From the NCBI RefSeq assembly GCF_011764445.1, contig NZ_BLPG01000001.1, forward strand, positions 4,154,001 through 4,218,000: a stretch of DNA of 64,000 nt. The letters are read 5' to 3'. This stretch comes from Phytohabitans rumicis. Its GTDB lineage: Bacteria > Actinomycetota > Actinomycetes > Mycobacteriales > Micromonosporaceae. The notes under the pieces are model-generated. The model saw nothing but the letters and a program-made list of their open reading frames with translations, was not told the DNA's origin and made no database searches. Made by a program: the position numbers and the translations under genes. Every line of letters starts with the position of its first letter. The first letter of the stretch is position 1. Positions 1 through 64,000 of the stretch are shown piece after piece.

Positions 1-1589
1 CGCACACCGGTGGGTTGGGTGGCTGTCCTGATGCCGGCGTCGTCGATGACGATGCCGGCATCTTGTCCTGGGATCTTGAATATGGGGATCACCCGCCCTT
101 CCTGGTTGATGCGGATCTCGGCGACGAGGGCTTCGATGGCTCGTTTGCGTTCGCCGGAGGTGCCCTCGGCGATGGTGTGGTGCAGGTAAGCGCGTAGCCG
201 TTCGATGGTGCCGGGCGGTGGCGGGGCCGGCTCGGCTTCGAGGCTGGCGGCGAGATCGTCGCGGTGCGCCTTCAGTTGTGTGATCTTGTGCCGGAGTTCT
301 TGGATGCGGGGTCCGGCGGTGGCGTCGTCCATGGTGCCGTTCTCGAACGCGGTGTGGTATCGGTCGATCGCGGTCTGGGTGGTGTTGATCTGGGCGGTGA
401 TGGCGTCGAGTTCGGCGTGCCGGTCGGCGTGGGTGTCGTGGAACTCCTGTCTGGCTTCGGTGATGACCTTGTCCAGGACGGTGTGGGCGTTGGTGTAGAA
501 GTCGTAGAGGGCTTGCAGGACGGCGGTGTCGGTGGGGTCGGCGGCGAGGCGGACGCCGTTGCAGCCGGCGGCGCCGTAGCGGTTGCGGGAGAAGCAGGTG
601 TAGTAGCGGTATCGGGCGTTGCGGCCGCGGACGGCGGTGCCGATGTACTTGCGTCCGCAGTCGGGGCAGGTGATCAGTCCGGTGAGGTGGTACTCGCTGG
701 GTGAGGCGGCGCGTTGGGTGTGGGCGTCGGCGCGGGCGCCGGCGATGTCCCGGGCGGTGTTGAAGGTGCTGCGGTCGATGAGCGGGGTGTGGGCGTCGGT
801 GACGTAGACGTCGCGGTAGGCGATGTCGCCGGCGTAGGCGGGGTTGTCGAGGATGCGGGCGATGGTGTAGCCGGACCAGGGTTTGCCGGTGCGGTTGCGT
901 ACGCCGCGTTGGTTGAGTTCGGTGGCGATGGCGCGGGTGCCGAGCCGTTCCTGTGTGTAGAGGCGGTAGATGTCGCGCAGGATTGGGGCCTCTTCGGGGT
1001 GGGGGACGAGTTTCTGTGTGTCGCGGTCGACGTGGTAGCCGTAGGGGCGGGTGCCGCCGGGCCATTTTCCTTTGCCGGCTTTGGTGCTCATTCCGTTGAT
1101 CACCCTGTCGATGATGGTTTCTCTCTCGAATTCGGCGAAGACGCCGAGGAGTTGGACGAGCATCCGTCCGATCGGGGTGGAGGTGTCGAATGGTTCGGTG
1201 GCGGAGCAGAACGCGACTCCGGCCTCGTCGAGTTCGTGGAGCAGGTCGAGTAGGTCGGACAGGCGGCGGGAGAATCGGTCGACGCGGACGACGAGTAGGA
1301 CGTCGTATTGGCCGGCTTTGGCGGCGCGGAGTGCGCGTTGTAGGTCGGGGCGTTCGGTGGTGGCGCCGGAGGCGTCGTCGCTGAATTCTAGGACGAGGGT
1401 CCAGCCGGGCTGGGACTTGATGTAGTTCTTGAGGGCGGCGAGTTGGGCGTCGATGGAGAAGGGTTGGTGTTCGTCGTCGGTGGAGCGGCGGGTGTAGATG
1501 GCGATCCGGCGCAGGCCGGGCTCGCGGCCCAGCGCTGTGCTGGTGTAGCGGCGTTTGCCGCGCCTGGGTTTCGGGGTGGCGCTGGGCAT
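1..1589 (-). CDS. Large serine recombinase (integrase), cut by left edge
   Basis: Site-specific recombinase of the large serine (phiC31-like) type, which inserts or excises an element at att sites. Read leftwards from the ATG at 1589, about 529 codons are present and the frame is still open at base 1, so the C-terminus is missing. The N-terminal resolvase domain carries the nucleophile in YTRRSTDD (Ser36 of Y-x-R-x-S) and the active-site arginines of RVDRFSRRL. A recombinase domain follows, then a zinc ribbon (TCPDCGRKY, later GCNGV) and a tail rich in coiled-coil heptads. A GAAGGAAG ribosome-binding site precedes the start. With its small companion and the Replic_Relax gene it marks this end of the window as an integrated element. 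The att sites were not identified. Confidence 0.93.
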   Translation of the reverse strand, partial: MPSATPKPRRGKRRYTSTALGREPGLRRIAIYTRRSTDDEHQPFSIDAQLAALKNYIKSQPGWTLVLEFSDDASGATTERPDLQRALRAAKAGQYDVLLVVRVDRFSRRLSDLLDLLHELDEAGVAFCSATEPFDTSTPIGRMLVQLLGVFAEFERETIIDRVINGMSTKAGKGKWPGGTRPYGYHVDRDTQKLVPHPEEAPILRDIYRLYTQERLGTRAIATELNQRGVRNRTGKPWSGYTIARILDNPAYAGDIAYRDVYVTDAHTPLIDRSTFNTARDIAGARADAHTQRAASPSEYHLTGLITCPDCGRKYIGTAVRGRNARYRYYTCFSRNRYGAAGCNGVRLAADPTDTAVLQALYDFYTNAHTVLDKVITEARQEFHDTHADRHAELDAITAQINTTQTAIDRYHTAFENGTMDDATAGPRIQELRHKITQLKAHRDDLAASLEAEPAPPPPGTIERLRAYLHHTIAEGTSGERKRAIEALVAEIRINQEGRVIPIFKIPGQDAGIVIDDAGIRTATQPTGV

Positions 1590-1693
1590 AGGTCGTCTTC
1601 CTTCGTGACGTAGGCAGCCCCGGGTGTTCGGGCCGCCTCCGGATGCTGATGGGGGTTGGGGTGGTGGGAGGGGTTCCCACCACCCCGTGTTCT

Positions 1694-1960
1694 TTATGCT
1701 GCGTGGTCGGGATGTGCGCGCCAGTAGCGGGCGACCAGGACTGCGAGGGCTTTTACGGCTTCGGTTTCTTCCTCGGCTGTCATGGTGACCGTTTCTATTC
1801 TTCCGACGCGTACATCGGTTATGGTGGCGGGTGCGCGGCGACGGCGGTCAGGGGTACGCCGACGTTTCGTCGGCGGTTTGTCCGTCGTGTCGCCGCTATT
1901 TGGTGCGGTGTTTTCATCATACCCGTTTCGGGTGATGTCGCCTGCGGCGTGGGAATGCAT
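1694..1960 (-). CDS. Small integrase-adjacent protein
   Basis: An 88-residue protein with a basic, disordered N-terminal half (KRRRTPDRRRR) and a short helical C-terminal segment containing VTMTAEEETEAVKALAVLVARYW. Short proteins with this kind of tail are common directly upstream of large serine recombinases in actinomycete elements, which supports it as real. Their function is not established; a recombination-directionality or regulatory role is only a guess. The ATG at 1960 is preceded by GGAGGAAT with unusually short spacing, so an internal start is possible. It is co-directional with the recombinase and about 100 bases upstream of it. Confidence 0.6.
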   Translation of the reverse strand: MHSHAAGDITRNGYDENTAPNSGDTTDKPPTKRRRTPDRRRRAPATITDVRVGRIETVTMTAEEETEAVKALAVLVARYWRAHPDHAA

Positions 1961-2494
1961 ATTCCTCCGGAATTGATGTCACCGATTCGTGCGGGCGAAA
2001 AGATGAGCAACATTGGCGACGGTTCCTTTCTGGACTGGTCGGATCTGCCTGATTCGAGAATTGTTGCGTTGTCTGTGATGGTGCATGCTGTCCTCTGGTG
2101 CGGGCGGCGCCGGCCGAGGCCGCGAGGCGCCCATGGACGGTGGAACAGGTGGCCTCCTTCATGCGGGTTGTGGGCCGAGGCGGTACCGGGACTGGGATCT
2201 TGCCGGCCCCCGGGGGTGCGCGTGGCCGAAGCTGGTCGCGGGTGGGCGTCATGGTGATCGCTCCTTACTTCTTGTCGTCGGGGCTGCCGGCGACCACGGG
2301 TTCAGACATGGCCGTGCCGGGGTGTTCGGGGAAGGTCCTTTGTGGAGTTGGTTGTTTCAGCTGGATTGCTCGGGCGCGGCGCGGGATGGTAGCTCCGGGC
2401 GTCTGTCAGGGGAAGGGGTGCGGATCTGTCAGGGTCTGTCACCGCAGCCGGTTGTCAGGTCGTGTCAGGTGCTGACAGACGCGCAGCGTGTCTG
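1961..2494. other. Non-coding or weakly coding stretch beside the Replic_Relax gene
   Basis: No convincing gene is seen. Two leftward short frames have plausible ribosome sites: one from an ATG at 2252 (AAGGAG nine bases upstream), and a 64-codon frame from 2013 to 1819 (AAGGA upstream) that overlaps the 88-residue gene in another frame. Neither product resembles a family I recognise and the codon use is poor. The right end of the stretch holds the TGTCAG repeat cluster annotated separately. Confidence 0.4.
2403..2478 (+). repeat. Cluster of TGTCA(GG) repeat words
   Basis: Five CTGTCAGG-like words lie in the same orientation at 2403, 2426, 2436, 2452 and 2462, and an inverted CTGACAG sits at 2472. 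The same word recurs on the other side of the Replic_Relax gene at 3699 (CTGACAG), 3795 (CTGTCA) and 3897 (CTGACAGG). Spacing is irregular (10 to 23 bases), so these may be iterons of a replication or transfer origin, or operators for an element regulator. This is inference; only the repetition is seen. Confidence 0.5.
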
Positions 2495-2725
2495 TTATGT
2501 CGCTCCACAGAGGACCGATGGGCATGGTTCGTGCCGGCCCAGTCGTGGCCTTCGCCAGTCCGTGGGGCCGCAGTGTCCTGGACGGCGCCGAAGGTTGCCG
2601 GTGGCGTCGCTGTCGTGGCGCTGTGCGGCCGACAGCGGCGTCGCGGCAGCCTCGGCGGGGTGGTCCGGTTGCCTTCCGGTTTTGTGGCGGCACGGGCTGG
2701 CACGGGCGGGTGTTGCTGTGGTCAC
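2495..2725 (-). CDS. Possible small protein coupled to Replic_Relax gene
   Basis: A 76-codon frame whose GTG start overlaps the stop codon of the Replic_Relax gene as GTGA, the coupling used repeatedly in this window. The product is rich in Arg, His, Pro and Cys and resembles nothing I know. The overlap is the only support, and the frame may be fortuitous. Confidence 0.25.
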   Translation of the reverse strand: MTTATPARASPCRHKTGRQPDHPAEAAATPLSAAQRHDSDATGNLRRRPGHCGPTDWRRPRLGRHEPCPSVLCGAT

Positions 2726-3600
2726 GCCGCTGCCTCCTTACGGGTGAAGACGGTCGCGGCGAGGTCGGCCAGCCGGAGCAGGCCGCCGGGGTGACGGTGC
2801 AGCCACCACACCGCTTCGGCGGGACTGGCACCGGTACGGACCGCGTCGGCGCGGGCGGCGGTGGCGACCGGCAGCGCGATCCCCTCCTGGTCGAGGTGTT
2901 GGTGCAGGTTCTGTTCCCGGGCGGCGGCGTGGAGCCAGAACAGCACAGGCCAGACCCTTCCGGTGACCTTGGCCAACGCCGCATAGTCGTAGAGCTTGTC
3001 CACCAGCACGCCGAGCGGTTCGGTGCCGGTGTCGTACTCGACGAAGAACGGCACCCGGGCATCGTGCTCGACCCAGATGCCGTGCCCGTCCGGGCGGATC
3101 CGCGGTTTGTACACCAGGATCTGGACGTCGTCGCCAGGTTCGGCGAAGGCGCCCCTTCCCTGCATCCGCGATGCCGGCCACCACCGCTCCAGCCGAGCTT
3201 CGGGGTGGGTGCGGGCGTAGCCGGCCAGCTCGATGAAGAACTGGTTGACGCCGAGCAGGTGCGGCAGGTTAGCCCGGTTGGTCAGGTGCCAGCGCCGCTT
3301 GCGGGCCGCATCTCGGCGGGGCAGCTCGTCGCCGCGTTGGGCGCAGACGACGTCGACGCCGAGTTGGTCGAGGACGTAGTGGTAGGGGTGGGAGCCACCG
3401 TCGGGTCGCTGGGGCCGGAACCGGGCCAGCACGCCCAGGGCGGCGAGCTTGCGCAGGCGTTCCTGGGCGAAGTCGACGGACGGGAACAGGGCGTGGGCGA
3501 TCTGGGCGGTGGTGAGCACGCCGTGGTCGGCCAGCCAGCCGAGCAGGACGTGGTCACGGTCGGTGAGCGCGGATTGGATGCGCAGGACGTGATCGGTCAT
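2722..3600 (-). CDS. Replication-relaxation family protein
   Basis: A 292-residue protein of the Replic_Relax family, found in actinomycete plasmids and integrative conjugative elements and thought to act in element replication or mobilisation. The N-terminus (residues ~5-70) is a winged-helix-like region around DRDHVLLGWLADHGVLTTAQ. The middle has the family-typical NRANLPHLLGVNQFFIELAGYAR segment (here split by convention at NQFF) and a later acidic/basic core with PDGHGIWVEHDARVPFFVEYDTG. Length fits the family. The start is firm: AGGAGG lies six bases before the ATG. It sits between two groups of TGTCAG words, as a replication gene beside its origin might, and is co-directional with the recombinase. 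Confidence 0.85.
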   Translation of the reverse strand: MTDHVLRIQSALTDRDHVLLGWLADHGVLTTAQIAHALFPSVDFAQERLRKLAALGVLARFRPQRPDGGSHPYHYVLDQLGVDVVCAQRGDELPRRDAARKRRWHLTNRANLPHLLGVNQFFIELAGYARTHPEARLERWWPASRMQGRGAFAEPGDDVQILVYKPRIRPDGHGIWVEHDARVPFFVEYDTGTEPLGVLVDKLYDYAALAKVTGRVWPVLFWLHAAAREQNLHQHLDQEGIALPVATAARADAVRTGASPAEAVWWLHRHPGGLLRLADLAATVFTRKEAAA

Positions 3601-4942
3601 AGGCAGCCTCCTATAGGTCGTTGTTCCCCCGGGGAGACCCCAAGACAGAGGGTCTGTCGGAGCAGGGCGCCCGCCGCCGACAGCGGCCGTGGCCTGCCCT
3701 GACAGATCCGGGAGGGGTCCGTTTCGGGGTCCGGATGAAGGTGGACCACCATCCGGAGGCCCGAACGGAGCCCCGGACGGAGGTCAAGGCGGGATCTGTC
3801 AACGCCGTAGGACCGGCCAGGCCGGATGGCCACCGCCGATGGCGCAGGTTGATGATGGACGGACACGTGGTACTCCTCGAACACGGGATGGATGGGACTG
3901 ACAGGTGCTTGCACCCGAGGTCAGGTCGGGTACGTCGAACGGCCTCGGGTGTTGCGCGGGCTGCCCGGCCTCGTCGTCCTTGGACGCGAGGAGGGCAGGC
4001 TGTAGCCCTGCCGGAAGACGAGCCCCCTGGCCGGGCTTGGACGGTGCTGAGTGTTCCCTCTGTGGAGTTGTCAACGAACGCGTACCAAGCGGTAGTTACC
4101 GGGCAAATCGGGGCAGAGTTCGGGTAGGTGGCATCGCCGTCCGATGAGACGACGACGTGCGGCGGTACAACGGGGAACAGAAGAGGCTCAGCGGCAGCGC
4201 GACCCCTCCGGGGGTGTGCCGCTGACACAGCTCCGCACGGCGGGGCCGTCCACATTGGCGCGGTGTCCGCCGCCGACCTGCCTCAAGGGCTCGGTGGGCA
4301 CCCATACGGACGCCTGGTGCGCCAAGCAAACGACGCGGCAGGCTCGCTGTCAGGTGGGGCGTCGTCGCCGACCGGCCCTCAGGCGGGTGGGCACCCATGC
4401 GACGCTGATCCATCGGACGCACGAACCCTGTGCGGGGTGTGCAAGGTGCTGGTGGTGCGAAGTAGCCCATCCACCGTAGACGATCGAAGGTTCGCGCGAT
4501 AGCCCATTACAGATCTCGAAGATCCGGGCATGGGTACGTTCAGGTCCGCCGACCGTTCCCCGGCTCCATAGAACCAGGGCCCGGTCCGGGCCGATGTAGA
4601 TCCGTCCAACCGGCGCGGAGAGATTCCCAAAGACTGATGTACTCGCGCTCTGGCTGGGGTTCACCCCGGAGCGAACAGCCCGCACCCCGGACGTCGGGCT
4701 CGCTGTGGCCGTAGTCATGGATCACCTGGCTCCGCCGACTGCCGCCTGACAGGCGCCGAATCGGTGTGCGGCGCCGGCAACGGTGATGACGTGGCTGCTG
4801 CTGCCCGCCTCCAATGGGTGATATCAGCCCTAAACACACAGTTTGTCCGTCAAAGTCCTGGTTGGAACGCCGACCTTTTAGGCCTTCAGCCGAGCTGATG
4901 AGCGGCAGCCATCAGCGCGATCCGTTAGAGAGGAAGACGACG
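3601..4942. other. 1.3-kb stretch without a convincing gene
   Basis: Frames of 60-210 codons exist on both strands but have poor codon bias and no recognisable domains. Visible structure includes further CTGTCA/CTGACAG words (3699, 3795, 3897), the folded element at 3963-4036, and a 13-base direct repeat GGTGGGCACCCAT at 4293-4305 and 4386-4398. The stretch separates the leftward Replic_Relax gene from the rightward DUF6907 gene, so it must hold both promoters. It is a reasonable place for a replication or transfer origin, but none is proven. Confidence 0.45.
3963..4036. other. Folded 74-base element, possible origin or structured RNA
   Basis: GCCCGGCC (3963-3970) pairs with GGCCGGGC (4029-4036). 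Inside this, CTCGTC (3970-3975) pairs with GACGAG (4017-4022), and an inner hairpin GGCAGG-N7-CCTGCC is centred near 4003. The nested pairing resembles a branched structure. It is not a tRNA: there is no T-loop and no U33 in the candidate anticodon loop. Position upstream of the Replic_Relax gene suggests a replication or transfer origin feature; this is inference. Confidence 0.35.
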
Positions 4943-6280
4943 ATGCCGAAGACGACAGGCCCGAGGACCCGCAGGTCAAAGAGGCGTGGCGGGCGGACCG
5001 GCAGTTCCGTACGTTCCGGCCTGGTCCGCTCGCTGCCGTCCACTGGCGCCCGCCCCGCCGGCATCATCCGAATGGCGACGGCGGGTGTTCAGCCTGAGCC
5101 AACCGCCGATGTCCCGCTTCGCACCCACGATGGCGATCGGCCTTTCTGGATGTTGGGCCCGGAACCCGCTTGGTGCGTCTTCGGCCACTTCGACGATGAC
5201 CGGCTCGACGACCGCCGCCACGTCAGCGCCGCCGCCGAGATCAAGCTCTCCCTTGTCGACTCCCAGGACCGCGGGTCGAGCCTCGCGATGGAGAACCGGT
5301 GGGAGCCCGCCCGGTTGCGCGTCGACCTGGTCCAGCGACTCACCGAAGCCCAACCCGCCGTGCGGCTGTTCCGCGAGAACCAGTCCGACAAGCCCTGGGT
5401 AACCTGCACCCTTACCGAAGCCGAAACCCTCGCAACCAACCTCGCCATCGCAGCTGAGCGTGGGGAGGAAGCACTTCCCACCGAGCCAGCCTCCGACGAT
5501 TCCCCGTTCTGGCAGACGACCGCGTGCCCGCCGTGGTGCAACTCGGGACACGAGGTACGCGACTTCTACGACGATCGCACCCACATAGACCTGGACCGTG
5601 GATGGGCAACGATCGACCTGCACCTCGAACGTGCAGACGAGAAGGAGCCCGAACAGCTCCAGGTGCTCGTCCTACGCGACTACCAAGCTGTGATCGGGGT
5701 AGTCAGCCTGAGCAAGTCCGGGGCGGCCGGCGTGGATCTCACGCCCGCCGAAGCCCGTAACCTGGCCCGCCACCTTTGTCATCTCGTCGAGGCCAGCCGT
5801 CAGGCGCCCGACCAAGACAGTTGTTGGCCCGGTCACGGCGGACACCCCGACCCGTTGCGGCGGGATCTGACGCACCGCAAGAAGCAGTTCCCCTGCCCCC
5901 ACCGGATCCCCTGGTGCAGCGGCCACTCGAAGCGCGAGATCAAGGACGCACGGACCCCCGGCGATGGATTCCTGCACCACGGCGACATCGACAGCGTGCC
6001 CTTCTCGATAGGTTCGATCACCGGCACGGTCGATGTGGCCGTTGAGTACCTGACCGAGGGCGACCGGCAGCCGTTCGCATACGTCCAAGTCGTGGGGGGC
6101 GACGGCGGCGCCGAACTCGACGCCATCAGCATCGACCGCACCATCGCCGCCCTGCATAGGGCCAAGGCGCTCATCGCGGCCAACCACCCCGGCCTCGTTC
6201 CGACCGCGACGAGCACCGCTGTCACCCACGTTGGCGCGCCATCAGCTCGCGCAAGCCGACCGCTGCCGAACGCGGCGTAG
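4943..6280 (+). CDS. DUF6907-type protein with three tandem domains
   Basis: A 445-residue protein of unknown function. A basic N-terminal region (RTRRSKRRGGRTG) is followed by three copies of the actinomycete DUF6907-like module, each opening with a W-C-x(2)-G-H signature and an acidic/histidine segment and ending in a helix with A-x-x-L: repeat 1 ~66-173 (PAWCVFGH, lacking the first Cys), repeat 2 ~187-284 (CPPWCNSGH) and repeat 3 ~316-414 (CPHRIPWCSGH). The Cys/His pattern suggests metal binding but no function is known. Start ATG 4943 was chosen because AGAGAGGAAG lies nine bases upstream; earlier in-frame starts have no such site. It transcribes away from the Replic_Relax gene and ends at a terminator-like structure. 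Such genes usually come singly and with one domain. Confidence 0.75.
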   Translation: MPKTTGPRTRRSKRRGGRTGSSVRSGLVRSLPSTGARPAGIIRMATAGVQPEPTADVPLRTHDGDRPFWMLGPEPAWCVFGHFDDDRLDDRRHVSAAAEIKLSLVDSQDRGSSLAMENRWEPARLRVDLVQRLTEAQPAVRLFRENQSDKPWVTCTLTEAETLATNLAIAAERGEEALPTEPASDDSPFWQTTACPPWCNSGHEVRDFYDDRTHIDLDRGWATIDLHLERADEKEPEQLQVLVLRDYQAVIGVVSLSKSGAAGVDLTPAEARNLARHLCHLVEASRQAPDQDSCWPGHGGHPDPLRRDLTHRKKQFPCPHRIPWCSGHSKREIKDARTPGDGFLHHGDIDSVPFSIGSITGTVDVAVEYLTEGDRQPFAYVQVVGGDGGAELDAISIDRTIAALHRAKALIAANHPGLVPTATSTAVTHVGAPSARASRPLPNAA

Positions 6281-6307
6281 CCCGGACGCCGATAGCGCCT
6301 CGGACGA

Positions 6308-6376
6308 CACCCACAAACCTACGGTTCCAGGATCCGGCTGCGCGGATAGCCTCCCCGTGGCCGGATCCTGTGGGTG
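6308..6376. terminator. Interrupted stem-loop between convergent genes
   Basis: CACCCACA (6308-6315) pairs with TGTGGGTG (6369-6376), and AGGATCCGGC (6329-6338) with GCCGGATCCT (6360-6369), with a bulge on the left arm. It lies between the rightward DUF6907 gene and the leftward glycosyltransferase gene and probably terminates one or both. There is no U-tract. Confidence 0.5.
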
Positions 6377-6532
6377 GCAGTGCCTCAACCTCGGGCGGTC
6401 AGCGCGTCGCCAGTTCCCGCGGCGCGGCCTGCGTGGCCGCCGCGACTCATCCCACCTGAACGCCGTACGCAACTGATCGACACCTGAACTTTTTGCATGG
6501 CTCTTTGGAAAGGTCTCCTGGAAGGAGCGCTC

Positions 6533-7405
6533 CTATGGCCGCAATGGTGCACGCTGCTCGGCCGCCAGTATCTCGTTGATCCGGCGGATCCTGGCATCGG
6601 TGGCGTCGTGTCCGGTGGTCCTGAGGAACCCGGCGCTGTCGACGCGGTCGTGGTAGTGCAGCACCACCGGGTCGGAGGGCATCGGGTCGGCAAGGTGCGT
6701 CGGGTAGTTGTACCGCGACGCGAGAGGGCGCACGGCCAGTCCCAGTTCGTGCATTGTGAGGCCGAAGGAAACCTGGTCCGCGAAGAACGCGAGATCACCC
6801 AGGATTTCAGGGTGGGCCAGGAGCCACCTGTCCCACCTCGCCCACGCCTCCCGAATCGCCTCGAAGGCCCCGCGCGTCAACACGTAGACGCCGCCGTTGA
6901 AGTTGTGCACGAAGGTGGGCTCGCGGGAATGCGTGGAGAGCGCGAGTTCTGGTTCGGCATCGAGGCCCGCCGCTGCGAAGATCCTCCTCCAGTGATTGTG
7001 GGACGGCTTCCCGTTGTCGACAATCTTGGCGGCGACCATCTCCAGGCCGGCGAACAGGCCGCTGACGTCGTCGGCGAAGGCGATGTCGCAGTCGGTGAGG
7101 ACGATCAGATCCGCGTCCTGGAACGCCCCGCCCTGGAGCTGGCTGAGCTTGTTCGAGGGAGGATGGCGCTGGTCGAACCGAGGAACGGCGCGCGTCTCCA
7201 CGCCCTGGTCATGAAGGAAGCCGAGGTGCCGGCGATCCACTCCGTCGACGACATGCACCACCAGTTCATGGGGTTGACGTCGGGCGATTCGTAGGAGTGT
7301 CGTACTCCAGATCCATGCCTGATGGATGTACTTCGGGTCGTGGTCCACGACGCAGGAGAACTTGACCGACGCTTCGTGGGGCCAGTGCGTTGTGGAGTCA
7401 GCCAT
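6533..7405 (-). CDS. Glycosyltransferase, GT8-like (GT-A fold)
   Basis: A 290-residue nucleotide-sugar transferase resembling family 8 enzymes. The metal-binding DxD is in VLTDCDIAFADD, and a family-like acceptor/nucleotide segment reads FNGGVYVLTRGAFEAI. A C-terminal histidine cluster (VVLHYHD) is typical of the retaining GT-A group. The ATG at 7405 is preferred to an upstream in-frame start because it falls 10 bases after the stop of the preceding oxygenase gene, giving a compact operon. It is the last gene of the leftward block from 11173. The acceptor is unknown; with the neighbouring transferases a glycosylated small molecule or surface glycan is likely. Confidence 0.8.
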   Translation of the reverse strand: MADSTTHWPHEASVKFSCVVDHDPKYIHQAWIWSTTLLRIARRQPHELVVHVVDGVDRRHLGFLHDQGVETRAVPRFDQRHPPSNKLSQLQGGAFQDADLIVLTDCDIAFADDVSGLFAGLEMVAAKIVDNGKPSHNHWRRIFAAAGLDAEPELALSTHSREPTFVHNFNGGVYVLTRGAFEAIREAWARWDRWLLAHPEILGDLAFFADQVSFGLTMHELGLAVRPLASRYNYPTHLADPMPSDPVVLHYHDRVDSAGFLRTTGHDATDARIRRINEILAAEQRAPLRP

Positions 7406-7415
7406 TCGCCGACCG

Positions 7416-8135
7416 TCAGACGGGCACACCGTTGATCGTTTCCGTCGAGCGCTGGTAGCCGAGCATGACCTGGAGTCGTTGGTCATGCACCCACAGATCC
7501 GGCGGCAACGGATCGGACAGCGGCCGGATCCATCGTTCGACGAAGCTCATCAGGACCGCTGTCCGCGGACGGCCAGAGGAGTTGAAGCCCGAGCGGTGCC
7601 AGGTTGCCGCCGCCATCACCAACAGCGTTCCGGGCTCTGCCAGGAACGTCTCGGCCGCACTCGGCCACGGCGCCGATGGCCGCCGCGGTGGCACGTGCGA
7701 ACCAGGGACGAGGCGGGTTGCCCCGTTGTGCTCGTCGAACTGGTCCAAGGCCAGGACGCATTGGAGGCCGAGTAGGCCGCCGCTTACCAGCTCAGGCATT
7801 TCGTTGTACGGGTAGTCGATGTGCCAGTCGTCGATGGGCTGGTCAGGGTTGACCACATTGAGGCTGTAGTCGGACAGCAGGTAGTACCGGCCGAGGAGCT
7901 CATCGAGAACGTCGGCGAGGCCGGGTTTGACCAGCATGTCGGCGAAGATCGGATCGTGCCGGTAGAGGTCCCATACCCGTGTGGACTTCGGGTATCGGTT
8001 CGCGTACTCGCCGTCGGCGAGGATGTCCGCAGCACTCTTGAGGGCGCTGCATTGGTCGGGTGTCGCGTAGCCCGGCCAGATGGCGTAGCCGCGCCGGCGG
8101 ACCTCGTCGGCGACCAGGGCAGGGACGATGGTCAT
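7416..8135 (-). CDS. PhyH-family Fe(II)/2-oxoglutarate dioxygenase
   Basis: A 239-residue protein of the phytanoyl-CoA dioxygenase superfamily, non-haem iron enzymes that hydroxylate or otherwise oxidise small molecules using 2-oxoglutarate and O2. The facial triad is visible: H-x-D in DDWHIDYPYNEM, the distal His in TWHRSGFN, and the 2-oxoglutarate-binding Arg a few residues on in RPRTAVLMSF. Length is usual. Its ATG overlaps the stop of the 71-residue upstream gene as ATGA, so translation is coupled. In a block of glycosyltransferases it most likely tailors the same product, for example by hydroxylating an amino acid or sugar. The substrate cannot be read from sequence. Confidence 0.88.
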   Translation of the reverse strand: MTIVPALVADEVRRRGYAIWPGYATPDQCSALKSAADILADGEYANRYPKSTRVWDLYRHDPIFADMLVKPGLADVLDELLGRYYLLSDYSLNVVNPDQPIDDWHIDYPYNEMPELVSGGLLGLQCVLALDQFDEHNGATRLVPGSHVPPRRPSAPWPSAAETFLAEPGTLLVMAAATWHRSGFNSSGRPRTAVLMSFVERWIRPLSDPLPPDLWVHDQRLQVMLGYQRSTETINGVPV

Positions 8136-8347
8136 GCCTCGCTCCTCGGATCGGACGTGGCCACGCGGAGTTCGATCAGGTCGGCGCGCCGGTCGTGGCG
8201 GGACAGGTCGACCAGGACGCCGTCCTGGTCCAGCAGGGCGACGATCGTGTCGGCGAAGGCGTCGAGATCGTCGTCGTCGCGGCGTACCGCGAATGTCCGG
8301 ACGGTCGTCGCCAATGGCTCAACCTCGTCGGCTCCAACGTCGCTCAT
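8132..8347 (-). CDS. Small acidic protein coupled to the PhyH gene
   Basis: A 71-residue acidic protein (RRDDDDLDAFADTIVALLDQDG) without a recognised domain. Its stop overlaps the PhyH start as ATGA and its ATG at 8347 lies five bases after the stop of the upstream GT-B gene, so it is embedded in the operon and almost certainly translated. It does not carry the D-S-L phosphopantetheine motif of a carrier protein. It could be a partner or chaperone of the oxygenase; no function is assigned. Confidence 0.65.
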   Translation of the reverse strand: MSDVGADEVEPLATTVRTFAVRRDDDDLDAFADTIVALLDQDGVLVDLSRHDRRADLIELRVATSDPRSEA

Positions 8348-8352
8348 CCCAA

Positions 8353-10029
8353 TCACCCTCTCAGAAGGTGGTCTGCCTGTTCGGCGAGCACGGCGTCCAC
8401 GCCGGTCAGGCGGAGCGGTTGTCGTGCCGCCCACCCTCCGATTGTTGTCAGGTAGTCGGCCACCTCCGCTTCGGGTTGTGCGCCGAGGTCGAGGAGCACG
8501 ACTGCCGCAGCAGTGGACCGGAGCAGTCGCGCCGTGCGGCGCTGGAATGCGTCCGGCCGGTTCGTGGAGGCGTTGATCGATTCGGCCGAGACACTCAGCA
8601 GCGCAGGGGAAGGCGGCCGCTGTCGAAGCCATCGTTCGGCTGCCGGTGAGGGGCTGCGCTGGATGAGTAGCCGGATGCCGTGATCCACGATCGCCTGCGG
8701 TGGCACTGCGCCTGGGTCACAGTCCACCAGTGCCGCAACTGGCCTGCCAGGCACGGTTGCCGGCTGCCCGCTTCTGCTGAGCGACGCAAGCCCCACCACG
8801 CCGACGCCGTCTTGGCGGCTGTCGAGGACCGCCGCGTTCCGGAGGGTCTCGGGCAGCTGGGCGCGAAGTTTGTCCGGTTCGATCGAGGCGGGCGCGATGA
8901 GGACCAGGAGGAGCAGCTTGGGCGGCAGCTCCGGCGGGCGGGTCGGCTCGGCGCGGTGATGGATGGCGCGAACCACGGCTTCGAGGGCCGTCGCCGACGC
9001 CGGGAGCCTCGCTGTCCTGGGCTGCCGGGTGAGAGCGTCGCGGATCAGCGCTTCGAGGCTGCTGCGGTCTGGTGCCCCGACGGCTCCGCCGAACTGGGCG
9101 GCGATCCGGTGGGCGTGTTCATCGAGCCCTTCCATGAACGACACGTCCGGTACGAGGACGAGCTGCCCGCGTCCCGCGAGCGCCTCGGAAAGGGCGTTGT
9201 TGCCAGGCTTGATGACGGCGACGTCCGCAGCGGCGAGCAGGGCGGGCAGGTGCGGCTCGAACCGTCGCACCGTGACGGTGGCGGTTTCGTGGAGCGGGCG
9301 GCCGGCGTAGTAGGGGCCTGTGACCAGTACGAACCGTGCCGGATGTCCTTCATCGGCCAATGCTGCCGCGATCGCCTGGCATGCGGAGAATAGGCGGTCG
9401 CCGTACCCGTCGGGCATCTGGTCGCCGCCCGCGCCGCCGTTGACGACGACGAGCGGCGCGCCGTTGGGTACGTACGCCGACCGGACCGCCGCGACCTCGT
9501 CCCGGGCCGGCGCGCGAGCGATGTTGCCGACGAAGGTGAACCGGCCGCTGGACTCCACCGCGGCCAGCGAGTCACCGCTGTGGCCTTCCTGGAGGAAGGC
9601 TTCGTGCTCTTGGGCGATGAGGACCTGGTCGTAGTGGGCAAAGTCGCCGCGCTGGCGGATCTGGTCGAAGGAGAGCCCGTCGAGCCGTCGCATGACCAGG
9701 AGCCGGGGCCGGTCGGCCAAGGCGGGCAGCCGCCGGTACCGGGCGTCCGGGTAGGTGTCCTCGATGGCCACGGCCGGGTCGAGCCGGTCGAGCAGCCGGT
9801 CGAGGAGGTCGGTGTAGAGGTCCTCGGCGATGGCAGACGGGACCCGGTGTAGAAGCGGGAAGTTGATCACCCGCACGGGCGTGTTCCGGTACAGGGCCAG
9901 GGAGCTGGCCTGGCTGATCACGATGGGCCGGAGCCGGCCGGCGTCCTGGACAGCTTCGGCGATCAGCAGGGCCCGGCGGATGTGACCGAAGCCGATGCCG
10001 TTCTTGACCAGGAAGACAGCGTTCCTCAT
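8353..10029 (-). CDS. GT-B glycosyltransferase, MurG/GT28-like, with C-terminal extension
   Basis: A 558-residue protein. The N-terminal domain opens with VKNGIGFGHIRRALLIAEA, the glycine-rich GT-B loop of MurG-like enzymes. The second domain has NGGAGGDQMPDGYG and the nucleotide-sugar site GNNALSEALAGRGQLVLVP, both GT28-like. MurG relatives end near residue 370, but here about 190 more residues follow with no recognisable domain (including DHGIRLLIQRSPSPAAERWL), possibly a second substrate-binding or partner domain. Its ATG overlaps the stop of the upstream GT4 as ATGA. It probably transfers a sugar to the same acceptor as its neighbours. Confidence 0.82.
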   Translation of the reverse strand: MRNAVFLVKNGIGFGHIRRALLIAEAVQDAGRLRPIVISQASSLALYRNTPVRVINFPLLHRVPSAIAEDLYTDLLDRLLDRLDPAVAIEDTYPDARYRRLPALADRPRLLVMRRLDGLSFDQIRQRGDFAHYDQVLIAQEHEAFLQEGHSGDSLAAVESSGRFTFVGNIARAPARDEVAAVRSAYVPNGAPLVVVNGGAGGDQMPDGYGDRLFSACQAIAAALADEGHPARFVLVTGPYYAGRPLHETATVTVRRFEPHLPALLAAADVAVIKPGNNALSEALAGRGQLVLVPDVSFMEGLDEHAHRIAAQFGGAVGAPDRSSLEALIRDALTRQPRTARLPASATALEAVVRAIHHRAEPTRPPELPPKLLLLVLIAPASIEPDKLRAQLPETLRNAAVLDSRQDGVGVVGLASLSRSGQPATVPGRPVAALVDCDPGAVPPQAIVDHGIRLLIQRSPSPAAERWLRQRPPSPALLSVSAESINASTNRPDAFQRRTARLLRSTAAAVVLLDLGAQPEAEVADYLTTIGGWAARQPLRLTGVDAVLAEQADHLLRG

Positions 10030-11173
10030 CGCGCCCTGGCCCGAGCGGTCGTGCCGGCCTCAGCGAGTCCGAGAAGGGTGAGGAGTACCTGCCGGGCATG
10101 GTCCGGGCCATGCCGTTCTTTGATGGTCTTGCGTGCGGCGCGCCCGAGCCGCTGCTGCTCGGCGTGGTCGTCGGCAAGCTCGAGGAGGTTTGCGGTCATC
10201 GCGCGGACGTCGTGCTCGGCGACAAGTCGTCCGTTGACCTTGTCGGTGATGGCCTCGGGGATCCCCGCGTGGTTGGTGGCGATGACCGGTAGACCGGCCG
10301 CCATGGCTTCGAGGATTGCCAGCGGTTGGCCTTCGGTGTCGCCGTCCTGCGGCGACGTGACGGCGTGGTGCAGCAGGATGTCCGCGCCTCGGATGAGAGC
10401 GAGGGTGTCGGAGTGTGGGAGTCGGCCGTGGACGTGAACCCGATCCGTTAGCTCGTGCTCGTCCACGTACTGGCGGACTTCGCCCATCAGAGGACCGTCG
10501 CCGACCAGATCCAGGACCACGTTCTGGTGGCGGCTGGCGGCGTCGCGGAAGGCTTCCAGCAGCAGGAGCGGCGCCTTCTTCGGTACCAGGCGGCCGACGG
10601 CGACGCACCGGACGTCTGGGCTGCGGTCGCGGGTTGTGGCTGGGCGAGGTCGCGGGAGTTCGACGCTGTAGCGGACGACGTGGATCTTCTCGGCTGGCAG
10701 CCCCAGGGTTGTGAGGGCGTCGGCGGCGACTGCGCTGGGGACGATGATCCCAGCCGCCAGTTCGTAGCGGCGGTAGGCGTCGCGCCACCGCTGCTCGGTC
10801 AATCTGGCCGAGAAGTCGACGCCGTGTCCCCGTAGCCACACGCGGACCGACTGGCGAAGGAGGAAGTCGAACCAGCGGTCCGCGAAGTCCAGGTACTCGA
10901 CGAGCACCGCCTCGACACTGTGCGTTGCGAGGAAGTCGGCGACCGCGTTGAGGCGTTCGGCTGACGGTGGCGGATCGCCGGGAAGCGGGTCGAAGGCGAG
11001 GACGGGACATTCGCCGGCGTCCCAGGCTTGGCCGTGCAGGACCGACTCACCTCTCGGAGGGGGTCCGCGACGATGGCGGTTCCGCCTGGCAGCAGCTCAC
11101 GGGTGTCCCAGCGGATGAAGGTCTCGCTGATCACGCCGATCTCGGGCAGGAAGACACAGAGTGGCCGGGACAC
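10026..11173 (-). pseudogene. GT4 glycosyltransferase, one frameshift
   Basis: Family 4 GT-B glycosyltransferase of about 382 residues if repaired. The N-terminus (GTG at 11173, PEIGVISETFIRWDT) and the rest are in different frames. The break is at a G run at 11059-11063 (CCCCC in the coding strand): one extra C restores ADPPPRGESVLHGQAWD and joins the frames. The downstream part is a full GT4 C-terminal domain with VAVGRLVPKKAPLLLLEAF, the nucleotide-sugar region GDGPLMGEV and EGQPLAILEAMAAGLPVIAT. The first gene of the block, it overlaps the next by ATGA. The break may be a consensus error or a real lesion. No clear ribosome site precedes the GTG; TACTGT five bases upstream would fit a leaderless start. 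Confidence 0.8.
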
Positions 11174-11310
11174 GCCGAACAGTATCGGGCGCCCTGGCGA
11201 TGGTGGCTAGGCCCCAACAACGATGGCAGGCGGCGAGGCACTGTGGCGTGCTCGTGGCGCGGGGGTAATCCATGAAGCTACACACGGAAGGTCGACTAGA
11301 TTGGTATCCC
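11174..11310. promoter_or_regulatory. Divergent promoter region, GT4 block and argS
   Basis: The 137 bases hold the promoters for the leftward glycosyltransferase block and rightward argS. TAGATT at 11297-11302 lies eight bases before the argS ATG at 11311, and TACTGT lies five bases before the GT4 GTG. Both match the TANNNT -10 pattern of leaderless actinobacterial genes. The -35 regions are weak. This is inference from spacing. Confidence 0.35.
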
Positions 11311-13035
11311 ATGGCGACCCTGGAAAAGCTGCTACATGATCGGCTAGCGTCCGCGTTCGAGGCTGTGGCCGGGGTTCCGGCCGACCCGAGTGTGCGCCGA
11401 TCCCAGCACGCGGACTTCCAGGCCGATGGTGCCCTCGCTCTGGCCCGCCAGCTAGGGCGTAAGCCCCGGGACATCGCCGCCGACGTGGTTCAGCAAGCTC
11501 GGCTTGATGATCTATGCGCGTCGGTGGAGATCTCGGGGCCGGGGTTTATCAACCTGACTGTCGCCAACGCCGCGATCGCGCCGCTGCTCGCCGCGATGAA
11601 CAGGGACGAACGGCTCGGCGTGCAGTCCGTCGCGGCTCCTGACACCGTGGTGGTCGACTACTCGGCGCCGAACGTTGCGAAGGAGATGCACGTCGGCCAC
11701 CTTCGGTCGACGGTGATCGGGGATGCCGCTGTCCGGGTGCTGGAGTGGCTCGGCCACCGGGTGATCAAGGCCAACCACCTCGGCGACTGGGGCACCCCGT
11801 TCGGCATGTTGATCGAGCACCTGCTCGATATCGGCGAGACCGAGGCCGCCCACGAGTTGTCGCTGGGCGACCTCAACACCTTCTACCAGGCGGCCAGGAC
11901 GAAGTTTGACGCCGACGACACGTTCAAGGAGCGGGCCCGGACTCGGGTCGTCGCCCTGCAAAGCGGGGACGAGCAGACCCGCCGGATGTGGCGGCTGCTA
12001 GTCGATGAATCGGAGAAGTACTTCCTGGCCGTGTACGACCGGCTCGATGTGTGCCTTACCGAGAAGGACTTCTTCGGCGAGAGCTTCTACAACGACATGC
12101 TGATGCCGGTCGTTGAGGAGTTGGACCGGCTCGGGCTGCTGCGGGAGAGCGACGGCGCCAAGGTTGTGTTCCCGGCGGGCTTCACCAACCGGGATGGCGA
12201 CCCACTGCCGATCATCGTGCGGAAACGTGACGGCGGATTCGGGTACGGCGCCACAGACCTGGCAGCGATCCGGTACCGGACCCAGGAGTTGGCCGCTACC
12301 CGGCTGTTGTACGTGGTTGGGCTGCCGCAGCAGCAGCACTTTGAGATGGTGTACGAGGTCGCCCGGGAGGCTGGCTGGTTGAGGCCACCGGCCCGCGCCG
12401 CCCATATCGGGTTCGGCTCCGTTCTCGGCCCGGACGGCAAGATCTTCCGTACCCGGGCCGGCGATACGATCAAGCTGGTCGACCTGATCGACGAGGCGGT
12501 CGCGCGGGCGGCGGCTCTCATCGAGGAGAAAAACCCAGACCTCGACGAGTCCACCCGCGCCGAGGTCGCGCAGATGGTCGGCATCGGCGCGATCAAGTAC
12601 GCAGACCTGTCCAATGACCGGACGAGAAACTATGTCTTCGACTGGAAGCGGATGCTGTCCTTCGACGGCAACACCGCCCCATACCTGCAATACGCACGGG
12701 CCCGGATTTTGTCGATCTTCCGTCGTGGTGAGGTCACACCGGTACGGGACCTAGCTGCCATCGTCGTTACCGAACCGGCTGAGCGGGCCTTGGCGATCGA
12801 GCTGCTGGCCTTCGAGGGCGTGGTCACTGAGGTCGCCGAGTCGCTGGAGTTCCACCGGCTCGCCCTTTACCTGTACGGGGTGGCGACGGCGTTTACGGCG
12901 TTCTACGAAAAGTGCCCGGTCCTAAAGGCCGAGGACCAGGTACGCGAGAGCCGGCTGGCGCTGAGCGACCTGACCGCACGCGTACTCGGCCGCGGGCTTG
13001 GCCTGCTTGGTATCGGTGCCCCCGACCGTATGTGA
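11311..13035 (+). CDS. argS: Arginyl-tRNA synthetase
   Basis: Complete class I synthetase of 574 residues, charging tRNA-Arg with arginine. The HIGH motif is EMHVGHLRSTVIGD, the KMSKS-equivalent is GPDGKIFRTRAGDT as in other ArgS, and the C-terminus is the DALR anticodon-binding domain ending in LGLLGIGAPDRM. Start at 11311 (MATLEKLL) matches family N-termini; an upstream in-frame ATG at 11272 has a GGGGGT site and would add 13 residues. The gene is alone on the plus strand inside an otherwise leftward cluster and stops one base short of the convergent sulfotransferase gene. The genome's main argS is probably elsewhere, so this may be a second copy: a resistant target, or a supplier of Arg-tRNA to the pathway. 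That is untested. Confidence 0.93.
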   Translation: MATLEKLLHDRLASAFEAVAGVPADPSVRRSQHADFQADGALALARQLGRKPRDIAADVVQQARLDDLCASVEISGPGFINLTVANAAIAPLLAAMNRDERLGVQSVAAPDTVVVDYSAPNVAKEMHVGHLRSTVIGDAAVRVLEWLGHRVIKANHLGDWGTPFGMLIEHLLDIGETEAAHELSLGDLNTFYQAARTKFDADDTFKERARTRVVALQSGDEQTRRMWRLLVDESEKYFLAVYDRLDVCLTEKDFFGESFYNDMLMPVVEELDRLGLLRESDGAKVVFPAGFTNRDGDPLPIIVRKRDGGFGYGATDLAAIRYRTQELAATRLLYVVGLPQQQHFEMVYEVAREAGWLRPPARAAHIGFGSVLGPDGKIFRTRAGDTIKLVDLIDEAVARAAALIEEKNPDLDESTRAEVAQMVGIGAIKYADLSNDRTRNYVFDWKRMLSFDGNTAPYLQYARARILSIFRRGEVTPVRDLAAIVVTEPAERALAIELLAFEGVVTEVAESLEFHRLALYLYGVATAFTAFYEKCPVLKAEDQVRESRLALSDLTARVLGRGLGLLGIGAPDRM

Positions 13036-13036
13036 G

Positions 13037-13771
13037 TCACAGATACCCGAGGGTGCGGCACAACGGCCGCAGACCCTCGGGTATCTCGGCGTCCGTGGGC
13101 AGCGGCCGGCCGGGCAGAACCCGGCCGGCCCGGATCCGGTCGGTGAAGTCCCCGATGCCGGACAGGAACGGGCCGTGGTCGCGCTTGCCGTACTCGACCA
13201 TGCCAGCCTCCCACGGCACATCGAGGTACTCGCACAGCTCCCGGCTCACCCGCTCCGGGTGAGCGGTGAAGTCCTCGTACCGGACCGTGAGGCCGGTAAG
13301 CGCCCGCCGCGCCTCGCCGAGGTGCGTCAGGAACAGCTCGACGAGCTCCGTTGATTCGGTGGGTGTCGCATGGGGGCGGGCCGCGATCGCGGACTCCACC
13401 ACGTGTACCGGGTGGCGGAGCAGGAAGATGTAGCGGGCTTCCGGCCAGCACTCGGCAACGCGGCGCCACCGCAACACATTCGTCGGCGTCTTGTCGACCA
13501 CCAACTGCTTGCCTGAGCGGATCAGCTCCCGGTGCAGCAGCCGGTCCCACAGCAGGTGCTCCAGCTTGCGCTCATCAAGCTGCGCTACCTGCATGGCAAG
13601 CCGCGCGAACCGGCTATCCATCCCCACCGTCAAGTCCACCAAGTGCAGCTCGTGAGGAGCATGGATGCGGGAATGAGTGTCGAGCACACAGCGCAGCAGC
13701 GTCGACCCGGAACGGATCGAACTCAGAATGAACACCGGTGACGCAACCAGCCGCTCCACCAGAGCCTTCAT
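13037..13771 (-). CDS. Sulfotransferase
   Basis: A 244-residue PAPS-dependent sulfotransferase. The 5'-phosphosulfate loop is SSIRSGSTLLR (residues ~17-27) and the 3'-phosphate-binding segment is LLRHPVHVVESAIAARP. The spacing and size suit the bacterial Sulfotransfer_3-type group that sulfates sugars or small molecules. Its ATG overlaps the stop of the nucleotidyltransferase gene (ATGA), making it the last gene of the 18.2-13.0 kb block. With four sugar transferases in the cluster, a sulfated glycoside is a reasonable inference. Confidence 0.87.
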   Translation of the reverse strand: MKALVERLVASPVFILSSIRSGSTLLRCVLDTHSRIHAPHELHLVDLTVGMDSRFARLAMQVAQLDERKLEHLLWDRLLHRELIRSGKQLVVDKTPTNVLRWRRVAECWPEARYIFLLRHPVHVVESAIAARPHATPTESTELVELFLTHLGEARRALTGLTVRYEDFTAHPERVSRELCEYLDVPWEAGMVEYGKRDHGPFLSGIGDFTDRIRAGRVLPGRPLPTDAEIPEGLRPLCRTLGYL

Positions 13772-14283
13772 AGCCGAATCGGCTGCTCTCTATCCAGCCC
13801 GAGTATGCGACGCAACTGTCCCGGCGGCGCCGGGTGCTGGCCCAGCACGTCGTGCGCCCGCGCGGTGAGCAAGTCGAGCGCGGGCGCATGCCGGATGACG
13901 ATCCGGCGGTCCAGCAACGCCCGGAGCACCTCGACGTTGTCGTGCTCGGCTAGGTGCGGGTCGATGTGACCGGTGGCGGCCGCATCGCTTAGGACGTGGT
14001 GGAGCAGGTCGCTGCCCAGCGCGGCGTGGCAGACATCGGCGGTGAACAACTCGATCGGGTACTCGAGGTCGGGTTCGTAGCCGAGACGGCGTTGAAGTAC
14101 CCCGAAATCGGTCTTGACCGTCTCCAGGTCGGCGCTCGCGAGCGGCTTCCTGACTAGAACGAAGCAGTCGAGGTCGCTGGCCGGGCCGGCCCGACCGGAG
14201 GCCACCGAGCCGTAGATGAACGCGGCGACCAGGTCACTACCGAGGTGTTCGTCGAGGAAGGAGGCGATCATGTCGGCGTTCAT
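13768..14283 (-). CDS. Minimal nucleotidyltransferase-fold protein
   Basis: A 171-residue protein with the pol-beta-type motif FIYGSVASGRAGPASDLDCFV, that is GS-x(n)-D-x-D, the metal and nucleotide site of minimal nucleotidyltransferases. The remaining 110 residues are helical. No HEPN partner adjoins it, so a toxin-antitoxin role is not indicated. ATGA overlaps on both sides tie it to the upstream kinase-decarboxylase and downstream sulfotransferase. It could adenylylate a pathway intermediate or an antibiotic-like product, as aminoglycoside nucleotidyltransferases do. Start ATG 14283 is fixed by the overlap. Confidence 0.75.
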   Translation of the reverse strand: MNADMIASFLDEHLGSDLVAAFIYGSVASGRAGPASDLDCFVLVRKPLASADLETVKTDFGVLQRRLGYEPDLEYPIELFTADVCHAALGSDLLHHVLSDAAATGHIDPHLAEHDNVEVLRALLDRRIVIRHAPALDLLTARAHDVLGQHPAPPGQLRRILGLDREQPIRL

Positions 14284-17200
14284 GGCACGTCGCTCCAGCC
14301 GGCCGGCCCCGCGACCGTCGGCCGACCTGTGCCGCCGGCGGGTCTGGCGCCGGTGATGTCGGCGAGCATGGCCGGTACAAGGGGCCTCGCAGCGTGCGTG
14401 AGGTACTCGACAGCGCGGTCCAGGTCGGCTTGGGTGATCAGCGGGTTTCCGGGACACGCGGCCATGATCGTGTAGCTGATATCCGCGCCGGCCCCGATTC
14501 GGTCAGCGAGATCGGCGAGTGTGTGTTCGTCGAAGCAGACCTCACCCGACTGGTACAGCATCGCGTTCAGCCGCGACGTGTACTGGCTGACGACTCGGGC
14601 CGCATGACGTCTGCGCTCCGGAGGAAGGGCACGTATCGCCTGCCGGATCGTGGGTGGGCAGAGGACGAACGCGAGGCGGTAGAAGTCGACGTCGTTGAGG
14701 GAGATGAACAGCCCGGTCTCGTCGATGCGTCGCTCGAGGTAGCGGACGTGCGCCTGGCGGCTCTCCACCAGATCGCCCAGCCGCCGCACACCGACGTGGC
14801 GCAGCAGTGTCCAGGTCGCCAGGCTCTCGAACCCGCGGGAGCCGAGGAACGGTGTGATCAGCCCGAGGTCCCAGCAGTCGTCCGCCATCACGGCCGTCTC
14901 ATGGCGGCTGAACTGGGTGAGGACCCCGCGCTGCCGAAACAGCACATACGAGGACGGATACGGCGTGAACAGGCCCTTGTGCGGATCGAGCGACACGGAG
15001 TCGGCATGTTCGATGCCGGCCAGGTGCCGGCGGCGCAGCCGTTCGCTGAAGATGAGGCTGCCGCCGTGGCAGGCGTCGACATGGAACCAGACACCGTGGC
15101 GGCGGCAGATCTCGGCGAGCGTTGCGAGGTCATCCAGGCCGGTGGTGCGACAGTTCCCGGCGACTCCGACGACCATGAACGGAGTCGTCCCGGCCGGCGG
15201 ATCCGCTAGGGCCGCCTCGACGGCCGCCGGATCCGTCGTGTACCCGGATCGGGCACCGACGTTGACGATGCCGTCCCAGCCCAGACCGAGGTGGAACGCG
15301 GCGTCGCTGTGGGAGTAGTGGGCGATCGGACCGGCCATGACGACGGTCGGCCGGGTGCCCATGGCCGGCAGACCGTGCCGCCGTACCTCCGGGAACCGCC
15401 GGCCAAGCGCCACCAGTATCGCGAGGTGGTTGGACAGGTGCCCGCCCGTCGCCCACAGGCCGGCGACGTCCTTGACCCCGCGCAGGTCCGTCAACGGCGC
15501 GGACTCGTAGCCCACCAGGTCACGGAGCCACTCGATGACCTGGATCTCGACGAAGGTCGCCGCGGGCGCGCTGCGGTCGACCGCGATCAGGTTCTGGTTG
15601 AGCAGCCGCCCGAGCAGACCGCCGGCCATCGCCGCGATGGCATTGCCCGAATCCGGGAAGGCGAGATATCTCGGGTGGGACTGCGACACCGAGTACGGCA
15701 CGATCTTGGCTTCCAGATCCGCCAGGACCGCGTCCAGGTCGGAGCCTTCCGACGGCAGCGGCCGGTCGAGCAAGGAGGCCAGATCTGTCGGTGAACGGTA
15801 CCGCAGGTAAGGCTCACCGTCGTCAGCGCGGTGGACGAAGTCCAAGCCGATGCGGGTGGCAGCAGCCAGGGACTCCTCGTGCCCCTTCCGCGCCGCGCCG
15901 CTTCCGACGAGGTAAGTGTCCAGCAACTCGCGATCGAGCCCGCCGATCGCGGTCCCGGCGCTGTACAACAGCTCGTCGACGAGCCGGCCCGGATCGGTGG
16001 TGAGGCGCTGGTACCAGTGCTCGGCCTCCATCCGGTGGGCCGCAAGGCGCTCTACGCCAATAGCGTCGAGAGCCTCCACGAGTGCGGCGGTCCTGGGGGC
16101 GGACGGGTCAGGCATGCCGCTGGCGTGTCGGCGAAGGCTGCGGCAGATGTCGGCTTCCATGGCGGCCTCGAACGCCTCCAGACAGGCGACGAGCTGTGCG
16201 GGCTCAGCGACCGCGGTCAGGTGGCGGAACAGCCGTACTTCCAGCTCGACCGGGATGAAGTCGCCCCAGAAGTGGCCCAGCTCATGCCCGTGCAGGACGC
16301 CACTGTCCCGATCGCGGGTCGGACGGGTGTGCCGGCCTTCGAGTGCGACGCTGGCCTCCAGCAGCTCTCTGCGTTGGCGCCAGGTCACCATGTCGACGCC
16401 GAGCAGCGCCCGTTCGAAGTCGTCCGCAGGCATCGGGTAGTCGTCCGGCACGTCGGGCCCGCCGTCGACAGGTGCGAAGAGCCGCACGGTCTCCTCTGCG
16501 GTGAGGCAGTCGGCGAAGAAGACCCGGTGCCACAGTAGACACTCCGCGGCCCGCGCCGGATCCTGGCTGGCGTCGACGGACTCCTCGAAATCGATGAGCA
16601 CGACCTGACCACCACGCAGGAACATGTTCCGGGGCGCGAAGCCCTGCCACACGAGACCCTGGTCGGTCATCGCTGCTCTCAGCGCGGCGAGCGATTCCAC
16701 GAGCGCCGAGCGTTGAGTGGCGTCGAGGTCCCGCGAGCGCAATCGGTCCTCCAACGTGCGACCAAGGTTGGGCGCGAAGACCCACGGGTCGCCGTCGGGC
16801 ACGTCGACCACCGCGTACTCGTCGTGCGCCTTGATACTGAGCGGGGCGGCTCGCGACGCGGCGGACAACGCCGGCTTGATCCGGCTCTGGTGCCGGGACC
16901 GCGCCGCGACCGACTCGGCCGGCCACCTCAGCGCGACCAGTTCGTGGCTGGCGGCGCGAACCAGATGCGCCTGCCGGGACGGGTGGATGGGGACGGCGGT
17001 CTGCTCCAGGCGCGGCTGAGCCTCGACGAACCTGGTGACGTCCGGATGGCGCGCGACGAGGTCCCGGACCAGGCTGACAACCGGTCCGGCACCACCGACC
17101 GCCGGATTGCTGCCACCCTGGGTTTCCTGTGCTGGCGGGCGAGGCGTTCCAGCAAGCAGCGCCACCGCGGCGCCCGGGTCGTGCACGGCTGTGGCGAGTG

Positions 17201-17375
17201 CCGCCTCGACCGTCTTGGGCGGGGCGTCCCGTTCGAGCTGAGCCAGTACGACCGCGTACCGGTCGGCGAACCGCCAGGACAGCGCGCCCGCCGACGACAA
17301 TGTCGCCCGCCATGCCGATACCCGACCCGCCCGCTGCGTGGCGGCATCGGCTGCCGCCGAGGTTGTCGCGGTCAC
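14280..17375 (-). CDS. Kinase-like / HELGH / PLP-decarboxylase fusion protein
   Basis: A 1031-residue protein with three parts. Residues ~180-300 are a kinase or aminoglycoside-phosphotransferase-like lobe: WQGFAPRNMFL stands where H-x-D-x(4)-N is expected, keeping Asn but with Gly in place of the catalytic Asp, while DFEES keeps the metal Asp. Residues ~330-530 are mainly helical and unassigned but contain HGHELGHFWGDF, an HExxH pattern at 364-368, and later HRMEAEHWY. Residues ~545-1015 are a group II PLP decarboxylase: ATGGHLSNHLAI, the cofactor Asp in FHVDACHGGS, and the Schiff-base Lys800 in SLDPHKGLFTPYPSS. The family normally acts on Glu, Asp, aromatic or diamino acids. It starts with GTG overlapping the upstream gene (GTGA). 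I know of no described protein with this order. Confidence 0.82.
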   Translation of the reverse strand: MTATTSAAADAATQRAGRVSAWRATLSSAGALSWRFADRYAVVLAQLERDAPPKTVEAALATAVHDPGAAVALLAGTPRPPAQETQGGSNPAVGGAGPVVSLVRDLVARHPDVTRFVEAQPRLEQTAVPIHPSRQAHLVRAASHELVALRWPAESVAARSRHQSRIKPALSAASRAAPLSIKAHDEYAVVDVPDGDPWVFAPNLGRTLEDRLRSRDLDATQRSALVESLAALRAAMTDQGLVWQGFAPRNMFLRGGQVVLIDFEESVDASQDPARAAECLLWHRVFFADCLTAEETVRLFAPVDGGPDVPDDYPMPADDFERALLGVDMVTWRQRRELLEASVALEGRHTRPTRDRDSGVLHGHELGHFWGDFIPVELEVRLFRHLTAVAEPAQLVACLEAFEAAMEADICRSLRRHASGMPDPSAPRTAALVEALDAIGVERLAAHRMEAEHWYQRLTTDPGRLVDELLYSAGTAIGGLDRELLDTYLVGSGAARKGHEESLAAATRIGLDFVHRADDGEPYLRYRSPTDLASLLDRPLPSEGSDLDAVLADLEAKIVPYSVSQSHPRYLAFPDSGNAIAAMAGGLLGRLLNQNLIAVDRSAPAATFVEIQVIEWLRDLVGYESAPLTDLRGVKDVAGLWATGGHLSNHLAILVALGRRFPEVRRHGLPAMGTRPTVVMAGPIAHYSHSDAAFHLGLGWDGIVNVGARSGYTTDPAAVEAALADPPAGTTPFMVVGVAGNCRTTGLDDLATLAEICRRHGVWFHVDACHGGSLIFSERLRRRHLAGIEHADSVSLDPHKGLFTPYPSSYVLFRQRGVLTQFSRHETAVMADDCWDLGLITPFLGSRGFESLATWTLLRHVGVRRLGDLVESRQAHVRYLERRIDETGLFISLNDVDFYRLAFVLCPPTIRQAIRALPPERRRHAARVVSQYTSRLNAMLYQSGEVCFDEHTLADLADRIGAGADISYTIMAACPGNPLITQADLDRAVEYLTHAARPLVPAMLADITGARPAGGTGRPTVAGPAGWSDVP

Positions 17376-18199
17376 GCCGGTACTCCCGCCGGTCGATACC
17401 GCTGCTCCAACTCGGCCAGGATCTCGGCCTTCACGTCCGGCTCCTGGGTGTGGTACATCGAGCCGGCTGCGACCTTGCGGTCACAGTGGAACACGTCCAG
17501 CGGCCATGCCTCGGGAAACGCGATCTGCCGGCCTCCTGTCGTGCCGACGTGGGACACAAGGTCTTCCCAGTTGTAACTCAGGTCCGGGCGGTCGATGAAC
17601 ACGTCCAGATCCCACGCCCCGAACCGTTCTGCAACGGGGACGAAGCGCGCCACGTCGTACGCGATGAAATGCGCCGACAACCGGTTGACCGACCGCACCC
17701 CAGATTCGACCGCTGGACCTTCGTCGGCCAGCTTCCACGACCACTGGTCGTAGTCGTTCACCTTGGACAGCACCGGAACCTGCGGATGCCGCTCGAACAA
17801 CTCCCGACATTCGGTCAAGACGTCGAACGATCGCTCGGACCGGTACATGACCACGTCTCCCTCGATGACGATCAGATACGGTGCCCGCGGTGTGAAGAAG
17901 CGACGGTGGCCGTTGTTCGAGGGATCTCCGCTCGCCACATGCCGGTGGCGCCGACGAAGTTGCAGCTCGTCGACGCCCCACGCATCCAGCAGTGCCGGAA
18001 GCTGTTCGGCGACGTCTTGGGGAGTCCCGTCAGCTCGTAGGACCACCTCGAACGATTGGGACGTCCCGTTGGTCAGCGCTTCGAGGCACCGCGGCAGCGT
18101 CGTCTTGAGAAGGTCGAGATCGGAGTGGAACAGGAAGGCGATCCGGAACATCGGACCGGATGGCCCGTCCTGCGGCTCAATTGATCGCGCGCTGTCCAT
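17372..18199 (-). CDS. Glycosyltransferase-like protein (GT-A-like)
   Basis: A 275-residue protein probably of the GT-A fold. An N-terminal beta strand and loop (FRIAFLFHSDLDLLKTTLP) is followed by a possible metal motif in LIVIEGDVVMYRS and a C-terminal part with SYNWEDLVSHVG and VFHCDR. Assignment to GT2 or a related family is tentative because the DxD is not clean. Start ATG 18199 was preferred to an in-frame start 90 bases upstream because GGAAGAGG precedes it. It heads the leftward block 18199-13037 and is coupled to the fusion gene by a GTGA overlap. Confidence 0.6.
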   Translation of the reverse strand: MDSARSIEPQDGPSGPMFRIAFLFHSDLDLLKTTLPRCLEALTNGTSQSFEVVLRADGTPQDVAEQLPALLDAWGVDELQLRRRHRHVASGDPSNNGHRRFFTPRAPYLIVIEGDVVMYRSERSFDVLTECRELFERHPQVPVLSKVNDYDQWSWKLADEGPAVESGVRSVNRLSAHFIAYDVARFVPVAERFGAWDLDVFIDRPDLSYNWEDLVSHVGTTGGRQIAFPEAWPLDVFHCDRKVAAGSMYHTQEPDVKAEILAELEQRYRPAGVPA

Positions 18200-18347
18200 C
18201 AGCCTCTTCCACGGTCTACATCGGCGTGTAGCGACAACTCGGTCAAGCGAACGAGCGTAGCGGCACCTTCCTCTCCGCGCTTCCCGCATTACCCGCAGTC
18301 ACCTCCGCTCAGCCCGAGGGCGCTGCTGCGTGCAGGCTGGCCGGCGC

Positions 18348-19196
18348 TTATGGTGCCGCGGGTTCATAACGGACGGCGATTGGCAGGTGATCTGATGCGC
18401 TGCGGGCTTGCCCGTTGTCGATGACGACGCATTCGCGGACGGCGTCGAGCATGCGGCGGGTGGCGAGGACGCCGTCGATGGGCCTGGCGCCGTTGCTCTC
18501 CGTGGGCCAGTGCCCGGTCGTGATCGGCCGCGAGTGTCCAAGTACGACGGCGGCGTCGTGCAGGCCGCCGTCGGCGAGGATGCGAGCGGCGGCCCGGTTG
18601 GCTACCGCGAGGTCTGCTCCCTCGCCTGTGTCCCACCAGGGCTGCGGCCACGCCAGCTCCCGCCCCTCACGGTCCCGGAAGTAGTACGGGTTGTTCCAGT
18701 CCCCACCCACCAACCCCGGCCCGGTGGTCATCGCGCCCACCAGGTGGGTGGCCTCGTCGGGGCGGCACAGGCCACCGGCGCGGGGCGGTGCGTGATAGCA
18801 GGCATGCCGGACCCGGTGCCCGTCGCCGACGTTCAACTCGACGCAGATCAGTGCGTGCCACCAGCCAGCACCGGAGTACACGCGCATGCTGCCGGGGGTG
18901 GCCCAGATGCCAGGTCGCCACATCAGCCCGACGGCGAGGTCGTCGTGCCCGCCGGGTGCGGCGGCGACCGGCCCGTTGAGATCCTGACCGACACGGCACG
19001 CCATCCCGGTGGCGTCGGCGAGCCGCAGTATTGCAGCCTGGGCGCGCTGCTCGCTGTGCCCCGGCAGCTCCTGGACCGCGACCACGTCCGGTTTGGCGTC
19101 CCGGATTACCGCCTCGACCAGCCGGTGCCGGGTCAGCTCGTCGGCGGTGCGGTGGCGGTCGTAATCCCGCGTGTTGTACGTCATAAACGTGATCAC
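18348..19196 (-). CDS. Endonuclease/exonuclease/phosphatase-family protein
   Basis: A 282-residue EEP-superfamily phosphohydrolase. The signatures are the N-terminal TYNTRDYDR, the metal Glu in VVAVQELPGHS, GGDWNN (the D-x-N site), and the terminal SDHLPIAVRY with the catalytic Asp-His. Such enzymes cut nucleic acids, phosphoinositides or other phosphodiesters; the substrate is unknown. It has no signal peptide. The start is GTG at 19196, fixed by the GTGA overlap with the 44-residue gene that follows the XRE regulator. The three genes form one leftward operon, so the enzyme is probably under that regulator. Confidence 0.85.
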   Translation of the reverse strand: MITFMTYNTRDYDRHRTADELTRHRLVEAVIRDAKPDVVAVQELPGHSEQRAQAAILRLADATGMACRVGQDLNGPVAAAPGGHDDLAVGLMWRPGIWATPGSMRVYSGAGWWHALICVELNVGDGHRVRHACYHAPPRAGGLCRPDEATHLVGAMTTGPGLVGGDWNNPYYFRDREGRELAWPQPWWDTGEGADLAVANRAAARILADGGLHDAAVVLGHSRPITTGHWPTESNGARPIDGVLATRRMLDAVRECVVIDNGQARSASDHLPIAVRYEPAAP

Positions 19197-19327
19197 GGCG
19201 CTATCCCCGTCCGCGCCCGTGCGACCCGGTCCTGGTGGTGAGCCGTAGCCACATGCGGCCGGGCGGTCCGTCCGGCGACTGGGTTGTCGCCTGCGGCGAG
19301 GCGGGGAGCCCTTGATGCCCGCGTCAT
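19193..19327 (-). CDS. 44-residue coupled peptide
   Basis: A short basic frame (MTRASRAPRLAAGDNPVAG...) whose ATG overlaps the XRE stop and whose stop overlaps the EEP start, ATGA and GTGA. Many actinomycete XRE genes of this type are followed by a short DUF397 gene, but this peptide lacks the DUF397 pattern. It may simply be a coupling device. No function is assigned. Confidence 0.4.
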   Translation of the reverse strand: MTRASRAPRLAAGDNPVAGRTARPHVATAHHQDRVARARTGIAP

Positions 19328-20223
19328 GCCAGCTCCTTGGCGCGCGTCTCGACGAGGGTCAGGGACTCGGACGGGCTCAACGCGTCGGCCGTCAGCCGTT
19401 CGTGTAGATGGTCGTATTGCTGGGCCAGCGTTGCCTCGATGACGAGGTGGCCGCCGAGGTGCGGGACGATGGTGACGGGCGGGTGTCCCTGGGACATTCG
19501 CAGCGCGACAAAGGGGCCATCGATACCCGCGGCTTGGCTTGCTTGCGTGGGCAGGATCCGGATCTCGATGTTCCGGTCCGGGCGGTCGGTGAGGTGCCGT
19601 AGGTGGTCGAGCTGGGCGGCGAGAATCTCGACTCCGCCAGCCGGGCGGTGCAGCACCTGCTCGTCGAGGATGGCGCATAACCTGGGCGGTGGACTGCCCA
19701 CGAGGATGTCCTGTAAGCGCATCCGCTGATGCACCTGCGCCTCAATGCTGCTGTCGTCGGCGTCCGGGGCTGCGGACCGCAGCGAGGCGTAGGTGTAGTC
19801 GTTGGTTTGCAGCAGGTCTGGGATGGTGAGGGCGGCGTAGGGGCAGATCTGCTCGGCCTGTGCGTAGATCCAGTCCAGCGGCGGCTGGTGCCGGATCGAG
19901 CTATCGCGGGGCGTCGGGTGCGCGTCGGAAATTGGGTCCAGGTGCCACTGGTGGATCTGCCACGCTCGGCAGGCCAACTGGAGCAGATCGTCGCGGGTGG
20001 TCTGGTCGTAGATCCCGTACACATCCAAGAGCGGCTCGACGTACTGGTCCCGACGGAACGGCCATTCGGCGCGTTCGAGGCGGGCCAGCGTGGAGAACTC
20101 GATGCCGATCTCGGCGGCCACGTCCTTGAGGGTGAGGCCGCGCTCTTCCCGGATCTGGCGCATGCAGTGGCCAAGCCATCGTGCACGGAGCGTACGGATG
20201 AACCGCGGTCGTGATGTTGGCAT
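19324..20223 (-). CDS. XRE-family regulator with DUF5753-type domain
   Basis: A 299-residue DNA-binding protein. The N-terminal HTH is LTLKDVAAEIGIEFSTLARLERAEW (split here: LTLKDVAAEIGIEF, then STLARLERAEW), and the C-terminal ~180 residues match the DUF5753 pattern, with YAALTIPDLLQTNDY and the ending HLHERLTADALSPSESLTLV. In Streptomyces relatives these proteins control development or small-molecule production, often with a DUF397 partner. The ATG at 20223 has GGAAGG upstream. It heads the XRE/44-aa/EEP operon, and a long inverted repeat brackets its probable promoter. Confidence 0.86.
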   Translation of the reverse strand: MPTSRPRFIRTLRARWLGHCMRQIREERGLTLKDVAAEIGIEFSTLARLERAEWPFRRDQYVEPLLDVYGIYDQTTRDDLLQLACRAWQIHQWHLDPISDAHPTPRDSSIRHQPPLDWIYAQAEQICPYAALTIPDLLQTNDYTYASLRSAAPDADDSSIEAQVHQRMRLQDILVGSPPPRLCAILDEQVLHRPAGGVEILAAQLDHLRHLTDRPDRNIEIRILPTQASQAAGIDGPFVALRMSQGHPPVTIVPHLGGHLVIEATLAQQYDHLHERLTADALSPSESLTLVETRAKELA

Positions 20224-20286
20224 TGTCGCCGTTGCCTTCCGGGCGGGTTGCGGGTGCGATATCGGTCTGGGTGAGGTCATTGGGGT

Positions 20287-20385
20287 GGGCCGGAGGGTGA
20301 ACACGGTGCGGGTTTATGTCGGCGGCCCTGCCCATTCGGGAGGCCAAACGGGCGGGGTCGCCTACCGTCGTTCGCCCTCCGGCCC
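20287..20385. promoter_or_regulatory. 16-bp inverted repeat bracketing the XRE promoter
   Basis: GGGCCGGAGGGTGAAC (20287-20302) and GTTCGCCCTCCGGCCC (20370-20385) are inverted copies matching at 15 of 16 positions with a 67-base spacer; with one indel the match extends a further four bases. The pair lies 64 bases upstream of the XRE start and downstream of the GNAT gene. It could be a looping operator or a transcript structure. No transposase is near. Confidence 0.5.
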
Positions 20386-20441
20386 TTGTCCGCTCCAGCG
20401 ACTGGGGGGTGTCGGCTGGGCGGGGCCTGCGGGAGCGGCGG

Positions 20442-21047
20442 CTATCGGGTCGGTTGCCGCCACATCGACCACATCGGAGGTCCGCTCTCGGGCAGGAAGA
20501 ACGGTGCCTGCGGCAGGGCGTAGCCGTGGCGGGCGTACAGGTCTCGGGCGCCGGAGGAGGTGGCGACCAGGTAGGCGGGTAGACCGGCGGCGTCGAGTTG
20601 CTGGCTGCGGTGGGACAGCAGGGCGCTGCCCAAGCCGGTGCATTGCGAGTCTGGGTGTACGCCGAGCCAGGCCAGGTAGTGGTGCGGCTGCTGCGGGTGA
20701 TGTTGAGCGAACGTGTCGTCCAGCAGCCGGAACCGAGCCGCGTGTTCGCCGCACGCGGTGGTGCGGAGCCTGTCGTATTCGGCCAGGTCCGGCGGGGTGT
20801 AGGCGTGGTCGAACCAGACCGCGGCGGCGTCCAGATTGTCGGTGACCTCGATGTAGCCGTGGGCGAGGGTGTAGCCGACCAGCGCTGTGCAGAAGCGCTG
20901 GTACACCTGATGGCGCTCGTCCCGGTCCGGGACCAGCCACCGCCCGTCCGGGGTGTCGAGGAACGCCTCCACCAGCATGCTGGTGATGCGGTCGGTGTCG
21001 GCGGCGGTGGCCAGGCGGATCGTCACGACCTGTTCGTGGTGGGTCAT
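20442..21047 (-). CDS. GNAT-family N-acetyltransferase
   Basis: A 201-residue acetyl-CoA-dependent acetyltransferase. The fold is recognised from the N-terminal TIRLATAADTDRITSML, the motif A region YLAWLGVHPDSQCTGLGSALL (Q/R-x-x-G-x-G with a C substitution) and the terminal YARHGYALP. The substrate is unknown. Its ATG overlaps the stop of the upstream permease gene (ATGA), so the two are co-translated. It might acetylate the amine or amino acid the permease carries; that is inference. Confidence 0.85.
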   Translation of the reverse strand: MTHHEQVVTIRLATAADTDRITSMLVEAFLDTPDGRWLVPDRDERHQVYQRFCTALVGYTLAHGYIEVTDNLDAAAVWFDHAYTPPDLAEYDRLRTTACGEHAARFRLLDDTFAQHHPQQPHHYLAWLGVHPDSQCTGLGSALLSHRSQQLDAAGLPAYLVATSSGARDLYARHGYALPQAPFFLPESGPPMWSMWRQPTR

Positions 21048-22597
21048 CGCGGGCTCGCCTTCGTGAACGCGGGGTCGAGGGTCAGGTCGGGTTGGGCGAC
21101 GCCGGTAGGGCTGAGACGGATGGCGGCGGTGGAACTGTCGGCGCCCAAGCCGATGGCGGCGTACACGCTGCGCCGGGCGGTGCGCAGGATGAGCGCCCAC
21201 CCGACGCCGAGGACCGCGGCGGTGGCGTAGGCGGCGGGGAACGCCCACCGCACCGGCGAGGAGTTCGGGATGTTGAGCAGTTCCGCGAACTCGGCCACGG
21301 TGACCACGAGGGTCGCGGTGAGGATGAGTGCGGCGAGGATCGGGGCGATCAGCCGCCGCAACACCGGCTCGCCGTGCCGGTGGCGGGCGAAGAAGCCGAC
21401 CACGGCGATCGACGTCGCCGCCATCAGGATGAGGATGCCGAGCCCGCCGCCGATCCCACCCCAGAAGAACAGGTGGGTAATCGGATCCCACCCGGCCGCC
21501 GCATAAAGGATCAACACGGCCACGGCGGTGACGGACTGCAGGAAGGAGCCGAGTTTCGGGGCGCCGGTGCGGCGGCTGGTGCGTCCCAGCCGGCCGGGCA
21601 GTACTTGTTCGCGGCCGAGCGCGAACAGGTAGCGGGAGACGGTGTTGTGAAAGGCCAGCAGCGCCGCGAACAGGGAGGTCAGGAACAGCAGGTGCCCGAC
21701 GTCGATGACTGCGGCGGGGACGTGTGGGGCGGCGAGGTTGAAGAACAGCTCCGTGCCCTGCTCTTGGGCGGCTTGCACGATCCGGTCGGGGCCGGTGGCG
21801 ACGGTCATCGCCCAGGCGGACAGGCCGTACAGCACGCCGATGATGCCGATGGCCAGGTAGGTAGCCCTGGGCACCGTCCGCTGTGGATCCCTGGCCTCCT
21901 CGGAGAACACGGCGGTCATCTCGAACCCGGCGAACCCGGCGATCCCTCCGACGAGCAGCGCCACCGCCCCAGCCGACAGCAGCAGGCCAGGTGCGAGCGC
22001 GGCGAAGCTGACCTGCCCGTCCGCCGGGTGGGTCAGCAGGACGACATCGAACACGACTGCGACGGCGATCTCTGCCACCAGCAGCACGCCCAGGACGTAG
22101 CCGTTGAGGTCGACCCGCCGCACACCCAAAACCGCGACCAGCAGCCACGCCGCGAGGGCGCACACCCACCAGGCCACCTGCCAGCCGCACGTCGCCTCCA
22201 GCACGGCGGCGGCCACGACACCGAAGGCCCCATAGATCGAGATCTGCATGGCGTTGTACGCGACCACCGCGACGAACGCGGCTCCCACCCCCGGTATCCG
22301 GCCGAGGCCGTGGGCGACGTACGTATAAAACGCGCCGGCGTTGACGACCCGGCGGGACATGGCGATATAGCCGACCGCGAACACCGCCAGGATCACCGCG
22401 ACCGCCAGATAGGCGACCGCGATTCCGATGAACTCGGTCACCGCGAACCCGGTCGTCGCCGAACCCGCCACCACGGTGAGCGGGGCGGCGGCGGCCATCA
22501 CGAAGAACACCACCGCCGGCACACCAAGTCGGTTACGGGCCAAAGCGGTGGACACGTTACTGACCCGGCGTGGTCGCACAGGATCGGTCAGGACCAT
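21044..22597 (-). CDS. APC-family amino acid/polyamine permease
   Basis: A 517-residue integral membrane transporter with about 12 hydrophobic segments. The first helix has PAVVFFVMAAAAPLTVV followed by the unwound-helix glycine region, and the family-typical FAGFEMTAVFSEEARDPQRT lies near the middle. It likely imports amino acids or polyamines with protons. The ATG at 22597 was chosen because the upstream extension is not membrane-protein-like and lies in the preceding intergenic gap. It is coupled to the GNAT gene and about 40 bases downstream of the GPP34 gene. Confidence 0.88.
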   Translation of the reverse strand: MVLTDPVRPRRVSNVSTALARNRLGVPAVVFFVMAAAAPLTVVAGSATTGFAVTEFIGIAVAYLAVAVILAVFAVGYIAMSRRVVNAGAFYTYVAHGLGRIPGVGAAFVAVVAYNAMQISIYGAFGVVAAAVLEATCGWQVAWWVCALAAWLLVAVLGVRRVDLNGYVLGVLLVAEIAVAVVFDVVLLTHPADGQVSFAALAPGLLLSAGAVALLVGGIAGFAGFEMTAVFSEEARDPQRTVPRATYLAIGIIGVLYGLSAWAMTVATGPDRIVQAAQEQGTELFFNLAAPHVPAAVIDVGHLLFLTSLFAALLAFHNTVSRYLFALGREQVLPGRLGRTSRRTGAPKLGSFLQSVTAVAVLILYAAAGWDPITHLFFWGGIGGGLGILILMAATSIAVVGFFARHRHGEPVLRRLIAPILAALILTATLVVTVAEFAELLNIPNSSPVRWAFPAAYATAAVLGVGWALILRTARRSVYAAIGLGADSSTAAIRLSPTGVAQPDLTLDPAFTKASPR

Positions 22598-22637
22598 AGA
22601 GGACTCCAGCGAAGGCAGGCGGTAAAGGGGTGCAGGG

Positions 22638-23273
22638 TCAGGTGTGGTGGGCGACCAGCGCGTTGCCGACCGCAGCCCGGGTGTGCGCGAGCAATTCGGC
22701 GGCGGGCGCGGCCACCGTGCTGAGCAGATGCCGCAGATAGCCGCGCGCCCAATCACGGTGATCCGCGTCCCGGATCAGGTACTCGTCCAACCCGGTCGCC
22801 TCAGCCAGCCCGGCCAGGAACACGTCGTGCTCGTCCAGCGGGGTCCGCTGCCGCAACCCCATCGCCAGACGCACGACCGGCCATGCCGCGGTCTTCATGT
22901 CCACCGGCACGTACGTCGTGGACCAGGTCACGAACAGGAACCGGGACGCCTTCCTGCGCGCGTGCCCCTCCCGGACCAGCCGAGTCGCCACCTGCTCGTA
23001 GCCGTCGTCGGACAGGAACGTCAGCCAGGTCCGCACCGTGTGCCGGGTCCGCTCCGCCACAATCTGGTCGAAGATGCCATGGGCGACCGCATCCGCCGGT
23101 GGCACGGCTGGATGTGCGACATGCACGAGGCTGTCAGTGATGCGGATCCGACCCGCGTACAACAACTCACCGAGCAACGCCGCGGCCAACCCCCAACCCG
23201 CCGCCTGCGCGTGAACGCGAAGCTCGCCGGACGTGTCGTCGTGGGCGAGCCGGAAGAAGTCGTCAGCCAACAT
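22638..23273 (-). CDS. GPP34-family phosphoprotein
   Basis: A 211-residue homologue of Golgi phosphoprotein 3 (GPP34/GOLPH3), a family with many copies in actinomycetes. Features include the N-terminal ADDFFRLAHDD, the hydrophobic helix WGLAAALLGELLYAGRI and the long helical C-terminus. In eukaryotes these bind phosphoinositides; the bacterial role is not known. The ATG at 23273 lies inside the last bases of the upstream methyltransferase gene, an 11-base overlap that suggests coupling. Confidence 0.85.
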   Translation of the reverse strand: MLADDFFRLAHDDTSGELRVHAQAAGWGLAAALLGELLYAGRIRITDSLVHVAHPAVPPADAVAHGIFDQIVAERTRHTVRTWLTFLSDDGYEQVATRLVREGHARRKASRFLFVTWSTTYVPVDMKTAAWPVVRLAMGLRQRTPLDEHDVFLAGLAEATGLDEYLIRDADHRDWARGYLRHLLSTVAAPAAELLAHTRAAVGNALVAHHT

Positions 23274-24150
23274 CGCGCCCACCCACGTCCACACCGGACA
23301 GAACCGAGTCAGCCGCGCCGGCGCCCTTGACGGCGACGCCAGCCCAGCCGGGAATCCGCGCCGCCCTCTCCACCTCGGCCGGACCATCCAGCTCACCGGG
23401 CTCAGGACGCCAGAACGCCACGCCGCACACGCCCGGCTCGACCACCTCACCCCAGACGTCGAGCAACTCCGTCACCTGCTGGCGGGACCGCAACGTCAAT
23501 GGAGCCGTCCGCTCGCTGTACTCCCGCACCGCCCGTACCTGCTCCGGCGTCATCGCGCTGGGGGCCGATGCGTGGGAGATCACCAGCCACGAGCCGTCCG
23601 GGACCGAGTCCCGCAGCCGGGCCAGGATCGAGGTCGGGTCGTCCGAATTGGACACGAAGTGCAGCACCGCGCCCAGGATGACGGCGATTGGCTGGGTCCA
23701 ATCCAGTAACGCCGCCAGCTCCGGATGCCCCACGACCGTGTCGGGGTCTCGCAGGTCGCCGACAACCGCAACCACCCGGTTGTGCTCCTCAAGGAGCTGG
23801 CGGGCGTGCGCCACCGCTACCGGGTCGATGTCCACGTACCCGATGCGGGTCCGCGAGTCGACTCGCCACGCGATCTCATGGAGGCTGCCCCTGGTCGCGG
23901 GTAGCCCGCAGCCGATGTCGAGGATCTGGCGCGCGCCTGCATCGAGGGCGTACCGAACCGCGCGGCCCAGGAACGCGCGATTGGCTCGTGCCCAGTACCT
24001 GGCCTCAGGCTCGGCGGCAAGCAGATCGGCGGCCATGGCCCGGTCCGGAGCGAACGTATGTGCGTCGCCAAGTAGCGCCGCGTATACCCGCGACGGGACG
24101 GGCTCCTGGATTCCGTCGCAGCCGGGTACAACGCTTTCCGGCCAGGTCAT
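23263..24150 (-). CDS. SAM-dependent methyltransferase (DUF574/Methyltransf_19)
   Basis: A 295-residue protein of the actinomycete-specific Methyltransf_19 group. Signatures are SRVYAALLGDAHTFAPDRAMA near the start (family reads YDY-x-LGG-x-NF there), the SAM-binding ILDIGCGLPATRGSLHE, and YVDIDPVAVAHARQLL. Its substrate is unknown; members sit by XRE regulators in many genomes, as here. The start at 24150 follows homologues and leaves out a proline-rich upstream extension. It precedes the GPP34-permease-GNAT genes in one leftward run. Confidence 0.84.
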   Translation of the reverse strand: MTWPESVVPGCDGIQEPVPSRVYAALLGDAHTFAPDRAMAADLLAAEPEARYWARANRAFLGRAVRYALDAGARQILDIGCGLPATRGSLHEIAWRVDSRTRIGYVDIDPVAVAHARQLLEEHNRVVAVVGDLRDPDTVVGHPELAALLDWTQPIAVILGAVLHFVSNSDDPTSILARLRDSVPDGSWLVISHASAPSAMTPEQVRAVREYSERTAPLTLRSRQQVTELLDVWGEVVEPGVCGVAFWRPEPGELDGPAEVERAARIPGWAGVAVKGAGAADSVLSGVDVGGRDVG

Positions 24151-24526
24151 GACCGAACCACCGCAGCCGACCAGCGCGACGCGGCGTCCTTGCGCGCCGA
24201 TAGCTGGAGTTGGATGTCCACCGCTGCCTCCCCGAGTATTCGGGGTCCGGCAGCCCACCTCCGGTGGGGGCAATGGTGATGAGCCGCCGGACCAGTCCTA
24301 GCGGGCGCAGCGCTACAGCCCAGGGCAGACCTCATTCGAGGCTGCCGACGGGAACAGTTCCGCACCCCTGGCCGATGCGGGGACAGTCATGCGGCCGGGT
24401 GCGACACCTGGAAAGGATGTCCGCGCATGACCGTTGCACCGGCCAGCGACCGGCGAACGTTGCGTGCCGATCTGAGAACGGACCGTAGGGCTACTTCCGG
24501 CAGCGGACAGGTACGGTTCCTACCCC
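24151..24526. other. Intergenic 376 bases with a short palindrome
   Basis: No supported gene. A perfect inverted repeat CCCCGA-GTAT-TCGGGG lies at 24230-24245, 80 bases before the methyltransferase start, and may be an operator. A rightward 60-codon frame from an ATG at 24427 has AAAGGA upstream but runs antisense into the 3' end of the XRE gene and looks unlike a protein. Confidence 0.4.
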
Positions 24527-25750
24527 CTACCCCAGAAGGCCGACCTTCACCGCGAGATCGTTCGCCTCCCGGCGCAGCGACGGCGGCCCCTCCAACAGCT
24601 CGGCTGTGATCTTCCGGGCATAGCCGTTGTAACGGATTGTCTCCGGCGCCGTCTCGTACGCCTCACGCAGCGTGCCCACCGTCGCCTGATGGTCGCGCTT
24701 GAGGTAATGACCACGAGCGACCTCGATCAAATGACGGGCACGACGCGGCCGGGACGGGATCAACGCCGCAGGAGTACGGTCCGCGGTCTGCAATGCGCTG
24801 CCGCCCTTGCGCAGCTCCACCTCGACGGTCACCGCATGCGCCCCCATGATCACCCGGCTGAACGACGTCCAGCGCTGATAGAAGCCCTCCGGAAGCCGAC
24901 GCGATACCGCATCCGCGGCATCCCAGTACCGCCAAGCACGGCCGGCCTCACCGGCGCGGGCCGCGGTGTATGCAGCCTCGAACTGCAAGGCGCCGTACAG
25001 GGCCAACAGCTCGTCATCCGCGTCTTCCAACTGAGGCTCCACCGCGGTCAGAGCATCCAGGTTGACGGCCATCGCGGTGTCCCAGTCACCCGCGTCACGG
25101 TGCGCCTGCGCCGCGAACCACACCGCCCCCGCCAGCGCCGCCGGATCACCTGACTCCTGCGCCGCCAGAACAGCCCTGTCGACCACCCGCCAGAGCAGGT
25201 CCGCCGCCCCCGACTGGTAGGCCAGGAACATCTGAGTGAGGCCGAGCGTCTCCGCGAGCACTGCGTGTGCCCGGTTCTGGGCATCCCCCTGGTAGGCGCG
25301 CGTCGCGACCTGCGCATCCCGGATCAGATCCGGCAGCAACGCGCCGACAACGGTGCGATGATCCGGCGCGGCATGCCGGGCACGCCACGCCGTGGCCAGC
25401 CGAGCCCGAATATGTTCGAGCGGTTGAGGCTCCTCGCTCACCGACATCGGCCAGCGATTCAGCGCCTCCCGCACCGCTGGCAGGCCCGCGTGCCCAGGCC
25501 CCGACACCAGATCGGCGTGGCCGTGATCCTCTTCCGTCAACTCGCGCACGTTGACCTTCAGCGCGCGGGCGATCTGGGTCAGCATCGGCAGCCGCGGCGG
25601 CAGGATCCGACCTGTCTCGACCGCCTTCACCCACTCGGCCGAGCGACCGACCAGGCCACCGAGCACAGCCCTGGTCTTCCCAGCGCGTTCCCGGTACAGC
25701 TTGATCCGCTGCCCCGTGGTCAGGTTCGGCGTGTCGTCATGGGCCTGCAT
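24527..25750 (-). CDS. XRE-family regulator with TPR-like helical domain
   Basis: A 407-residue regulator. The N-terminal HTH spans residues ~12-68 (TTGQRIKLYRERAGKTRAVL, then SAEWVKAVETGR) and the remaining ~300 residues are helical repeats rich in Ala and Leu, as in actinomycete XRE-TPR regulators that sense a ligand or peptide. Start ATG 25750 has AGGAGG seven bases upstream. It is leftward and could be transcribed with the methyltransferase-GPP34-permease genes, although 376 bases separate them. Confidence 0.84.
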   Translation of the reverse strand: MQAHDDTPNLTTGQRIKLYRERAGKTRAVLGGLVGRSAEWVKAVETGRILPPRLPMLTQIARALKVNVRELTEEDHGHADLVSGPGHAGLPAVREALNRWPMSVSEEPQPLEHIRARLATAWRARHAAPDHRTVVGALLPDLIRDAQVATRAYQGDAQNRAHAVLAETLGLTQMFLAYQSGAADLLWRVVDRAVLAAQESGDPAALAGAVWFAAQAHRDAGDWDTAMAVNLDALTAVEPQLEDADDELLALYGALQFEAAYTAARAGEAGRAWRYWDAADAVSRRLPEGFYQRWTSFSRVIMGAHAVTVEVELRKGGSALQTADRTPAALIPSRPRRARHLIEVARGHYLKRDHQATVGTLREAYETAPETIRYNGYARKITAELLEGPPSLRREANDLAVKVGLLG

Positions 25751-26168
25751 CGGAGCCTCCTGGCGAGGTCAACGGTGGCATCTACGACCGTACGTGCAGG
25801 AAATCATGCCCGCCAGCCAGCCGCCCCAGGGCAATCACCCGCCGGGCACGCCGATCCGGCCGTATCCCGCTGGATGTCCGCCTCTCGATCGGGCACCTAC
25901 CAGCCCTTGCCATACGTCGCGACGCGACGTCGGACGACGTCACAACGACTAGCACTGCCCAGACATCCGGGAAAGCGCTCTCCGAACTCAGCACTTCATA
26001 CATTCTCGGTATTCGCCAGCCAAGGCATAACGGACAATCTGGCGTTGTGCCTGGTCATACGGGCTAGCTAAGCGGTCGTCGCTAAGTCTCGTATGTGCCG
26101 GAGATGGAGCCTCAACGCCCGCGGGCCGACCTGGTCCGCCCAGCCGCACTGTCTCGTCGATCCTCGGG
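25751..26168. other. Intergenic 418 bases
   Basis: No gene is supported on either strand. It must hold the promoter of the leftward XRE-TPR gene. The part at about 25970-26090 is more AT-rich than its surroundings. No repeat or strong terminator hairpin stands out. Confidence 0.4.
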
Positions 26169-26726
26169 TCATGAAGGCCGCCCCCCATACGCCCAGTCAT
26201 GCACCTCGATGTCGGCGTACCGGTTCGGGGTCAGGACGGCGCGCGCCGTGTCCAGGTCTGACGCCCGGACCAGCACCGCCGTACCTAGCCAGGTGGCGCC
26301 GTCGTCGGACAGCAGCGGCCCGTACGCGATCAGGTCATCGCGGTCGGTCGGCACGACGAGGTCGGCGGCCTGCCCCGCACCCAGGCCCAGCACCAGGTAC
26401 CGGTTGCCACCGGTCCGGCCTCCGGCGAAGTCCCACATGGTGCGGCCTAGCATGTTGCGCCACCTGCGCAGCAGCACGTCCCGGTACACGCCGGCCTGGT
26501 AGTTGGGCTCCTCGAAGGCGAATGCCCGAGCGGCGGCGGGATCTGGTAGGTCGATGATGTGCACGCTGCCGGTGGGTGCGTCACCTTCGTCGGCGAAGGT
26601 CGGGCCACGGGCGATCATCTGCGCCGCGTATCGGTCCATGTAGGACCAGTGCTCTTCCAGCAGCTCGTTGCGCAGCGCCACAGAGTCGCGCCGGTCGCGG
26701 TGGAAGCAGAAGAACTCCATACCCAA
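26169..26726 (-). CDS. YCII-like protein, two-domain
   Basis: A 185-residue protein of the YCII/EthD-like (dimeric alpha-beta barrel) type. The N-terminal half has FFCFHRDRRDSVALRNELLEEH and the YCII-typical HIIDLPDPAAARAFAFEEPN; the second half (YLVLGLGAG, ending in RYADIEVHDWAYG) looks like a related second barrel. Such proteins are enzymes or small-ligand binders of unknown reaction. The TTG at 26726 is preferred over the ATG at 26720 because GGAGGT lies six bases before the TTG, whereas it would be 12 bases from the ATG. Confidence 0.78.
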   Translation of the reverse strand: MGMEFFCFHRDRRDSVALRNELLEEHWSYMDRYAAQMIARGPTFADEGDAPTGSVHIIDLPDPAAARAFAFEEPNYQAGVYRDVLLRRWRNMLGRTMWDFAGGRTGGNRYLVLGLGAGQAADLVVPTDRDDLIAYGPLLSDDGATWLGTAVLVRASDLDTARAVLTPNRYADIEVHDWAYGGRPS

Positions 26727-26917
26727 ATCTTTACCTCCACGCCGGGACCGTACGCAGGTGGGTGACCCACCCGGTCACGTTGCCTGCTACCGGTTGCGGA
26801 GTCGGGGCACGCGGCCGATGGCTTTGCGTTCGACGGCGAATGCCTGGGCCACGCGCGGGTCGCCGTGGCGCTGGCCGCGCCGCTGTGGCGCCCGCCAGCC
26901 GTATGCCCTTCAGCCGG

Positions 26918-28501
26918 TCAACCTTCTTGATCACCGGAAGCCCGCAACCGGGTGAGGATGTCCGCGATTTCCCGGGTCTCCTCGTGGTCCGGGCCGTGCA
27001 GCACGAGGAGGTCTTCGTGCAGCGGTATCAGTTCGGCGACCGCCTCTTCCGTGTAGCCCTCGGCGAGCAGCAGTATCGCGATGTTGCGGCGTAGGTCCAC
27101 CGCCTCGGTGGAGACGTCGCCGTCGCGGGCGCGGACCTGGGTGAGGACCTGCCGGAACTGCCGTAGCGCGATGGTGGCCTGTCCCAGCCCGGCGCGGCAG
27201 TGCGCCGCCTGGCGCAGGCATTCGAGTGCATCGTTGCTGGTGGGGCCGCCGGTCCGGGTGAAAGCCGCGTACAGGGCGTCGAACTCGGGCAGGGCTGCGC
27301 GGAAGTCGCCGCTGATGATGAGGATCGCGGCTCGGCGCTGGCGCAGGCTGAGCACGCGCGGGCTCTCGATGCCGAGGGCGGCTGCCGCGGGCTCGATGAC
27401 CTGATGCAGCGCTTCCGCGGCCTGGGCGTAGCGCTCATCGTCGAGCAGGTCGTCGGAGCGCGATATCGCGGCTCGGATCGCTCCGCGTAGCTCCGTTGCC
27501 CGTGCCGTCTCCGGCGAAGGAGTTGGGGGCGGGGCCGGCTGGTCGGGCGTGCCGGTCACGGTTCGGGGCCGTGGTGCATTGGGGTGGCGGTACAGCCGCG
27601 TGGGATCGGGTACACCGGCCGGCGCAAGGCCGGCCGCGGGCGGGCGCGCGCCCGCTTCGGGTAGGAACGGCACCAACCGGTCGTAGACGTCGTACGCGTC
27701 CCGAGGCCGCTGTTCGGGCTGTTTGGCCGTGAGGTCGAGGACCAGCGACTCAAGCGCTTCGGGTACGTCGGCGCGAATCTCTCGAAGGGGACGCGGCGCC
27801 TCGTACACGTGCTGGCGCATCAGTTCGAAGTCGCTACCGCCGTCGAAAAGGGTCTTGCCAGCGAGGAGCTCGTGCAGCACGCAGCCAAGGGCGTACAGGT
27901 CGCTTTGTGGGCTGATCTGGGCGCTCTGGATCTGCTCCGGCGGCATGTAATGGTGGGTGCCGACGACGCTGCCGGTCGCGGTGAGGCGGGTGACGTCGGT
28001 GCGCAGGATGGCGGCGATGCCGAAGTCAAGGACCTTGACCTCGCCGCCGGCGGACACCAGCACGTTGTCGGGTTTCAGGTCGCGGTGCACGACCGGGATG
28101 GCGTGCGCGTGGGAGAGCACAGTGCAGATCTGCGCCGTGATCGCCGCCGCCCAGTCGATCGGTAGCGGCTGGGCCGGGTCGATGTAGGCGCGCAGCGAGG
28201 TGCCGCGCACGTACTCCATAACCAGGTAGACCCGGTCGTAGGTGCGGTCGAGGACGGCATCGTAGACCTGGGGGACGCCGTGGTGCTGGATGCGGGCGGT
28301 GACCCGGGCCTCGCGGCGGAACCGCTTGGCGAACTCCTCGGCCTGCTCGGCGGTGGAGATCACGTCCGGGCGGATCAGCTTGACGGCGACCTCACGGTCG
28401 AGGACACCGTCGTATCCGCGCCAGACTTGCCCCATGCCGCCGGCGCTGATCTCGTCGACCAGCTCGTACCGGCCGACGATCGGCTCTACCCGCACCGTCA
28501 C
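26918..28501 (-). CDS. Soluble Ser/Thr protein kinase with TPR-like tail
   Basis: A 527-residue PknB-type kinase. The kinase domain (residues ~11-285) is intact: GGMGQVWRG loop, AVKLI lysine, HRDLKPDNVLV catalytic loop, DFG and an activation segment ending in MPPEQ. A proline-rich linker (TPDQPAPPPTPSPE) leads to ~190 residues of helical repeats. There is no transmembrane segment, unlike housekeeping PknB-type kinases, so it acts in the cytosol and the repeats probably bind partners. The start is GTG at 28501. It lies 83 bases after the stop of hsdR and in the same direction, so it may be co-transcribed with the restriction genes. Confidence 0.88.
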   Translation of the reverse strand: MTVRVEPIVGRYELVDEISAGGMGQVWRGYDGVLDREVAVKLIRPDVISTAEQAEEFAKRFRREARVTARIQHHGVPQVYDAVLDRTYDRVYLVMEYVRGTSLRAYIDPAQPLPIDWAAAITAQICTVLSHAHAIPVVHRDLKPDNVLVSAGGEVKVLDFGIAAILRTDVTRLTATGSVVGTHHYMPPEQIQSAQISPQSDLYALGCVLHELLAGKTLFDGGSDFELMRQHVYEAPRPLREIRADVPEALESLVLDLTAKQPEQRPRDAYDVYDRLVPFLPEAGARPPAAGLAPAGVPDPTRLYRHPNAPRPRTVTGTPDQPAPPPTPSPETARATELRGAIRAAISRSDDLLDDERYAQAAEALHQVIEPAAAALGIESPRVLSLRQRRAAILIISGDFRAALPEFDALYAAFTRTGGPTSNDALECLRQAAHCRAGLGQATIALRQFRQVLTQVRARDGDVSTEAVDLRRNIAILLLAEGYTEEAVAELIPLHEDLLVLHGPDHEETREIADILTRLRASGDQEG

Positions 28502-28584
28502 CCCCGCGCGTCGGCTGCCCCGTTCCGGGGCTCAGTGTCTCGTGTAGACGGTGCCCCGTCCAGGCTGAACGAGCTTCCGGACGG

Positions 28585-31500
28585 TCAGGCCGCGTCGTCC
28601 TCTACGCCCTCCTGGCGGCGGATCATCCGCCAGGCGGCGCTGCGGGCGCTGCGGTTGAGTGAGCTACGGAAGTCCTCCTGCGGGTCGAAGTACTTGCGGC
28701 CCATTGTGGCCATGGTGTCGAAGTGGTCCATCATCTTGTCCTCGAAGACCGGGTCGAAGACGTGGCCGAAGTTCTCCTCGTCGTTGGCGACGGCGGCCAG
28801 GCGCACCTTCGGGTCTTCGAGGGCCTCGTTGAACGGCGTGATGACGTCCTGTTCGGTGAATTCGGTGCCGTGCTTCTCGTTGAACCGGTCGATAAGCTCC
28901 GACAACAGCGACTTCTCCGGCTCTCTGGCCCCGCCGGTGCCGTCGCCGAACCCCTTGAGCTCGGTCTCACCCTCGGGAACGAGGCTGACGTCGTGGTCAC
29001 CGGTGTGCTCCACCCGCAGGTGGCTCAGATCGACCTCGCCGATGTCCACGCCGCCGTCGTCACGGCGGGGCAGCCGATTGAGCAAGTGCCGCCCGTACAG
29101 GTAGAGGCGCTCCAACTCGGCGTCGGCGTAGGGGACGATTCCGGATAGGAAGCTGTACTTGCGGACGTAGTCGTTGAGGTCCGCCCGGAAGGCTTCGGCG
29201 CTCGCCTGGTCTTCCTCGTCGTCGCTGTTGAGCAGGTCGGTGAAGCGTGCCACCGCCGGGTCCAGGTGCCGATACAACTCGGCGTGCAGCTTCTCCCACT
29301 TCGCCGCCCGCCCGGCGGCCTGCTGCTCGGCCGCCAGATAGGCCGCCGCGAACTCCTGCATCTCCGCGTCGACGAGCAGCTCCGGGGCCATCACCTTGCT
29401 CTGCGCGGTGAACAACAGGTTGGGGTCGGATGGCAGGGTGGCGGCTTCCTCGAAGTACGGGCGGAATGCCTCCTTGATGTCCTCGGCCTCGTTGGCGAAG
29501 TCCAGCACCGCAAGGTCGGACTGGTCCTTGCGGTCCATGGTCCGGTTGAGTCGGGACAGGGTCTGCACGGCGGAGATGCCGGTCAGCTTCTTGTTGACGT
29601 ACATCGTGGTGAGCAACGGTTGGTCGAAGCCGGTCTGATACTTCTCGGCGACGACTAGGATCCGGTATTCGGGCTGGCCTGCGCCGCCGGCCCGGGTGGC
29701 CTTGTCGTCCGCCCGCGTGTAGCCGAACGCCTTGGGTAGTGCCGTCTCCGACAGGCCGCCGTTCTCCTTGGCCTCGGTGGTCTCCTCACCGTCGTAGGTA
29801 AGGATGCCGGAGAACGCCACTAGCACGCCGAGGTCGTGGTAACCGCGGTCGTCGCGGTACCGCTTGATCGACCGGGCCATCTGTACGGCGCTGTGCCGCG
29901 ACGCCGTGACCACCATCGACTTGGCCCGGCCGCCGAGCCTGCCGGCGCTGTGCGCCCGGAAATGCTCGACGATGATCTGCGCATGCTGGGCGACGGTGGA
30001 GTCGTGGGTCAGCGCATACCGGGCCAGCAACGGGTTCGCCTTGGCCGGGTCGACCTCCCGCTCGTCCGGGTTCTCGTTGACCAGCTTCCAGTACGTGTTG
30101 TAAGTGACGTAGTTGCGCAGCGGGTCGAGAATGAACCCCTCCTCGATGGCTTGCCGCATCGAGTACGTGTGGAACGGGTGGTACTTCCCGTCCTCACCGA
30201 GCGTCCCGAACTCTTCCAGGGTCTTCGCTTTCGGCGTCGCCGTGAACGCGAAGTACGACAGGTTCGCGGCCCGCTGCCGGCTCTTCGCCTTTCTCTTGAG
30301 CCGAAGGTCGGTGGTGGCCGTCGCGGTGGTCGCGCCCTCGTCGTCGGAGTCAGCGTCCAGGCCGAGGTCGCGCAGCACTTCACGAACCTTGCCAGCGGCT
30401 TCGCCGGTTTGCGACGAGTGCGCCTCGTCCACCAGAATCGCGAATCGGCTGCCCTGAATCTCAGTGGGGTTGCGCCGCAGGTAATCCACCAGCGCCGGGA
30501 AGGTGTGCAGCGTGACCGTGACGATCTTTCCGGTCTCCCGGGAAAGCGCCTGGGCGAGCTGCTCCGACTTCGCCCCGTGCTGCTCGTCGATCTTCACGAC
30601 CAGGCCGGCGGTCTGCTCGAAGCTACCGACCGTCTCGCGAAGCTGCGAGTCCAGACTCCGCCGGTCGGTGATGATGATGACCTTGTCGAAGACCGGCGAG
30701 CCTGGCTTCAGCCCCGCAGCGGTCGCGTCCGGGTCCAGGTCGGCCGGATCGGTCGAGGTGTGCAACGACGACAGGCGGTGCCCGAGCCAGGCGATCGTGT
30801 TCGACTTCCCCGACCCAGCCGACGCCATGACCAGGTAGTTGTGCCCGGCACCGTGCCGGGCCGCGTGCGCCGTCAGCTTCCGCACCACATGCCACTGGTG
30901 ATAACGCGGGAAGATCAACTTCTTTCGGGTACGCCCATCCGCGCCCTTCTCCTTGTGTAGGTGGACGAAGCGCTCCAGCATGTCGAGCCAGTTGTCCCGC
31001 TGCCAGATCTCGTCCCACAGGTACGAGGTGGCGTACTTGCCGAAGGCAGTGGCGGGCGGGTTGCCCTTGCCGCCCGGCCGGCCCGGCCCTCCGAGCCGGT
31101 GTTGAGCGGCAGGAACCGGGTCGCCTTGCCCCGCAGTTGGGTGGTCACGAAGACCAGGTCCGGGTCAACTGCGAAGTTGGCGATCACCCGCCGGGCGAAG
31201 ATCAGCTCGGTGGGGTCTCGCTCGGTCCGGTACTGCTCCTTGGCGTGCTCCACGCCCGACCCGGTCAGCGGATTCTTCAATTCCGCCGTGGCGATCGGAA
31301 TCCCGTTGAGGAACAGGGTGAGGTCGAGCCGGTTGCCGCGATCGGCCTGCTTGGTCGCGTACGCCAACTCGCGCACGACGCTGAGCCGGTTCTTCCGGTA
31401 GTCGCCGAGGATGGCATCCGACTCCACGAAGGACGGCTCGAAGTACGCGACCCGGATACGAGCCCCGCGGTCCTTCACGCCTTTGCGCAGCACGTCGAGC

Positions 31501-31753
31501 AGCCCGTCCGCAGTGATCGCCTGATCGAGCCGCCTGACGAAGCCCCGCTGCGCAGCGGCCGGATCGCCGGCGTAGAGGTCCACCACACCAGCCCACTCGG
31601 CAGCCTGGGTATCGCCGATGAACTCGAAGAGCCGACCGGTATCGAATCCTACGTCGGCCCGATAGTCGACACTGGTCCCACCTCCCACCCGCCGTCGCGG
31701 AGGGAAGCAACGATGGCATCACCAAACGCAGACTCATGATGGATCGGGCTCAT
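28585..31753 (-). pseudogene. hsdR: Type I restriction subunit HsdR, two frameshifts
   Basis: Motor and nuclease subunit of a type I restriction enzyme, about 1056 residues if repaired. The start (MSPIHHESAFGD, ATG 31753) lies five bases after the hsdS stop. A missing G at 31677-31679 shifts the frame before VDYRADVGFDTGRLFEF, and another at 31087-31089 shifts it after FLPLNTGSEG; one added base at each joins all three parts. The nuclease core appears as LTLFLNGIPIATAELKN. The motor has ASAGSGKSNTIAWL (Walker A), LVDEAHSSQTGE (DEAH box) and LSRLNRTMDRKD. With the breaks taken at face value the enzyme cannot cut. If they are sequence errors the system is complete. Confidence 0.88.
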
Positions 31754-31758
31754 GGCTG

Positions 31759-33075
31759 TCAGTCCTCGATTCCCCGGCCGCTAGCGGTAGACACATCAAT
31801 CTGCCCGGTAACGGCTGCGGTGATTAGTGCCTGGCGCCGTTCGGCAATGAGTTTGCGATGTTTGGCGACGTGTATCCGGAGGGCCCCATGCTTTTCGAGC
31901 GCCTGCGAGGCCGCAGCGGCAAGCGCAGTCTGGCGAGATCGACTAGGCGTTGGGATCAGGATTCGCTTTAGGTCCCAGATGTTAATGCCCTTGATGGTGG
32001 CTCCGGTTACTCTCTGTTGGATTTGGTGAACCACGTTCGGGGACTCAAGCACAAGGCGGAGCCACGTCGGATCAGCATGCGGGCCAATAGAAATCCTCGC
32101 TGCATCTTGCGTTAAATTGGCGCCGGTTAGCTCGCCTGGAACAACTGCCACCTCGCCGACACTTCCACGGATTGCGATGACCAAGTCGCCACCCTTTAGG
32201 CGCGATCGTGCGTAGCCTGACTCGATCTCCCTGGTGGTCCTGCTCAAGAGGGTCGGGGACAGTCGACTCGCAGCAACATCGCCGCCTTTTACAATAGGCA
32301 CGCCGTCTTCGACGTTCGGTCCGGGCAGAACGATCCCATACATGATTTGGCGAAGCTGATCAGTCAGGTGCATTAGTGGAGTCCAACGCCAATTAGGTGC
32401 CAGAGGTCCTCCCGCTATGACGCCCTGATTGTTAAGCAATTCGCATAGGACGGCCCGATCGCGCTCTCTAACATCTCGTTCGAAGCTGTTCAAGTAGGCG
32501 CCGAGCTGGTCGATACGCGCGGTTTCAGCGTCAAGGAAGCCGGCGATGCGACGCTGTTCTTCTATTCTTGGGTACGCCCATGGCGCCGAGAATAACGCCC
32601 CTGTATCGAGATTTTGGATTCCTGTGGTCTGTTTGATTGCACTCTGTGTGAGCCCTTGGAAGTAAGCTGCGGCAAGGGAGTATACCAGGTATCTCGATTC
32701 AATTCCGCTCGCAGGGGCCAGCCGAGAGCAAAAATTCGAACATACGGCGACAATTTCGTGACTGTCGAACATCGCCACCATTCCGACGGGTTGTTTTTCG
32801 CCGCCCCCCGATTTTTCAAGGATTAGGTCGCCGGGTCGTAGTCTATGTTGAATGAGTGTCCTGTGGTCGACATTCCGTTGCGGTGCATTTTCTATTCGCA
32901 CTCGTTGTCGGGTGCGGTCAAAGTCGGTCGCCCGAATGCAATAGATGTCCGCACCGCCCCCGATTGGGTCATTTCCCCATACTCCATTTGTTGCAGAACC
33001 AATCATGTCCTTTAGGCGACCTCGGATCCAATGCCTCGGAGAATCGCCAACCCACGAATCCGCTGTCAGCGTCAC
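31759..33075 (-). CDS. hsdS: Type I specificity subunit HsdS
   Basis: A 438-residue subunit with two target-recognition domains that set the two halves of the recognition site for both cutting and methylation. TRD1 spans residues ~15-190 and is followed by the conserved helix EEQRRIAGFLDAETARIDQL; TRD2 spans ~225-395 and is followed by AERRQALITAAVTGQIDVS. The GTG at 33075 overlaps the hsdM stop (GTGA). Bases coding TRD1 (roughly 32.5-32.95 kb) are clearly more AT-rich than the surrounding genes, as expected where recognition domains are swapped in from elsewhere. Confidence 0.92.
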   Translation of the reverse strand: MTLTADSWVGDSPRHWIRGRLKDMIGSATNGVWGNDPIGGGADIYCIRATDFDRTRQRVRIENAPQRNVDHRTLIQHRLRPGDLILEKSGGGEKQPVGMVAMFDSHEIVAVCSNFCSRLAPASGIESRYLVYSLAAAYFQGLTQSAIKQTTGIQNLDTGALFSAPWAYPRIEEQRRIAGFLDAETARIDQLGAYLNSFERDVRERDRAVLCELLNNQGVIAGGPLAPNWRWTPLMHLTDQLRQIMYGIVLPGPNVEDGVPIVKGGDVAASRLSPTLLSRTTREIESGYARSRLKGGDLVIAIRGSVGEVAVVPGELTGANLTQDAARISIGPHADPTWLRLVLESPNVVHQIQQRVTGATIKGINIWDLKRILIPTPSRSRQTALAAAASQALEKHGALRIHVAKHRKLIAERRQALITAAVTGQIDVSTASGRGIED

Positions 33076-35117
33076 TCCGTCACCTCACCCAGCAGCGTCT
33101 GAATCTCGGACTCGAGCGCCTTCAGCTCGGCGTCGATCTCGGCGAGCGGGCGAGGTGGCTTGTAGACGTAGAAGTGGCGGGTGAAGGGGATCTCGTATCC
33201 GATCTTGGTCTTTTCGTGGTCGATCCAGGCGTCGGGGACGTGGGGGAGCACCTCGCGGCGCAGGTATTCCTCGATATCCTCGTTCAGCGGGACGTTCTCG
33301 TAGTCGCGTAGCTCCGGATCGGGCTCGGGGCTACCCTTGACGAACTGCACCTCGCCATCCGGGTCGCGCACGCCGATGATTTCGCGCATCGCCTTCTGGA
33401 ACGGGGTGCCGGTGGGCCAGAGAACCCCGGCCTCGGCCATCGTCTTGCGCAGCGTGTCCCAGGCCGCCCGCTTCGTCGTCCAGACCTGGCCGACCAGCGG
33501 CTTCAGCGCGGTGGCGAGCGCCTCGGCGTTCGTCACCTTCTGGATCGGCTTCGAGGCGGCCAGCTCGGTCAGCGTCTCCTCGGCGACCTCGAACCGGAGC
33601 TTCAGCGGGCGTTCGACGGTGATGCGACGGTAGCCGAAGTCTTCGTTGGCGAACACCTTCACCTTGGTGTGCATCGGGTGCTCAGTGTCCTGGGCGGCGT
33701 CGAGCGCTTCGGCGTACAGCTGGGTAATGGTCTTGATCTGGTCTTTGGTCAGGTATTTGCGCTTGTCGCCGAGGGATTTGCGCATCTTGGCGAACTGGTC
33801 CCGGGCGTCGAGCAGGACCACCTTGCCGCGGTGTCCGTTGGACTTGCGGTTGGTCAGGATCCAGAAGTAGGTGGAGATGCCGGTGTTGTAGAAGAGCTGG
33901 TCGGGCAGGGCGACGATGCCTTCGAGCCAGTCGTTCTCCAGGATCCACTGGCGGATGCGCGACTCACCCGACTCGGCGGCGCCGGTAAACAGCGGCGAGC
34001 CGTTGAAGACGATGGCGATCCGGCTGCCGCCCTTGCCGTCGGCGGTGACCGGCTTCATCTTCGAGATCATGTGCTGGAGGAAGAGCAGCGAGCCGTCGTT
34101 GATCCGGGGCAGGCCAGCGCCGAAGCGACCGCTCTCGCCGAGCGTTTCGTACTCGTGCTCGACGTCGTCCTTGACCTTCTTCCACTCCACTCCGAAGGGT
34201 GGATTGGCCAGCAGGTAGTCGAAGTGCTGGGCACGGTGGCCGTCGTCGCTGAACGAGTTGCCGAACTTGATGTTCTCCGGGTCCTGGCCCTTGATCATCA
34301 TGTCGGAGCGGCAGATCGCCCAGGACTCCGGGTTGAGTTCCTGACCGAAGACGGTGACCGTAGCGGACGGGTTGAGCAACTTGATGTGTTCTTCAGCGGC
34401 GGAGAGCATGCCGCCCGTGCCGCATGCCGGGTCCATGACCGTCCGCGAAGCCACGGGCATGCTGAGCGCGTCGTCGTCCGGCGCGATAAGCAGGTTGACC
34501 ATCAGCTCGATGACCTCGCGGGGGGTGAAGTGCTCACCGGCGGTCTCGTTGGACTGCTCGGCGAAGCGCCGGATCAGCTCCTCGAATACGTAGCCCATCT
34601 GGTGGTTGGAGACGATGACCTTGGGCTGGCCGTCCTCGCCGAGGACGGGCTTGCCGTCCTTGAGCTCGATGGGCCGCAGGTCGAGGTCCGCGAATCGGCC
34701 TATCACCCGGTAGAGCAGGTTCGCGTTGTCGAGCCGCCGGATCTGCTGGGGGAAGTCGTACTTTTCGAGCACCTCCTGCGCGTTCATGGAGAAGGCGCCG
34801 ACGTACGCGAGCAGGTGCTTCGCCGCCTGGCTCGAATCCTTGGTGATCGCTTTCAGGGTGTAGCCGCTGGTGTTGTAGAAGCTGTGGCCGGCGGCGCGGC
34901 GCAGAAACCGGGGCAGGTCGACATTCACCTGCCCTTTCAGCCGGTCGTACTCCGCGAGGACCTTGTCCTTGGTGGGCTCCAGGACGCATTCCAGGCGGCG
35001 TAGCACGGTGAGCGGCAGGATGACCTTGCCGTAGTCGGACTGCTTATAGTCGCCGCGCAGAAGATCGGCCACCGACCAAGCGTGGTTCGCCAGCTCGGTG
35101 TGCTTGCTGCTGTTCAA
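33072..35117 (-). CDS. hsdM: Type I modification subunit HsdM (N6-adenine methylase)
   Basis: A 681-residue modification subunit. The N-terminal HsdM domain (SVADLLRGDYKQSDYGKVIL) precedes the methylase domain with MDPACGTGGMLSAAEEH (SAM motif I) and LLANPPFGVEW (catalytic motif IV, NPPF), and a C-terminal region that contacts HsdS. It methylates adenine within the site chosen by HsdS. The start is a TTG at 35117, supported by GGAAGG six bases upstream. The frame is intact, in contrast to hsdR. It lies 55 bases after the second methylase and heads the hsdM-hsdS-hsdR run. Confidence 0.94.
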   Translation of the reverse strand: MNSSKHTELANHAWSVADLLRGDYKQSDYGKVILPLTVLRRLECVLEPTKDKVLAEYDRLKGQVNVDLPRFLRRAAGHSFYNTSGYTLKAITKDSSQAAKHLLAYVGAFSMNAQEVLEKYDFPQQIRRLDNANLLYRVIGRFADLDLRPIELKDGKPVLGEDGQPKVIVSNHQMGYVFEELIRRFAEQSNETAGEHFTPREVIELMVNLLIAPDDDALSMPVASRTVMDPACGTGGMLSAAEEHIKLLNPSATVTVFGQELNPESWAICRSDMMIKGQDPENIKFGNSFSDDGHRAQHFDYLLANPPFGVEWKKVKDDVEHEYETLGESGRFGAGLPRINDGSLLFLQHMISKMKPVTADGKGGSRIAIVFNGSPLFTGAAESGESRIRQWILENDWLEGIVALPDQLFYNTGISTYFWILTNRKSNGHRGKVVLLDARDQFAKMRKSLGDKRKYLTKDQIKTITQLYAEALDAAQDTEHPMHTKVKVFANEDFGYRRITVERPLKLRFEVAEETLTELAASKPIQKVTNAEALATALKPLVGQVWTTKRAAWDTLRKTMAEAGVLWPTGTPFQKAMREIIGVRDPDGEVQFVKGSPEPDPELRDYENVPLNEDIEEYLRREVLPHVPDAWIDHEKTKIGYEIPFTRHFYVYKPPRPLAEIDAELKALESEIQTLLGEVTE

Positions 35118-35172
35118 CGGGTTCCTTCCGTCAGGTCCGGGACGGGGACGTTTCTTGGACTATCGGCCGTGC

Positions 35173-37272
35173 TCAGGTTGCGGTGTCGGGTGGGAGCAGC
35201 GCTCCTTCGGTAAGGCCTGCGCTGAGCACCCGGGCGGTTTCGTCGGCAAGGCGGTTCGCGAGATCGGCGGCGAATCGCATCGCGTGCAATCGGCGAAACG
35301 CCACCGCGTACCGGTGCTGCTCGGGTAGTGGCAGTAGCGGTATCCGCAGGCGACGTACGTCGACTCGGACGATGCTGGTGCCGGTGGAGGCGGCGTTTAG
35401 GTTGTCCTCGCCGGCGAGGAATCCGGCGAGGAACCACGGGTCGAAGCGGGTGGGATCCGGTCGCAAAAGGTAGAGCTGCCGGCCCAGGAGGTGGCCGGCG
35501 TCGGCGTCGACGGCTACTCGGGCGACGCCGGCGCCGTGGTGCAGGATCTCGGGCAGGATGACGTCGCCGGCCTCGATGGTGATCTCCTCGCCGGTCTGCT
35601 CGGCGGGCCCGGAGGCGGGTCGGCGCGTGAGTACGTCCTGGGCCGTCAAGGTCCTGGCATGTGCCGCCTCGCCGCGTGACGCGTCCACCGCCTGACGGTT
35701 GAATATCGGGGCGCGTACCAGGGTCAACGCGTCACCGCGCAGCAGATCGGCGACGGTCGCGTGCCGCCATGTCCTGGCTGTGCCACCTGCGGGCGGCCAA
35801 TGCTGTCCGCCGCTGAGTGCGGTCAGTCCGGCGGCGGCGCGCCGCAGCCTGTCCCGCACCGCGAAAGCGGCAGCGGCCAGTTCCTCCGGTGGGGCGGCTG
35901 CCGGTGTCGCCCGGACGTGGCGTGTCGGGGTGAGGTCGACGGCCTCGTCGAGCAGGTCGACGACCGGTAGGGCGCGTGCCTTACCGGGACAGTGTCGAAG
36001 GCGTCCGGATGCAGGTCGTACTCGCGCCAGGTGTCGAGCACGGCAGCACGCAGCGTGGGCCAGTCGACGGTGGGGCGTCGGGCCGGTGTTTGTCCGGTGT
36101 GGCGCGCGTCGTTGGTGGCCGTGTCGACGAAGAGGATCTGCTGTGCCGGAGTCGTCTGCTGGTGCGGGCGTTGGAGCAGCCACAGGTGCAGCCCGATGTG
36201 CAGCGGGGGTGCCGCGCCGGCCGGGAGGGCGATTACGGCGCGCAGTGTGCCGCTACGGACAAGTTCCGCCCGGATGCGTCGTCCCGCAGCTCGTTCGGCG
36301 GTGGCCGGTGGCATGAGCATGACGACCCGGCCGCCCTGCTGCGTGTGGCTCAGGCAGTGCTGCACCCAGGCCAGTTCTGATTCACTCTTGGGGGTAGGGC
36401 GAACATCCATCGTGGATCGTAGGCCAGTTCCTCGTGGCCCCAGTCCCGGTCCCCGTACGGCGGCGCGCACAGTACCGCCTCCGCGAGCAGCCCGGGGAAG
36501 CCGTCGGCACGCATGCTGTCACCGGCACGCACGGTTACCTGAGTGTCCGGTGTCTCCAGCGTAATGCGGACCGCGGCCTGAGCGGCCTGGCCGGCGACGA
36601 CATCCTGGCCGTACAGCTTGGTCGCGCCGTGTTTCCCTGCTGCGATCAGCAGGCCGCCGCTGCCGCCGCAGGCGGGGTCGAAGACACTGACCGGGTAGGG
36701 CTCACCGGGGGTGGATAGCAGGTCGGCGATCAGTTCGGTCAGCGGGGCCGGGGTCTGATAATTGCCGCTGGCGGTGTCGTCGGAGTCGTATTCGGCCAGA
36801 ACCTCGGCGGTCGGCACGGCGCCCGTCTCGGCGACACAGCGCAACAGAGTGCGCAGCAGGTCCACGCTCTCGCCCTGATACCGCTGATCGTCGACCCCCG
36901 GTACGTGGCCGTGGTACCGCTTGACCGTTTCCCCGATGCGAGACATCAGCGCCTCGTCGGGAAGTGCTATCACGTCTTTGAGGTCGCTTGGGTCCATCCG
37001 CCCAGCGGCGAGCACCAGAGGGAGCAGCCACAGCGGCGCCACCTTGGTTGTCAGACCGGCGCGCAGGTCGTCCGCCGGAGAGCCGGCCGGAAGCTGCCCC
37101 CGGGCGGCTAGCCACGCGCGCACCGCGACAAGGTCGTACGCCGGGCTGGCTTCCGTCCCTCCGGACGGCGCGGGGAAATCCGGGTGTCGCCGGCGCCAGT
37201 TGCTGACCGTGGCGCGCGTGACCCCGCCAGCCGGGATATCTCGGCGGCGGTCACCTGGGCAAGGTCCGGCAT
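35173..37272 (-). pseudogene. Stand-alone adenine methylase with HTH and TRD, three frameshifts
   Basis: An N6-adenine methylase of about 700 residues if repaired. It begins at ATG 37272 with an HTH (ITAAEISRLAG then TRATVSNWRRRHPDFPAP), continues with FDPACGGSGGLLIAAG (motif I) and LCAPPYGDRDWGHEE (motif IV, Ala where Asn is usual), and ends in an HsdS-like target-recognition domain (PIFNRQAVDASRG to LPLPEQHRYAVAFRRL). Three single-base deficits break it: in CCCC 37222-37225, GGGGG 36390-36394 and CC 35984-35985; one base added at each restores continuous family-like sequence. It resembles actinomycete HTH-bearing methylases outside classical operons. It may be self-sufficient for site recognition, but the APPY motif raises doubt about activity. 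Confidence 0.78.
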
Positions 37273-37312
37273 GTGACGTCCTGTCGGTCGGTACACGGAT
37301 GTGCTACCCCGC

Positions 37313-37373
37313 ACCCTACACGAAGTCAGAACCGTGTAAACGGTTTGACAGTGCTTTCATTGAGTCGCATGCT
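37313..37373. promoter_or_regulatory. Divergent promoters sharing a palindromic operator
   Basis: The palindrome AACCGT-GTAA-ACGGTT lies at 37330-37345. Rightwards, TTGACA (37345-37350), a 17-base spacer and CATGCT (37368-37373) form a promoter for the TIGR04141 gene. Leftwards, TTTACA (complement of 37335-37340), a 16-base spacer and TAGGGT (complement of 37313-37318) form one for the methylase. The palindrome overlaps both -35 boxes, so one bound protein would control both genes; the HTH of the methylase itself is a candidate. Confidence 0.55.
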
Positions 37374-37524
37374 ATGGTTGCTTTCAGCTCAACAGCACGT
37401 AGCTGGCCGCTACTGCTCCGGCGGAGCCGAACGCGCCCGCCTCGCTCCATCTCAGATAGCGCCACCCGGCCTTGTCGCACGCGACCGGCCCGGGGGTCAT
37501 CCGCGAGCAAGGAGAAAACGCTCC

Positions 37525-39255
37525 ATGAGCGAGACCACAAGCAACCGCCCACCCAGTCGCGACGACGAAACCCGCCCGGCAGCGGCAAGCCGCCGGCGGC
37601 GGACCACACGACGCGTGACCCGGCCCCGATCGACGTACCGCACCACGGTCTACCGGATGCGCGTCGACCTCGATCGCGAGAGCCTGGCGGCTGTGCTCAA
37701 CCACCGCTACCTGCGCGGCAACGACTTCACCACGGTGACCACGGAGGTTGCCGGAGCGCCGGCCCTGCTGGTCCACGGGCACGTTCCGCAACCCATCGCC
37801 GACTGGTGCCCGATCATCACCGGCCTGACCGGTGACACGATGACCGTCAGCCACAGCAGCGCCGGCTGCGTCCTGCTCATCGCCGTCGACGACCAGGTGT
37901 ACGCCTTGGCCTACGGCACCATCGGACGGTTCATGATCGACGCGGAACGGATCGACCCCGGGTTCGGCATCGCGTTCGCGATCCGGGCGATCGAACCGGA
38001 ACAGATCCGCCGGGTCACCCGTCGCGTGCTGGCCTCCACTGGCCGGGTCGAACGCAGCCTCGTACCCGGCGGACAGCACATCCGCCGCTACGGCATCGAG
38101 GGCTGGGGCGAAATCGTCGGCCAGCTGTCCGGCCACCTCACCAACACACAGCTCACCGTCGTCCGCGGCAGCGGCCGCCCGGTGTCCATCGCCGGAGCCG
38201 AGTCGCTGCAGATCGCGGTCAGCACCGACCCCGCAGGGCTGCTGGACGACCTGCGCGAGATCAGCCGCGTCTGCGCCCGGGAGTCCCCTCGCCAGACCTC
38301 GAATTCATCGCCCAGGTCCGGCCAATACACCCGGGGACAGCACCGCCCGGCTCGACGTACTCCTAGATGATCTGCTGGGCACTTACGGGCACCCCGACCT
38401 GGGCCTTGCCGTGCCCGCCTCCCAGATTGAGTACGAAGCGTCCGCCCAGTCGTACGTGATCAGGGCGCCGTACCGTGCGATTCGCACCCCCGACCTCGAC
38501 TTGGACATGATCCTCGAACGCACCCGGAGACGGCCCGCCGGACGCCGGCTGGAGGCGCTGAAGATCGGCTCCATCGGCCTATGCGCCGACCCGGACGGCC
38601 GCGAACTGCTCACCCCGGCGGTCGCGGCGCACAAGTGGATCACCGCCGAGATCTCCCTCGGAGCGGCCCGCATGATCTACCACGAAGGCCGCTGGTACGA
38701 GATCGGCGTCGAGCATCTCGCAATCCTCCGCGCCGAGATCGAGCAGATCCTGACCCGGACCCCGACGATCGCCCTGCCCCGTGGACCGGCGACCTCGCCA
38801 ACGAGGACGCCTACAACCGGATGGTCGCTGAACAGGGAACCGAATACGTCCTGCTCGACAAGCACTTCCTCAAGACCAGGCAGCACCGCCGTGGCCCCGG
38901 CATCGAAGCCTGCGACCTGCTCGGGCCCGCCAACGAACTGATCCACGTCAAGCGCGCCGAACGGTCGGCACCCCTGAGTCACCTGTTCGCCCAGGGCGAG
39001 GTCTCCGTCGACGCGTTGATCCACGAGGCTGAGGCGCGAGAGCGGCTCGTCGCCCAGGTGCACGCCGAACGTCCGGGGCACCCCATCGACACGACCTTCC
39101 AGCCCCGCAAGGTGGTCTACGCCATCGCGCTCGGCGAGGGCAAGCGGCTCACCGCCGACACGCTCTTCACGTTCTCGCAGGTCGCGCTCCACCGGACAGT
39201 CCGGCGCCTGCGCGGCGACAATGTTGACGTTGAGGTGGTGTCGATTCGAACGTGA
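37525..39255 (+). pseudogene. TIGR04141/DUF6119-family protein, three frameshifts
   Basis: A sporadically distributed protein of about 577 residues if repaired. It starts at ATG 37525 (AAGGAG ten bases upstream) with an Arg-rich lead, then YRTTVYRMRVDLDRESLAAVL and the family-like GTIGRFMIDAERIDPGFGIAFA; the C-terminal part holds YVLLDKHFLKTRQHRRG, IEACDLLGPANELIHVKRA and HLFAQGEVSVDALI. Deficits of one base in CCCC 38285-38288, GGGG 38333-38336 and CCCC 38777-38780 split it into pieces; adding one base to each joins them. Members of this family are scattered among genomes and often lie near restriction and other defence genes, but no mechanism is established. Here it diverges from the methylase across a shared operator. 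Confidence 0.72.
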
Positions 39256-39315
39256 TACCGAAAGAGCCGGCCATGGGGGCTTGGTGTGCACACGCTTGGG
39301 CTCCCTGGGTATGGT

Positions 39316-39385
39316 CACAGGGGCGAACCCCGCCGTTACCGAGGTGCTGCTAACGCCTCGGTCCCGCCCGGGGTTCGTCTCTGTG
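39316..39385. terminator. Long two-part hairpin between convergent genes
   Basis: A 17-base outer stem (39316-39332 with 39369-39385, two G-U pairs) encloses a perfect 7-base inner stem ACCGAGG/CCTCGGT (39338-39344 with 39356-39362). It lies between the rightward TIGR04141 gene and the leftward 50-residue peptide gene. A bidirectional terminator is the simplest reading. A palindrome GTGTGCACAC lies just before it at 39284-39293. Confidence 0.55.
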
Positions 39386-39394
39386 TGGCGCGCC

Positions 39395-39547
39395 TTATCT
39401 GAGTTTCTTGGCGTAGGTGTACAGCACGCCGGCGATGGCAGGCACTGCGATTGCCGGGATGCCCAGCTTGGCTCCAGCCTTACCTGCCGCCTTGATCGCC
39501 GCTCCGGCGACCGCGGCCAGGACGATGAACTTCACGATTGACTCCAC
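39395..39547 (-). CDS. 50-residue cationic hydrophobic peptide
   Basis: A short gene with an excellent ribosome site (AAAGGAGG, five bases before the GTG at 39547). The product is about two-thirds hydrophobic or small residues with evenly spread lysines: MESIVKFIVLAAVAG, then AAIKAAGKAGAKLG, then a second hydrophobic stretch ending in YTYAKKLR. It looks like a membrane-seeking or amphipathic peptide, as seen in small toxins, holins or bacteriocins, but it matches no family I know. It starts 37 bases after the stop of the RHH/zinc-ribbon/membrane gene and is almost certainly co-transcribed with it. Confidence 0.65.
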   Translation of the reverse strand: MESIVKFIVLAAVAGAAIKAAGKAGAKLGIPAIAVPAIAGVLYTYAKKLR

Positions 39548-39583
39548 TGCTTCCTCCTTTCGTCTGACGACGGACGGATCGCG

Positions 39584-40036
39584 TCACTTTTTGGACGCGA
39601 GGTAGGCGACGGCAAGAACAGCTCCAAGTGCGCCGACCAGCATGAGGGCCTCGCGTTGGTCCAGGCTGTTCTTGCCGTTGTTCGGAACGATGAGTTCTGA
39701 CAAGGGTTTACCGCAGTGTGGGCAGTTGCCCACTGCCAGCAGATCCCGCCCCGTGATGTCCTTACTGCAGTAGGGGCATGTGCCGATGCGATGGCTTGCC
39801 CGCTCGGCGAAGGCGCTCAATGTCGCCAGCTGAGCCTCAGCCGCCTGCAGCCGAGAATTGGTTTCAGCAAGACTCGCCTCCAGCCGCTCGACGGACAAGC
39901 CCTTCGCGGCTGCCAATCCACGGTCGAGCAGATCCACGACGCCTGCCGTCAAGGACGTGCCCTGCCGGCTGGCGTAGGCGTCGACCGCTTCCTTGAGTGC
40001 GGTCGGCACGCGGGCGTAGATGACATCTTGGGCCAT
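39584..40036 (-). CDS. RHH / coiled-coil / zinc-ribbon / membrane-anchor protein
   Basis: A 150-residue protein with four parts. Residues 1-45 look like a ribbon-helix-helix DNA-binding domain (DVIYARVPTALKEAVDAYA). Residues 48-82 form a coiled coil (VERLEASLAETNSRLQAAEAQ). Residues 85-112 are a zinc ribbon with C87-PY-C90 and C105-PH-C108. Residues 130-148 are a single transmembrane helix ending in SKK. The combination is odd: a DNA-binding fold with a membrane anchor. The CopG-like part suggests an antitoxin-type regulator and the downstream cationic peptide is a natural partner. Start ATG 40036. I know of no described family with this layout. Confidence 0.72.
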   Translation of the reverse strand: MAQDVIYARVPTALKEAVDAYASRQGTSLTAGVVDLLDRGLAAAKGLSVERLEASLAETNSRLQAAEAQLATLSAFAERASHRIGTCPYCSKDITGRDLLAVGNCPHCGKPLSELIVPNNGKNSLDQREALMLVGALGAVLAVAYLASKK

Positions 40037-40126
40037 GAGCAGATGCTAGCGATCTTGCAAGGCTTTCGCAAGGCGATTGCTAGGCGCAAAGGCGCTCCGT
40101 GCAGATCAATGCCTCCGTCCGGGGTT

Positions 40127-40816
40127 CTACGTCGACGTCGTGCGTGGACTCTTCCTGTCGGTCCTCAGGAGTCTGCGGACATGACGTTCAGTCACTCCCA
40201 GGTGAGCGGCGATGTCCGCCGTGCTCGCGTCCGGACGTTCCTCCCTCACCTTCAACGCGGCTTCGGACGCGTTGCGGCCAGTCCTTCGCCGATGCTCAGA
40301 CGCCCCAGAGGTCTTTCGTGTCCGGACGGCCGGGGACGTGCCGGCCGGTTCCGGCGGGGTTCCCGCATTGGCGTGCGCAACAGCATCAGCAGCAACATCG
40401 AGCGGGTCCGCGCCCGCGGGGAGGCCCACTGCCTCGGCATGTGGCGTTGATGTCCGTCGGACGCGGGACAGCATCTCCACCACGAGCAGGAGCGCGATGG
40501 CTGGCCAGGCGGCGACGATGCGGGCGCCGAGGGTGGGTTGAGCTGCGGCGATGTTCGCTGCGACGCTGGCCCCGACACCCGCGATGAACGCGACCCGGGC
40601 CGACCAGCGCACTGGTCGTCCGGCGCGTTGGTCGTCCACCATCGCGGTGGAGGCGACGATGAGCATCCCGTCGACCGAGATCGGCAGGACGTACGCAACC
40701 TCCGGTCGCTCACCGAAACGCAACGCGACGTGGACCATATGGCTCCACGACGACCAAGCAGCGATGGACGCGACCGCGACGGTGCTGACGTTTCGTGCGA
40801 CGCGGGTTGGGCTCAT
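40127..40816 (-). CDS. DUF2637-type membrane protein with C-terminal HTH
   Basis: A 229-residue protein. The N-terminal half has about four hydrophobic helices with a DUF2637-like pattern (SSWSHMVHVALRFGE, then AYVLPISVDGMLIVAS). The C-terminal part after residue ~175 is a short HTH (DASTADIAAHLGVTERHVRRLL). Such proteins belong to actinomycete conjugative plasmids and integrative elements, where they sit near transfer genes; a role in spread or regulation is suspected but unproven. Its ATG overlaps the stop of the upstream gene (ATGA) and it is last in a three-gene leftward operon. Confidence 0.8.
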   Translation of the reverse strand: MSPTRVARNVSTVAVASIAAWSSWSHMVHVALRFGERPEVAYVLPISVDGMLIVASTAMVDDQRAGRPVRWSARVAFIAGVGASVAANIAAAQPTLGARIVAAWPAIALLLVVEMLSRVRRTSTPHAEAVGLPAGADPLDVAADAVAHANAGTPPEPAGTSPAVRTRKTSGASEHRRRTGRNASEAALKVREERPDASTADIAAHLGVTERHVRRLLRTDRKSPRTTST

Positions 40817-41199
40817 GGGTGCACCTCCTCTCGGATGCGTTGCTGGATGGTCCGGACCTCGTCCGGGTTAACGGATGGACGTCCGGCGATGACCAACTTG
40901 GTCTGGACATCGGCCCATCGGGTCCATCGACGGACCACTTCGCCGGTGTCCAGTCCGGTCGCGGCGGCAACGTCCGTCACCGTGGCTCCGGCCCGGAGCG
41001 CGGCGTGGATGGTGATCGGCTGCCAGCGGCTCCACCAGGCCACGACCGCGGCGGCGAGGGCCAACTCCGCCAGTACGCCGTCAGGCGTCGGATCGGGAGC
41101 GTGGTCCAGTGTGTGATCGTGCAGGTTGATGAGGAGTTGGAACGGGTTGATCTTCTCAGCGTCGGTGAACCGTGTCGGCGGTGGGAGGGCTCGGCTCAT
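40813..41199 (-). CDS. Mobile-element small protein, HTH-like
   Basis: A 128-residue protein with a helical C-terminal half resembling an HTH (ALRAGATVTDVAAATGLDTGEVVRRWTRWADVQ) and an N-terminal segment KINPFQLLINLHDHTLDHA. It probably binds DNA. It is coupled by ATGA overlaps to the genes before and after, with start ATG 41199. The company of a DUF2637 gene indicates an integrative element; no specific family is recognised. Confidence 0.65.
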   Translation of the reverse strand: MSRALPPPTRFTDAEKINPFQLLINLHDHTLDHAPDPTPDGVLAELALAAAVVAWWSRWQPITIHAALRAGATVTDVAAATGLDTGEVVRRWTRWADVQTKLVIAGRPSVNPDEVRTIQQRIREEVHP

Positions 41200-41426
41200 C
41201 GGCGGCCCTCCTCGACGACGAACACGTTGAGGAGCCTCACCGTGCGGACGAACACCTGGTACGCCTCGGTGTCCGAGGTCGTGCTCTTGGTGAGTGTGTC
41301 GAGCAGTTGCTTGACCAATGCCGTGACGAGGGCATGGCGTACGGCCTGGCGTGCCGGCAGGTGCAGGGCGGTCCAGGCGGCAGGGTCGAGGCCGGCCGGG
41401 AGTTCGGGGCGGCGGGTCGGGGTCAT
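41196..41426 (-). CDS. 76-residue mobile-element protein
   Basis: A small helical protein (ALHLPARQAVRHALVTALVKQLLDTLTK) of unknown function. It is first in the three-gene operon and its stop overlaps the next start as ATGA. The ATG at 41426 has only a weak ribosome site (GGTGG). The codon use fits the neighbours. No domain is recognised. Confidence 0.55.
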   Translation of the reverse strand: MTPTRRPELPAGLDPAAWTALHLPARQAVRHALVTALVKQLLDTLTKSTTSDTEAYQVFVRTVRLLNVFVVEEGRR

Positions 41427-41621
41427 CGGGCACCACCCCGCGCCCGTGACCTGGTCAAATGCGCTGGTAGCGGGTCACCGGTAACCGTGATGGGCGGTGT
41501 TCGCGGCGACGCGTCCGGCCCACGAAACGCGTACCCAGACGCAGGCAGAAACGTGCCGCGCATGTTCGTGTGCATTTGGGCTTGGTTGCGTTTCTGGTGT
41601 TTATGGCACATCCTTGGGACT

Positions 41622-42125
41622 ATGGCGGTTCGTGAACGTGACCTGTTGACGACGAGCGAGGCGGCGGTGCTGCTGCGATCATCTCGCCAGCATGTCGTCG
41701 ATATCTGCGAGCGTGGACTGCTGCCGTACGTCAAGGTCGGTGCGCATCGGCGGCTGCGTCGGGCGGATGTCGAGGCGTTCCTGCGTCCGGAGCTGACTCG
41801 TGACCAGCTCAAAGCGCTGTGGTTGCATCGCGCGGTGGCTGGCCGACTGGTCCAGGATCCCGACGCGGTGCTGGCAAAGGCGGCGACGAACCTGGAACGA
41901 CTACGCCGGGTCCACCCGGACGGAATGGCTGCCAAGTGGCTTGATCGATGGCGCGTGGTACTCGACTCTGGCGTCGAGGCCGTGCTCGACATGCTGGCGT
42001 CTCGGGCACCGGACGCGATCGAGTTGCGGCAGAACTCACCGTTCGCGGGGGTGTTGCCAGAGGCGGAGCGCCGGGCCGTGCTGGCGGCGTTCGCCGACCG
42101 CTGGCGCAGCGCGCACGCCGCATGA
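41622..42125 (+). CDS. Excisionase-type HTH protein, probable antitoxin
   Basis: A 167-residue protein whose first 55 residues are a MerR/excisionase-like HTH (LTTSEAAVLLRSSRQHVVDI, then a wing RGLLPYVKVGAHRRLRRADV). The rest is helical. Pairs of such an HTH gene and a DUF6036 nucleotidyltransferase gene are common in actinomycetes and look like type II or IV toxin-antitoxin modules, with the HTH protein as antitoxin and autoregulator. Its stop overlaps the next start (ATGA). Start ATG 41622; an upstream extension in the same frame has poor composition. It diverges from the 76-residue gene. Confidence 0.78.
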   Translation: MAVRERDLLTTSEAAVLLRSSRQHVVDICERGLLPYVKVGAHRRLRRADVEAFLRPELTRDQLKALWLHRAVAGRLVQDPDAVLAKAATNLERLRRVHPDGMAAKWLDRWRVVLDSGVEAVLDMLASRAPDAIELRQNSPFAGVLPEAERRAVLAAFADRWRSAHAA

Positions 42126-42661
42126 GGCGCGAACACCTGGAGCACGTGCTGCGAGCCGCTTCGCAGATCGCCGGTGACCCGGATGTGCTCGTCATCGGCA
42201 GCCAGTCCGTGCTCGGGGCGATCCCGGAGGAACGTCTGCCGCCGGCGGCGACGGCCTCGATCGAGGTCGACGTGGCCTTCTTCGACGACCCCGACGACCG
42301 CAAAGCCGATCAAGTCGATGGGGCGATCGGCGAATTGTCGGCGTTTCACGAGACCTTCGGCTATTACGCCCAAGGGGTCAGCGTGTCGACGGCCGTCCTG
42401 CCGGCGGGGTGGCGTGACCGCCTCGTCCTTGTGGAGACGTCCAGCACCACTCCTGGTCGCGGATACCTGCTCGACCCGCATGACTGCGTCGTGTCGAAGC
42501 TGGTAGCAGGGCGGGAAAAGGACTACAACTTCGCCAGTGCGCTCATCGAGCACCGGCTCATCGATCCAGCTGTGCTTGCCCAACGCGTCGAAACGGTCGA
42601 GGTATCGGACGCGCTCCGGCACCGATTGCGCAACTGGATCTCCAGCCAGAACCGATCTTAG
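42122..42661 (+). CDS. DUF6036-type nucleotidyltransferase, probable toxin
   Basis: A 179-residue nucleotidyltransferase-fold protein of the DUF6036 type, related in fold to AbiEii. The core has DVLVIGSQSVLGAIPEE (G-S motif) and TASIEVDVAFFDDPDD (the D-x-D site), followed by the LDPHDCVVSKLVAGREKDY signature of this group. AbiEii-like toxins nucleotidylate tRNA or other targets. The ATG at 42122 overlaps the antitoxin stop, so order and coupling fit a toxin-antitoxin unit. Toxicity is inferred from family and context only. Confidence 0.78.
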   Translation: MRREHLEHVLRAASQIAGDPDVLVIGSQSVLGAIPEERLPPAATASIEVDVAFFDDPDDRKADQVDGAIGELSAFHETFGYYAQGVSVSTAVLPAGWRDRLVLVETSSTTPGRGYLLDPHDCVVSKLVAGREKDYNFASALIEHRLIDPAVLAQRVETVEVSDALRHRLRNWISSQNRS

Positions 42662-42788
42662 GCGACAGTCAGAACCGGTTTCGCATTCTGCCGCGCCGAG
42701 CACAAAAGGATCTCGAGGATACGTAACATGACGATGGCCGGCGCTTGATCCCTGTGCACCCTGTCGTTCTGGTCAGCCAGGTACTCCG

Positions 42789-43880
42789 ATGTACCAGACC
42801 CAGCCGGCCCGGCCACGCACGCTGGATACCCCGCGCCGACCCGCCGCTTTACGCTGGTGGTGTGAGGCCCCGGAGCCGCTGCTGCTTGTCGTCGACGGCA
42901 ACAGCCTGCTACACCGCGCGTACCACGCCGCGGCCACAGGGGAGTTACGCGACGGGGAGGGGCGGGCGGTGTGGGCGCTCAAGGGCCTGGTCACCCATGT
43001 CGCCCATGCGGCGGCCCAGCTGCGTCCGGACGCCGTGCTGGTCGGCTTCGACTGTCCAGTGTCGTCGACGAGGGCGGACGACTACGCCGGGTACAAAGCG
43101 CATCGGCCGGCCAAGCCAGCGGATCTGCAGGAGCAGTTGGCCGCCGCGCCGGACCTGCTGCGCGCGGCTGGGCTGCCGGTGCGCGTCCCGGCTGGCTACG
43201 AGGCCGACGACGTTCTCGCCAGTTGCGCGGCGAAGGCTCGGGACACCGGCTGGCGTACGATCCTGGTCACCAGCGACCGCGATGCCTTCGCGCTGCTTGA
43301 CGCGAGCACCTCGGTGTTGCGGATCCGCAACGGTGGCCGCGACGCCGCGGTGCTGGTGAGGGCCGCAACCCTGCCTGGCGTGTGCGGGGTCGAGGCGTGG
43401 CAGTACCGCGACTTCGCCGCGCTGCGCGGCGATCCGTCCGACAACCTTCCCGGGGTGCCCGGCTTCGGGCCGGCGACCGCCGCCGACCTGCTCGCCGCGT
43501 TCGGGACGGTCGACGCGGCGTGGGCGGCGCTGGATGGTGGGAGGGCGGCTGAGGTGAGCGCGGCCGTGGGCGCACGGGCGGCCGAGCGGTTGGCCGGACC
43601 GGCCGCGCGCGAGGTGGTGGTGCGTAACCGCCGGTTGATGCGGATGCGTACTGACCTTCCGGTGCCCGATCTCGAAGGGATCAGGCTCCCGCTTGAGATT
43701 TCCAGGATGCGACGCGCGCTCGCCGGGCGGGGCATCCTGCTCGGCCCGTCGTTGTGGGCACTGACCGGAGGCGTTTCCCCGGACGAGGTCACGGACGCAC
43801 CGGCATGGGTACGCGTGGCTGTCCGTCCACCGCGTTCGCGCCGGCCCGGCCCGATGCCGGGTCAGCTCACCCTCTTCTGA
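42789..43880 (+). CDS. 5'-3' exonuclease (FEN/PolA-like)
   Basis: Flap or 5' nuclease related to the N-terminal domain of DNA polymerase I. The PIN-like core holds acidic metal ligands in LLLVVDGNSLLHRAYHA, GYEADDVLASC and VTSDRDAFALL. The helix-3-turn-helix DNA-binding loop is RGDPSDNLPGVPGFGPATAADLL. It is 363 residues from the ATG at 42789, but homologues start near PEPLLLVVD. A GTG at 42862 would give such a start only if the CCCC at 42868-42871 lacked one C, so the first ~27 residues may be wrong. It probably acts in replication or repair as a second such nuclease beside PolA. Confidence 0.87.
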   Translation: MYQTQPARPRTLDTPRRPAALRWWCEAPEPLLLVVDGNSLLHRAYHAAATGELRDGEGRAVWALKGLVTHVAHAAAQLRPDAVLVGFDCPVSSTRADDYAGYKAHRPAKPADLQEQLAAAPDLLRAAGLPVRVPAGYEADDVLASCAAKARDTGWRTILVTSDRDAFALLDASTSVLRIRNGGRDAAVLVRAATLPGVCGVEAWQYRDFAALRGDPSDNLPGVPGFGPATAADLLAAFGTVDAAWAALDGGRAAEVSAAVGARAAERLAGPAAREVVVRNRRLMRMRTDLPVPDLEGIRLPLEISRMRRALAGRGILLGPSLWALTGGVSPDEVTDAPAWVRVAVRPPRSRRPGPMPGQLTLF

Positions 43881-44012
43881 CCGCGAAGGCTCCGCTGAAG
43901 CAGCGCCAGCTACGCAGGAGTTCGGCAATGACTAGCGGCAACCGACTTTGGTCGATGTCAGATCGCCCGATGGCGGTAGTGGCCGTTGGGTCGATCACGC
44001 CATCGTGGTGGG

Positions 44013-45032
44013 GTGACCGAGACTGCTGTTACGCGGTTGTCACGCTGGCGGCGGCTGACCCCGGTGATGGCGCTTCTGGTGTTGGCGCCGTGGGCGGCCG
44101 AATGCTCGTGGGGTGGCTTCACCCTCCAGAATGTCCTGCCGGTCGTGCTGATCCTCGCACCGCTGTACGGCGGGGCGGCGGTGGTCATCCGGGAGATCGC
44201 ACGCCGTACGGGCGGCGGCTGGCCGGCGATCATCCTGCTGGCCGCGGCGTTCGGTCTGTTCCAGGCCGCCTTGGTCGACCAGTCGCTGTTCAATCCTCGG
44301 TACCTCGACGACACCGAGTTCGCCGACTGGGCGGGTGCTGCCAACGCGACGCGGGTGCCGGTTCTCGGCTTCAGCGCCGAACAGGCGTTCGACTACATCG
44401 GCAATCATGTGGCGCTGAGCATCTGCGCGCCGATCGCGCTCGTGGAGTCGTTCGTAGGTGCGCAGCGCCGGCATCGGCCGTGGCTGGGCGCGTCCGGCCT
44501 CGCTGCCGTCGCGGTCATGTACGTGCTCGGCAGCCTGTTGATCTTCTTCGACGATTCGGGGCGAAAGAGCTTCACCGCCAGCCCGCTGCAGTTGCTGTTC
44601 GCCGGGTCGGTCGTGCTCACGCTCGTCGGGGCCGCGATCCTGCCCCGGTTCCGGCACCGCCGTACACCGGCAACAGCGAACGCACCCCGGCCGCTCTGGA
44701 TCGGGATGGTCGTGCTCGTCGCGCACCTGGCGTCCTGGCTCGTGACCGGCTGGCCGGCGGTCGCGGTGCGCGCCGCGGTGGTCGCGGTGGTCGCGACTGT
44801 CATCGTCATCTGGTCCCGGCGCGCCGGTTGGGGTCAGCGGCACGTGCTCGCCGCCGGGTCGGCCGGCCTGCTCGTCGCGGCAGCCCAGGCATACCTGGTG
44901 CCCAACTACGCGCCCGCCTCACCGACAGCGGCACTGGTCGGCGACGTCGCGGTCAGCGTCATCACGCTCACACTCGTCGGGGGCGCGTTCTGGCGGCTGA
45001 GCCGCACCCCGACGCCCGTCCGGCCCACATAG
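44013..45032 (+). CDS. Integral membrane protein, unknown function
   Basis: A 339-residue protein with about eight to nine predicted membrane helices, for example PVMALLVLAPWAAECSW, VLPVVLILAPLYGGAAVVI and IILLAAAFGLFQAALV. No transporter or enzyme family is recognised. The GTG at 44013 is likely; an ATG in the same frame 27 bases upstream cannot be excluded. It lies 30 bases before the AfsR-like regulator gene in the same direction. Confidence 0.7.
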   Translation: MTETAVTRLSRWRRLTPVMALLVLAPWAAECSWGGFTLQNVLPVVLILAPLYGGAAVVIREIARRTGGGWPAIILLAAAFGLFQAALVDQSLFNPRYLDDTEFADWAGAANATRVPVLGFSAEQAFDYIGNHVALSICAPIALVESFVGAQRRHRPWLGASGLAAVAVMYVLGSLLIFFDDSGRKSFTASPLQLLFAGSVVLTLVGAAILPRFRHRRTPATANAPRPLWIGMVVLVAHLASWLVTGWPAVAVRAAVVAVVATVIVIWSRRAGWGQRHVLAAGSAGLLVAAAQAYLVPNYAPASPTAALVGDVAVSVITLTLVGGAFWRLSRTPTPVRPT

Positions 45033-45062
45033 CGGTGCGCGGTCCGTGGCAAAATCGGCCGG

Positions 45063-48000
45063 GTGCAGATCGGGATGCTCGGATCGTTCGAGGTTCGCAC
45101 GGACGACGGAGCCTTCGCCGACGTACCGGGCGCGCGGCTGCGCGGCCTGTTGATCGCCCTCGCGCTCGAACCTGGTCGCGTGGTCCCGAAGGCAACGCTC
45201 GTCGACTGGATCTGGGGTGAACACCCGCCCGCGGACGCGGCGAACGCCTTGCAACGCTTGGTTTCCCGACTGCGGAAGGCGCTGCCGGAGGGATCGGTCG
45301 AGGGGCAGCCGGACGGCTACCGGCTGAGGGCGGAACCCGACGCTGTCGACGCCGTGCGGTTCGAACGCCTCGTCGGTCAGGCTCGCAATGGGGACGATCC
45401 ACAGCGGGTAGGGCTGCTGCGTGAGGCCCTCGCCATGTGGCGTGGTGCGGCCATGCAGGATGTCGGTTTGCAGGAGAGTGCGGCGTTTGACGCGGCGGTC
45501 AGCCGGCTTGAAGGGCTGCGCCTGACCGCCATGGAGGATCGGTTCGATGCGGAGGTCAGCGCCGGCCATGGTGGCGGGCTGGTCGCGGAACTGACCGACC
45601 TGGTGGCCGCGCATCCGATGCGGGAACGGCTTGTCGCTGCGCTGATGCGTGCCCTCGTGGCGGCCGGTCGCGGCAGCGAGGCGCTGCTGGTGTACCAGCG
45701 CACAAGAGAAGCCTTGGCGGACGCGCTGGGCGTCGACCCCTCACCAGAGTTGTCCGCGTTGCACGTCGCGCTGCTGCGCGGCGATGTGGGGCGGCGGGAG
45801 GAGGAGCGGAACACCAACCTGCGTGCCGAGCTGACCAGCTTCGTCGGCAGGGACGCCGATGTCGCTGTGGTTCGCGAACTCGTCGCCGAACATCGGTTGA
45901 CCACCCTGATCGGGCCGGGCGGCTCGGGGAAGACCAGGCTGGCCACGGAAACCGCGCGCACGCTGCTCGATGACCTGCCGGACGGGGCCTGGTTGGTGGA
46001 GCTCGCGGCCATCGGCACCGACGGTGACGTGGCGCAGGCGACGCTCGCCGGCCTCGGCCTGCGGGATGCTCTGCTCGGCGGGGCACCGAACGCGGAGCCG
46101 GCGGACCGGCTCATCGCCGCGGTCCGCGAGCGGGAGGCGCTGCTGATTCTGGACAACTGTGAGCACGTGATCGAGTCGGCGGCGGCGTTCGCCCATCGAG
46201 TGCTCGGGGAGTGCCAGCGGCTGCGGATCCTGGCGACGAGCAGGGAACCGCTCGGCATCACCGGTGAGGCGCTGTGGCTGGTCGAGCCGCTGACCTTGCC
46301 GGAGGGGGACGCCAGCCCTGGCGAGATCGAGTCCTCTCCGGCCGTCCAGTTGCTGCGGGACCGGGCGGGCGCGGTGCGCAAGGATTTCGCGGTCGACGCC
46401 CACGCGTTGTCGACGATCGTGCGCGTCTGTCGGGTGCTGGACGGGATGCCGCTGGCGATCGAACTGGCCGCGGCCAGGTTGCGCACCATGTCCCTGGATC
46501 AGCTCGCCAACCGCCTCGACGACCGGTTCCGTCTGCTGACCGGCGGCAGCCGCACCGCGCTGCCGCGGCACCGGACGCTGCGCGCGATGGTCGACTGGAG
46601 TTGGGAGCTGCTCACCGACGCCGAACGGACGGTCCTGCGCAGGTTGTCGGTGTTCTCGGGCGGGGCGAGCCTGGAGGCGGCCGAGCGGGTCTGCGTCGGC
46701 GACGCCGTCGAGCAGGAGCCGGTGCTCGAGTTGCTCACCGCGCTGACCGAGAAGTCGCTGCTGGTCGCCGAGGGTGACAGCGCACCGCGCTACCGGATGC
46801 TCGGCACGATCAAGGAGTACGCCGCGCAGCGCCTCGCGGAGGCGGGGGAGTCGGACCTGGCGCGCCACGCGCACCTCGCCTACTTCACCGAGCTCACCGA
46901 GACCGCGGACCCGCAGCTTCGCCGCGCCGAGCAGGTGAAGTGGCTCGCCACGCTCGCTGCCGAGCACGACAACATCAGTTCCGCGATACGTGGTGCGCTC
47001 GCGGCCGGTGAGGCGCATGGGGCGATGCGGCTCGCGGCGGGCGCCGGCTGGTACTGGTGGCTGAGCGGGCACAAGGGTGAGGGCAACGAGCTGCTCATCG
47101 CGGCCGCCACCATTCCCGGCGAGGTGGACGACGAGATCCGGGCCATGGTGTACGGACTTGTCGTGCTGTTCGTGAGCAGCTCCGGGCTGAGCGACGAAAA
47201 CGATGCGGCGGAGTGGATCCACAAGGCATACCAGCTCAGCCGGCGCAGCCAGTCCCGCTACCCGCTGCTGGCGTTGGTCGTCCCGCTGGAACGCATGTTG
47301 CAGGCGCCGGACGCGTTCCTGCCCGCGTGGGAATCATTGCTGGACAACGAGGACCCCTGGGTACGCGCACTGGCCCGGTTCCAGCTCGGCAAGATGCGGA
47401 TCGTGCTCGGCCAGGGCGGGCGAGACGCGGACATGTATCTCGAGATGGCGCTCGCCGAGTTTCGGGCACTCGGCGAAAGGTACGGGATTTCGTTGGCTCT
47501 GACCGAGCTGGCGGAACGCATCGCCACGCGCGGCGAGTTCGCGGGTGCCTGCGAGCTCTACGAGCAGGCGGTCGTGGTCGTCACCGAGGTCGGCGCCATC
47601 GAGGATGTCATACGGATGCGGTCGCGACAGGCGCAGCTGTACTGGCTGCTAGGTGACGAGGACGCCAGCGCGGCTGCCATGGCCGAGGCGCAGCGGTGCG
47701 CGGAAAGGGTCACCTGGCCGGATGCGCTGATCGAGCTGGCCCTCGCGAAGGCGGAACTCGCGCGTTGGGGCGGCGACACCGAGGAGGCGTACCGGCAACT
47801 CGATGTCGCGACGACCATGCTGGGCGACAAAGCGGAGCGCGCGGGTGTCCGCGCGATGGCACATGACCTGCTGGGCTACCTCGCCGACGATCTCGGCAAG
47901 GCCCGCGAGCACCACGCCGCGGCCTGCCAGGCGGCGGCCGAGGCGGGGTACCCAACCCTGATCGCACGGATCCTCGTCGGGGTCGCGGACCTGGCTCTAC

Positions 48001-48203
48001 GCCGCGACCAGTACGAACAGGCCGCGCGGCTGCTCGCGGCGAGCACCGGCGTGCGCGGACTGCCGGATCGCTCCCAACCGGATGTGGCCCGGATCGAGCG
48101 GGCCGCGCGAAGCCGCCTCGGCGACGCGGGGTTCGCCGAGGCGGCCAGGGAGGGCACGGAGTCGAACTGGTCTCAACTGGTCACGGCCACGCTCGTTGAA
48201 TGA
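45063..48203 (+). CDS. AfsR/SARP-family regulator (BTAD, NB-ARC, TPR)
   Basis: A 1046-residue transcriptional regulator. Residues ~1-90 are an OmpR-type winged helix (RLRGLLIALALEPGRVV), ~95-245 the bacterial transcriptional activation domain (AMWRGAAMQDVGLQ, EALADALGVDPSPELSAL), then an NB-ARC ATPase with P-loop TLIGPGGSGKTRLATE and ILDNCEHV, and finally ~500 residues of TPR-like helices. Such proteins activate secondary-metabolite or export genes. The start is GTG at 45063. Its stop overlaps the convergent DUF4097 gene by 23 bases. The adjacent DUF4097/ABC exporter operon is a plausible target. Confidence 0.92.
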   Translation: MQIGMLGSFEVRTDDGAFADVPGARLRGLLIALALEPGRVVPKATLVDWIWGEHPPADAANALQRLVSRLRKALPEGSVEGQPDGYRLRAEPDAVDAVRFERLVGQARNGDDPQRVGLLREALAMWRGAAMQDVGLQESAAFDAAVSRLEGLRLTAMEDRFDAEVSAGHGGGLVAELTDLVAAHPMRERLVAALMRALVAAGRGSEALLVYQRTREALADALGVDPSPELSALHVALLRGDVGRREEERNTNLRAELTSFVGRDADVAVVRELVAEHRLTTLIGPGGSGKTRLATETARTLLDDLPDGAWLVELAAIGTDGDVAQATLAGLGLRDALLGGAPNAEPADRLIAAVREREALLILDNCEHVIESAAAFAHRVLGECQRLRILATSREPLGITGEALWLVEPLTLPEGDASPGEIESSPAVQLLRDRAGAVRKDFAVDAHALSTIVRVCRVLDGMPLAIELAAARLRTMSLDQLANRLDDRFRLLTGGSRTALPRHRTLRAMVDWSWELLTDAERTVLRRLSVFSGGASLEAAERVCVGDAVEQEPVLELLTALTEKSLLVAEGDSAPRYRMLGTIKEYAAQRLAEAGESDLARHAHLAYFTELTETADPQLRRAEQVKWLATLAAEHDNISSAIRGALAAGEAHGAMRLAAGAGWYWWLSGHKGEGNELLIAAATIPGEVDDEIRAMVYGLVVLFVSSSGLSDENDAAEWIHKAYQLSRRSQSRYPLLALVVPLERMLQAPDAFLPAWESLLDNEDPWVRALARFQLGKMRIVLGQGGRDADMYLEMALAEFRALGERYGISLALTELAERIATRGEFAGACELYEQAVVVVTEVGAIEDVIRMRSRQAQLYWLLGDEDASAAAMAEAQRCAERVTWPDALIELALAKAELARWGGDTEEAYRQLDVATTMLGDKAERAGVRAMAHDLLGYLADDLGKAREHHAAACQAAAEAGYPTLIARILVGVADLALRRDQYEQAARLLAASTGVRGLPDRSQPDVARIERAARSRLGDAGFAEAAREGTESNWSQLVTATLVE

Positions 48204-49017
48204 CGATGTCGCCGTACCGCGTGCGGGCGTGGACCGCGACCTTGTCGTCGAACGTGTCGGGGTTTTCCTGCGACGGAACGGAGTTGCGCACCGACCCTCG
48301 CGTGCTGCTGGCGTCCACCTGGGCAGCGGTGCCCTCGCCGATGCCGACCTCGATGTTTCCTGAGCGGTTCAACAGCTCCGCCTGACCGCGTGTCAACCGG
48401 CCGATCCGGATGGCACCGTCGCCTGTCTTAGCGGTGACGCTGCCGTCGGCGCGGTCGATGTCGAAACTGCCGTTACCACTGCTGAGATCGAGGTCGGCGC
48501 AGGCGCGGCCGATCCAGATCTGCCCGCCCGAACTCGAGAGCCCGACGGCGCCATTCACCTCGCTGATCCGCGCCGCGACCACGCTGCCTTCGATGTTGGC
48601 GCGGCCAGCGATATGGCCGATCGCGACCTCACCGGCCGCGATGTTCGCCTGCAGCTCGTTGATGCGATCCAGTTGGACTCGACCCTTTGCCATGTGCAGC
48701 TCGCACTCGCCAAGTGAGCCGTCCGCCTGAACGCTTGAGTGCGCCATGTACGCGACCAGGCTGGAGCCGGCGGGCAGGTCGATCGTGATGGCGACCGAGC
48801 CGTTCTTGTCACCCGAGACGGTCGTCTTGACCGATAGCCGGCCGCCGGCGAAGTCGACCTTGGTCCTGGTGGCCACCTTGACATCCCGCTGACTCGCCTT
48901 GTCGATGGGTTCGACCCGCACTACGGTGTCGGTCCGGTCGCTCGCGGTGACCCGCACCCGAGCGCCGGCGACCTGCACGGTGGCGGCGATCGGCCCTGGC
49001 GTGGCGAATGTCGGCAT
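48181..49017 (-). CDS. DUF4097-family beta-strand repeat protein
   Basis: A 278-residue protein built of short repeated beta strands of the DUF4097 (adhesin-like) type, visible as recurring patterns around G-x-I-x-I-G (VAIGHIAGRANIEGSV, AIRIGRLTRGQAEL, GNIEVGIGEG). It has no signal peptide or anchor, so it is probably cytosolic or peripheral to the membrane. These genes commonly accompany ABC-2 exporters, as here: the permease gene ends seven bases... its start lies just upstream at 49773 and the two are co-directional with a six-base gap. The role is unknown. Confidence 0.82.
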   Translation of the reverse strand: MPTFATPGPIAATVQVAGARVRVTASDRTDTVVRVEPIDKASQRDVKVATRTKVDFAGGRLSVKTTVSGDKNGSVAITIDLPAGSSLVAYMAHSSVQADGSLGECELHMAKGRVQLDRINELQANIAAGEVAIGHIAGRANIEGSVVAARISEVNGAVGLSSSGGQIWIGRACADLDLSSGNGSFDIDRADGSVTAKTGDGAIRIGRLTRGQAELLNRSGNIEVGIGEGTAAQVDASSTRGSVRNSVPSQENPDTFDDKVAVHARTRYGDIVIQRAWP

Positions 49018-49023
49018 GCCAAC

Positions 49024-49773
49024 TCACGCCCGCTTCGTGAACGTGGAACGCGCCCACAGGTACCCGACCAGTGCGATCCCGACGCACCAGGCGATGGCGA
49101 TGATCGCGTCGCTGGAGGATGGTGCGCCGTTGAGCAACCCGCGCACGGTTTCGATGATCGGCGTGAAGGGCTGGTACTCCGCGAACTCCCGCAGGCCCGG
49201 CCCCATCTTGTCCGCCGGCACGATCGCGCTGCTGAAGAACGGCAGCATGACCAGCGGGATGGCGGCCATACCCGCCGTTTCCGGAGACTTCGCCGCGAGT
49301 CCCAGGGCGACCGTGAGCCAGCCGGCCGCGAAGCCGAGCAGCACGACGATGCCGACCACGCCGAGCCAGTCGAGGACACTCGCCGCCGGGCTGAATCCCA
49401 ACAGGAACGCCACCCCGATGAGGGCCGCGATGGCGAGCAGATTGGTCAGCAGGCTGGCGATGACGTGACCGGTCAACACCGCACCACGGGAGACGTCCAT
49501 CACCTTGAACCGGTTGATGATGCCCTTGGTCATGTCGGAGTTCACCGACGTCGCGGTGGCCCCCAGCCCGTAACAGACGGCCAACAGGATCAGTCCCGGC
49601 GTCGCGTAGTCGATGTAGTCGACACCGACGCTGAAAGCGTCACCGAACATGTACACGAACATCAACATGATGATGATCGGCATCAGGACCGCGTTGAACA
49701 CCGAGACCGGGTTCCGGGCGATGTGTTTGAAGTTGCGGCGCAACATCACGATCGAAGGGGACTTGGCGCTCAT
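49024..49773 (-). CDS. ABC-2 type permease (drug-exporter type)
   Basis: A 249-residue membrane subunit of an ABC-2 exporter with six hydrophobic helices. The start region (FKHIARNPVSVFNAVLMPI) and the conserved YIDYATPGLILLAVCYG resemble the DrrB group of daunorubicin-type exporters. It pairs with the ATPase gene, whose stop overlaps its start (ATGA). The substrate is unknown. Confidence 0.88.
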   Translation of the reverse strand: MSAKSPSIVMLRRNFKHIARNPVSVFNAVLMPIIIMLMFVYMFGDAFSVGVDYIDYATPGLILLAVCYGLGATATSVNSDMTKGIINRFKVMDVSRGAVLTGHVIASLLTNLLAIAALIGVAFLLGFSPAASVLDWLGVVGIVVLLGFAAGWLTVALGLAAKSPETAGMAAIPLVMLPFFSSAIVPADKMGPGLREFAEYQPFTPIIETVRGLLNGAPSSSDAIIAIAWCVGIALVGYLWARSTFTKRA

Positions 49774-50708
49774 TTCGCGGCCTCCGTGGTGTGGCCCGTC
49801 AGGGCGAGGAAAACGTCGTCGAGGTCGGGTGTGTGTACGGAGAACTCCTCGGCACTGAGCGAGTTCTCATCGAGCCTGTCCAGCAGAGCCCGCAGCGATT
49901 TCGTCCCGCCATCGCCGGGAACCCGCAGGGTCAGTCCCTCGTCGTCGCGCGTGGAGCCGGGGAAGAGCGGCGCGGCCGCTTGGAGTTGGGCGACGGTGGT
50001 GAACCTGAGCCGGACGTGGGTCCCGGGGATCTGCCGCTTGAGGTCGTCGGGAGTGCCCTGGGCGACCAGGCGACCCTGGTCGAGTACCGCGATCCGGTCG
50101 GCGAGCTGATCGGCTTCCTCAAGGTACTGAGTGGTAAGAAAGACGGTCACACCATCGGCCACCAGCCCGCGGACGATCTCCCACATCGTGCGGCGGCTGC
50201 GTGGATCCAGTCCGGTCGTCGGCTCGTCCAGGAAAATGATCTGTGGGTTACCGACGAGCGTCATCGCCAGGTCGAGCTTCCGGCGCATACCCCCGGAGTA
50301 GGTCGATGCGGGCTTCTTCGCCGACTCCACCAGATCGAAGCGTTCGAGCAGCTCCGTGACGATCCGCCTACCGTCGCCGGAGGTCGCCCGGTTCAGATCC
50401 ACCATCAGCTGCAGGTTCTCCTGCCCGGTCAGCAGCTCGTCCACCGCCGCGAACTGACCGGTGACCCCGATCGCCGCGCGCACCGCCTTGGCGTTGGTCG
50501 CGACGTCATGGCCGGCAACGCGCACCGTCCCACCGTCGGCCTTGATCAACGTGGTCAGCACGTTCACCGTCGTCGTCTTGCCCGCCCCGTTCGGGCCGAG
50601 CAGGGAGAAGACCGTGCCAGCACGTACATCGAGATCGATGCCATCGAGCACGACTTTGTCCCCGAAAGCCTTTCGCAGCCCTGAAACCTCAATCGCTGAA
50701 CTTCTCAT
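49770..50708 (-). CDS. ABC transporter ATPase (DrrA-like)
   Basis: A 312-residue ATPase subunit. It has LGPNGAGKTTTVNVL (Walker A), YSGGMRRKLDLAM (signature), IIFLDEPTTGLDPRSR (Walker B with D-loop) and a C-terminal extension typical of DrrA-type subunits (RLRFTTVAQLQAAAPLF to FSVHTPDLDDVFLALTG). It powers the ABC-2 permease encoded next, probably for export of a hydrophobic compound. ATG 50708 was chosen over an upstream in-frame start because the domain begins there (IEVSGLRKAFGDK). Confidence 0.92.
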   Translation of the reverse strand: MRSSAIEVSGLRKAFGDKVVLDGIDLDVRAGTVFSLLGPNGAGKTTTVNVLTTLIKADGGTVRVAGHDVATNAKAVRAAIGVTGQFAAVDELLTGQENLQLMVDLNRATSGDGRRIVTELLERFDLVESAKKPASTYSGGMRRKLDLAMTLVGNPQIIFLDEPTTGLDPRSRRTMWEIVRGLVADGVTVFLTTQYLEEADQLADRIAVLDQGRLVAQGTPDDLKRQIPGTHVRLRFTTVAQLQAAAPLFPGSTRDDEGLTLRVPGDGGTKSLRALLDRLDENSLSAEEFSVHTPDLDDVFLALTGHTTEAAK

Positions 50709-50944
50709 GCGACCTACGATCGGCGCCTGACCTGTCACGCCCCTGACACGCCCCTGACACGGCCACTGACGCGGTGTTCGCCCGAACCGGTTAATGCAAA
50801 TGGCCGGTGGCGGCACGCTGACCGCACATTGTGTACGAGTGGCGTGAACCGGAACGCACGGTTTGTCCGATCGTCGCTCCCCAGGTTTTCAGAACATGGT
50901 GAGGTCCCTCGGCAGCCGATGACGAAGGTAGGTAAACCGCGGAA

Positions 50945-51760
50945 ATGACGTGGTTTAGCGACGCGCTGCGCTCCGCCCACCGACTGAGCAACTCGATCAG
51001 CGTATTTCGCAATCTCTGGTGGCTCCTCCTAGCCGTCGGTGGCGGTGGCGTCGTTGCGTGGAGACTTGGCCGGGCTGGCGGCTGGTACCTGACCGTCGGA
51101 ACCGTCCTCGCCGTACTCGGCGTCGTGACCCTTGCCGCGGGAATAGTGATGATGCGCCGCGCCTCCATCGCCCCGTACACATGGGAGTCGGCGGAGTACG
51201 TCTACCGATTCGACGGTGACGACCCGAGGCGTCAGGTACAGCTCACAAAGATCAAGATCCGGGCGAACCGCGATGACGTTGCATTCTTCCGTAACCGGTA
51301 TTACTGGACCGGCCAGGGCGAAAGCAGGCTGCTCCCGCTGAACGGTCACCGAGTCGTGGCCGAGAGAGTTGCCATGGACTCTCAGCGCCGTTATTACTAC
51401 GTGCTGTTGGACAGACCGCTGAACCGGGGAGACACGGCCGTCATCCAGATCCGGCAGGAGTTATTCGACGAGGAGCGGACGTTTCAACCGGTCCTGGCCA
51501 AGAGTCTCAACGAGCCGGTGGGTAGGTTGACGTTGAGGGTGATCTACCCCGCTGGGTTGGAGCCGCGTCACGTGGTGGCCCGAGAACTCGTACGCAGCCG
51601 AAACCCGGAGGCCGACTGGCGAACGGTCCACGAACGGGACGCCGAGATCGAGAGCACGGGCGAGACCACAGAGGCCATTTTCGTCGCAAACGATCCACGC
51701 ACAGGACGCCGGTACGCCCTCTACTGGGGGCCCTGGGGCAACTATACCAAAACGACCTAA
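50945..51760 (+). CDS. Two-helix membrane protein, unknown function
   Basis: A 271-residue protein with two adjacent membrane helices near the N-terminus (residues ~23-40 and ~47-70, ending in RRAS) and a ~200-residue soluble domain with alternating strands (QVQLTKIKIRANRDDVAFF, VIQIRQELFDEERTFQ). No family is recognised. The soluble part probably faces the cytosol, given the Arg-rich end of the second helix. It is transcribed alone, divergently from the ABC exporter, and followed by a strong terminator. Confidence 0.68.
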   Translation: MTWFSDALRSAHRLSNSISVFRNLWWLLLAVGGGGVVAWRLGRAGGWYLTVGTVLAVLGVVTLAAGIVMMRRASIAPYTWESAEYVYRFDGDDPRRQVQLTKIKIRANRDDVAFFRNRYYWTGQGESRLLPLNGHRVVAERVAMDSQRRYYYVLLDRPLNRGDTAVIQIRQELFDEERTFQPVLAKSLNEPVGRLTLRVIYPAGLEPRHVVARELVRSRNPEADWRTVHERDAEIESTGETTEAIFVANDPRTGRRYALYWGPWGNYTKTT

Positions 51761-51790
51761 TGCCGACAAAGCGCGCTATACACTCGCCTC

Positions 51791-51829
51791 ATGACGCACG
51801 CGCCAGGAGGAATCATGGAGAACGACTGA
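51791..51829 (+). CDS. Possible 12-residue peptide or leader
   Basis: An ATG at 51791 opens a 12-codon frame (MTHAPGGIMEND); within it AGGAGG stands four bases before a second ATG at 51815 that would give only MEND. The perfect ribosome site and the intrinsic terminator 12 bases after the stop suggest a small transcript is made and perhaps translated. No known leader peptide matches. Confidence 0.3.
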   Translation: MTHAPGGIMEND

Positions 51830-51840
51830 TATCAGCAATA

Positions 51841-51882
51841 CGGCGGCCGGGAAGCATCGTTGCTCCCGGCCGCCGCGTTTTT
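51841..51882 (+). terminator. Intrinsic terminator
   Basis: CGGCGGCCGGGA (51841-51852) pairs perfectly with TCCCGGCCGCCG (51864-51875) around an 11-base loop and is followed by CGTTTTT. This is the clearest rho-independent terminator in the window and ends transcription from the gene at 50945 or the small frame before it. Confidence 0.88.
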
Positions 51883-51883
51883 C

Positions 51884-51925
51884 GACTTGTTTAGGGGGCG
51901 TCGCCGCTCAGTCGTTAAACAAGTC
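51884..51925. repeat. 10-bp inverted repeat
   Basis: GACTTGTTTA (51884-51893) and TAAACAAGTC (51916-51925) are perfect inverted copies with a 22-base loop, directly after the terminator. It may form a second terminator stem for leftward transcription or a regulator site. No U-tract follows. Confidence 0.45.
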
Positions 51926-52074
51926 TCCGCCCTCCCGCTCAGGTCTGACAGATCGAAAGTCGTACGCATATATCAGACGGCATGTGCCAATCGAAACACG
52001 AAAGCATTTCTGCTCCTCACGATTGTGGAATTTGCGTGCCGCAATCGTACCCGAGCAGAGCGATGAGGCCCCAC

Positions 52075-53370
52075 TTACACGATCGAGCACGCCGTTCCAT
52101 TGAGGACGAACGTGGCCGGACGGCCGGTGTTGCCGGTGTGCGTGGCCAGGAAGCCGATGTTCACCGAGGCGTTCGGCGCGATGGTGCGGTTCCACGAGAG
52201 GTTGGTGGCGCGTACCCCGTTGTTGGTCAACGCGAGGTAGTCGGCGTTCCAGCCCTGCGTCAGCGTCTGTCCACTGGGGAGCACGAACACCAGGTTCCAG
52301 CCGTTCACCGCCGTAGTGCTGACGTTGGTGATGGTGATGCTCGCGGTCAGGCCGGTGTTCCAGGCGTTGACGGTGTACTGGACCTTGCAAGGGCCGGCGG
52401 CGTTCCCGGTGGACCAGGTGGCCGTCACCGGAATGCTCGGCCCGGGGCCGCTACCGTCCAGCCCGAAGAACCGGATCGCCTGGGCGGCGTCCACCGGCAG
52501 GTTGTGCGGGACGCCTTGCATGCTGATCGCCTCGACCGGCGGCGTGTTGCCGACGCCGCCGTAGCGGATGCGCGTGTATCCCACCTGCGGGGTGTCGGTG
52601 TACCAGGACGTCTGGGTCAGGCCGCGAACGTTCGTCCACTGCTTGATCTGCTCGGTGAAGTTCTGGTAGTTGAGCCCTTCGTCCGCGGTGCCGTGCCAGA
52701 TCTGCATGCGCGGCCACGGCCCGGTGTACGACGGGTTGGCGTTGCGGACCGCGTCGCCCCACTCCTGCGCGGTCTTGATGATGCGGCCGGCGGAGCACTC
52801 GCCGTTCCACTCCGCGCCGCCGGTCGTGGCGAAGCAGGTGTACGGCACGCCGGCGAAGGCCGAGCCCGCGTCGAAGACGTCCGGGTACAGGGCGAGCATG
52901 ACGTTGGTCATCATCGCGCCGGACGACACACCGGTGGCGAAGATCCTGTTCGGGTCGGCGTTGTAGTGCTGCTGCACGTAGCTGACCATCGACGCGATGC
53001 CGACCGGGTCGCTGCCGCCGCCGCGGCGCAGCGCCTGCTCGGAGTAGACGTCGAAGCACGCGCTGCTGCGGGTCACCGACGGGTAGATGACGATGAAGCC
53101 GTACTGGTCGGCGAGGGAGGCGTACTGGGTGCCGGAGTACATCGCCTGGCCGTTGCCGCCGCACCAGTGCAGGCCGACCACGATGGCCGGCTGCGGCGCG
53201 ACGGTGGCCGGTACGTAGAGGAACATGCGCATGTTGCTCGGGTTGGCCCCGAACCCGGTCACCTCGGTCAGTGTCGCGGCCGACGCGGGCTGCGCGAGCG
53301 TCATCGCCCAGACCACGGCGAGCACCATCGCCGCGACGGTGGCGCACAGCATCCTGATCTTCGTTTTCAT
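52075..53370 (-). CDS. Secreted CE1 esterase (PHB-depolymerase family) with CBM2
   Basis: A 431-residue extracellular carbohydrate esterase. A signal peptide (MKTKIRMLCATVAAMVLAVV to QPASA) ends near residue 34. The catalytic domain is an esterase of the PHB-depolymerase/acetylxylan-esterase type with the oxyanion region GLHWCGGNGQAM, the nucleophile in ATGVSSGAMMTN (G-x-S-x-G) and a late His in GVPHNLPVD. A linker (GSGPGPSIP) leads to a CBM2 cellulose/xylan-binding domain (CKVQYTVNAWNTGLTASITI, ending with a second Cys). It likely deacetylates or releases ferulate from plant xylan. ATG 53370 was chosen with GGGGGAGGG upstream; a TTG six bases earlier is possible. Confidence 0.9.
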   Translation of the reverse strand: MKTKIRMLCATVAAMVLAVVWAMTLAQPASAATLTEVTGFGANPSNMRMFLYVPATVAPQPAIVVGLHWCGGNGQAMYSGTQYASLADQYGFIVIYPSVTRSSACFDVYSEQALRRGGGSDPVGIASMVSYVQQHYNADPNRIFATGVSSGAMMTNVMLALYPDVFDAGSAFAGVPYTCFATTGGAEWNGECSAGRIIKTAQEWGDAVRNANPSYTGPWPRMQIWHGTADEGLNYQNFTEQIKQWTNVRGLTQTSWYTDTPQVGYTRIRYGGVGNTPPVEAISMQGVPHNLPVDAAQAIRFFGLDGSGPGPSIPVTATWSTGNAAGPCKVQYTVNAWNTGLTASITITNVSTTAVNGWNLVFVLPSGQTLTQGWNADYLALTNNGVRATNLSWNRTIAPNASVNIGFLATHTGNTGRPATFVLNGTACSIV

Positions 53371-53456
53371 GAGCAACGCCCTCCCCCGTCAATTCAAACA
53401 GTTACCAGTATCGATCTAACTCGCCCGCACAACAAGAGACCCGAAGAGACAACGTC

Positions 53457-53492
53457 TGTTGTTAATTCCACAACGATGGTAGTGTCGGCGCG
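53457..53492 (+). promoter_or_regulatory. Probable leaderless promoter of the TetR gene
   Basis: TAGTGT at 53480-53485 lies six bases before the GTG at 53492, the spacing seen for leaderless actinobacterial transcripts; TGTTGT 17 bases further upstream is a weak -35. An imperfect palindrome ACAAC-N4-GTTGT at 53449-53462 overlaps the -35 and may be the TetR operator. Confidence 0.35.
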
Positions 53493-54052
53493 TGTCCACC
53501 CGCCGCACCGACCTGCTCGACGCCGCGATCTCCCTCCTGGGCGAGCGCGGGGTCCACGGGGTCACCCATCGCGCGGTCGACGCCGCCACGGGGCTGCCCG
53601 CCGGCTCCACGGCCAACTACTTCCGCAGCCGGGACGCGCTGCTGACCGCCGTCGTGGAGCGGTTCGCCGACCGCGAGCGGGCCAACTGGGAGGACACCGC
53701 CGCCCGGATGTGTCCCACCACCCCGGAGGAGATGGCCAAGGCGCTCGCGGAGTTCGCGCATGAGCAGGTCGGCCCGTACCGGACGCTGACGCTGGCCCGC
53801 TACGCGATCCTCGTCGAGGCGGCCAACCGGCCGGCGCTGCGGGCCCAGCTCACCGAGACCGGGGCCCGCGTCCGGCAGTACTTCACCAACTGGATGCGGG
53901 TCATCGGCTCGACCGACCCCGAGCGGGACACCCCGATCGTGGCGAATTACCTCACCGGCCTCGTCCTGCACCAGCTGTCGTATCCCAACCCGGGTTTCGA
54001 TCCGCTCGGGCACCTGACGGCCCTCATCACCACACTGGTACCCGGGAGGTAG
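53492..54052 (+). CDS. TetR-family regulator
   Basis: A 186-residue repressor. The N-terminal HTH is typical (RRTDLLDAAISLLGERGVHGVTHRAVDAATG, shown in parts: LLGERGVHGVTHRAVDAA and STANYFRSRDALL), and the C-terminal helices form the ligand domain. It starts with GTG and stops four bases before the DinB-type gene, so the two are an operon. It diverges from the secreted esterase gene and could control either. Confidence 0.9.
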   Translation: MSTRRTDLLDAAISLLGERGVHGVTHRAVDAATGLPAGSTANYFRSRDALLTAVVERFADRERANWEDTAARMCPTTPEEMAKALAEFAHEQVGPYRTLTLARYAILVEAANRPALRAQLTETGARVRQYFTNWMRVIGSTDPERDTPIVANYLTGLVLHQLSYPNPGFDPLGHLTALITTLVPGR

Positions 54053-54056
54053 CGCC

Positions 54057-54674
54057 ATGGACCAGGACCAGGTCTGGACGACGATCGACGACCACCGCGC
54101 CCGCCTCACCGACCTCTTGGCCGACCTGTCCGAGGACGAGTGGCGCCGGCCGTCGCTGTGCGACGGCTGGACGATCCGCGACGTCGCGGCGCACCTGGCC
54201 TGGCAGCCGACCATCACGATGCCCGCCGCGTTGCCCGCCGCGATGCTCGGCCTCATCCGGGCGCGCGGCAGCATGCACCGCGCGATCCACGACGAGGCCG
54301 TCCGGTACGCGCGACGCCCCACCGAGCAGATCATCGCCGAGGTACGCGGCACGATCGGTGCGCGCCGGCCGGTCCCCGGGATGACCTACCTGGAGACCCT
54401 CATCGACGTGCTGGTCCACGGTCAGGACATCGCGGTGCCGCTCGGCCGCCGGCTCGACATGGCACCGGAGGCCGCGGCCGTCGCCGTCGCCCGGATCTGG
54501 ACGAAGCCGTCGCTCTTCCGGTCGACGAAGCACCTGCACGCCTTCCGGTTCACCGCGACCGACACCGCGTGGTCAGCGGGTGACGGGCCGGAGGTACGCG
54601 GGCCCATCGGCGCGATCCTGCTCCGGCTGACCGGCCGGCCCGCGGATCTGCCCCAGGCTATGCGGGGTCGGTGA
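54057..54674 (+). CDS. Mycothiol-dependent isomerase-type (DinB fold) protein
   Basis: A 205-residue protein of the maleylpyruvate-isomerase/DinB-like group (TIGR03083 type), common in mycothiol-using actinomycetes. The signature is LCDGWTIRDVAAHLAWQPT near residue 40, whose His belongs to the metal site, with a second His in LIDVLVHGQDIAVPLGR. The reaction of most members is unknown. It follows the TetR gene in an operon, and its last 17 bases overlap the convergent YbaK gene. Confidence 0.83.
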   Translation: MDQDQVWTTIDDHRARLTDLLADLSEDEWRRPSLCDGWTIRDVAAHLAWQPTITMPAALPAAMLGLIRARGSMHRAIHDEAVRYARRPTEQIIAEVRGTIGARRPVPGMTYLETLIDVLVHGQDIAVPLGRRLDMAPEAAAVAVARIWTKPSLFRSTKHLHAFRFTATDTAWSAGDGPEVRGPIGAILLRLTGRPADLPQAMRGR

Positions 54675-55113
54675 CGTCGGCGTACGTGCCGTCGATCGCG
54701 GTCAGCGCGGCGTCGGCGTCGAGGGCCACAGCCACCCCGTGCTCACCCGCGCCCAGGGTGATCGCTCGGCCACGCAGGCGCTCGTCGGCGATCACCGGCC
54801 AGCTCGTCGTCGAGCCGAACGGCGTGATCGTGCCCCGCTCGTACCCGGTCGCCTCCTTGGCCGAGGCGGCGTCGGGCATCGAGAGGCGGCTGACGCCGAG
54901 CAGCGTGCGCAGCTTGGGCCAGGAGATGACCCGGTCGCCCGGGACCAGGACGAAGAGGTAGTCGTCGTCGGCACGCCGTACGACGATGGTCTTCACCACG
55001 TCGGGGATCTCGACGCCGCGGGCGGTAGCCGCCTCGGGCAGGCTGCGCACCGGTCCGTGCCGGATCACCCGGTACGAGATGCCCGCCCGATCGAGGGCAT
55101 CAAGAGCCGACAT
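54658..55113 (-). CDS. YbaK-type aminoacyl-tRNA deacylase domain protein
   Basis: A 151-residue protein of the YbaK/EbsC group, which hydrolyses mischarged aminoacyl-tRNAs. Features are the N-terminal HGPVRSLPEAATARG, the conserved Lys in VVKTIVVRRADD, and the glycine-rich ATGYERGTITPFG with the catalytic loop. Length is standard. It may proofread Cys-tRNA-Pro or similar; the exact specificity is not clear. It starts nine bases after the alcohol dehydrogenase stop and is probably co-transcribed with it. Confidence 0.87.
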   Translation of the reverse strand: MSALDALDRAGISYRVIRHGPVRSLPEAATARGVEIPDVVKTIVVRRADDDYLFVLVPGDRVISWPKLRTLLGVSRLSMPDAASAKEATGYERGTITPFGSTTSWPVIADERLRGRAITLGAGEHGVAVALDADAALTAIDGTYADVTDPA

Positions 55114-55122
55114 GAGCCGACC

Positions 55123-56076
55123 CTACTCGACGATGACCTTCAGGCCCCGACGATCCGCGGCCGCGTCGAACGCCTCGGGCGCCCGGTCCAGCGGGTAGCG
55201 GTCGGTGACCAGGGAGGCGACGTCGACCGCGCCGCGGCGTACCAGATCGATCGCGCGCGGATAGGTGTCCTTCATCCGCCGCGACATCGCGATGGTCAGA
55301 CCCTTCCGGCGGGCGACCGAGGCCGGAAACGTGGTGCTGTCGCTGTCCGGGATGCCGACCAGCACGACGCGGGCGCCGGGGCGGGCGGCCACCATCGCGG
55401 CCTCGACGGCCGCGTCGGTGCCGGCCACCTCGAAGGCGACGTCGACCGCTCCGTCGACATGCTCGGCACCGAACGACAAGGCCGCTTGAGCGCGGTGCGG
55501 CAGAGGGTCGGCGGCATAGACGGTACGCGCGCCGGCGCGCAGGGCCAGTTGCACCAGCAGCAGGCCGATCGGGCCGCAGCCGAACACCCCGACGGTCATG
55601 CCGAGTCGCAGGTGCCCGAGGTCGAGCGCGTGCAGGGCGACACCCAGCGGCTCCAGCATCGCGCCGTCGACGTCGGACAGCTCGTCGGGCAGCGGATGCA
55701 GCAGCGCGGAGGGCCAGCCGACGTACTCCCGGAGCGCGCCGTCGACGGCGCCGTGGCCCGCGAAGCGGACGGTCGGGCACAGGTTGGGGTGCCCCTGCCG
55801 GCACATGTCGCACGCCTCGCACGGGATCGCCGGGTCGACCGCTACCCGCTCGCCGTGCCGCGGGCCGCCCTCGATGACCCCGGCGAACTCGTGCCCGACC
55901 ACCAGCGGCCGGTCGAGCTGGGCGTCGCCGATGCCGGCCTCGCCGTACCAGTGCAGGTCGGAGCCGCACAGGCCGACCGCGGTGACCCGGACCAGGCTCT
56001 CCCCCGGGCCGACCGGCGGGGAGGGCTCGTCGGCGACGCGGATGTCCTTGACGCCGTGCAACCGGGCGACCCGCAT
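55123..56076 (-). CDS. Zinc-dependent alcohol dehydrogenase (MDR family)
   Basis: A 317-residue medium-chain dehydrogenase. Catalytic zinc ligands are in GLCGSDLHWYGE and GHEFAGVIEG; the structural zinc cysteines are CEACDMC...C at residues 86-100; the NAD site is VGVFGCGPIGLLLVQLA. It resembles sorbitol/threonine dehydrogenase types that oxidise polyols. The ATG at 56076 overlaps the stop of the adenylate kinase gene by one base (TGATG), so the two are coupled. The alcohol substrate is unknown. Confidence 0.9.
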   Translation of the reverse strand: MRVARLHGVKDIRVADEPSPPVGPGESLVRVTAVGLCGSDLHWYGEAGIGDAQLDRPLVVGHEFAGVIEGGPRHGERVAVDPAIPCEACDMCRQGHPNLCPTVRFAGHGAVDGALREYVGWPSALLHPLPDELSDVDGAMLEPLGVALHALDLGHLRLGMTVGVFGCGPIGLLLVQLALRAGARTVYAADPLPHRAQAALSFGAEHVDGAVDVAFEVAGTDAAVEAAMVAARPGARVVLVGIPDSDSTTFPASVARRKGLTIAMSRRMKDTYPRAIDLVRRGAVDVASLVTDRYPLDRAPEAFDAAADRRGLKVIVE

Positions 56077-56720
56077 CAGATGTCCCCCGCCAGCCCGAGC
56101 TGGCGGCGGATGTCGTGCTGCACCGTGGTGGGGTCCGGCCGGGCGTCGACGGTGAAGACGAACTCCTTGCGGCGGAAGATGTCCAGCACCGGCTTGGTCT
56201 TGCTGTGGTACTCCCGCAGCCGGGCCGCCAGCGCGTCCGGCGTGTCGTCCTCCCGGGTCACCAGCTCGCCGCCGCAGACGTCGCATTTGCCCTCGACCTC
56301 GGGCCGGTCCGCGATGAGGTTGTAGTCCATGCCGCACCGGGAGCACAGGCGCCGGTTGAGCACCCGCCGGTGCACCTCGGAGTCGGGCAGGTCGAGGTAG
56401 ATGACGCCGTCGATGTCGTAGCTCTCCAGGAAGAACTCGGCCTGCCGGCCGTTGCGCGGAAAGCCGTCGACCACGAAGCCGTAGTTCCAGTCGTGCATCT
56501 GCAGGCGGTCCCGCACGACGGCCTCGACCTGGTCGTCGCCGATCAGCTCGCCGGTCGCCATCGTGCGGCGCACCTGCGCACCGAGCTTGGTGTGGTGCTG
56601 CACGTGCCAGCGGAAGATGTCGCCGACGCTGATGTGCACGAGGTCGTACTCCCGGCACAGCATGGCGCTCTGGGTGCCCTTGCCGCTGCCCTGGACGCCC
56701 ATCACGACGTACTTGCGCAT
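56076..56720 (-). CDS. Adenylate kinase, zinc-LID type
   Basis: A 214-residue nucleoside monophosphate kinase that interconverts ATP+AMP and 2 ADP. It has GVQGSGKGTQSAML (P-loop), DGFPRNGRQAEFF (NMP-binding), and a LID carrying four cysteines C126-SR-C129 and C146-DV-C149 that bind zinc. It is not in the ribosomal-protein operon where the main adk of actinomycetes sits, so it is probably a paralogue; no gene symbol is given. It is coupled to the downstream dehydrogenase. Confidence 0.88.
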   Translation of the reverse strand: MRKYVVMGVQGSGKGTQSAMLCREYDLVHISVGDIFRWHVQHHTKLGAQVRRTMATGELIGDDQVEAVVRDRLQMHDWNYGFVVDGFPRNGRQAEFFLESYDIDGVIYLDLPDSEVHRRVLNRRLCSRCGMDYNLIADRPEVEGKCDVCGGELVTREDDTPDALAARLREYHSKTKPVLDIFRRKEFVFTVDARPDPTTVQHDIRRQLGLAGDI

Positions 56721-56747
56721 GCCTGAACGATCGCACACGCTGGTCGG

Positions 56748-57725
56748 ATGCGACGGTGGCTCACCAGTCTGCTGTTCGTCACACTCGTGGCTGTCGCATG
56801 CACGGACGACCCGTCTTCGCCGGTCACGACGCCGGCGCCGAGTGTGACCGTCGCGATGCAGTGGCAGCGCCTGGCCGGCGCGCCGTCGGCCCGGACCGAG
56901 GTCGCGGCCGCGACCACCGGCACCAAGGTGTACGTCGTGGGCGGCTACCGGGCGGACGGCGGGACGGTCGCGACGGTGGAGGTCTTCGACACGGCGACCG
57001 GCCGCTGGGCCGCCGGCCCGGGCCTGCCGGTGGCGGTCAACCACGCGATGGCGGCGACCGTCGACGACACCGTGTACGTCTTCGGCGGCTTCGAGTCCGG
57101 CGGCGACGCCGGGGCGGGGGCGTTCCGCCTGGCCGGGGACGGCTGGCAGCCGATCGCCCCGTTGCCGCAGGCCCGGGGCGCGGGCACGGCGGTGGCCCAG
57201 GGCGGCAAGGTCTACGTCGTCGGCGGGGTCAACGCGGGCGGCCTGGCCCGCCAGACGCTCGTGTACGACCCGGCGACCGACCGCTGGTCCACCGCGCCCG
57301 GGCCGCCGACGCCACGCGAGCACCTGGGCGGGGCGGGCTTCGGCGGCAAGGTGTACGCGGTCGGCGGGCGCGCCAACGGGCCGGGCAACTTCACCGCGTT
57401 CGAGGTCTTCGACCCGGCGACGGGCGTGTGGGCGAAGCTGCCCGACCTGCCCACCCGCCGGGGTGGCCTGGCCGCCGCGGCGACCTGCTCCGGCCAGATC
57501 ATGGCGGTGGGCGGCGAGGCGGAGGCGACGTTCGAGGAGGCGGAGGCGTTCGACGTACGGGCCGGCGAGTGGCGATCGCTGCCCCCGCTGCCCACGCCCC
57601 GGCACGGCCTCGGCGTGGTGGCGCTCGGTACGACGCTGTACACCTTCGCCGGCGGGCCACGTCCGGGGCTGCACGTCGCAGATTCGAACGAATCGATTGA
57701 TTTAGCACCTTTGGGTGCCTGCTAA
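56748..57725 (+). CDS. Kelch-repeat lipoprotein
   Basis: A 325-residue surface lipoprotein. The signal peptide (MRRWLTSLLFVTLVAVAC) ends in the lipobox VAVAC, whose Cys18 is lipidated. Six Kelch blades follow, each with a GG pair (VYVVGGYR, VYVFGGFE, VYVVGGVN, VYAVGGRA, IMAVGGEA, LYTFAGGP), giving a beta-propeller outside the membrane. No catalytic residues are evident; it probably binds a ligand or partner. It diverges from the adenylate kinase gene, 27 bases apart, and ends at a strong hairpin. Confidence 0.86.
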   Translation: MRRWLTSLLFVTLVAVACTDDPSSPVTTPAPSVTVAMQWQRLAGAPSARTEVAAATTGTKVYVVGGYRADGGTVATVEVFDTATGRWAAGPGLPVAVNHAMAATVDDTVYVFGGFESGGDAGAGAFRLAGDGWQPIAPLPQARGAGTAVAQGGKVYVVGGVNAGGLARQTLVYDPATDRWSTAPGPPTPREHLGGAGFGGKVYAVGGRANGPGNFTAFEVFDPATGVWAKLPDLPTRRGGLAAAATCSGQIMAVGGEAEATFEEAEAFDVRAGEWRSLPPLPTPRHGLGVVALGTTLYTFAGGPRPGLHVADSNESIDLAPLGAC

Positions 57726-57731
57726 CACCAG

Positions 57732-57767
57732 ACGACCGTGCCGGTGCCGGTGAACCGGCACGGTCGT
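57732..57767. terminator. Bidirectional terminator hairpin
   Basis: A perfect 14-bp stem, ACGACCGTGCCGGT (57732-57745) with ACCGGCACGGTCGT (57754-57767), and an 8-base loop. It lies between the convergent Kelch lipoprotein and sigma factor genes. There is no U-tract. Confidence 0.8.
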
Positions 57768-57776
57768 GATCAATGA

Positions 57777-58325
57777 TCAGTGTGTGACGCCGCGCTTCTC
57801 CAGTGCGCTACGCAGAGCCCGCAGCGCGTAGTACACGCGCGACTTGGCCGTGCCGAGCGGCAGGCCGAGAGCCTCCGCCGCCTCGGCCACGGTCCGGCCC
57901 TTGAAGTACGTCTCCAGCAGCATCTCCTGGTGCGGCGGGCTGAGCGTACGCAGCGCGTCGGTGACCGTCATCCGGCGCAGGACCTGCTCGCTCTCGTCCG
58001 GCTCGGAGACGTTCTCCAGATCCAGGCCGTACGCCTCCGCCGGCCGGGCGCTCTGGCTGCGGTGCTCGTCGATCGCGATCCGCCGGGCCACGGTCACCAG
58101 CCACGGCCGCAGCGACACCTGCCCCTGCGCGCCCAACCGGTGCGCGTTGCGCCAGCCGCGCAGGAGCGTCTCCTGCACGATGTCCTCCGCCCGCTGCCGA
58201 TCGCCCGCCACCAACTGCAGGACGAACCTCAGCAGCGGCGCCGCGTGCTCCTCGTACAGCTCGCGGACCAGCGCGTCCTCGGACCCTTCCCCGCGGTGAC
58301 GCCCCGCAGCAACCCCCGAAGTCAT
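57777..58325 (-). CDS. ECF sigma factor
   Basis: A 182-residue RNA polymerase sigma factor. Region 2 has LYEEHAAPLLRFVLQLVAGDR and EDIVQETLLRGWRNA; region 4 is PPHQEMLLETYFKGRTVAEA followed by LPLGTAKSRVYYALR. The size and SigL-like sequence fit an ECF factor usually held by a zinc-finger anti-sigma factor, but no such gene adjoins it here: its downstream neighbour is the convergent Kelch gene. ATG 58325 has AGGTGG six bases upstream. Confidence 0.9.
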   Translation of the reverse strand: MTSGVAAGRHRGEGSEDALVRELYEEHAAPLLRFVLQLVAGDRQRAEDIVQETLLRGWRNAHRLGAQGQVSLRPWLVTVARRIAIDEHRSQSARPAEAYGLDLENVSEPDESEQVLRRMTVTDALRTLSPPHQEMLLETYFKGRTVAEAAEALGLPLGTAKSRVYYALRALRSALEKRGVTH

Positions 58326-58389
58326 GCTCGGCCACCTGACGCGAACACGATTCCAGACACCCTCACCTCACGGTCCTCGGCATGACCGG

Positions 58390-58436
58390 GTCGGGCGCGC
58401 CGACCCCCTGCACATAGGAGATGCGGCGCGCCTGAC
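58390..58436. promoter_or_regulatory. 12-bp inverted repeat between Tex and sigma genes
   Basis: GTCGGGCGCGCC (58390-58401) pairs with GGCGCGCCTGAC (58425-58436), one G-U, around a 23-base spacer. It lies between the leftward tex stop and the leftward sigma gene start, so it may terminate tex or regulate the sigma gene. The AT-rich stretch after it (58440-58460) has no clear promoter boxes. Confidence 0.4.
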
Positions 58437-58460
58437 GCGATAACAGAAAATATCTCGTAT

Positions 58461-60806
58461 CTACCGGCCCGGTCGACGCGGCTCGCGGGGGCTCTTGTCG
58501 AGCCCCGCGCGGCGCAGCGCGTCAGCCATCGCGCCCTGTGGCGGGCGTGCCGGCTGAGCTGGGCGTTTACCTTTTTCGGGCCGCTCCCGCCGGCCACCGC
58601 CGGTGGCTGCCGGACCTTCGTCCTCCAGCCGCAACGTCAGCGAGATGCGCTTGCGAGGCACGTCCACGTCGAGCACCTTCACCCGAACGATGTCCCCCGG
58701 CTTCACCACGTCACGCGGATCCTTGACGAACGTCTTGGACATCGCGGACACATGGACTAACCCGTCCTGGTGTACGCCGACGTCGACGAACGCCCCGAAC
58801 GCGGCCACGTTCGTGACCACGCCCTCCAGCACCATGCCGGGCTGCAGGTCCGCGATCTTCTCAATGCCGTCGGCGAACGTCGCCGTCTTGAACGCGGGCC
58901 GCGGGTCGCGCCCCGGCTTTTCCAGCTCCTTGAGGATGTCGGTGACCGTCGGTAGCCCGAACGTGTCATCGACGAAGTCCGCCGGATTGAGCTTCCGAAG
59001 GAGCTGACCATTGCCGATCAGCGTCGTCAGGTCACTCTTCGTCGCACCCAAGCTGACCGCCAAGAGCATTTGACGCACCACCGGGTACGCCTCGGGGTGC
59101 ACGCTGGACGCGTCGAGCGGATCCTCACCACCCGGGATCCGCAAGAACCCGGCGCACTGCTCAAATGCCTTAGGACCCAGCCGGGGTACGTCCTTGAGCG
59201 CCTTCCGGGATCGGAACGGCCCGTTCGCGTCGCGGTGCATGACGATGCTCGTCGCCAGCCCTTCCCCGATGCCGGACACCCTGGTCAGCAGCGGTGCCGA
59301 GGCGGTGTTGACGTCCACGCCGACGCCGTTCACGCAGTCCTCGACCACCGCGTCCAGCGACCGGGACAGCTTCACCTCGGACAGGTCGTGCTGGTACTGC
59401 CCGACACCGATCGACTTGGGGTCGATCTTGACGAGCTCGGCCAGCGGGTCCTGGAGGCGGCGGGCGATCGAGACCGCGCCGCGCAGCGACACGTCCAGCT
59501 CGGGCAGCTCGTGCGAGGCGTACGCGGACGCCGAGTAGACCGACGCGCCGGCCTCCGATACGACGATCTTCGTGAGCTTCAGCTCCGGGTGCCGGGTGAT
59601 CAGGTCACCGGCGAGCTTGTCGGTCTCCCGGGAGGCGGTGCCGTTGCCGATCGCGATCAGCTCGACGCCGTGCGCTGCGGCCAGCTTGGCCAGCGTCGCG
59701 ATCGACTCGTCCCACTTGTGCTGCGGCACGTGCGGGTAGATCGTGCTCGTGGCCACGACCTTGCCGGTGGCGTCCACCACCGCGACCTTGACGCCGGTGC
59801 GGAAGCCCGGGTCCAGCCCCATGGTCGGCCGGGTGCCGGCGGGCGCCGCCAGCAGCAGGTCGCGCAGGTTGGCGGCGAAGACCCGGACGGCCTCCTCCTC
59901 CGCCGCCTGCCACAGCCGGCTGCGGATGCTGGCGTCCAGGTGGATCAGGATCTTGGTACGCCAGGCGGAGCGCACGGTGTCGCTCAGCCACTTGTCGGCC
60001 GGCCGGCCGTGGTCGGCGATGCCGAAGTGGCCCGCGATCCGGGGCTCATAGGAATTACGCAGCTCGGGGGCTCCATCAGCCGGTGGGGCCTCTGGCTCCG
60101 GCGTGAGGTCGAGGACCTCCTCCTTCTCGCCGCGAAACATCGCCAGGATCCGGTGCGACGGCAGCTTCGTGAACGGCTCGGCGAAGTCGAAGTAGTCGGC
60201 GAACTTGGCGCCCTCGTCCTGCTTTCCCTCGCGTACCCGGGAAAGCAGGCGGCCCCGCGACCACATCTGCTCGCGCAACGGGCCGATGAGGTCGGCGTCC
60301 TCCGCGAAGCGCTCGACGAGGATGTGGCGCGCGCCTTCCAGGGCCGCGGTGGCGTCCAGCTCCTCTTTCGTGAACGCTGTCGCCGCCGTCACGGGATCCT
60401 GCGTGGGATCGCCCAGAAGGAGGTCGGCGAGCGGCTCCAGCCCGGCCTCGCGGGCGATCTGCGCCTTGGTCCGCCGCTTCGGCTTGTACGGCAGGTAGAT
60501 GTCTTCGAGGCGGGCCTTCGAGTCGGCCGCCATGATCTGCGCCTCGAGTGCCTCGTCGAGCTTGCCCTGGCTGCGGATCGACTCCAGGATCGCGGCCCGG
60601 CGCTCTTCCATCTCCCGCAGGTAGCGCAGCCGCTCTTCCAGCGTGCGGAGTTGGGCGTCGTCCAGCGTGCCGGTGGCTTCCTTGCGGTAGCGGGCGATGA
60701 ACGGCACGGTGGCCCCGCCGTCGAGCAGCTCGACCGCAGCCGCCACTTGCCGTTCGCGCACGCCGAGCTCTTCGGCGATCCGTTGGTGCAGAGAGATCGT
60801 CGTCAC
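58461..60806 (-). CDS. Tex-family RNA-binding transcription accessory protein
   Basis: A 781-residue protein of the Tex family, linked to transcription and ribonucleotide handling in bacteria. The N-terminus has [21 protein letters not shown]; the YqgF-like core has [21 protein letters not shown]; the helix-hairpin-helix segment carries [17 protein letters not shown]; the C-terminal S1 domain is [23 protein letters not shown]. The gene is complete and matches the family's length (about 720-800). Start ATG 60806. Confidence 0.93.
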
Positions 60807-60815
60807 GGAGCGATC

Positions 60816-61517
60816 CTAGGCGGTTACCTCCGCGAGTACGACCGACACGTTGTCCGGTGCGCCGCCCTGCAGCGTGAGCTTTATCAACGCCTCCGCACAC
60901 TCGCCCAGGTCACCGTACTCGCGCAGGGCCGCGGCGATCGCGTCGTCGGTCACATAATCGGACAGTCCATCGCTGCACAGCAGATACCGGTCGCCCGGGT
61001 ACGCTTCGAGCGCCGCGATCGTGGGCGTCACATCGTCGCCCTGCAGCGCCTGCGTGACCACCGATCGCTGCGGGTGCCGGCGCGCCTCCTCCGGCGTCAA
61101 CACACCGTGGTCCACAAGCGACTGTACGTACGTGTCGTCCCGGGTCAGCTGGGTGAGCACGCCCTCGCGCAACAGGTACGCCCGCGAGTCGCCGATGTGC
61201 AGCAGGGTGAGCCGGTCGTCGCCGGTGTCGACGAGCGCGGTCAGCGTCGTGCCCATGCCCTCGCGCTCGGGGTGCTCGTCGACGACCTCACGGATGCGTT
61301 GGTTGGCGCCCCGCACGGCCTCCCGCAGGTCGCCGCCGGTCTCGTCGAGCGTCATCAGCGCCTTGATGACCAGGTCGCTGGCCAACTCGCCCGCGGGCAG
61401 GCCGCCGATCCCGTCCGCGATCGCGAAGAGGCGCCGCCCGGCGTACGCCGCGTCCTCGTTGTTCTCCCGGACGAGCCCCACATCGCTACGGACCGCCGCT
61501 ATCAAGCTGAGCGTCAT
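60816..61517 (-). CDS. PP2C-family Ser/Thr phosphatase
   Basis: A 233-residue metal-dependent protein phosphatase. Conserved metal-binding motifs are RENNEDAAYAG, IADGIGGLPAGE, HIGDSRAYLLREG and CSDGLSDYVTDD, with GAPDNVSVVLAE at the end. It has no membrane segment, unlike PstP-type phosphatases linked to PknB, so it is a soluble enzyme that could oppose the window's soluble kinase, though the two genes are far apart. It lies about ten bases upstream of tex and is co-directional. Confidence 0.92.
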   Translation of the reverse strand: MTLSLIAAVRSDVGLVRENNEDAAYAGRRLFAIADGIGGLPAGELASDLVIKALMTLDETGGDLREAVRGANQRIREVVDEHPEREGMGTTLTALVDTGDDRLTLLHIGDSRAYLLREGVLTQLTRDDTYVQSLVDHGVLTPEEARRHPQRSVVTQALQGDDVTPTIAALEAYPGDRYLLCSDGLSDYVTDDAIAAALREYGDLGECAEALIKLTLQGGAPDNVSVVLAEVTA

Positions 61518-61584
61518 GGCATGCAGGATGCCAAATAGACGGTCCCGATGTCTCTACGCACTAGTACGTATCGTGAACCCCGTG

Positions 61585-62559
61585 ATGCCGCTGTCCATGA
61601 TCGGTCGCACGGCCGAAGTCGACGAAGTCGTCCAGGCGTGGTCCCTGGTCGCTGGCTCCCCGCTGCCCGTGGTCATCACCGGTGCGGCCGGCGTCGGCAA
61701 GAGCCTGCTGGTGGCCGCCGCACTCGACGCGCTCACGCCCCGCCCGGCCACCGTGCTGGCCGGCGCCGCCCGGGTGCACACCCCGGCGCCGTACGACTGG
61801 CTGGCGGCGGTGCTGAGCCGCCCGTTCGCGCTCCCCTTCGAGCCGCCGGACGGGCTGGCATGGCTCACCCAGGATCCGGACGTGCCCCGCGAGCGGTACG
61901 CCCCGGACGCGCTGCTGCGCCTGGCCGTACGCGTCGTACGCGAACTCGTCGACACCGGCCCGGCGGTGCTCGTCGTCGACGACCTGCACGCGCTCGACCC
62001 GGCGAGCCTCAACCTGATCGGCGCCCTGGCCACCACGCCCGACCTGCCCGTGCTGCTGATCGTCGCGAGCCGGCCACCGGACACCGCGGTCGTGGCCCGT
62101 ACGCTCGCCCGGCTCTCCGGCGCGCCCGGCGCGATCCGGCAGCACCTCGGCCCCTTGGACACCGCCGAGGTGGCCGCCATCCTCACCCAGGTCTACCCCG
62201 AGTCGGCCGTGACCCCGGCCGTGGCCCGGATGGTGCGCGAACGTACCGGCGGCAACCCGTACTGGCTGACCGAACTGCTGGCCACGGCCCGGGACGGCGG
62301 CCCCGAGGCGCTGGCCAACGAGCCCGTCCCGTCCCACGTACTGCTCTCCGCCGACGCCCCGCCCGAGCTGACCGCGCGCGAGCTCGAGGTGCTGGCGTGC
62401 ATCGCCGCCGGGATGTCCAACAAACAGGTGGCCCGCTCGCTGGGCATCTCGGTTCGCACGGTGACCGTGCACGTGTCGAACCTGCTCCGCAAGACCGGCG
62501 CAGCCTCCCGCACCGAGGCCGCCCTCTGGATGATCAAGGCGTCCCTCAAGTCGCCATAG
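61585..62559 (+). CDS. LuxR-family regulator with N-terminal ATPase
   Basis: A 324-residue regulator. The N-terminal part is an AAA-type ATPase with P-loop GAAGVGKSLLVAAALDAL and Walker B VLVVDDLHALDPASLNL; the C-terminal ~65 residues are the LuxR HTH (LTARELEVLACIAAGMSNKQVARSLGISVRT, here split: LTARELEVLACIAAGMSNK and VARSLGISVRTVTVHVSNLL). It is short for a LAL regulator (usually ~900 residues), lacking the long helical middle. ATG 61585 is preferred; GTG codons at 61573 and 61582 are in frame. No clear ribosome site is seen. Confidence 0.85.
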   Translation: MPLSMIGRTAEVDEVVQAWSLVAGSPLPVVITGAAGVGKSLLVAAALDALTPRPATVLAGAARVHTPAPYDWLAAVLSRPFALPFEPPDGLAWLTQDPDVPRERYAPDALLRLAVRVVRELVDTGPAVLVVDDLHALDPASLNLIGALATTPDLPVLLIVASRPPDTAVVARTLARLSGAPGAIRQHLGPLDTAEVAAILTQVYPESAVTPAVARMVRERTGGNPYWLTELLATARDGGPEALANEPVPSHVLLSADAPPELTARELEVLACIAAGMSNKQVARSLGISVRTVTVHVSNLLRKTGAASRTEAALWMIKASLKSP

Positions 62560-62583
62560 CAACATGAGGGACGCCTTGATCAT
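62530..62583. terminator. 19-bp perfect inverted repeat over the LuxR gene end
   Basis: The 19 bases at 62530-62548 (ATGATCAAGG, then CGTCCCTCA) and 62565-62583 are perfect inverted copies with a 16-base loop. The left arm codes the last residues of the LuxR protein, the stop codon is in the loop, and the right arm lies before the subtilase stop. It is a likely bidirectional terminator. The stem is unusually long and perfect for one partly inside a gene. Confidence 0.7.
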
Positions 62584-62596
62584 GGCAGGTTGGGGG

Positions 62597-64000
62597 CTAC
62601 GGGCGAGCGCCCCAGATGGGGCGCTCGGTGACCGCGGCGTAGGCGTCGACCACGCCGTACCCGTAGAAGCCGTTGAAGTTCTTGCCGCCCTCGCAGAGCG
62701 CGTTGAACTCGTCCGACCGGCCCTCGTTGGTGTACGTCTGCAGGCGCGGCTCGGGGCAGGCGTGCTCGGCCGCGGTGCGGTAGAGCTGGTTCTCCACCTT
62801 CCACGGCTCCAGGCCGAGGCCGCCCCGGAACCAGTCCCGCTTGCCGTACTGGCTCACGATCAGCGAAGCCACGCCGGCCGCGTGCGGGGACGCCATCGAG
62901 GTGCCCTGCAGGTACGTGTAGTAGCCACACGCGCCCGCCGCGGTGCAGTCCTTGAAGACGACGCCGGCGGCCTCCGGCACGACGTTGCCGTCCGCGTCGA
63001 CAGCACCCTCCTCCTGCAGCACCTTCTTGGGGTACGTCGAGAGGATCATGTTGGCGTCGGTGCGGTACGTCGGCGTGCCGAACCCGTCACGGAACCAGCC
63101 ACCCGGTGCCGAGATTGAGATCTGCTCGGTGCCGTAGTTGGAGTAGTCCGACTTCTTGCCCGACGGGCCGAGCGCCGACACGCCGATCACGAACGGGCCC
63201 TCGGCCGGGAGGTCCCAGCAGGTCGCGTTGTCGATCGGACGCGGGTACGCCGGGGCACCGTAGTCCGGGCTGGAGATGTCGGTGCGCGGGTTGCCCATGT
63301 CCTCGTGGTTGTTGCCGAGCGCGCCGACCAGCGTGACACCGCGCAGGTGGGCGTACGTCAGCGCCCGCGTCATCCCCTTGATGATCGCGCGCTGCTCCGC
63401 CTTCGACGCCGCCGAGTCGGCCGGGTTGTCGAGGCAGTTGTAGAGCCACGGGTCGACGTAGAACGACATGTTGACCACGTCGATGCCGGCGTCGCCGGCG
63501 TACGTGAGGGCGTTGACCACCGGCTCCAGGAAGAAGTAGCCGGAGTCCTGGCCGCCCTTGAGCTCGACGAGGGTCACGTTGGGCGCGACGCCGGACAGGC
63601 CGGAGCCGTTCGCCGCCGCACCGATCGTGCCGGCGACGTGCGTGCCGTGGCCGCCGTCATCGGTGCCGACCGGGTCGAGGCAGCTCGCCACCTCGCAGGG
63701 GCCGTCGATGTCGGTCTTGTCGGGCGCGAAGTTGCGGGACAGCTTGGCGCTGAAGTTCGGGGCCAGGTCGGGGTTGCTGGCGTCGAGGCCGGTGTCGAGG
63801 ATGCCGACCGTCACGCCCTTGTTGCCGGCCTGCTTGCGGCGCGCGTCGTCCGAGCGCACCATGTCCAGGCCCCACAGCTTGTCGTCGAGCGGGTCCAGGC
63901 CCGCGGTCGAGCCGCCGTGCTGGCCGCCGGCCGCGCCGGCCGCCCGGTGCTCCTGCTCGACCAGGTCGAACTTCTCCTGCTTCGGGGCGTACCCGACCGC
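62597..64000 (-). CDS. S8 subtilisin-like serine protease, cut by right edge
   Basis: Subtilase of which 467 codons are present; the N-terminus with any signal peptide lies beyond base 64000. The catalytic triad is intact: Asp in VGILDTGLD, His in GGHGTHVAGTIG, Ser in QGTSMASPHAAGVAS, with Asn of the oxyanion hole in GALGNNHED. The mature domain ends without a cell-wall or repeat module at the stop (62597). Such enzymes are usually secreted. It is convergent with the LuxR gene. Confidence 0.92.
   Translation of the reverse strand, partial: AVGYAPKQEKFDLVEQEHRAAGAAGGQHGGSTAGLDPLDDKLWGLDMVRSDDARRKQAGNKGVTVGILDTGLDASNPDLAPNFSAKLSRNFAPDKTDIDGPCEVASCLDPVGTDDGGHGTHVAGTIGAAANGSGLSGVAPNVTLVELKGGQDSGYFFLEPVVNALTYAGDAGIDVVNMSFYVDPWLYNCLDNPADSAASKAEQRAIIKGMTRALTYAHLRGVTLVGALGNNHEDMGNPRTDISSPDYGAPAYPRPIDNATCWDLPAEGPFVIGVSALGPSGKKSDYSNYGTEQISISAPGGWFRDGFGTPTYRTDANMILSTYPKKVLQEEGAVDADGNVVPEAAGVVFKDCTAAGACGYYTYLQGTSMASPHAAGVASLIVSQYGKRDWFRGGLGLEPWKVENQLYRTAAEHACPEPRLQTYTNEGRSDEFNALCEGGKNFNGFYGYGVVDAYAAVTERPIWGARP

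Follow-up and report, generated by a model that had tools for sequence, protein, structure and literature searches.

Gene content of the locus

The window (the whole 64,000-nucleotide stretch of Phytohabitans rumicis DNA analyzed here) comes from a soil actinomycete. As a sequence-only reading had proposed, it contains two leftward operons with a complete arginyl-tRNA synthetase (ArgS) gene between them on the plus strand (Table 1). The genes named in that reading are all present, and the five stop-start overlaps (ATGA/GTGA) are located at 17372–17375, 14280–14283, 13768–13771, 10026–10029, and 8132–8135. The most likely start of ArgS is 11311, as in its orthologues, giving a protein of 574 amino acids.

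Table 1. Genes of the cluster, with window coordinates and supporting matches.
Gene	Description	Coordinates	Strand	Match or occurrence
GTa	GT-A-fold glycosyltransferase, no Pfam family	17372..18151	-	present in types A and B
KD	kinase-fold N-terminus (~1–500) and C-terminal group II PLP decarboxylase	14280..17375	-	
NT	minimal nucleotidyltransferase (pol-beta type)	13768..14283	-	PF01909, 28.5 bits (cut-off 21)
ST	PAPS-type sulfotransferase	13037..13771	-	PF13469, E 1.8e-24, 87.7 bits (cut-off 27)
ArgS	complete arginyl-tRNA synthetase	11272..13035	+	TIGR00456, 491.6 bits (cut-off 261.65)
GT4	glycosyltransferase, split by a frameshift	10026..~11173	-	PF00534, E 1.6e-33 (C-terminal part)
GT28-like	GT-B glycosyltransferase, 558 aa	8353..10029	-	PF04101, E 0.0066 (below Pfam cut-off)
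Acidic protein	71 aa	8132..8347	-	no Pfam match
PhyH	2-oxoglutarate/Fe oxygenase of the PhyH family	7416..8135	-	PF05721, E 5.8e-16
Accessory protein	glycosyltransferase-like	6533..7405	-	no Pfam match

Four glycosyltransferase-like proteins had been claimed, and all four were found, with reservations about two. The AlphaFold model of GTa (pLDDT 81) matches POMGNT1, GnT-I, SpsA, and TarS in Foldseek, at TM ~0.4–0.55 and 10–15% identity. The halves of GT4 lie in different frames in the window, where a run of C near 11056 is one C shorter than in a relative (G057); in loci L033, L034, and L035 they share one frame. Orthologues of the GT28-like protein occur in type-A loci (defined below) at 53–96% identity, and the 71-amino acid protein has a homologue in eight of the nine type-A loci searched, the ninth (L119) stopping inside the GT28-like gene. 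The gene at 6533–7405 is matched (87%) in a single genome, G057 (L033); G091 and G221 (L034 and L035) have no counterpart, although both of these loci reach beyond PhyH; the remaining type-A loci stop too near PhyH or differ in arrangement. As G057 holds the sole match among loci extending past PhyH, this gene probably lies outside the core set. No exporter occurs among the core genes. In agreement with the sequence-only reading, no polyketide synthase (PKS), nonribosomal peptide synthetase (NRPS), or RiPP gene was recognized among the cluster's own genes, and no described cluster with this gene set was found in the open-access literature searched. The set is apparently undescribed so far.

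The predicted kinase-decarboxylase fusion is borne out in its two folds, with a reservation about the kinase. The C-terminus contains a group II PLP decarboxylase domain (PF00282, E 8.9e-45, residues 529–903). Among solved structures it comes closest to CSAD, an unnamed PLP decarboxylase, GADL1/GAD, and DABA-type enzymes. The N-terminal domain has a kinase fold (AlphaFold pLDDT 82.6), with Foldseek matches to kinases including PRPK (E 1.6e-5 to 1e-3; TM ~0.2–0.27 when normalized by query, at most ~0.5 when normalized by target). The catalytic Asp of the HxD motif is missing, its place being taken by an invariant Gly in 12 of 12 alignment rows, with the position assigned by hand against a Bud32-type loop; the Asn and Asp farther downstream are retained. 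The fusion is intact in 11 of 11 type-A loci, and at ≥64% identity its full length was found in three of the 299 other family genomes.

Conservation across genera

The gene set together with an inverted ArgS (type A) occurs at 11 distinct loci, including the window, in Micromonosporaceae and Streptomyces, one of the latter being S. bicolor NRRL B-5348 (L113). A radical-SAM variant (type B) accounts for three further loci, in S. rubellomurinus, Micromonospora sp. NBRC 107566, and G103. Gene order is kept across genera; this and the recurrence of the full-length fusion exceed what chance would produce. A neighborhood comparison, named beforehand as a possible refutation, found that the genes stay together across the 11 type-A loci. 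The ArgS gene adjoins biosynthetic genes at 14 of 14 actinobacterial loci (11/11 type A and 3/3 type B), all of which were retrieved through the decarboxylase or GT-A protein and never through ArgS. It is on the opposite strand in type A and divergent from the adjoining operon in two of the three type-B loci. The window gene set is a conserved biosynthetic cluster of which ArgS is a member, and ArgS is a constant constituent rather than a bystander between two operons. Twelve loci were found in a one-per-species genome collection, and at E 1e-20 GTa was detected in one of 396 phylum genomes, namely its own.

Type B has in common with the window a homologous decarboxylase, GT-A enzyme, kinase-like domain, nucleotidyltransferase domain, and ArgS. 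GTa is 72–99% identical among type-A loci and 34–41% identical to its type-B and Roseibium relatives. The kinase-like domain is joined to the decarboxylase in type A and to the nucleotidyltransferase in type B, and two radical SAM enzymes replace PhyH and the GT-B enzyme in type B. These resemble peptide maturases; no radical SAM enzyme was recognized in type A, and a RiPP reading was provisionally set aside. A B-like cassette is also found on a circular Roseibium plasmid, whose ArgS gene is ~72 kb distant from it. The sulfotransferase is present in all three type-B actinobacteria and absent from this cassette. Among 72,556 plasmid records, a GTa relative turned up on the Roseibium plasmid alone, and a query with the window ArgS reached E 1e-20 on only 53 plasmids. 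NRPS-type genes lie near the type-B cassettes of Roseibium and G103.

Distant loci (type C) combine a decarboxylase, methyltransferase, nucleotidyltransferase, and ArgS, with ArgS in a same-strand operon at three of three loci. The methyltransferase occurs in only four of 300 family genomes. In a type-C variant (G201), one encoded protein matches ArgS in part (model positions 111–397; 93.8 bits, under the cut-off), and genes adjoining it are NRPS-like by eye.

Origins of the cluster ArgS

The window ArgS is full length, also matching PF00750, PF05746, and PF03485. The 37 non-cluster ArgS proteins compared share 43 invariant columns, all of which the window copy retains; it departs at two columns of 90–99% conservation. 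In the decarboxylase tree, a quick search with a long-branch warning (Roseibium, L039, and L032 among the branches concerned), type A forms one clade, type B another, and A and B together a single clade. Cluster ArgS copies are instead scattered over several lineages in a 58-row tree, from which 27 loci (duplicates and near-copies) and rows of a 461-amino acid type were left out. A careful tree of 31 rows includes 10 of the 11 type-A copies, and a single clade for 10 of the 11 is rejected (p-AU 1.7e-14). Type-B loci have ArgS of the beta or Streptomyces type. The single clade of cluster decarboxylases, set against ArgS copies from several lineages, shows that the decarboxylase has been passed on with the cluster and ArgS swapped. 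The ArgS pattern could also be explained by solitary copies having escaped from clusters.

No conserved position shows a prominent substitution shared by every group of cluster ArgS, and convergent substitution was therefore rejected. D159E occurs in all six Streptomyces type-A copies and once in a solitary copy, D35H in four of the six; other substitutions are scattered, mostly in type C. A third, divergent housekeeping ArgS lineage in the genus of the window was likewise rejected, as the protein in question is the 461-amino acid neighbor of ArgS, putatively LysA judging by place and size.

Every cluster genome searched has at least two ArgS copies. The alpha type, to which the window copy belongs, is present in 224 of 300 family genomes (cluster copies counted), which weakens the idea that two copies per genome are special; a spare ArgS alone is thus no mark of resistance. 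Core cluster genes are missing next to ArgS in 13 of 15 alpha-ArgS neighborhoods, several on short contigs, the one exception being a PhyH-like protein (27%) in L172; nine further ArgS neighborhoods examined have none. The copies in G101, G072, and G025 are 83–89% identical to that of the window and have no adjoining core cluster gene, two of them being on short contigs.

Product and role of ArgS

Judging from the enzyme families, the product would be a glycosylated and probably sulfated amino-acid derivative. The PLP decarboxylase would convert an amino acid to an amine, to which the GT-A, GT4, and GT-B enzymes would add sugars; PhyH would carry out a hydroxylation and the sulfotransferase add sulfate, while the kinase-fold domain and nucleotidyltransferase may serve to activate an intermediate or to mask it. 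The product, once mature or processed, could then interfere with arginyl-tRNA synthetase (ArgRS) as a mimic of arginine or arginyl-adenylate. The cluster ArgS, as an insensitive or discriminating version, would let the producer survive, with the housekeeping gene elsewhere in the genome. We put the chance that the product inhibits ArgRS and that the cluster copy confers self-protection at close to even, if slightly short of it.

The retention of a spare ArgS in relatives suggests that the product acts on ArgS and that the spare protects its maker, and in all 14 A/B loci an additional gene for an essential enzyme is linked to the biosynthetic ones. Copies from several lineages are expected, since any insensitive ArgS would serve. 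The agrocin 84 and albomycin systems include resistance copies of LeuRS and SerRS, respectively. Like the present clusters, they pair biosynthetic genes with a complete additional synthetase while the housekeeping gene sits elsewhere; they differ in the synthetase, and no natural ArgRS inhibitor was found in the portions of the literature searched. Trojan-horse synthetase inhibitors such as agrocin 84 provide a precedent (PMC7916415), although those named in the parts of this review that were consulted act on synthetases other than ArgRS. The authors of a paper on ichizinone (PMC12144821) judge the argS in it to be unrelated. The self-protection reading is weakened by the commonness of alpha ArgS, the lack of an exporter among the core genes, the failure to find a natural ArgRS inhibitor in the literature searched, and the want of a substitution common to every group of cluster ArgS, as well as by the absence of the catalytic Asp from the kinase-like domain. 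A wider proposal, which we advance more tentatively, is that Streptomyces, Micromonosporaceae, and the Roseibium plasmid make a family of ArgRS-targeting products, each cluster with a swapped-in resistant ArgRS, and that solitary Micromonosporaceae copies may represent acquired resistance.

The main rival to self-protection is that ArgS is biosynthetic, with Arg-tRNA or arginyl adenylate feeding arginine onto the amine or sugar through an unrecognized transferase. A swapped ArgS would also suit such a supply role, which is consistent with the constancy of ArgS across A and B loci, the same-strand operons of type C, and the partial ArgS beside NRPS-like genes in G201. In valanimycin-type pathways a cluster SerRS supplies aminoacyl-tRNA, a precedent for a synthetase within a biosynthetic cluster; here, however, no aminoacyl-tRNA transferase was recognized. 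The FemX, PEARL, CDPS, and L/F-transferase families were unmatched in the subset of cluster proteins scanned, so that no consumer of Arg-tRNA is visible among them. Moreover, type-A ArgS is inverted and outside the biosynthetic operons, and the housekeeping ArgRS should already provide Arg-tRNA. We regard this role as possible, though unlikely. Candidate transferases for it are the 71-amino acid protein, the C-terminal region of the GT28-like protein, and a 208-amino acid protein of the Streptomyces clusters.

It is improbable, in our estimate, that the product is instead a non-secreted glycoconjugate of the cell surface or for storage (a sulfated glycan or glycolipid) that ArgS serves to arginylate. 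Up to four glycosyltransferases, a sulfotransferase, and core genes without an exporter would suit such a product, yet the patchy distribution of the cluster and the NRPS-type genes near type-B cassettes indicate specialized metabolism. That ArgS is a passenger or general spare, the cluster having formed or landed beside an alpha-type gene common in Micromonosporaceae, would agree with the abundance of that type and with the closely related copies that lack adjoining core genes. We consider this very improbable because ArgS is at or beside the same place in all 14 A/B loci, in both Streptomyces and Micromonosporaceae; in addition, type-B loci carry other ArgS types, the Roseibium plasmid has one too, and with 2–3 ArgS genes per 5–11 Mb one is expected in ~1% or less of random 20-kb stretches.

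ArgRS is essential, and in type-A clusters no PKS or NRPS gene was recognized that would bring them to the notice of cluster finders. If ArgS does confer self-protection, its gene would offer a way to search for a new class of antibiotic target; if it is biosynthetic, new arginine-transfer chemistry is indicated.

Aminopropylation of microcin C involves the methyltransferase-like MccD and the decarboxylase domain of MccE. Unlike the window cluster, which has no recognized SAM enzyme, type-C loci resemble this system by enzyme type, joining a group II decarboxylase and a SAM enzyme with a nucleotidyltransferase and ArgS.

Organization and distribution of the cluster

The genes called by the sequence-only reading were correct; their order, read right to left on the minus strand with ArgS on the plus strand, is given in the table. 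ArgS ends one base from the end of the sulfotransferase gene and is divergent from the next operon, on the GT4 side. The GT4 gene is split by a one-base difference, its C-run having one C fewer than in G057 (a genome of the Micromonosporaceae sample). Because three relatives (loci L033, L034, and L035) read both GT4 halves in a single frame, the split may be a sequencing error or true damage.

Features of the window cluster and its left flank, from right to left
Product	Position in window	Strand	Description
GT-A protein	17372-18151	-	259 aa; no Pfam family; model has GT-A glycosyltransferase fold, pLDDT 81
Fusion protein		-	1031 aa; kinase-fold domain and group II PLP decarboxylase
Nucleotidyltransferase		-	minimal type; left of fusion gene
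Sulfotransferase		-	left of nucleotidyltransferase; followed by ArgS
ArgS		+	between sulfotransferase and GT4
GT4	11173-10026	-	split gene; first of left operon
GT28-like protein		-	after GT4
Acidic protein		-	71 aa; between GT28-like gene and PhyH
PhyH oxygenase		-	left of 71-aa protein gene
Further GT-like protein		-	leftmost gene, past PhyH
Flank neighbor	2722-3600		left of cluster; also in G057
Recombinase-like gene	3-1589		named by eye; left of cluster; also in G057

The full-length fusion occurs in three of the 299 other family genomes (95, 84, and 64% identity), and the decarboxylase half alone (46-49% identity) in two more. With the GT-A protein as query, 12 loci were found in a collection of one genome per species. 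Those of type A (the window-like set, with inverted ArgS) belong to Phytohabitans maris, Salinispora cortesiana, Mangrovihabitans endophyticus, Micromonospora sp. CPCC 205371, and six Streptomyces; those of type B (a radical SAM variant) to Streptomyces rubellomurinus and Micromonospora sp. NBRC 107566. Four of the 12 are the loci of G091, G221, G057, and G015 and were counted once, giving 11 distinct type A loci (window included) and three of type B (with G103). The genes stay together: all three family genomes having the full-length fusion keep the gene order and the inverted orientation of ArgS, and ArgS adjoins the cluster in 14 of 14 distinct loci. The cluster is conserved, and a complete ArgS always belongs to it. 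At E 1e-20 the GT-A protein was found among 396 phylum genomes in its own genome only, and the family is therefore rare.

The Streptomyces type A layout differs somewhat, with an added PHP-domain gene in all six loci and a methyltransferase gene in five; a GT4 match was absent from the examined stretch in five of the six. None of the tested flank genes of the window cluster matched the G091 locus, and the surroundings thus differ between close relatives.

Variant clusters

In type B loci (L036, L037/L118, and L117), genes for two radical SAM enzymes are accompanied by those for GT4, decarboxylase, GT-A protein, and sulfotransferase, and for a kinase-like protein with a nucleotidyltransferase signature in its C-terminal part (a weak Pfam hit in L117, E 0.013; by eye in the others). 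The kinase-like domain is fused to the decarboxylase in type A and to the nucleotidyltransferase in type B, a difference that ties the three functions together. The G103 and G015 loci (L068 and L037/L069) apparently have a second block in common, which includes an amidohydrolase and an AAA/VWA protein, accompanied in G015 by acetoacetate-decarboxylase-like and citrate-synthase-like proteins (by eye).

A B-like cassette, in which no sulfotransferase match was found, lies near an NRPS/PKS gene on a Roseibium aggregatum plasmid of 219,594 bp (NZ_CP045635.1; L148 and L152), with argS ~72 kb away round the circle. With the window protein as query, argS was detected at E 1e-20 in only 53 of 72,556 plasmid records, several of them chromosome-sized. 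The plasmid also encodes MbtH and methylaspartate mutase subunit E; parts of it appear in duplicate under the same protein accessions.

In the more distant type C (G150, G156, and G113), the genes for decarboxylase, methyltransferase, nucleotidyltransferase (called as two pieces in G156), and ArgS form one operon; a search by its methyltransferase placed type C in four of 300 family genomes. G201 carries a variant with methyltransferase and nucleotidyltransferase-like genes, argS ~10 kb off, and no decarboxylase match in the stretch. Adjoining these two genes is that of a 384-aa protein (L157:9955-11109) partially matching TIGR00456 (model positions 111-397, below cut-off).

Descent of ArgS and solitary copies

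In the decarboxylase tree, a quick search with long-branch warnings, types A, B, A+B, and C each form one clade, and the 21 other family decarboxylases fall outside them. In the ArgS tree, Micromonosporaceae type A copies group with solitary second copies, and Streptomyces type A copies with those of two genomes from another family, each of which has only one ArgS. Two type B copies fall among beta-type and one among Streptomyces-type ArgS; type C copies stand apart. A single type A ArgS clade was rejected (p-AU 1.7e-14; 10 of 11 copies tested). ArgS has therefore been exchanged, with its place in the cluster kept, unless solitary copies escaped from clusters.

Alpha-type ArgS is present in 224 of the 300 family genomes, a count that includes cluster copies. 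Of 15 alpha-ArgS neighborhoods, several on short contigs, one (G176) is a truncated type A remnant with adjoining sulfotransferase and GT4, one is the G201 variant, and 13 lack core cluster genes beside argS, except for a PhyH-like protein (27%) in one; nine further neighborhoods lack them as well. Having a spare ArgS is thus common and in itself proves nothing, and the case for an ArgS role rests on linkage to the cluster.

The G176 locus (L165, C35) is a 7.3-kb contig holding a truncated sulfotransferase, ArgS, and GT4, a remnant or broken cluster. In the loci examined (L164-L178), alpha argS genes lie mostly in unrelated neighborhoods away from cluster genes, beside a GltX-like gene in L169 and L172 and a TrpRS-like gene in L175 (by eye, from first residues).

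Role of the cluster ArgS

All 43 columns that do not vary among 37 non-cluster ArgS are preserved in the window ArgS, which deviates at two columns with conservation above 90%. Every cluster genome searched has at least two argS genes, and the cluster copy is the sole alpha copy in G000, G057, G091, and G221. Salinispora cortesiana has a third, alpha-type argS (L158:7716-9433), extra to its cluster and housekeeping copies and split into two frames, as though made superfluous by the cluster copy.

We tentatively favor self-protection as the function of the cluster ArgS, since no aminoacyl-tRNA transferase family was matched in the cluster proteins scanned, ArgS lies outside the operons in type A, and the copies have been swapped. 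The first two observations weigh against ArgS as a supplier of Arg-tRNA, a role we consider rather unlikely, although swapped copies are compatible with supply as well. Neither a natural ArgRS inhibitor nor a described cluster of such content was found in the portion of the open-access literature searched.

The cluster enzymes would form an amine, and glycosylation, hydroxylation, and sulfation are likewise predicted. By hand placement, an invariant Gly occupies the expected catalytic Asp position of the kinase-like domain.
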